From Parasitella parasitica (taxonomy: Eukaryota > Mucoromycota > Mucoromycetes > Mucorales > Mucoraceae), in the NCBI GenBank assembly GCA_025201805.1, contig MU619381.1:28410-52400 (forward strand): 23,991 bases of DNA. Reading direction: 5' to 3'. A model generated the notes under the pieces. The model had not been told where the DNA came from. It was given only the letters and a program-made list of their open reading frames with translations, and searched no databases. The translations under genes were made by a program, and so were the position numbers. This document shows positions 1-23,991 of this stretch, piece by piece (the first letter of the stretch is position 1; every line of letters starts with the position of its first letter).

Positions 1-144
1 ACAGCAAGAAAGGAGAAAAGAAAATCAATAATACTGGGCTGGTGCTGCTTTTAGGCATAGGCGATTTGGTGTTACATAACAAAAAGTGAAGCACTGCAGC
101 AAGCAGACGATAATGCTCATCTTTGCATGAAATATGATTTTAAT

Positions 145-150
145 TTTATT
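145..150 (-). terminator. Poly(A) signal of the glycogenin gene
   Basis: AATAAA on the minus strand begins 11 nt after the glycogenin stop codon. It is a typical fungal polyadenylation signal in the expected place. Confidence 0.5.
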
Positions 151-161
151 AAAACACTACA

Positions 162-3100
162 TTATTTCTTATCGTTTTCGATAGATGATGAATTCAAGCT
201 ACTTTTTTTGGTAGTCGATTTTGCACCAAGTTTTGATGTAGTAGTAAAAGTATGTGAAGAAAATGACTGTCTAGTTATCGATGAAGATGATGAGAAGATA
301 GATGGATTTTGAGCCGCAAAAGGCTTCTTTTCAATTAATTCTTGTGTGGGAATACTTGCATCAGCTATGATATTGTTCAAGTTGGCTTCTTGAGCTTCTA
401 AAGTCGTGGTTTTCTTTTGAGACTTCGTAGCCGAATTTGGGCTATTCAGAGCGAATCCATTGTCCACTATCTCCTTAGTAGTGTCATTAGTTATTGTTGA
501 ACCTTCGTCAAGACCCTCCTTTGACATTTCTATGGCAAGTTCAGCTACATGAGGCTTTTCACTCGTTTCTGTGGAATGTTCAATTGTTTTATCAAGTGCT
601 GATCGAATTTTGATTCCATCTAACGTTAAATGGGTATCTTTCACACCAACTTCAGTGCTCTCTTTCTCTTTCAGCTTCTCTTTCAGTAATCTATCCTGTT
701 CCAATTTCTCACGTTCAGCATGCAGTTTTCTTTCTCGCTCTTGATTTGCGAGTTTATGCTTTTTTGCATAAGGATCCTCTTTGACAACAATTTCAGTGCT
801 CAAAGTCTTGATTTCTTCAGCAACATCCTCAGAAGGTATCAAATCAGATTGATATATGGGCAGTTTGTGATTTTTATCAAAGCCAAAGTTGGCGGTGTAA
901 GATGTGTGATCCCACATTAAACTGAACGGTTGGGGTTCTTTGGCTTCGCCGTATTGATACAGGTGAGCAGGTTTTTTGCGTGGAGCATCACTAACTTTGG
1001 GTCCACCTGTAGATTCAGGCATATCAGACGCATCATCGACTTTTTCACCAATTACTAAAGCCCTTAATCTCTTCTGCGCCTCTTGGATTACATGGTCATC
1101 ATAGAAGGCTAAAAATTCCGTTGGCGAATCATCATCACTTTTTTCGTCAATAATTTCGTTCGAGTCCAAGGTAATTGGTTGTGATGAATTGATTGAATCC
1201 GCTTGATTGTTGGCGGCAGCAAAATAACGTCTCTTAAATAGCGTTCCCCGAGATAAATCCAATTCAGCTTCTAACATGGATGCGACAGCAGCTTGAGGCT
1301 GAGCCAGCATGAGAGAAGCACGCTGCTGTTTATACCGCTCTTTTTCCAATTCGATTTCTTTGCTTAAATCCGACGATGACATGCTACGGGCAAGAGGTGT
1401 ACGAGGAGACGATTCACCAGAAGCAAGCGCACTAGGCAGATCATATTCTTCATCATCCCAAGTGGATCTAAATGCATACTTTTTCTTGGTAGTTTTACTG
1501 GTGGGAACAGATTCAAACTTCGTAGCAGTAGATGATATAGGTTCAGTGGCGATAGCAGCCTCGTCTTTTTCTAGTTGTTCTTTAGCTGTCTTGATAAGAG
1601 CTTCTTGGAGTGATTGGCGAAGAACCATACTTTCACTACGTTCCTTGAGCTTATTCAATGCATCAAAAGGATCCCATTTACTATCAGTAGGAGGCTCGAT
1701 CAGGGATTCATTCAGAGAATACTTTGTGTTATTCAAAAAGTCAGGCGTCGTAGTAAAATCGTGTTCTTCTTCTTGCTCATTAAAATAGTCATCAGCAGCA
1801 AATTCATCCGGTGTCAAGCCAATGGCGGGTGTAACAGCCGCAGACGTATAAGGCGTTTTACGGCTAAACATGGAAGATGAAGCAGCGAATAGTTTCTGGG
1901 ATTGTTGAGCAGTATTGCTGTTATCAGCAGGTATAGTGAATGTCGGAGCAGTGATGATATTATCTGCTACTGCACCTGCTATTTTTTTTGTTGGCGATGG
2001 CAACGATTTATTGATGACAATCACTGAATTACGTCTACTGTTGGACACGCTAGCTCTTCTACTGCCACTACGGCTATTTGATCTACTTCCCGCACGGCTG
2101 TTTGCTCTGCTTCCAGAGGGGGATGGCGTGTACATGCCAGTCAAACGACTCGTAGACTTGAAATTGATGGGAATCAAATCACGATCACTTTCTTCTTGAT
2201 CGTCGTCTGCATTCAAAGAGGCAATAAATTCATCGATCCTGCTTTGAGCAGCTGGGCTCATCATGGCATCAATGGCAAACGTGGGTTGCCCATCTTGCTC
2301 TAAATGTTGATCCTCTTCTTGAGGGTGACTCAAAGATGATTCAGTGCGTTCTTTTTCTGTTGACGTTTTAGGTGGCGGTTGACTAGAAAAAAAACAAATA
2401 AACATCATGCATCCTTCCCTGGCACCATAGGCGCTAGGTTTTTCATGAAACTTACATTATTGCATCCTCATGTTGGCTTTCGTGATGGTCAACAATAATA
2501 CTTGGACTATGTGTAGGTGTTTGAGATGGCCTTGAGGGTGGCTTGTGGTGATCTCGATGGTGTTGTTCATGATGCTGTTCATGGTGCTCATTGTAGTGTT
2601 CTTTGTGGTGTTCTTTGTGGTGTTCTTTGTGGTGCTCTTCGTGGTAGTGATGGTCGTCTACGTGGTGCTGTTGTTCTCCAGCATGATTGTCTAAAGATGA
2701 CAAAGATTAGGCTAAAATTAAAGGTTTTTCTTGTACGACCGAGACCATCTGTTAACGTACCATAGGGATGTTCATCTGGTTGTTGATGGGGTTGTTCATC
2801 TTGCCAGATGCGGGTAGCAATTGGAAAGTGATCTGGCTTATTGTCCCAAGGAAAGGAAGGAGGGTGCAGGGGCTCTTGATGATAATGTTCGTGCTGATGA
2901 ATGACAGGCTCTGGCACAGCTTCGTGGTAGTGACGAATGATCGGTTCTGGCTCGGGTTCAACAGGAGGGATGAATTCATGGTGAATAGGAGGGTAAAGAG
3001 CAGTGGGAGAATATTCGTTAGGATTGTAACGAGAATACTCTGGTTTTGACATGATTTGGGGTTCAGGGCGATGCTCTGGTGCCACCCAACAATTCGGCTG

Positions 3101-4663
3101 TTCGTTTCGAGGTTGGTCCCACACGTTTCGAAAAAATGATAAATCGGGAATATCAGCTCCAAGCCTTCCTGCGTTGGGCGGTTCCTGATATGCGGGATCC
3201 CATTCAATCATAGAGTATTCCTGCTCATGGCGATTGTGGTGCTCCTCCTGGTGATGGTCGCGGTGCTCATGCTGTTGAGCGTGGTGTTCATGGTGCGTAT
3301 TGCTATGCTGTTCATTTTCTCTCTAATACAGCGTATTAGGTCATCTATGTTTAGCTGCCTTCACATTTGACATACCTTTTCTTGTTCTTCCCGCGATTTC
3401 TCTTGTTCTTCCCGACGTGTAGTCTCTTCTTGGCGTCTTTGCTCCTCTTCTCGGCGTCTAGCTGCATCGTGTTCTTCTCTGCATCTAGCTTTCTCCTGTT
3501 CTTCTACCTGTCTTCTTCTTTCAGCTTCCTTAATCAGCCAGTCTGGCTGACCAATCGTAATTGATGATACTGGTGGCATCGGTTGGATCTGTCTGCGATG
3601 ATCATCCAAATCGATTTCCTGATTGGCCCAAGCGTTTGGTAAACTTTCGTCAAAAGATACAATAGGGTGTGTCTGAAAACCATTGTCAAACTTATTAGAT
3701 TCCCCAGAGAGTAGGTGGTATGGCGAAGTCTAGTGTATGATGGCTAAAATTAGCCGACTTGATTAGAAACAAGTTTCAACTTACCTGGCCGTAGTATGTA
3801 TCCCAAGTGTCCCACCACGCTTGAATCATATGCTTCGTACCTTCCCATGTGTTCCCTAATGGCAATACTCGGCCGTCTGCGAATCTCTGATACTTCCAAG
3901 GTTTATTTTCTCCAATAAAATGCACGATGGAGATGTTTTGGCCAAATTCATTTTGAGCAGGCGCATATCTGTTGTCATACAATGAGTAACCCCATTCAAC
4001 TTTACACGCTGTTATCCTACCCATATTGAGACGTCGGTGTGGTGTTGAATGTGAATGGCAATCTATTTGCCGGAGATGTGGGCCAAGAATCAAAGAAACT
4101 GTTCAAAAGCCCTTGATCGCCGCCTAAAGAAAAAGAAAAAGAAAAACTATGAGCACGTACGGTTGCCATCCTTGGATCATGAAACATTTACCATCAAAAG
4201 ATCCTTTATCGATAGCTAGCTGACATAATCCATGGTATATCGCATCGGATGGCTCAGTAACGAACACGCCACTATTAAAGCAATCGGGCCAGCCAGCATC
4301 AGGGGCAGCAGAAAATGACGGTCTTTCGAATAATTGATCTATGTTCAGAATTGGATATGTATCAGCATCCAAAAAGACGACTTTCTTGTATTGAGTCAAT
4401 TTCCAAAGCTGTATCTTGGTGAATGTAACGTCTAATTCTGGCCTACCAAGTAATTGGAGGTTTTTGTGATCTTCAGAGCGCAGTGTATCAACTTGGATAA
4501 CAGTGCAAATCTTTGACAGGATATCCTGAACTTGTCTCGAAATATTAGGTGTCACTAGACAGACAATTTCTTTCTTTGACCCAAGATCTCTTAATCTGTG
4601 GGCCAAGACAAGTGCTCCGGAAGCATAAGAATCTGTTGCGACTAGAGTCACATACGCTTCCAT
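162..4663 (-). CDS. Glycogenin (GT8 self-glucosylating primer of glycogen synthesis), very long form
   Basis: Glycogenin glucosylates one of its own tyrosines from UDP-glucose and hands the primer to glycogen synthase in the cytosol. Seven exons join in frame: 4663-4192, 4123-4021, 3968-3785, 3672-3376, 3322-2761, 2690-2456, 2382-162; the introns are 52-112 nt and the product is 1357 aa. The start is the first ATG in the GT8 frame (MEAYVTLVAT). Visible family motifs are the metal-binding DAD at residues 99-101, FNSG at 129-132, GGDQGLLNSFF from 158, candidate acceptor tyrosines 191/193 in SQYGYAP, and HFIGENKPW at 208-216. After the catalytic domain come an R/E-rich coiled segment (about 290-352), two His/Glu-rich blocks (about 353-388 and 541-590) on either side of a Pro/Glu region with FPWDNKP, and about 740 residues of Ser/Thr/Lys/Glu-rich disordered tail. 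The usual length is about 330-800 aa, so the tail is exceptional. The catalytic assignment is secure; the function of the tail is unknown. Confidence 0.93.
2599..2634 (-). repeat. Three tandem 12-nt units coding Glu-His-His-Lys
   Basis: The unit ttctttgtggtg on the plus strand occurs three times back to back inside glycogenin exon 6 and encodes EHHK repeats. Degenerate copies flank it on both sides, so the His/Glu block probably grew by slippage. Confidence 0.9.
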
Positions 4664-4874
4664 TTTTGCAAAATGTGTGAAAATATGGAAAGAGGCAAGG
4701 GAAAAAGGTAAACAAATGAAAAACGAGTTTATTTTGCGGCTGTATGTTTTTGTTGTGCCACAAGATATTTTATTACTGGTTGTGTGTGAACATGTCTGTG
4801 TGTCGGTAAGGCCATGTTCAATCATCCCATCAGAGGCATCTCACCTAAGGATCTCCGCGAAATGTTTTACCTTG

Positions 4875-5781
4875 TTACAAAAGTTTCAAACCTCCGCTTA
4901 CTTTATCGACCAATTCAGCAGGCCCTGTTCATATCAACGTTTAGAGGATGAGTATGCTTCAACCAATACACATCTTACCAGGTCCAACACCAAGAACTGT
5001 ACGAGATCCTGGAGCAATTTGTGTACGGCCAGCATCTTGAATGGTTTGAGCAGGTAAACCAAGGCTGAGGGCAACAGCTTGCAATTCGAGTCTGGAAAAC
5101 TGTTTATTAAACCACGCTATCCGTTACGAATTAAAGAACTCACAACTTGTCTTCGCTATCACATTTCAAGGCGACTTTAGCTTGGCCCGAGGTTTCCCAA
5201 GCTCTCAGTAACTATTCGCAACTATTTTGTTAGGTGTGCTAATTGAAAAATGACCCACAAAAATTGCTTACCAAAGGGTTAACCTTTTTAGCTGCTTTAT
5301 AACAAGCCAAAGTAGCATGTCCACACTATTGCACAATTATCTAGTATGGTGTTCTATCAAAAGGTGTGTTGCTATTAGCGTACCTGAGCTGCAATTTTGC
5401 CTTTAGTCATACCCAGATCTGAGCGGACGACAAGTGTCTTGCAAATATTGCATGTTAAAATTGTGTTGACTCATCAAATAAAAGCCAAGCAACGGTTTAC
5501 CAGTTTAAAGTTATCGTATTTGTTCACATCAATTTGGCCTTCGGGCAAAACATCTAATTCATCTTCGCTACCTTCGTCCTCTTCTTCCGTATGAATAGTG
5601 ACCTTCTGGACAGCTGATGCATCAGACTGATGGCAAACATTGACATTAGCTGATGCTGCTGATTAAAACAACGTTGTTTGCTTACATTTTGAGAGGTATG
5701 CTTTCCAATCAGATAACCAGTAATTAAGGAGGCAATGGCAGTAATCACTGTGGCAGACACCATTATTCTCTGCTGCTTCAT
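4875..5781 (-). CDS. PTH2: Peptidyl-tRNA hydrolase 2 (Pth2/Bit1 family), N-terminally membrane anchored
   Basis: The enzyme releases stalled peptidyl groups from tRNA for recycling. Seven exons join in frame: 5781-5686, 5626-5501, 5437-5384, 5325-5272, 5211-5144, 5091-4979, 4924-4875; introns are 51-63 nt and the product is 186 aa, about the family length (animal Bit1 is about 180). ATG 5781 is the first in-frame ATG. Residues 7-26 ([20 protein letters not shown]) form one hydrophobic anchor, as in animal Bit1, which is mitochondrial/membrane associated. An acidic linker follows, then the catalytic core: [20 protein letters not shown] carries the conserved Lys and His region, with [24 protein letters not shown] and TVLGVGPGP further on and a C-terminal [10 protein letters not shown]. 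All family landmarks are present. The stop lies 211 bp upstream of the glycogenin start on the same strand, so the two are tandem genes. ATG 5763 is an alternative start that would remove six residues and keep the anchor. Confidence 0.95.
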
Positions 5782-6048
5782 AATGATACAAACAAAATAC
5801 GTATCGAGAGATTCAGCAAACAAAAAAAAAAAAAATTGAGCCTTTACAAGCTTAAACCGTCACTAAACTGATGAAGAAGGTCTTCCTCCACATGGAATCT
5901 ATTAATCGGCAATGCTTTATTCACAACCCATATGAACATTTATATTCTCTTTTTCACAAAAATGTCTGAAAAAGGCATTGGTAATTTTACAGTTTAGTTT
6001 TAGTTTTATTCAATGGCAAAACTATTTGTATAGCTTAATCATTTAGAG
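5782..6048. other. Intergenic, no gene seen
   Basis: AT-rich spacer between the PTH2 start and the decayed plus-strand gene. It includes a run of 13 A just upstream of PTH2 (5822-5834), which corresponds to a T tract on the PTH2 coding strand and is plausibly promoter or 5' UTR. I see no conserved coding frame. Confidence 0.5.
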
Positions 6049-7111
6049 ATGAACAATTGGAGACCTTTTACTCAGCCTATGAACTGGAAGTTAGATGCGG
6101 ATCTTGTGAACCAGCTTCTATTAAATAACAAAAAAATCGTTAATCTGATTGTTCAATCTCTACTTGGTGTTTTATGTTTGGTTTTCAGTAGGTTTATTTA
6201 TAGTGTATTTTTCCTCACAGAATGAAAATAATGAAAGATAAGCACAAGTAGTTGTTCCTGTTCAAAAGGAAATTAGTCAAACTTTAGTGTTAAAATACAA
6301 TCCCCTGTCAACTGATTTGATTATCTCTAGTAGCTCTAGACTAGACAAAACGGTTGATTTAGATATAAATATAAATGTAGATTCATCTCACAAATTAATC
6401 AAATCCGATTTTTGGGCTCCAGAGTGCTTATTGTTTTCTACCTGATTCAATTAGCACAACTCTCAATAACAAATATACGGATGCGCTTATCGCATTATGT
6501 CAATACATACCTAATCCGAACAAAATGCTCTCCTTTCCGTCCAATACTGAACGTCAAATTCCCCATTTGATTTGTGAGGTTGAATGTTTTGATAGTTAAA
6601 ACCAATATACAATACATGGTATCATCAATTCAGATGAACCTTCAGCCGTATGGTTTCGAAACAATACAACAAGGGCTCGTTGCCACCCAAATGATTTCCA
6701 TTCAGATATAATAACAAATGGTAAAATATCAGCTTATTTTTTATTGTTCATATATTTGCAAATTATTCCCTTTCATTAATACGCTTTTTTGCTTGGTAGC
6801 TGGGGATTTTCATTGTACTTAACGAGGTATATGATTGAAAGAGAATTGATTCACATAGGGCAAATACAAGACACTATCAAGGCTACAATGTATACGGGAC
6901 AGTGTTTGAAGAAATTGTCGTGTATTCTAGATCTGCATGAGGTTGGTTCTAAATAAATAGAGACAGCGGAAATTTAGCTTATAAATTTTTGCAAAATAGT
7001 TCACCATGCGTACTTTCTCATGGTATATATACATGCAAGATGTTTAGAAAGTCTGATGAAAATCATGCCACTGACTTGTTCTTTGGAACAGAGTGTCTAA
7101 ATAGTAAGTAT
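6049..7111 (+). pseudogene. Decayed gene for a single-pass (type II-like) membrane protein
   Basis: A coherent protein can be followed only by changing frame and reading past stops. The first segment starts at ATG 6049 (MNNWRPFTQPMNWK) and has about 35 polar residues, then a hydrophobic segment (IVNLIVQSLLGVLCLVFS), and ends at TGA 6223. The second frame opens near 6245 (VVVPVQKEISQTLVLKYN) and stops at 6443. The third frame (from about 6420, AYCFLPDSISTTLNNKYT) stops at TAA 6597 but continues coherently (SDEPSAVWFRNNTTRARC) to a plausible intron at 6721-6799. After it TAA 6820 interrupts, and a further frame carries HYQGYNVYGTVFEEIVVYS and, past two more stops, FLQNSSPCVLSHGIYTC. N-glycosylation-type and Cys motifs after one membrane segment suggest a Golgi/secretory lumenal enzyme, possibly a fungal glycosyltransferase (GT61-like), but I do not recognise it firmly. 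At least three frame changes and four stops cannot be removed by normal-length introns. Assembly error is the main alternative. Confidence 0.6.
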
Positions 7112-7324
7112 TACACATATAATTTTCAGATTTCAGATCAACATTAAACTCTTTTTCGCAAGCTCTACATATCTTTTTACAATATCAATGCTACTCGTTC
7201 TTGTTTCTCAAGTCGTGCTCAATAGTCTGCATAACTGCTAATTTTATGATGATGTGACCAGCATAATGATCTATCAAAAATAGACCAAACGCCAAATTCA
7301 CGCGCTCCCCTTTTCTCCCTCATA

Positions 7325-8339
7325 ATGTCGTCGTCGGAAATTCTTAATGGAGATGAAAATCTCTCTTCAACCAACATTGAGCTTGATGACACAGTCGAAT
7401 TGAAGAAAGTGAATCATCCTGACCTTGTAGAAATCAACGATGCATTCGATAATTTGGAAATAAACCCGATGCTAAAAAGTATTGCAGCAACAAATGAACT
7501 TAATGTTACCTGGCAAGAATTGCAGCTAATATTAGAAACACTGGTCAAAAAGGTATATTGGAATGCGCATGTGTGTCTATACAAGATGAATGGCTCATTC
7601 TGTGGCAAAATATAGCAAGCTGCGATCATGGAGGACAAAATTATGGACAAAAATGCTAAAAAGGATGCAGAAGAATTAGCTTTAAAAATTGGCCACAGTA
7701 TTAACGACCATTTGAAGTAAGCAATCAATATCCAAATCGTTTATAAATGTCTTATTTTGATGACACAGCTGTCCATTCACTATCCAACGTTTATGTGAGC
7801 TTGTCATTGAGCCAAAGAAGTACTACAAGATGTACATCAAATATTTACGTGCAGTTGAAAAGGTAACAAAATCCAATCTTGACGTCTAAGTGATTGCACT
7901 CACACTTCTTTAGGTTTTATTAGTAACATCATATTGGGAAGACTATGCGCACCCAATAGATAAAGACGAAACTATGGATGAGTCTTCATCAGGAGAGAAT
8001 CTGCTTTCTTCATTTAACAATTGTATTGAACTTGAACCACACAACTTTGTAATCAGCGAAGAAGTGGGAGAAGGAGACAAACACAGTAAAAATAAAGAAG
8101 AAATTATAACAGAACAGATACAGGAGGAAACCAAGAAAGAAATCAAAGAACAATTTGTAGTAGAGAGTATTCAAAGTGACTATGACGCTGAAAAGAGGGC
8201 CAGGGACGAGAAAGACGATGAAAAGGATTCCATGAACACTTTGGAACAAGAGGATGTCGTGATTGAAAAACTTGAATACACTACTGCTCCTAGTACACCA
8301 ACAGATTTAAATGAAGATAGCAAGATGGATTTAGATTAG
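7325..8339 (+). CDS. Protein phosphatase 4 regulatory subunit 2 (PPP4R2/Psy4 family)
   Basis: PP4R2 binds the PP4 catalytic subunit with R3 and targets it to substrates in DNA-damage recovery and other nuclear processes. Four exons join in frame: 7325-7552, 7616-7716, 7769-7862, 7914-8339; introns are 63, 52 and 51 nt and the product is 282 aa. The family signature is in exons 1-4: the helical region from residue 45 (NPMLKSIAATNELNVTW), then NCPFTIQRLCELVIEPKKYY, YIKYLRAVEKVLLVTSYW and AHPIDKD. The second half is acidic and Lys/Glu-rich without fold signals, as is usual for this family. The start ATG is the first in frame and follows a CT-rich stretch (cgctccccttttctccctcat). The nearest neighbour upstream is the decayed gene on the same strand. 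The animal protein is longer (about 400-450 aa), and the difference is in the disordered tail. Confidence 0.88.
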
Positions 8340-8383
8340 AGAGAAAGAAAGAGACATACTGTAATGACGCTGTAAATTCATGC

Positions 8384-8389
8384 AATAAA
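8384..8389 (+). terminator. Poly(A) signal of the PP4R2 gene
   Basis: AATAAA lies 44 nt after the stop codon of the PP4R2-like gene, in the normal position for a fungal 3' end. Confidence 0.5.
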
Positions 8390-9806
8390 AATTAGTGTAT
8401 ACCGTAGATATTTCGGGTGAATCAAGTAAGCTCTCGGTTCTAGTAAATTTGCTCCCCATTATCTCGGGACCATCAACAATCGATAGCAAACAAGAAAATT
8501 GTATGTTCAAAAGAAGATAGGAGATGCGCAGAAACGTTTTTTTGCCGAGATTTCTTTAGTGATAATTTTCAGATTTTAGACCAAATTGTAACATGAATTT
8601 ACTATGGGTGCCTGAAAAAAAAAATAGTTATTGACAACGATTAAGGAATGAAATTTGTTTGTTACATTTAGTTTGAGCCGATGATCTATTGTTATTCCAT
8701 TATCAAGTAATGGGGAGGTCTAAGTAGTGCTTTGTATGCATAATAATAATGCGGCATTCTATAATAAAGAGGGAAAAACATCGCAGTTTAATGAAGTTGA
8801 TGTTCCATCACTTCATGTATGCATATCAAATGTGAATAAATCACAGCATTTCATCAGGGTTGTAATTCAAGTAGATTTCATACATGTATAACACGAGCTA
8901 CAGGCCTTTATACAAATTAACTTATCACAGACTACAGCCATGTATTATTTGTTTTTGTAAAATATGTAAGATATACGACAAACTTGAATCTGGTGCGTGA
9001 GCAGCATTCTTGCCATATTGTAATTGAGAATATCGAGGCATATAGAATGGCATAAATTTAATTTTTTTTTTCAGGAATGAACATACACAAGAAAGAAAAT
9101 AGGAGAAACAAGTACATGTTACAGGATCTCCGTGTGCTGCATTACATTTGTGGTAGTAACTCTTTACATGTCTTTCTAACTAATGTTTTTATCATTATTA
9201 TGGCACTCCTATTTCTCGTTAATATGCCTTGCCTTGATATTTTAACTTTTCTATAGTTTTTCTTGATACATATTATAGATTCACAATATTATAAGAACCT
9301 TTATATTCCAGAAGGATCAGAATATGGTCTAATATTGTCAAATTAGAATATATGTGTACCATAACAAAGCTGTACATGTCGTGAAATATCACGTCGTTTT
9401 TCCTCTCTAGAAGTAGTTGAGCAAATGCATTGAATTTGAGCCCGAAAAAGGCTTAATTAAATAAAAACTCAAGATCCACCTCTGATCTTCTTCCTCTTCC
9501 CCCTTGAGATCATGGTAATTATACATTTTGTTGGAAACAGAAGCATCAACCAGATCCCCGGAAAATATACTATATCGGTTTCTATTTTATCATCTATTTC
9601 TAGGGAGCGATTGCACACCCAAATTTGTTGTCAACTATCAGGTTGTTACATATAACATGTAAAAAGAAAAAATCAAGTAATCTTTTAAATAAGTTGGCTG
9701 TGAATCCAATATAAAGCACTATAACACTAGTAAACAAAAGGTTAAAAGCTACAGCTTATTAATACGTAAAACTACTCCCTTTTCACAGTGTGTTTCTGTA
9801 TACGCG

Positions 9807-9843
<37 letters not shown>

Positions 9844-10104
9844 GAATTATCCATTACCCCTTAACATGTCCATTTTGTATTGTTATTATTCTTGGCCCGT
9901 GCGGCTGCATAACACAAAATAATAAAAACAATAATAAGTGAAAAAGAGTTCCGATCAATCCATTCCTTGATATTCACCGTAGAGATGGATGATAATTGCA
10001 TATCTCCCCTTTTTTTTTCGTTTATAAGCCTTGAATCAAAATGAATCCTCACTCTTCTTTCTCTTCCCCCTTCTCTTATTTGAAACAAGCAATTTTTTTC
10101 ATAC
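8390..10104. other. 1.7-kb non-coding stretch upstream of the HHCC regulator
   Basis: I find no ORF with protein-like composition, no recognisable tRNA and no repeat of a known element. It is AT-rich, with an A9 run near 8616, a T9 run near 9062 and a T30 tract at 9810-9839, and becomes CT-rich just before the start codon at 10105 (actcttctttctcttccccc). It is far longer than the other spacers here, so it probably holds the promoter and a long 5' leader of the downstream gene, or an unannotated non-coding RNA. Confidence 0.5.
9810..9839. repeat. T30 homopolymer tract
   Basis: Thirty consecutive T about 265 bp upstream of the HHCC-protein start. Such tracts are common nucleosome-depleting promoter elements in fungi, but they are also a typical place for sequencing-length errors. 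Confidence 0.9.
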
Positions 10105-11472
10105 ATGAACACTGCAATTCCTTTATACCATCACCATCCATACTCTGGCTATCGCTTTGAAAACACATCCAGACTATACTCACAATCGACTCCCCCTGAA
10201 GATACCTTTGATGATGAAGATCAAATTCCATCAGTAGATGAATTTCGTGCCATTATTGATGATTATCTGAACAATCTCAGTCCTAAAAAGAGAGATAAGG
10301 CTCTAGTAGATCAGCATCGCTACTGTTTGATTCAGCAAGTCTTGAGAGACCCAAGAAATACAGCCATTTCAACTGCTCAATTCCGTTTTTGGGTCAAGAA
10401 GATGTTTCAGCTCCAGCCAGGAACAACCGATCTCGTTTGCCATGACAACAAACCCGTTGCTATGAAGGAGCAAATTTACGATATCTTGGTCAAAGCACAT
10501 AGAGAAGCTCATCATGGTGGTAGAGATAAAACTTCTGCTTTGGTCCGAAGGCGTTTCTCTTGGATCCCGAAAGAATTAGTTGCTCGATTTGTTCGACATT
10601 GTCCCTTTTGCATTACTCGTCGTAATAGTGGCCATAGCCCCAATACTTTGATATCCAAGAACTCAAGCCCTCGTTCCAGTCGCTATTCAAGACATGGCTA
10701 CTCATTTGATTCCAGCATTCCAAGTATCTGTACACCAAATTCTATTAAACAAGAAGACAGCGATTTATCATCCGGTCCTCCTTCATCTGATAGTGGCTAC
10801 GAAGCAACTCCGAATTATGTAACAATGTCCACTACTTCTTCACCAAGGAGACCTTACTTTAGTTCAATGTATGATAGAGACGAGCCTGATTTCCTGGATT
10901 GTCCTTATGATCCAACTTCATTTTCAATGAGCAACAGTTTTCGTACATCAAACACCCCATTAGCAGATCAACGCCAACAACACCACAATGTTATGCATCC
11001 ATTGACGCATCACTCTCACCCGCAACCACAATCACCTTTATTTTACAACCAGAATTATTCTGGATATCCATTTTACAGCACGGGTTATTATCCTAATGCA
11101 TTAGGCATTACACCATGTCAAGAGAACACGCCAACCGCTACAACTACCACCTCTAATACTACTTCAACGTGTTCTACTACTACTACTGCTACCAATTCTT
11201 CTGCCGCGGCTGTTGCCGCCGCCTCAAGCACTGCAGCAGCGGCAGCGGCAGCGGTTGCTCTAATGCGATCACCGGGTGTCAGTACAACAGACTTATTGTC
11301 ACATCATCATCCAGATCATTACAGTAATAGCAATGCTACACAGCAACACCATTCCAGCAGCAACAACCATTATCACCAGCAACAGCATCAGAGTCATCAT
11401 TCGTCAGCTAGTCACTTTGCGTCCTATCAACCATTGAGCATGCCTGAGAATGCTTTTAGTACCGAAATCTAG
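10105..11472 (+). CDS. Putative regulator with integrase-type HHCC (H2C2) zinc-binding domain
   Basis: Single exon, 455 aa. The folded part is residues 40-175: an acidic/helical start (SVDEFRAIIDDYLNNLSPKK), a helical block (YCLIQQVLRD, AQFRFWVKKMFQL), and a zinc-binding module in which H132 and H136 (AHREAHHGGRDKT) pair with C166 and C169 (HCPFC) about 29 residues later. This is the spacing of retroviral/retrotransposon integrase N-terminal HHCC domains. No catalytic DDE core, reverse transcriptase, or repeat ends are present, so it is not a mobile element but an apparently domesticated module, as in GIN1-type proteins. The rest is Ser/Pro/Gln-rich, with a Thr run, two Ala runs (about residues 366-388) and a His/Gln/Ser-rich C-terminus, composition usual for fungal transcription regulators. 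DNA or chromatin binding is inference. The long upstream spacer fits a regulated gene. Another ATG in frame lies at about residue 100; the first one is used because the conserved helices precede it. Confidence 0.75.
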   Translation: MNTAIPLYHHHPYSGYRFENTSRLYSQSTPPEDTFDDEDQIPSVDEFRAIIDDYLNNLSPKKRDKALVDQHRYCLIQQVLRDPRNTAISTAQFRFWVKKMFQLQPGTTDLVCHDNKPVAMKEQIYDILVKAHREAHHGGRDKTSALVRRRFSWIPKELVARFVRHCPFCITRRNSGHSPNTLISKNSSPRSSRYSRHGYSFDSSIPSICTPNSIKQEDSDLSSGPPSSDSGYEATPNYVTMSTTSSPRRPYFSSMYDRDEPDFLDCPYDPTSFSMSNSFRTSNTPLADQRQQHHNVMHPLTHHSHPQPQSPLFYNQNYSGYPFYSTGYYPNALGITPCQENTPTATTTTSNTTSTCSTTTTATNSSAAAVAAASSTAAAAAAAVALMRSPGVSTTDLLSHHHPDHYSNSNATQQHHSSSNNHYHQQQHQSHHSSASHFASYQPLSMPENAFSTEI

Positions 11473-11611
11473 TTTAACCTGAAAAATGTGTGTTCTTTAT
11501 AAATCCAAACAAAACAGCAACAGAAACAACAAAAAATCAACATATATCATAATACAACCTACTCGCAAAGCAAAGTTTTTTTTATTTCTTTCTTTCCATC
11601 TCTTTGAAAAT

Positions 11612-11751
11612 NNNNNNNNNNNNNNNNNNNNNNNNNNNNNNNNNNNNNNNNNNNNNNNNNNNNNNNNNNNNNNNNNNNNNNNNNNNNNNNNNNNNNNNNN
11701 NNNNNNNNNNNNNNNNNNNNNNNNNNNNNNNNNNNNNNNNNNNNNNNNNNN
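11612..11751. other. Assembly gap (140 N)
   Basis: A run of N in the 3' flank of the HHCC gene, about 140 bp after its stop. The true length is unknown. Short frames that cross it are artefacts. Confidence 0.99.
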
Positions 11752-11940
11752 ACATTTCACACATGGAAAAATGTAAATTCAACATCAACACAATAATTAC
11801 CCTCATATGCCCTCTCGATTATTTATTATGAATATATACCCGTCTGATCTCTTTTCCCCCTTGTTTCGTCTTTGACATTTATATTCAGCGCTTTTATTTC
11901 TTGTACACATTTAATATATATATATTTACATATAAATATC

Positions 11941-11946
11941 AATAAA
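11941..11946 (+). terminator. Poly(A) signal candidate for the HHCC gene
   Basis: AATAAA on the plus strand, about 470 nt after the stop at 11472 and only 28 nt from the stop of the convergent RING-BRCT gene. An earlier signal could lie in the N gap. Confidence 0.35.
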
Positions 11947-11953
11947 AGAGACA

Positions 11954-11959
11954 TTTATT
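11954..11959 (-). terminator. Poly(A) signal of the RING-BRCT gene
   Basis: AATAAA on the minus strand begins 15 nt after the stop at 11974. It lies almost on top of the plus-strand signal of the convergent gene. Confidence 0.5.
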
Positions 11960-11973
11960 CCTTCTTTTTTAGG

Positions 11974-13992
11974 CTATATTACGTTGAATGTACTAATGCA
12001 ATCGATGACCCACTGTGGATCTCGGACTTGACATTGACTTAACCAACTAGGGCATTTCTTTTTATCACTGCATTTTATGACAACGGGCTCTTGTAGGTCT
12101 AATACGTTTTCATTTTCGTCAACTGAGCTGCCACGAGCAGGAGGTTTTCTAGTCAAGATTTTCGCTCCACCAGCTCTACATAGCTTTAGCAAATCATTCT
12201 TGTTGTGCTTCCCACTGAAATCCCCAAAGAAGTGAAAACGCAAATCTTGAAATAAGGGCTGATGTTGAGATTTCCTTGCTAGCATTGGTGCATGCGTCTT
12301 TCCAGTTAGATGATCCCCTTGAACTTCGTACTTTTCTTCTGGCTGCCATTTCTTTAATTTGGTGCTTTCAATCAACCCTGAAGAAAAAGAAGAAAAGTGA
12401 GCATCTATATTCATTTTTTCAAAAGAAAAGGGGCTCACATTTGGGTTCAACGATCCATTTGCCCTTGAGCACGCTTTGCAAATACTTGAGTGTCCTCTTG
12501 CAAAGATGCTTTTTGTCAACGCTAGTAATAACATGCGTTACGTCGTCAAAATTCCTCATTTCGTAATGAATGACAATCTTGAGCTTTTGGTCTGCCTCAT
12601 CTTTAATCTTTTCCAGCTTCTTTTCGTCTTCAGGTGTTAAACCTGTATATAGAATGTGGACCTCTCTGTGCCCTGCGCTATTGCTTCGTCTTCTTGTGTT
12701 GGGAATGGTCAGCGTTCCGGCTACTTGCGCATCTTCTTCTTCTGCAGCCGCAGTTAGTTGATAGGGTTGTTTGTTTGACACAGCGCTGTCATTAGGTTGC
12801 TGTTTGGTTATTCTTGGTGGGGGTGGCATTTCAGCAACTCGTTGGTTTCGGTACCTACGGCATATGCCGCATGTTTGCAAATAAGGCTTGTTTTTATAGT
12901 GGCATTTGGTGCATTTCCACATGTTCTAGGTACCACAACTTCAGTTTGGACAATGTTCGCCTGATATGCTATACTTACACTATCAGCATTTTCGTCCTCA
13001 TTATCAGAATATACAATTTCTGGGATGATATGTCTAATTTCGTTGTTGTCTGTGGCCAACTGGGTAGATTGAGACATTGGCTCATCTAGTGTCGCAGTAG
13101 TAAAAGAAGGTAGGGCTTCACCTTCAGAACTGCCTTCTGTAGAAGCCATTGCACTGTCGCCATTTCTTTGCGATTCATCATCTTGAGAAAATGTAAAGAT
13201 ATCGCCAAGAATGTTTTTGGGGTCCAGTAAGCGGGTCTTTTCGTTTCCACTTGTAGGTTTGTGATTCTGGCCTGTTGTCTGCATTTGCGCTGCAGGAGTA
13301 GTGGCAATTTGGCGGAAGCTATCATCGCACCCACTTGTATCGCTAGTCTTTGGTTTCTTTACGGTCTGAGTAGCGGTTTGAGACAAACCATCGTTAAATT
13401 CTCTCTCCAGATCATCTTCAATTGTGGCTGTGTCCTGCGTATCTACCTCAGATATTGGCCTTTTTCGATTAGATGCTGTTTGTAGCTCGTCCATCGAACT
13501 GTCATCAATTTGATACTCCTCCTCAGTTTCTGCTCTTTGTGATTCTGCTGTTTGCTGGTATGAATGATTCTTAATCATGAGTAGTTGTCGTTGGTAATCA
13601 AGAGAAACATCCAAAGGCGTAAGTGAATGGTTCAATAGCTTCGTTTTCAAGTTCTCGACATAAACAAGTATGTTCTCGAGTGTGGTGTCTGGCCGCAAGT
13701 GCTTGCTGTCGACAGGCTTTTGGCATGTTGGACAGACCGCCTCCTCTCTCAGTACTCGCTCGATGCATTTTCTATGGTTAACCAGGTTAGACTGTGCGTA
13801 GCTGTTGCACACATTTGACTCATCTTATTACAAGCAGAATCGATGGCCGCAGTCTCCAACGATTGTTGGTTGTATAAATGAAGCATCACTAAATTACAAT
13901 TAGTAGAGCGTTTCTTGGGGGTCATTGACCTCGACGTACCATATGCTACACTCTAAATACTCTTCAATCTTTAATGCGCCTTCTAGTATCAT
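11974..13992 (-). CDS. RING - RanBP2 zinc finger - tandem BRCT protein, BARD1/BRCA1-like
   Basis: Five exons join in frame: 13992-13940, 13888-13832, 13771-12979, 12925-12439, 12377-11974; introns are 51-61 nt and the product is 597 aa. Domains in order: a C3HC4 RING with C15, C18, C31, H33, C36, C39, C50, C53 (ECSIC, CGHRFCLKC, CPTC) close to the N-terminus, with a short helical segment after it; a disordered acidic Ser/Thr/Gln-rich region (about 100-300); a RanBP2-type zinc finger (W304, C306, C309, N313, C320, C323); BRCT1 from about 390 (ILYTGL, DVTHVI, GKWIVEPKWL); BRCT2 from 505 to the end (LFQDLRFHFFGDF, LCRAGGAKILTRKP, WVIDCISTF). RING plus C-terminal BRCT pair is the BRCA1/BARD1 plan. 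The AGG-KIL-RKP and W-IDC--F motifs of BRCT2 look closer to BARD1, but ankyrin repeats are absent. Such proteins are nuclear ubiquitin ligases in homologous recombination; a role here is inference. ATG 13992 is the only in-frame start I could place, leaving just 14 residues before the RING, so a further 5' exon is possible. Confidence 0.88.
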
Positions 13993-14391
13993 CAAATAAA
14001 TGTTGACTGATTGAAAGAAACACCTTCCGCTCCATTGATGAGCACGACCCTTTTTATACACACATCGGCAAATGAACGCGAAGTCCTGCAGCCAACAACA
14101 ACGGACGATCTACACGCAAATTTATGCCATTCAATAGCAGCTTTGTTCGAGCTGACGGACCCCAGTCAAGACAGTTTTATGTAGCTACTATATTCAAGCA
14201 ATTAGAATGGAATGCTTTTGAACGTTAACAAAGCATCTCTATGCATTCATTATTACATTGCACTGTTGATTTGGAAGGAAATTCAGTCACATTGCATGCT
14301 TTCCCCATATCACTTTAGGCAGGCCTTTTACAGATTCATACATGAACCCTTTCTTTTTCACTTTATAAAACATAAACAAGCAGATCTCGAA
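13993..14391. promoter_or_regulatory. Divergent promoter region between the RING-BRCT and Gid1-like genes
   Basis: 399 bp separate the two start codons, which point away from each other, so promoter elements are probably shared. The upper part (14041-14160) is less AT-rich than most spacers here. The plus-strand frame stays open from ATG 14212 to 14392, so the downstream protein could begin earlier. I could not define a TATA box or a transcription start. Confidence 0.5.
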
Positions 14392-14735
14392 ATGTCCTCT
14401 ATTCCATCGAGCTCCCTATCGAATGAAAATCCAGCGAGACGAATCCGAAGAAACCCTTCGATGCTAGCTTTAAACCAGCATTCTCGAAACGCACTCTCTC
14501 GTATGCTCAAACACAGAACTTATAAAGAGGAATTACAGGCATTTTACGAAAGACAATCCGAAGGCTTGTCTTCAATTCCAAATTATTTGAAAAATACTGT
14601 GTACGCTGAATTAGTAAAGCAACAGTGGATGATATATACAATGATCTGTAGTCCCCACAAGTTGTCTGCGAAAACGGCAACTATCGAATCGAATGGTCGT
14701 AACAGCAACAACAACAACGGTAACAGCAGTAACAA

Positions 14736-14766
<31 letters not shown>

Positions 14767-16881
14767 GGTAGGAGCAGCAGTAGCAGCAGCAGTAATAGTA
14801 GTGGTAGTAGCAGTAGCAGCGTCAATCTTCTACTTGATCCTCCTCGTTTACATCGAAGCTACAGCACAGTTGATTTATCGCAGCAATCATATCTGCATGA
14901 AGATGACGAGCAAGTGAATCACACCAACATGATTATTGATTCCATGATAAACGACATTCATCCTGCTCCTATTGCACAAGGGAGAAGACTGCCTTCAATC
15001 AAAGAATTTGAGGATCTACAAAAGCTACTAAATGGAGATTCATTCAAGTTGTCGTTAGTGATGCAGGATCTACGTCCTCCTTCTGCTTGGGATTTAAAGG
15101 CCAAAGGCGAGCATATTGATATCAGTAGTGATAACATGCAGCTCACGTACCGAGGTGAGATTAATTTTCAATGTGTTGTCGGCAATTGCTGAAGCAAAGA
15201 TGATAGGCAACGGGAAAGACGAGAGCGATGTTGCGTCTGCTCGAGCCAATTATGCAATGAGAAAGCAGTGCGGCATCTATTATTTCGAGGTTAAAATCAT
15301 TTCCAAGGGCGTGGATGGACACATTGGCATCGGGTTTTGTAGACGAATCAATAGTTTAGATAGATTTCCTGGTAAAATCAAGCATACGATATCATTTCAT
15401 GAACGCAAGCTAATACACACACACACGCACACACAAAAGGATGGGAGGAGCATTCGTGGGGTTATCATGGGGAAAATGGACATATATTCTCGGGCCCAGG
15501 CACAGAAAAGGCATACGGGCCCAAGTACGGCACTGGAGATATTATAGGGTGTGGCATTGATTTTAGAGATATGTCCGCTTTCTATACAAAGAACGGCATC
15601 TACCTGGGCACAGCATTCAAAAAAGTAAAGGACACTGAATTGTTCCCCTTTGTCGGCTTCAAAACACCAGGGGAAAAGATTGAGGCTAATTTTGGTGCCA
15701 AACCGTTTATATTTGACATTTACCAACTTTTGGCAAACGAAAAACGAGGATTATTAAACCGCATCGCTCTTAAACCAGCACTTACATCATCGCGATTCAA
15801 AGTTGTAAACAACTCTTTGGCAAACAACTTGGCGGATAATGTGGTAATGGAGTACTTGAGGCACAACGGATATCATAAAGCTGCAAAATCGTTGCAAAAT
15901 TCCATCCTACAAAAAGGCAATACACCGTCTGTAGATAATTTGGAGCCAAAACTGGACGCAGAGGCAATACATAGACAAGGTTTGGCTGTGAAATTATTAT
16001 GCAAATTCAATACTGAATCCTTTTGCTCAGAAATTCGTCAAGCTATTTTTGCAGGCAATATTGATCGTGTATTCGAGCTTTGTGACAAGCACTACCCTCA
16101 AGTATTACATGAAAACCCTATGATTTTATTCAAGTTGAAATGTCGAAAATTTATAGAGATGATCAGACAAGTGCACTTGCAGATGGAACATGCTCGTCAA
16201 GAGGAAATACCGCATGATGCAGTAAGAGAGCAAGACGATCTTCACGATACTCTTTTACACGAAGCACAAAGCCTCAAGGTGTCGGAAAACAGCTCGTCGC
16301 AATCAATTCCTCTCAAACGAAGCGCAAATTCACTACATTCATCAGATGCGCGTTATAGAAAGAAGAAGAAGCGAGTTATGAGAGAAGATTTGTCACTGTT
16401 TGAGACTGGGCTGGCTTATGGTATCGAATTGAAAAAAGCATACGCTCAAGAGTCCAAGACAAACAAAGCAGTTGAAATAGAACTTGAGGTGAATACAGTG
16501 CAATTTTTTATTTTTTATTTTTGTATGGCCACAATGGGACACTAACGCTAGGCAAAAATAAAGTCTGCTTCTTCGATATTGGCCTATTCAGATTTATCGC
16601 ATCCAAAAGTGGCTCCGTTGTTTGAAGCAAGACGAATCGAAACAGTGGCATCCGAATTGAATTCAGCCATATTAGGTAAATACATTCACAAACAACTCAT
16701 ATAGCATTGAGCGTAAACCACCATTTTAACAATAGTTTCTCTTGGAAAATACCCCAATTCGTCACTGGAACGCATTTATCGTCAAACGTGTGCAACCATT
16801 GAGGAGCTAGTGTTGTCAGGAAATGCAAAGGCGGCATTGCTCCAGCCTGAACGCGATTGCTTTAAATCCCTAGATGTGTAA
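14392..16881 (+). CDS. RanBPM/RANBP10-Gid1 type protein (SPRY-LisH-CTLH-CRA), subunit of a CTLH/GID ubiquitin ligase
   Basis: Five exons join in frame: 14392-15154, 15207-15371, 15440-16488, 16552-16675, 16736-16881; introns are 52-68 nt and the product is 748 aa. Family knowledge: Gid1/Vid30 and RanBPM scaffold the CTLH/GID E3 ligase, which in yeast degrades gluconeogenic enzymes. Domains: a disordered N-terminus with a Ser/Asn homopolymer (about residues 103-143); SPRY from about 235 (TYRGNGKD, CGIYYFEVKI, WGYHGENGHIF, GDIIGCGIDF, FYTKNG, FGAKPFIFDI); LisH at about 439-465 (VMEYLRHNGYHKAAKSL); CTLH at about 483-550 (RQAIFAGNIDRVFELCDKHY); a basic insert (RYRKKKKR); and a CRA-type C-terminus. 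The third splice junctions match SPRY conservation exactly (NSLDRFPG|W). The start at MSSIPSS is chosen because the upstream in-frame 60 residues (from 14212) look like leader rather than protein; this is uncertain. Confidence 0.92.
14699..14820 (+). repeat. AGC/AAC trinucleotide tract coding Ser/Asn
   Basis: Imperfect AGC, AAC, AGT and GGT triplets inside the first exon of the Gid1-like gene encode a Ser/Asn run of about 40 residues. The mixed synonymous codons suggest an old, selected protein tract rather than a fresh pure repeat. Confidence 0.9.
15416..15436 (+). repeat. CA dinucleotide repeat in intron 2 of the Gid1-like gene
   Basis: An interrupted (CA)n tract lies immediately before the AAAAG acceptor of the 68-nt intron 15372-15439, replacing the usual pyrimidine stretch. 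Confidence 0.85.
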
Positions 16882-16978
16882 ATTTCATGTATACTTTATC
16901 GAATCTAATTTGCCTCATATAGTTATATCCAAATCCCAACATACTAATGCTACTACCTTTCCATTATATCATTTACTG

Positions 16979-16984
16979 AATAAA
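16979..16984 (+). terminator. Poly(A) signal of the Gid1-like gene
   Basis: AATAAA about 98 nt after the stop at 16881 and about 97 nt before the stop of the convergent channel gene. Confidence 0.45.
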
Positions 16985-17080
16985 AACTAGTACAAGGCTC
17001 CTTATGTGGCTCCTTTCCAGGAATTTACTACAGGGCTTTAATATCTATACATGTGCTTTTTTTTTTTGCTTTGTTTTATT

Positions 17081-20000
17081 TTACAAAACCCATCCAGGTG
17101 GAGAAAATATATAGACCATATCAGAATCTTTTAAAATCAAAGAAGGAACTGGATTTGCATAGACAAAAGGCAATTCATTTCCTAATTCATCATCAGGAGC
17201 ACGGAATAATCCAATTGCCAAGACTTCGTACTGTATCAACAGTGTTTTGAACAAGACTGAATAGTTGCGCCCAACAAACTCTATGGGCAATTGGATACTG
17301 GTGAGGTGAGGCGCTAAACGAGCAGCGGCACTAGCAGATGTAATTTCAGGAGTGGTGGACAAAAGATAGGCAGCAGAGCCGTCGTATAACGGTCCAGGCA
17401 TGCCGCACAACGTCTTGATAATAGATACAATATCAGGCTTATAGTATGTTTGACTGAGCAATACGTTGCTGATAAGACTGTCTGCAACAACATCGCCTGC
17501 TGCATAGGCTGGTGTGTAAAATACATCAATTTCCTCAGCTACGTCTTTTCCTTGCAACAGATGCATGAATTTAATGTTGGATTTTTCAACTAGTGTGTAT
17601 AAGTGATAATCCTAATAACATACGTGTTATAAACTTACTTAGGTTCACAATCGTATAAGCATCATTGGGTCTTTCTTGCAACAACAGGTCAAGGATATGG
17701 CTTGCCATGCTATTAAATATATTCATATGACGAGCGCAAATTTAGATTTCCAATGTTTCCACGTGTATCTATCGTATGCAAACTTACACAGCGGGACTAT
17801 CTGAATTGCGCTCATATTGGTCCAAGCATTCCTTCTCACTACATGATACGTAATTTTCGCGAGCATGAGTATATAATTTTCTATTCAAGACATGTAATTC
17901 TATGTTAAAATCACCTCATTACAACAACTTGCTTGGCCCTTTTCGCACCAGCTCGAAGAAGATCATCTGGATGTCTACAATTTCCCTGTATATTAATGTA
18001 AACAGTGCAAAAGTCCTATTACTTGCATATGTTGATACATACCTCCATAAAATATACCTTTGGAAAACTACTGATCAGTTCGAATATCTTTGGCGAAGGC
18101 TCCTTTGAACATAACAATACAATGTCCTGCAGCTCGTCTGCCTTGATGTTGGGCGATCTAAGGTTGTAGATAAACTTGAACATGTTGATTACTTCCCGAT
18201 GCAAACAAACAAGCACATGATTGCTCATCCCATCAGTGTCTTGTATAATAACATCTTCCAATCGAGCAGGCGTATCCAACAGGTAGCAAAGAGGCAATGA
18301 CGTGTCTTCCTCAATCTTTTCAGTCCCTGGCGATGATTTACCTATTCGCTTGATCAATGCTCGGCTGCCGGATAGGAGTGCATGGCGCTTTGAAGGCAGC
18401 TTGGAAACACTGTATGATTGATTTGTAGAGACATTGTTAGCGCTTCGTTGCGACTTGTAAGATCTGCAAGTACTAGTGGACGATGAAGAAGGATTTCGGT
18501 TAAAAGCGGCTGCTAACAGATTGTGTGTGGACTGTTGCAAGATTGTTGCTTCGCTAGCTTTGGATCCTTTAGGAATGCGTTGATCTTTGGTAGATCTGCT
18601 GGTGTTGACGGCGCTGTTAGGTTGTACATCATTACACATCGTGAATTGATTTGGGTTTGGCTTGGGCTGAATTACGTGCAGGCCTTTTGTTAGAATTCTA
18701 GTATTATGCAAGTAACATGCACACTCACCAGAGTTTGGATGTCCTGAATTTCTTTGGGCCCTTCTGCTATATAGACGCATTCATCTTTTGGTTTAATCTT
18801 GTACGAATTGCTAGGATTCAACAGTATCTCATAATCATTTTTTTCGGGCATAAATGTCTTGATCGCAAACAGGATGACCTGGGCTTCTTCAAACAGAAAC
18901 TACACGTAAACATGTATATGTACTTGTCAGCTATGAGTAGTTAAATTAGCTTTAGTTCATGTACCAATGCTGCTTGTCCAAATGTGAGATCCAGTATACA
19001 ATGCGGTGCTTTGCCAGTGTAGATCTCATTGCATGAGCCATCATCTACGTACGCATGAATAAATATATTGTGTGTAAACACATATTTGTACAATACTCAC
19101 CAAACTGAGCTTGCCATCCTTCATCGTACTGATTTATGGGCTGCCTTTGATGCAGTAGATTTGTCAGTAACGTTGATGCACCTCGACAACGGCAATTCAT
19201 GGCCAATAAATATTGCTTAAATTCACGCACGCAAATGATCTCTTTGGCAACTTTTTGATATACGGCTGTGCTAGGCGACAAATTGTATGTGTAGATGGGG
19301 ACATTATGGGTGACTGTATGACAATACAGAGACCATAGTCGAACTGTGTTTCTTTCGTCTTCTTTGGACGGCTCAGAGGCGTTCTGGTCTATTTTGTATG
19401 ATGTTCAGTTCAAACATTTATCAATCATCAAACATTAAAAACAAAAAAAAAAAAAAAACTTGCCAGAAATGGTAAAAATTGCTTCAGCGTATCTTGCTTC
19501 CTAAACACTGACCATTAGATGCTACAGACTTTATAAAACCAAAACCAAAAACTTACTACTCTCAGCAATGTCTTTTCATCCTTCAAACAAAATGGTTTAA
19601 GCTCATGTAATGCTTACATATACACGAGAAAATGCAACTTACCAAGACAGAGCCATGAAGAAACTGAACTCTGTGACCCCAAATCGAGTTTCTCTCCATC
19701 ATTTTCAGCTGCTCAGTGGGTCGGTTGATATCAAGAAAGACTACGCTTAGATGATATTCTGTATTTTCCGTGTTCAAGAATCCATCCAAAATCTCGACAA
19801 CCTGGTCTGGTGTAAAGGAACCAACAATCAAGATGAAAGGGGTTGTGCTGCTTCTACTAACATGTCCCTCACCCTCTATAAATTGCACCTTTGTGTTGGT
19901 GATACCATGTCCATACACTGCATATCAAATATCAACATCAACACATTACCTTTTCGTTTTCTTAGTGTATCTGACACATCAGTTACTAAACCGGGAAGGA

Positions 20001-21613
20001 CAGACAAAGCAATGATGATTAGCAACATCATTACAATTCGACTAGCTTGCGTATTTGGTGTAATATCTATACATCATATCAACAAGAAATGGGTGTGTTA
20101 CTAAAAATTAGTGCGTCTAATCAATTATTCTACTAACCACCGTAACCGACAGTAGATAGCGTAACCATGACAACGTACAGTGATTCTAAAATAGTATAAT
20201 TATGTGTACCAAATGTCACTTCAGTGTATTGAAAAGCGCATGTTCCCGTAAACAACAGCACAATCAACGTCGATGTCAAATTGATTAGTTTTGTCCTTAG
20301 GGGATCAACAGGCTTATCTACGTGGATGTTTTAGTATATATCTGAATAGTTACACATTCCTCAAATATTTTCATGTACCCGTCAATTGCAAATTGATTTT
20401 TATCTTCATAACGCTCTTGATTCTGAGGAGCAAGACCCAGCTTCGAATGAAATAGGGCACGTAAAGATATTGGCCGTGACGCATGGAAATAGATATCATG
20501 AACGGAATTGTTGTCAACATTTCAATTAAGCACCGAAAACTGAATAATACGGATGTCGGATGCTTGGAAATGAAAAATCCTGAAAAAAAAAACAAAAAAA
20601 TGGATCAATAATGCGTTTCATAGCATAAATAAATTATATACTTTACTAATGACGAATGAGCCTAGATCCCAGTAGGACAAAGCGAGACAAACGAGCCTAT
20701 GTATATGTTAATACTAGCATTCTCTTATCTCGACGCTATATGCAGCAACACACGCTACCATAAATCATACGATCTCCATTTAAACAGCCAAAATGGATCT
20801 AGGTCAACATCTGCTTCTTGCTTCATTTCAACTAGATATGCAAGGCAGAATAACAAATCGACCAACAAGTCCAAGTGAACAAACAAAATAATCGTCTTTT
20901 TTGCAAATAGTAAATCTCGGATAAACACAGCAAGTACATTATTCTCTAGAAATGCTTTGACATGGCCTAGAAACGACTTCTTGTGGACATGATGTCTATA
21001 AGATCAGAATAATACGATTGCTTAGAGAAGCTGCGTACGTATAGATCGCATTGTCCTTTACCGAGCTTTTCGCTTTTCCACTCTGTAATTGGCACGTACA
21101 GTGCTCAAATTGATCTGTGGTTGTTGACGCATAAACAATTGCTCCAAAGAACTGTTGTTTTGTAATGATTTCTTGACCTCTGTAGCACTATGCGTGAAAT
21201 GAATTGAGTTATATGCTAATAGTATAGAGACACGGCGATCGTTACTTTGGATCAAGAGCAGGTAGAACCAAGTCAGTAGCTCGAAGATCGTCATCGGAAT
21301 CAGAATGTCGTTTTTTACTACTGCCAGAACTACCATGATGCAACATGGAAGAAAGTCGACTCGTTATTTTTGGCCTGCTCTTCCGGCAGAAATGTCGTTG
21401 TTCCATCCTACGTTTCTTTCTCTTCTTGATGCTGCTGTGGCTACTGCTCCCCCCTTCTTCTTCCTCGGGATCGCTAGGTGAAGATTCGTCACTTGAATGT
21501 GTAGTTGTGGCTTTAATTGTGCCATATCTGGAATTGCTACCTTCTATACATAGGCTATTCTCTTCATCCACCGTCGTCTTTTGAGCTTTCTTTTTCAAAG
21601 AGAAAAACAGCAT
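17081..21613 (-). CDS. BK/Slo-type calcium-activated potassium channel alpha subunit
   Basis: Eighteen exons join in frame: 21613-21246, 21187-21062, 20995-20759, 20696-20647, 20579-20379, 20317-20138, 20066-19950, 19917-19643, 19580-19557, 19500-19464, 19388-19101, 19044-18965, 18899-18729, 18666-18043, 17985-17915, 17838-17788, 17709-17639, 17589-17081; the product is 1159 aa. Order: about 165 residues of charged, Ser-rich cytosolic N-terminus; six membrane segments (S1 near 198-220, an S4-like RSWVLLLRIKSVMKIKINL); pore helix and selectivity filter TVGYGD (383-388); S6; then two RCK-type gating-ring domains (RCK1 with PFILIVGSF and HRVQFLHGSV; RCK2 ending with FVYANPVPSLILKDSDMVYIF). This is the Slo1 plan and length. 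No extra S0 helix is evident, and the place of the acidic calcium bowl reads LQGKDVAEEIDVFYTPAY, without an Asp run. Oddities are a 24-nt exon, one GC-AG intron and one 32-nt intron, the last being the least certain junction. Confidence 0.9.
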
Positions 21614-22784
21614 TTCAGCTATTTTTTATGTCTGTTCGTGGACTAGGAAGAAAGAAAGAAAGGAAGGAAAGAAGAAAGAAAAAGGTAGATGTATGAGAAG
21701 ATAAAAACAAGGGATTCTATACACAAGATAGGTATACACTTGTAAAGGGTCCTAAAAAAAGAAAATATCTCATGTGCGTGAATGTTTTACACCTCAAGAG
21801 ATCTGTCTAGATAAGTGTATTACAACAAGTGGCTTTAACGTCACACGGCAAACATCATTATTATGCGATCCTGTAGACAATTATAATGAGGCAATTAGCA
21901 TTAAATCACTCGTTGTACAGGCACATTGAATGTATCATACCTTTTATAATACAATATATCATGAACGTAAACATTACTCGAGATAGTATATATTGTTGCC
22001 ATTGTTCGGCAAAGCTGGATTTCATTATAGAAGGCAGGGAGCATCTCCCAATCTTGAGAAAACCCCCTTTTCAAAACACATTGACTGGGCTCATTGTGTT
22101 CCTATGATCATATAGTATTTCGACTTCCAACGAATTGGATTATCAATTCAGAATATACTTACTGATTACAGTAAATGCATACATGTGCTTCAGTAAATTA
22201 CACATTTGAAAGAGAATATAACGAATGTGGTTCAGCAAATCTTGAACAATGATAGAGCAAACGGAGGCTTTCAAGTGTAAGCCCTTCTTTTTTTTTTTGT
22301 GTGTTGACATCAGTCCTTCACAATGATTTGCATATATCAAGGTATTGTTCACAAATATACTCAAGTTATTATGCTTTATTTTAGAAAAATCATCATACAA
22401 CGCGTTTACATTCTACGAAATATCAGCGGATCCTTCAAAAATACAATATAATCTGACATTAGTAACAATGAAACCGTTCATCCACTGTTTGCCCCATATA
22501 TATGCTGTTCAGTACTTGATAGTCTAATATTTATTTTATTTTTAGGGTCAAAGAAAGATTTTCATGGTGAAAACTAACTACTATATAGCATCTAATTATA
22601 CAATTAGATCAGGTGTACATAATCTATAACATGTATGCCTGAAATTGCTCCCCCCCCCCTAATCTTTCTTAATGCGTATGTAGGATCTCTTATGAATATA
22701 CCAGTTTGCTCGCTCCTAAAAAGTTCGAACAACAGGAAAAACTGCAGAAAAGAACAGGCAAATAACAGTTTATAGTTAAAGATA
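21614..22784. other. 1.2-kb spacer between eS25 and the channel gene
   Basis: Upstream region of the channel gene (minus strand) and 3' flank of eS25. It contains a purine tract at about 21650-21684, a T10 run near 22290 and a C9-10 run near 22651. Short frames exist on both strands, but none has protein-like composition or a family motif. I see no RNA gene. Confidence 0.5.
21649..21685. repeat. GA-rich polypurine tract
   Basis: Tandem gaaa/ggaa units, almost pure purine on the plus strand (pyrimidine on the strand of the channel gene), 36-72 bp upstream of the channel start codon. A CT-rich leader just before the ATG is common in fungal promoters. Confidence 0.8.
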
Positions 22785-22790
22785 TTTATT
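22785..22790 (-). terminator. Poly(A) signal of the eS25 gene
   Basis: AATAAA on the minus strand, 30 nt after the eS25 stop codon at 22821. Confidence 0.55.
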
Positions 22791-22820
22791 GGAATTGACA
22801 ATGCATTACAATTAATACGA

Positions 22821-23222
22821 TTATTCCTCGCTAGCAGCAGCGGGCTTCTTTTCGTCACCAGTAGCACGAGCTAATGTAGAATACAGAATGAGCATACAAA
22901 CATTACAATACACGCAAAAGAATCACAACTTACTATAGATGACTTGAGAGTGATGGCGAGAGACAGCCTTGATCAAACCTTGAGCCTCGAGCTCACGGAT
23001 GGCAATACGAGCCAAAGAACCGTTCAGCTTGAGACGGTCAACCAAAACTGATTGGGAAATGAGCTTATAGGTGGGAACTTCCTTGAACAAACGGTCATAG
23101 GTAGGCTTATCGAGGATAACCATGTTGTTGGACTTGTCCTTGACCTTCTTAGCAGACCACTTCTTCTTGGCCTTCTTTCCACCAGATGATGAGCTAGGCT
23201 TAGCGGCAACGTCTTTTTTAGC
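22821..23222 (-). CDS. RPS25: Small-subunit ribosomal protein eS25 (first exon not located)
   Basis: Component of the 40S head region, cytosolic translation. Two exons are certain: 23222-22934 and 22870-22821, separated by a 63-nt intron, giving 112 residues. Motifs: a lysine-rich N-terminal part ([20 protein letters not shown]), then the winged-helix part ([40 protein letters not shown]) and [11 protein letters not shown] before a short KPAAASEE tail. The full family length is about 105-125 aa, so only a few residues are missing. The in-frame codon just before GCT at 23222 is TAG, and it is part of a CTTTAG acceptor, so a short upstream exon in phase 0 must supply the ATG. I could not choose it: ATG at about 23583 followed by GGG and a GTAAAC donor fits the phase but gives an intron of about 355 nt and an unusual Met-Gly start. 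Confidence 0.93.
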
Positions 23223-23991
23223 CTAAAGATCATTTGAAATGTTAATGCCTAGTTTTGTAATACGAAAACGGGTCCAACATGGCTCTCCATCCCTCTCCAT
23301 CTCATGTAATGCACACGTTGTTATCCAGGTTAAATTGATGAACGTTGTAAAGTAGTGCTAAACGATGGTCGCTTTGATACGGATGTTTTATCTTTACTAA
23401 CAAGTTGTATTAATGGGCTGATGGATGGATGGAATCGTACTCCATCCAATTATCTAATGTTGATGATCCATCCACACCAAACATCGATTTGCCATACATC
23501 TTTTATTATTTCCAACTAATTATCCTTGCTCTGGGAGATGCTGTGGTATTGAATTGAGGTTTTTTGAGCCATGTTTACCCCCATGTATATGGTGAAATAC
23601 GAACCATATTGGATTAGAGGAGGAACAAACTGTGGCCAGCAAATTTCATCTTCTTGTAATCAGTGCGGAGCTCAACACACTAACAATGTTTTACTGGGCA
23701 ATATGATTCCGGTTTGGACGTCTTTACTTTCCATTTACAGATCAGTCTTTCAATAGGTCCGGTAGCTTCAGTTACTTGTGCAACTTGATGTAGTAAGTTA
23801 CCAGTTGCAGTATTTAATCCTGTAAAAAATCAAAATGTTGCCGAAGCGAAGGCTGGAAATGTGGTAAATGCTCTCAGAGCCACGCTTTATTTTTCATATA
23901 TATAGTAATAATAAATTTGAATCCCTTTCTTCCCTATATCTTTCAATGCTGCTATGTGATAATATATAATTCAATTTTTTTTTTTTTTTTT
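23223..23991. other. 5' region of eS25 and unresolved short open frames
   Basis: This stretch must contain the eS25 first exon and promoter. It also holds an open plus-strand frame at 23571-23756 (61 codons; NCGQ and CNQCGAQH), and beyond it, on both strands at about 23690-23900, low-stop frames: plus, NQNVAEAKAGNVVNALRA; minus, GLNTATGNLLHQVAQVTEA. Each is broken by one stop, and they overlap, so at most one is real. AATAAA at about 23909 on the plus strand, followed by a T17 run at the window end, could end a plus-strand gene. I cannot assign any product. Confidence 0.4.
23427..23447. repeat. Short inverted repeat in the eS25 5' region
   Basis: GGATGGA and TCCATCC form a 7-bp stem with a 7-nt loop, next to tandem ATGG units. 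It may be part of the long first intron or the promoter of eS25; a function is not evident. Confidence 0.5.

Follow-up and report, generated by a model that had tools for sequence, protein, structure and literature searches.

A RING-BRCT protein of the BRCA1/BARD1 family with a RanBP2-type zinc finger in Parasitella parasitica, and a candidate partner gene

Gene content of the window and structure of the BARD1-like gene

The DNA analysed here (the window) is a stretch of 23,991 nucleotides of Parasitella parasitica (assembly GCA_025201805.1, contig MU619381.1, positions 28,410 to 52,400 of the forward strand). Coordinates are those of the window unless another contig is named. The gene of interest, its parts and the neighbouring features are as follows.

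11974-13992, minus strand: BARD1-like gene, five exons, 597 aa; splice model and identical annotated protein P0001
13992-13940, 13888-13832, 13771-12979, 12925-12439, 12377-11974, minus strand: exons 1 to 5
13889-13939, minus strand: intron 1, 51 nt, phase 2, within the codon of C18 (second zinc Cys)
13772-13831, minus strand: intron 2, 60 nt, phase 2, in the codon of L37, directly after the last Cys of C-x-H-x2-C
12926-12978, minus strand: intron 3, 53 nt, phase 0, in the linker immediately upstream of the zinc finger
12378-12438, minus strand: intron 4, 61 nt, phase 1, splitting the Trp464 codon (T/GG) in BRCT 1
13720-13950, minus strand: C3HC4 RING, about residues 15-54, over exons 1-3; Pfam and predicted fold
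12860-12919, minus strand: RanBP2/NZF-type zinc finger, residues 304-323; conserved in the family
12328-12664, minus strand: BRCT 1, about residues 389-480, split by intron 4; Pfam and predicted fold
11992-12258, minus strand: BRCT 2, residues 504-592; Pfam and predicted fold
4124-4840, minus strand: exon of a family 8 glycosyltransferase, resembling glycogenin by eye
10084-11472, plus strand: open 462-aa frame with an Integrase_H2C2 domain (33 bits) and long low-complexity stretches
11612-11751: 140 bases masked as N, beyond the 3' end of the BARD1-like gene
14206-16545, plus strand: RanBPM-like gene with SPRY, LisH and CTLH matches
17081-19924, minus strand: exons encoding a calcium-activated potassium channel of the Slowpoke type (Pfam Slo-like RCK, Slowpoke_C)

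All four introns have GT-AG ends when the minus strand is spliced, and a single frame of 597 aa is then open from the ATG at 13992 to a stop ending at 11974. The five-exon model of a preliminary description, made from the sequence alone, was borne out by this splicing and by P0001, 'hypothetical protein BD408DRAFT_447775 [Parasitella parasitica]' in NCBI, which is identical to it over the full length. Another annotation therefore gave the same gene model, and its source genome is probably also the same. The RanBPM-like gene appears to begin some 400 bases away from the BARD1-like one and is transcribed divergently; the two possibly have a promoter region in common. The 462-aa frame is possibly a domesticated retroelement-derived gene.

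Domains of the window protein

An N-terminal RING, a RanBP2 finger in the middle and two C-terminal BRCT domains had been proposed for this protein, and the arrangement held. Pfam identified the RING as zf-C3HC4_2 (37.1 bits, cut-off 27, residues 14-53) and the BRCT domains as BRCT (27.9 bits, cut-off 21.3, residues 429-468) and BRCT_2 (36.1 bits, cut-off 27.3, residues 504-592). zf-RING_6, the BARD1-type RING family, reached 21.3 bits, below its cut-off of 35. The finger (residues 303-323 in the Pfam match) scored only 16.6 bits, under the cut-off of 27, and was recognised by its exact W-x-C-x2-C-x3-N-x6-C-x2-C pattern. This pattern is retained in 17 of the 20 fungal-type family proteins (18 when the Asn is relaxed; P0007 and P0008 are the two without it), indicating that the finger is a conserved element rather than a chance match. 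As also expected from the preliminary description, ankyrin repeats were absent: no ankyrin family was among the 21 Pfam families listed at E <= 1.

In the P0001 fold model, helices are predicted on both sides of the RING: one at residues 2-11, of low confidence (mean pLDDT about 60), and one at residues 66-82 (about 78-90). In a PDB sequence comparison, several non-BARD1 RING families outscored BARD1 against the window RING, which has Ile at the position of an Arg in BARD1 chain 8off.

BRCA1 and BARD1 chains occupied ranks 1-40 among the best 50 Foldseek matches of the window protein and were the first 25 among the best 30 PDB sequence matches of its BRCT pair, with PTIP, MCPH1 and Brc1 well behind. 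An Rtt107/Brc1 or PTIP origin of the pair, the case that the preliminary description had set against its own proposal, was thus not seen. In the PDB comparison the pair scored 73.3 bits with BRCA1 and 52.4 bits with BARD1, and the linker between the two BRCT domains is BRCA1-like in the printed alignment. The earlier statement that the BRCT pair resembles BARD1 more than BRCA1 is unsupported; by BRCT score the protein is closer to BRCA1, its RING is somewhat more like that of BARD1, and neither placement is settled by the trees described below.

BRCT 1 contains T395-G396, R445, T446 and K448, which we take to be the phosphoserine-pocket positions of the BRCA1 BRCT. With the Thr-Gly, Arg, Thr and Lys in place, a phosphoserine peptide is the expected ligand of the pair.

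Relatives of the window protein

BLASTP with the window protein returned 15 proteins and an alignment search 26, many of them common to both. The named fungal relatives come from nine mucoralean genera, eight besides Parasitella itself: Mucor, Rhizopus, Mycotypha, Helicostylum, Backusella, Sporodiniella, Blakeslea and Gilbertella. The other relatives were plant BRCA1/BARD1-type proteins and further sequences including P0038, in which RING, ankyrin and BRCT domains were all matched. The 20 family proteins are 345-617 aa long, part of them being partial models. All 20 keep R-T-[LMF]-K in BRCT 1; in an alignment of 20 rows, plants and P0038 among them, R445, T446 and K448 do not vary. The window gene is a real, conserved member of the BRCA1/BARD1 family. 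No protein of Dikarya was among the window-family matches; since the search needs shared five-residue words, absence from Dikarya cannot be concluded from it.

Intron positions compared with human BRCA1 and BARD1

The human BRCA1 introns tabulated in PMC7281099 and PMC8266163 lie at c.80/81, after c.134, at c.5074/5075 and after c.5152, and the BARD1 introns tabulated in PMC6877745 at c.158/159, c.215/216, c.1810/1811 and c.1903/1904. Computed from these tables, the positions are codons 27 (phase 2), 45 (phase 2), 1692 (phase 1) and 1718 (phase 1) in BRCA1, and codons 53 (phase 2), 72 (phase 2), 604 (phase 1) and 635 (phase 1) in BARD1. Residue numbers of BRCA1 were read off printed alignments, with Leu22, Thr1691, Arg1699 and Phe1717 as anchors from the variant table; BARD1 residues were counted on chain 8off, where BRCT numbering is human minus four. 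The BARD1 RING residue numbers are in part assumed.

Against the tabulated positions, window intron 1 falls at the place of BRCA1 c.80/81 and BARD1 c.158/159, intron 2 at that of BRCA1 c.134/135 and BARD1 c.215/216, and intron 4 at that of BRCA1 c.5152/5153 (codon 1718) and BARD1 c.1903/1904 (codon 635). All three window introns that lie inside RING or BRCT domains thus match both human genes in codon and phase. Intron 3, in the linker, has no alignable counterpart in human BRCA1 or BARD1. The probability of three exact coincidences by chance is roughly 2.5e-6, if there are about 810 possible sites and about 11 human introns, the latter number being our assumption. The presence of both the RING-side introns and the BRCT intron at BRCA1/BARD1 positions argues for one inherited gene.

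A candidate partner gene in the same genome

A search of the same genome for a second RING-BRCT protein had been suggested, and it yielded a candidate. The window protein gave a weak RING match on contig C82 (29% identity, E 5.5e-6), at which the following gene was spliced by hand.

G000:C82:141778-143106: candidate partner gene, seven exons, hand-spliced; RING-BRCT2 protein of 317 aa (312 with the other acceptor)

One donor, GTTGGT, is non-consensus and was chosen because it restores a Trp codon. Ten relatives of 251-352 aa were found, one in a second Parasitella genome, seven in Mucor, one in Gilbertella and one further sequence. None of the ten is identical to the C82 model, the best being 74%, so the model is without annotation support. 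Window-type and C82-type proteins co-occur in Parasitella (two genomes), Mucor circinelloides, M. velutinosus, M. ambiguus, M. bainieri and Gilbertella. P0001 and P0002, both filed as Parasitella parasitica, are only 74% identical by BLASTP, and the C82 protein and P0016, both from Parasitella, likewise are 74% identical. Either two species share one name or both subunits evolve very fast.

When the single C82 protein was compared, the RINGs of RNF4, COP1, RING2 and TRIM proteins outscored that of BRCA1 (30.8 bits), and the BRCA1 BRCT scored 25.9 bits. The C82 family profile gave 55.5 bits for the BRCA1 RING versus 31.5 for the BARD1 RING stretch, and 48-49 bits for BRCA1 BRCT1 plus linker versus 19.7 for BARD1. 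Only two chains stood above BRCA1 in this comparison, by summing two RING matches each; it is thus only with the family profile, unlike the single protein, that BRCA1 comes ahead of most rival RINGs. Alignment of the window and C82 families by hhalign gave 99.7% over 107 columns, from late BRCT1 to early BRCT2, with the RINGs outside the alignment.

Five of the six introns of the C82 gene lie within domains. Three are at exact BRCA1 positions as tabulated in the sources above: codon 28 (phase 2, second zinc Cys), codon 169 (phase 1, 7 residues past the T of T-H-V-V, as at BRCA1 codon 1692) and Trp195 (T/GG, phase 1). The BARD1 intron nearest to the BRCA1 codon-1692 site is the one at codon 604, which precedes T-H by one residue and is thus displaced upstream by about 8 codons. 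The C82 introns at codons 144 and 235 have no exact match among the tabulated human positions, and the second RING intron is missing from the gene. The pocket Lys is lost in the BRCT domains of the C82 family, as judged by eye in the alignment. In the C82-type relative P0017, the BRCT matches are under every Pfam cut-off and the fold model is poor (mean pLDDT 66), with predicted helices at residues 8-22 and 75-95 around the RING.

With its RING-BRCT2 order, BRCA1-like profile and intron at a BRCA1 position, the C82 gene completes what looks like a minimal BRCA1-BARD1 pair. The intron match and this second gene are the strongest new evidence in the case.

Assignment of the two genes and alternative readings

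A tree of BRCT pairs with 25 rows sampled 11 of the 20 proteins of the window type and 6 of the 11 of the C82 type, together with 4 plant and 4 animal-type sequences; a RING tree was built from 21 rows (7 window-type, 6 C82-type, 5 plant and 3 animal-type). BARD1 was represented by chain 8off, and the plant BARD1 labels on P0015 and P0031 were assigned in this analysis. In the RING tree, the window family grouped with animal BARD1 (72/57, weak), and BRCA1 was joined by the C82 family (74/64). The BRCT tree, proposed in the preliminary description for placing the protein among animal and plant BRCA1/BARD1, joined the window family to vertebrate BRCA1 (78/80), with the C82 family on a long branch; AU tests rejected none of the eight constrained alternatives.

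The RING zinc-loop spacing is 12 in the window protein, BARD1 chain 8off and P0038, and 11 in the C82 protein and BRCA1. Plant proteins of both types have 11, which makes the spacing a weak marker. We labelled the window protein BARD1-like because of its own RING and the BRCA1-type intron and profile match of its partner; we hold the label to be fairly probable. The paralogue label and every functional step are the weakest points of the case.

A single ancestral RING-BRCT2 gene may instead have been duplicated within fungi, making both genes co-orthologous to BRCA1 and BARD1. We consider this unlikely, though it has some weight. The AU tests left a fungal-only clade standing (BRCT p 0.122, RING p 0.486), and the four plant rows of the BRCT tree, one of them named BRCA1, clustered together (97/92), which indicates that lineage-wise grouping occurs; however, the RING and intron features tie each fungal gene to a different human gene.

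Somewhat less likely still is a swap of roles, in which the window gene would be the BRCA1 orthologue with a phosphopeptide-reading BRCT pair and the C82 gene the BARD1 orthologue. The higher BRCA1 score of the window BRCT pair, its BRCA1-like linker, its place beside vertebrate BRCA1 in the BRCT tree and the loss of the pocket Lys from the C82 family all fit such a swap. The loop spacings, for what they are worth given the plant proteins, the RING matches in PDB and the weak RING tree point the other way, as does the C82 intron at the tabulated BRCA1 codon-1692 position, which BARD1 lacks there.

Chance joining of an unrelated BRCT pair (PTIP, Rtt107/Brc1 or MDC1 type) to a RING is highly improbable: Pfam RTT107_BRCT_5 gave a weak match (24.7, cut-off 27), but BRCA1/BARD1 chains head both the Foldseek and the PDB matches, and RING-side and BRCT introns are both at BRCA1/BARD1 positions. 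Least probable of all is a HOIL-1L-like ubiquitin ligase, which is suggested by the NZF resemblance of the finger and by the name that UniProt gave automatically to P0002, P0004 and P0006, 'RanBP-type and C3HC4-type zinc finger-cont...' (presumably the HOIL-1L name), but the BRCT pair is present and no IBR, Ubl or RBR is among the 21 Pfam families listed.

Comparison with known systems

The BARD1-like window protein resembles animal BARD1 in its order of RING, middle module and BRCT2, its RING loop spacing, its predicted RING-flanking helices, the presence of the BRCT pocket residues and, on the tabulated positions, the codon and phase of its RING and BRCT introns. It differs from animal BARD1, which has ankyrin repeats, in having one RanBP2/NZF-type finger, and in the Ile that replaces the RING Arg. 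With animal BRCA1 it has in common the best scores of its BRCT pair and linker, and introns that the two human genes share. The C82 protein is like animal BRCA1 in that its profile fits the RING and BRCT1 of BRCA1 better than those of BARD1 and its gene has the codon-1692 intron; unlike animal BRCA1, it is only 317 aa long, is without the long middle region and has a degenerate BRCT pocket. Plant BRCA1 and BARD1/ROW1 likewise have a RING and BRCT2 around a lineage-specific middle module. In P0015, P0031, P0034 and P0035 this module is PF13771/PF13832, which we take to be an extended PHD, unlike the fungal RanBP2 finger. Pfam listed no ankyrin in the plant proteins filed as BARD1 (P0034 and P0036), so ankyrin repeats are not obligatory for all BARD1 members.

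A survey of early-diverging fungi (Barua et al. 2024, PMC11061109) already includes BRCA1 in its list of Fanconi-pathway homologues and reports that the gene is expressed in Lobosporangium transversale and, under certain conditions, upregulated in Mucor lusitanicus and in Rhizopus delemar. The word BARD1 does not occur in that paper, and the parts consulted contain no pair, RING-finger-BRCT architecture or intron evidence. A passage of a 2021 paper described databases as being without fungal BRCA1 (PMC8483008). Our literature search, which lay mostly outside subscription journals and bioRxiv, found no report of a fungal BRCA1-BARD1 pair, the RanBP2-finger architecture or the shared introns. 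Going by these sources, fungal BRCA1 homologues are already known and the candidate partner is newly located here. The preliminary interpretation as a RING-BRCT2 protein of the BRCA1/BARD1 type stands, now with a candidate partner; its BARD1 leaning for the BRCT pair does not.

Our findings suggest that the BRCA1-BARD1 repair pair predates animals and persists in minimal form in some fungi. If so, the pair would be dated before the animal-fungus split, and a minimal two-gene pair in a filamentous fungus, free of the huge BRCA1 middle region and the ankyrin reader, would open the ancestral core of a tumour-suppressor complex to experiment. It could also be used to ask if the chromatin mark that is read depends on which module stands between RING and BRCT.

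Proposed function of the pair

Animal BARD1 binds BRCA1, stimulates ubiquitin transfer and reads H2AK15ub. The product of the window gene is probably part of a two-protein RING ubiquitin ligase like BRCA1-BARD1, in which it would most likely be the BARD1 subunit, with the C82 protein as its partner. The two RINGs would pair via their predicted flanking helices, as the RINGs do in the BRCA1/BARD1 heterodimer, and the C82 RING, with its C-x-I-C and BRCA1-like spacing, would bind the E2. The heterodimer would ubiquitinate a chromatin target close to DNA damage, to which the window BRCT pair, with its predicted pocket residues intact, would recruit the complex through a phosphoserine protein. The RanBP2/NZF-type finger, located where animal BARD1 has ankyrin repeats, may read ubiquitin. 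By eye, the second residue past its second Cys is Phe or Tyr in 18 of 18 fingers, and the residue preceding its last Cys is hydrophobic in 17 of 18; we take these sites to be two of the three ubiquitin-binding positions of NZF fingers. The Thr usual in NZF fingers is absent, and ubiquitin binding is accordingly put as possible.

Two H2A sequences of the genome, L037 and L038 (G000:C50), have an apparent Lys at the K13 position and Gln at K15, by the human H2A positions as we assume them. Their tails appear to end in SQEL, with Lys near 119-122 and nothing matching K127/K129. If the Gln at K15 is right, the H2AK15ub mark of animal BARD1 cannot serve as the signal here. A broader reading, which we put forward tentatively and hold to be somewhat doubtful, is that the opisthokont ancestor had a complete, intron-bearing BRCA1-BARD1 heterodimer, of which Mucorales would retain a minimal ligase, made of a 317-aa BRCA1 and a BARD1 with a ubiquitin-reading NZF-type finger replacing the ankyrin reader, suited to an H2A without K15. 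On this view the reader between RING and BRCT could be exchanged, being ankyrin repeats in animals, an extended PHD in plants and an NZF finger in these fungi.

PALB2 gave no match, in a search whose control likewise matched nowhere, and a BRCA2 OB1 match was found on contig C77.
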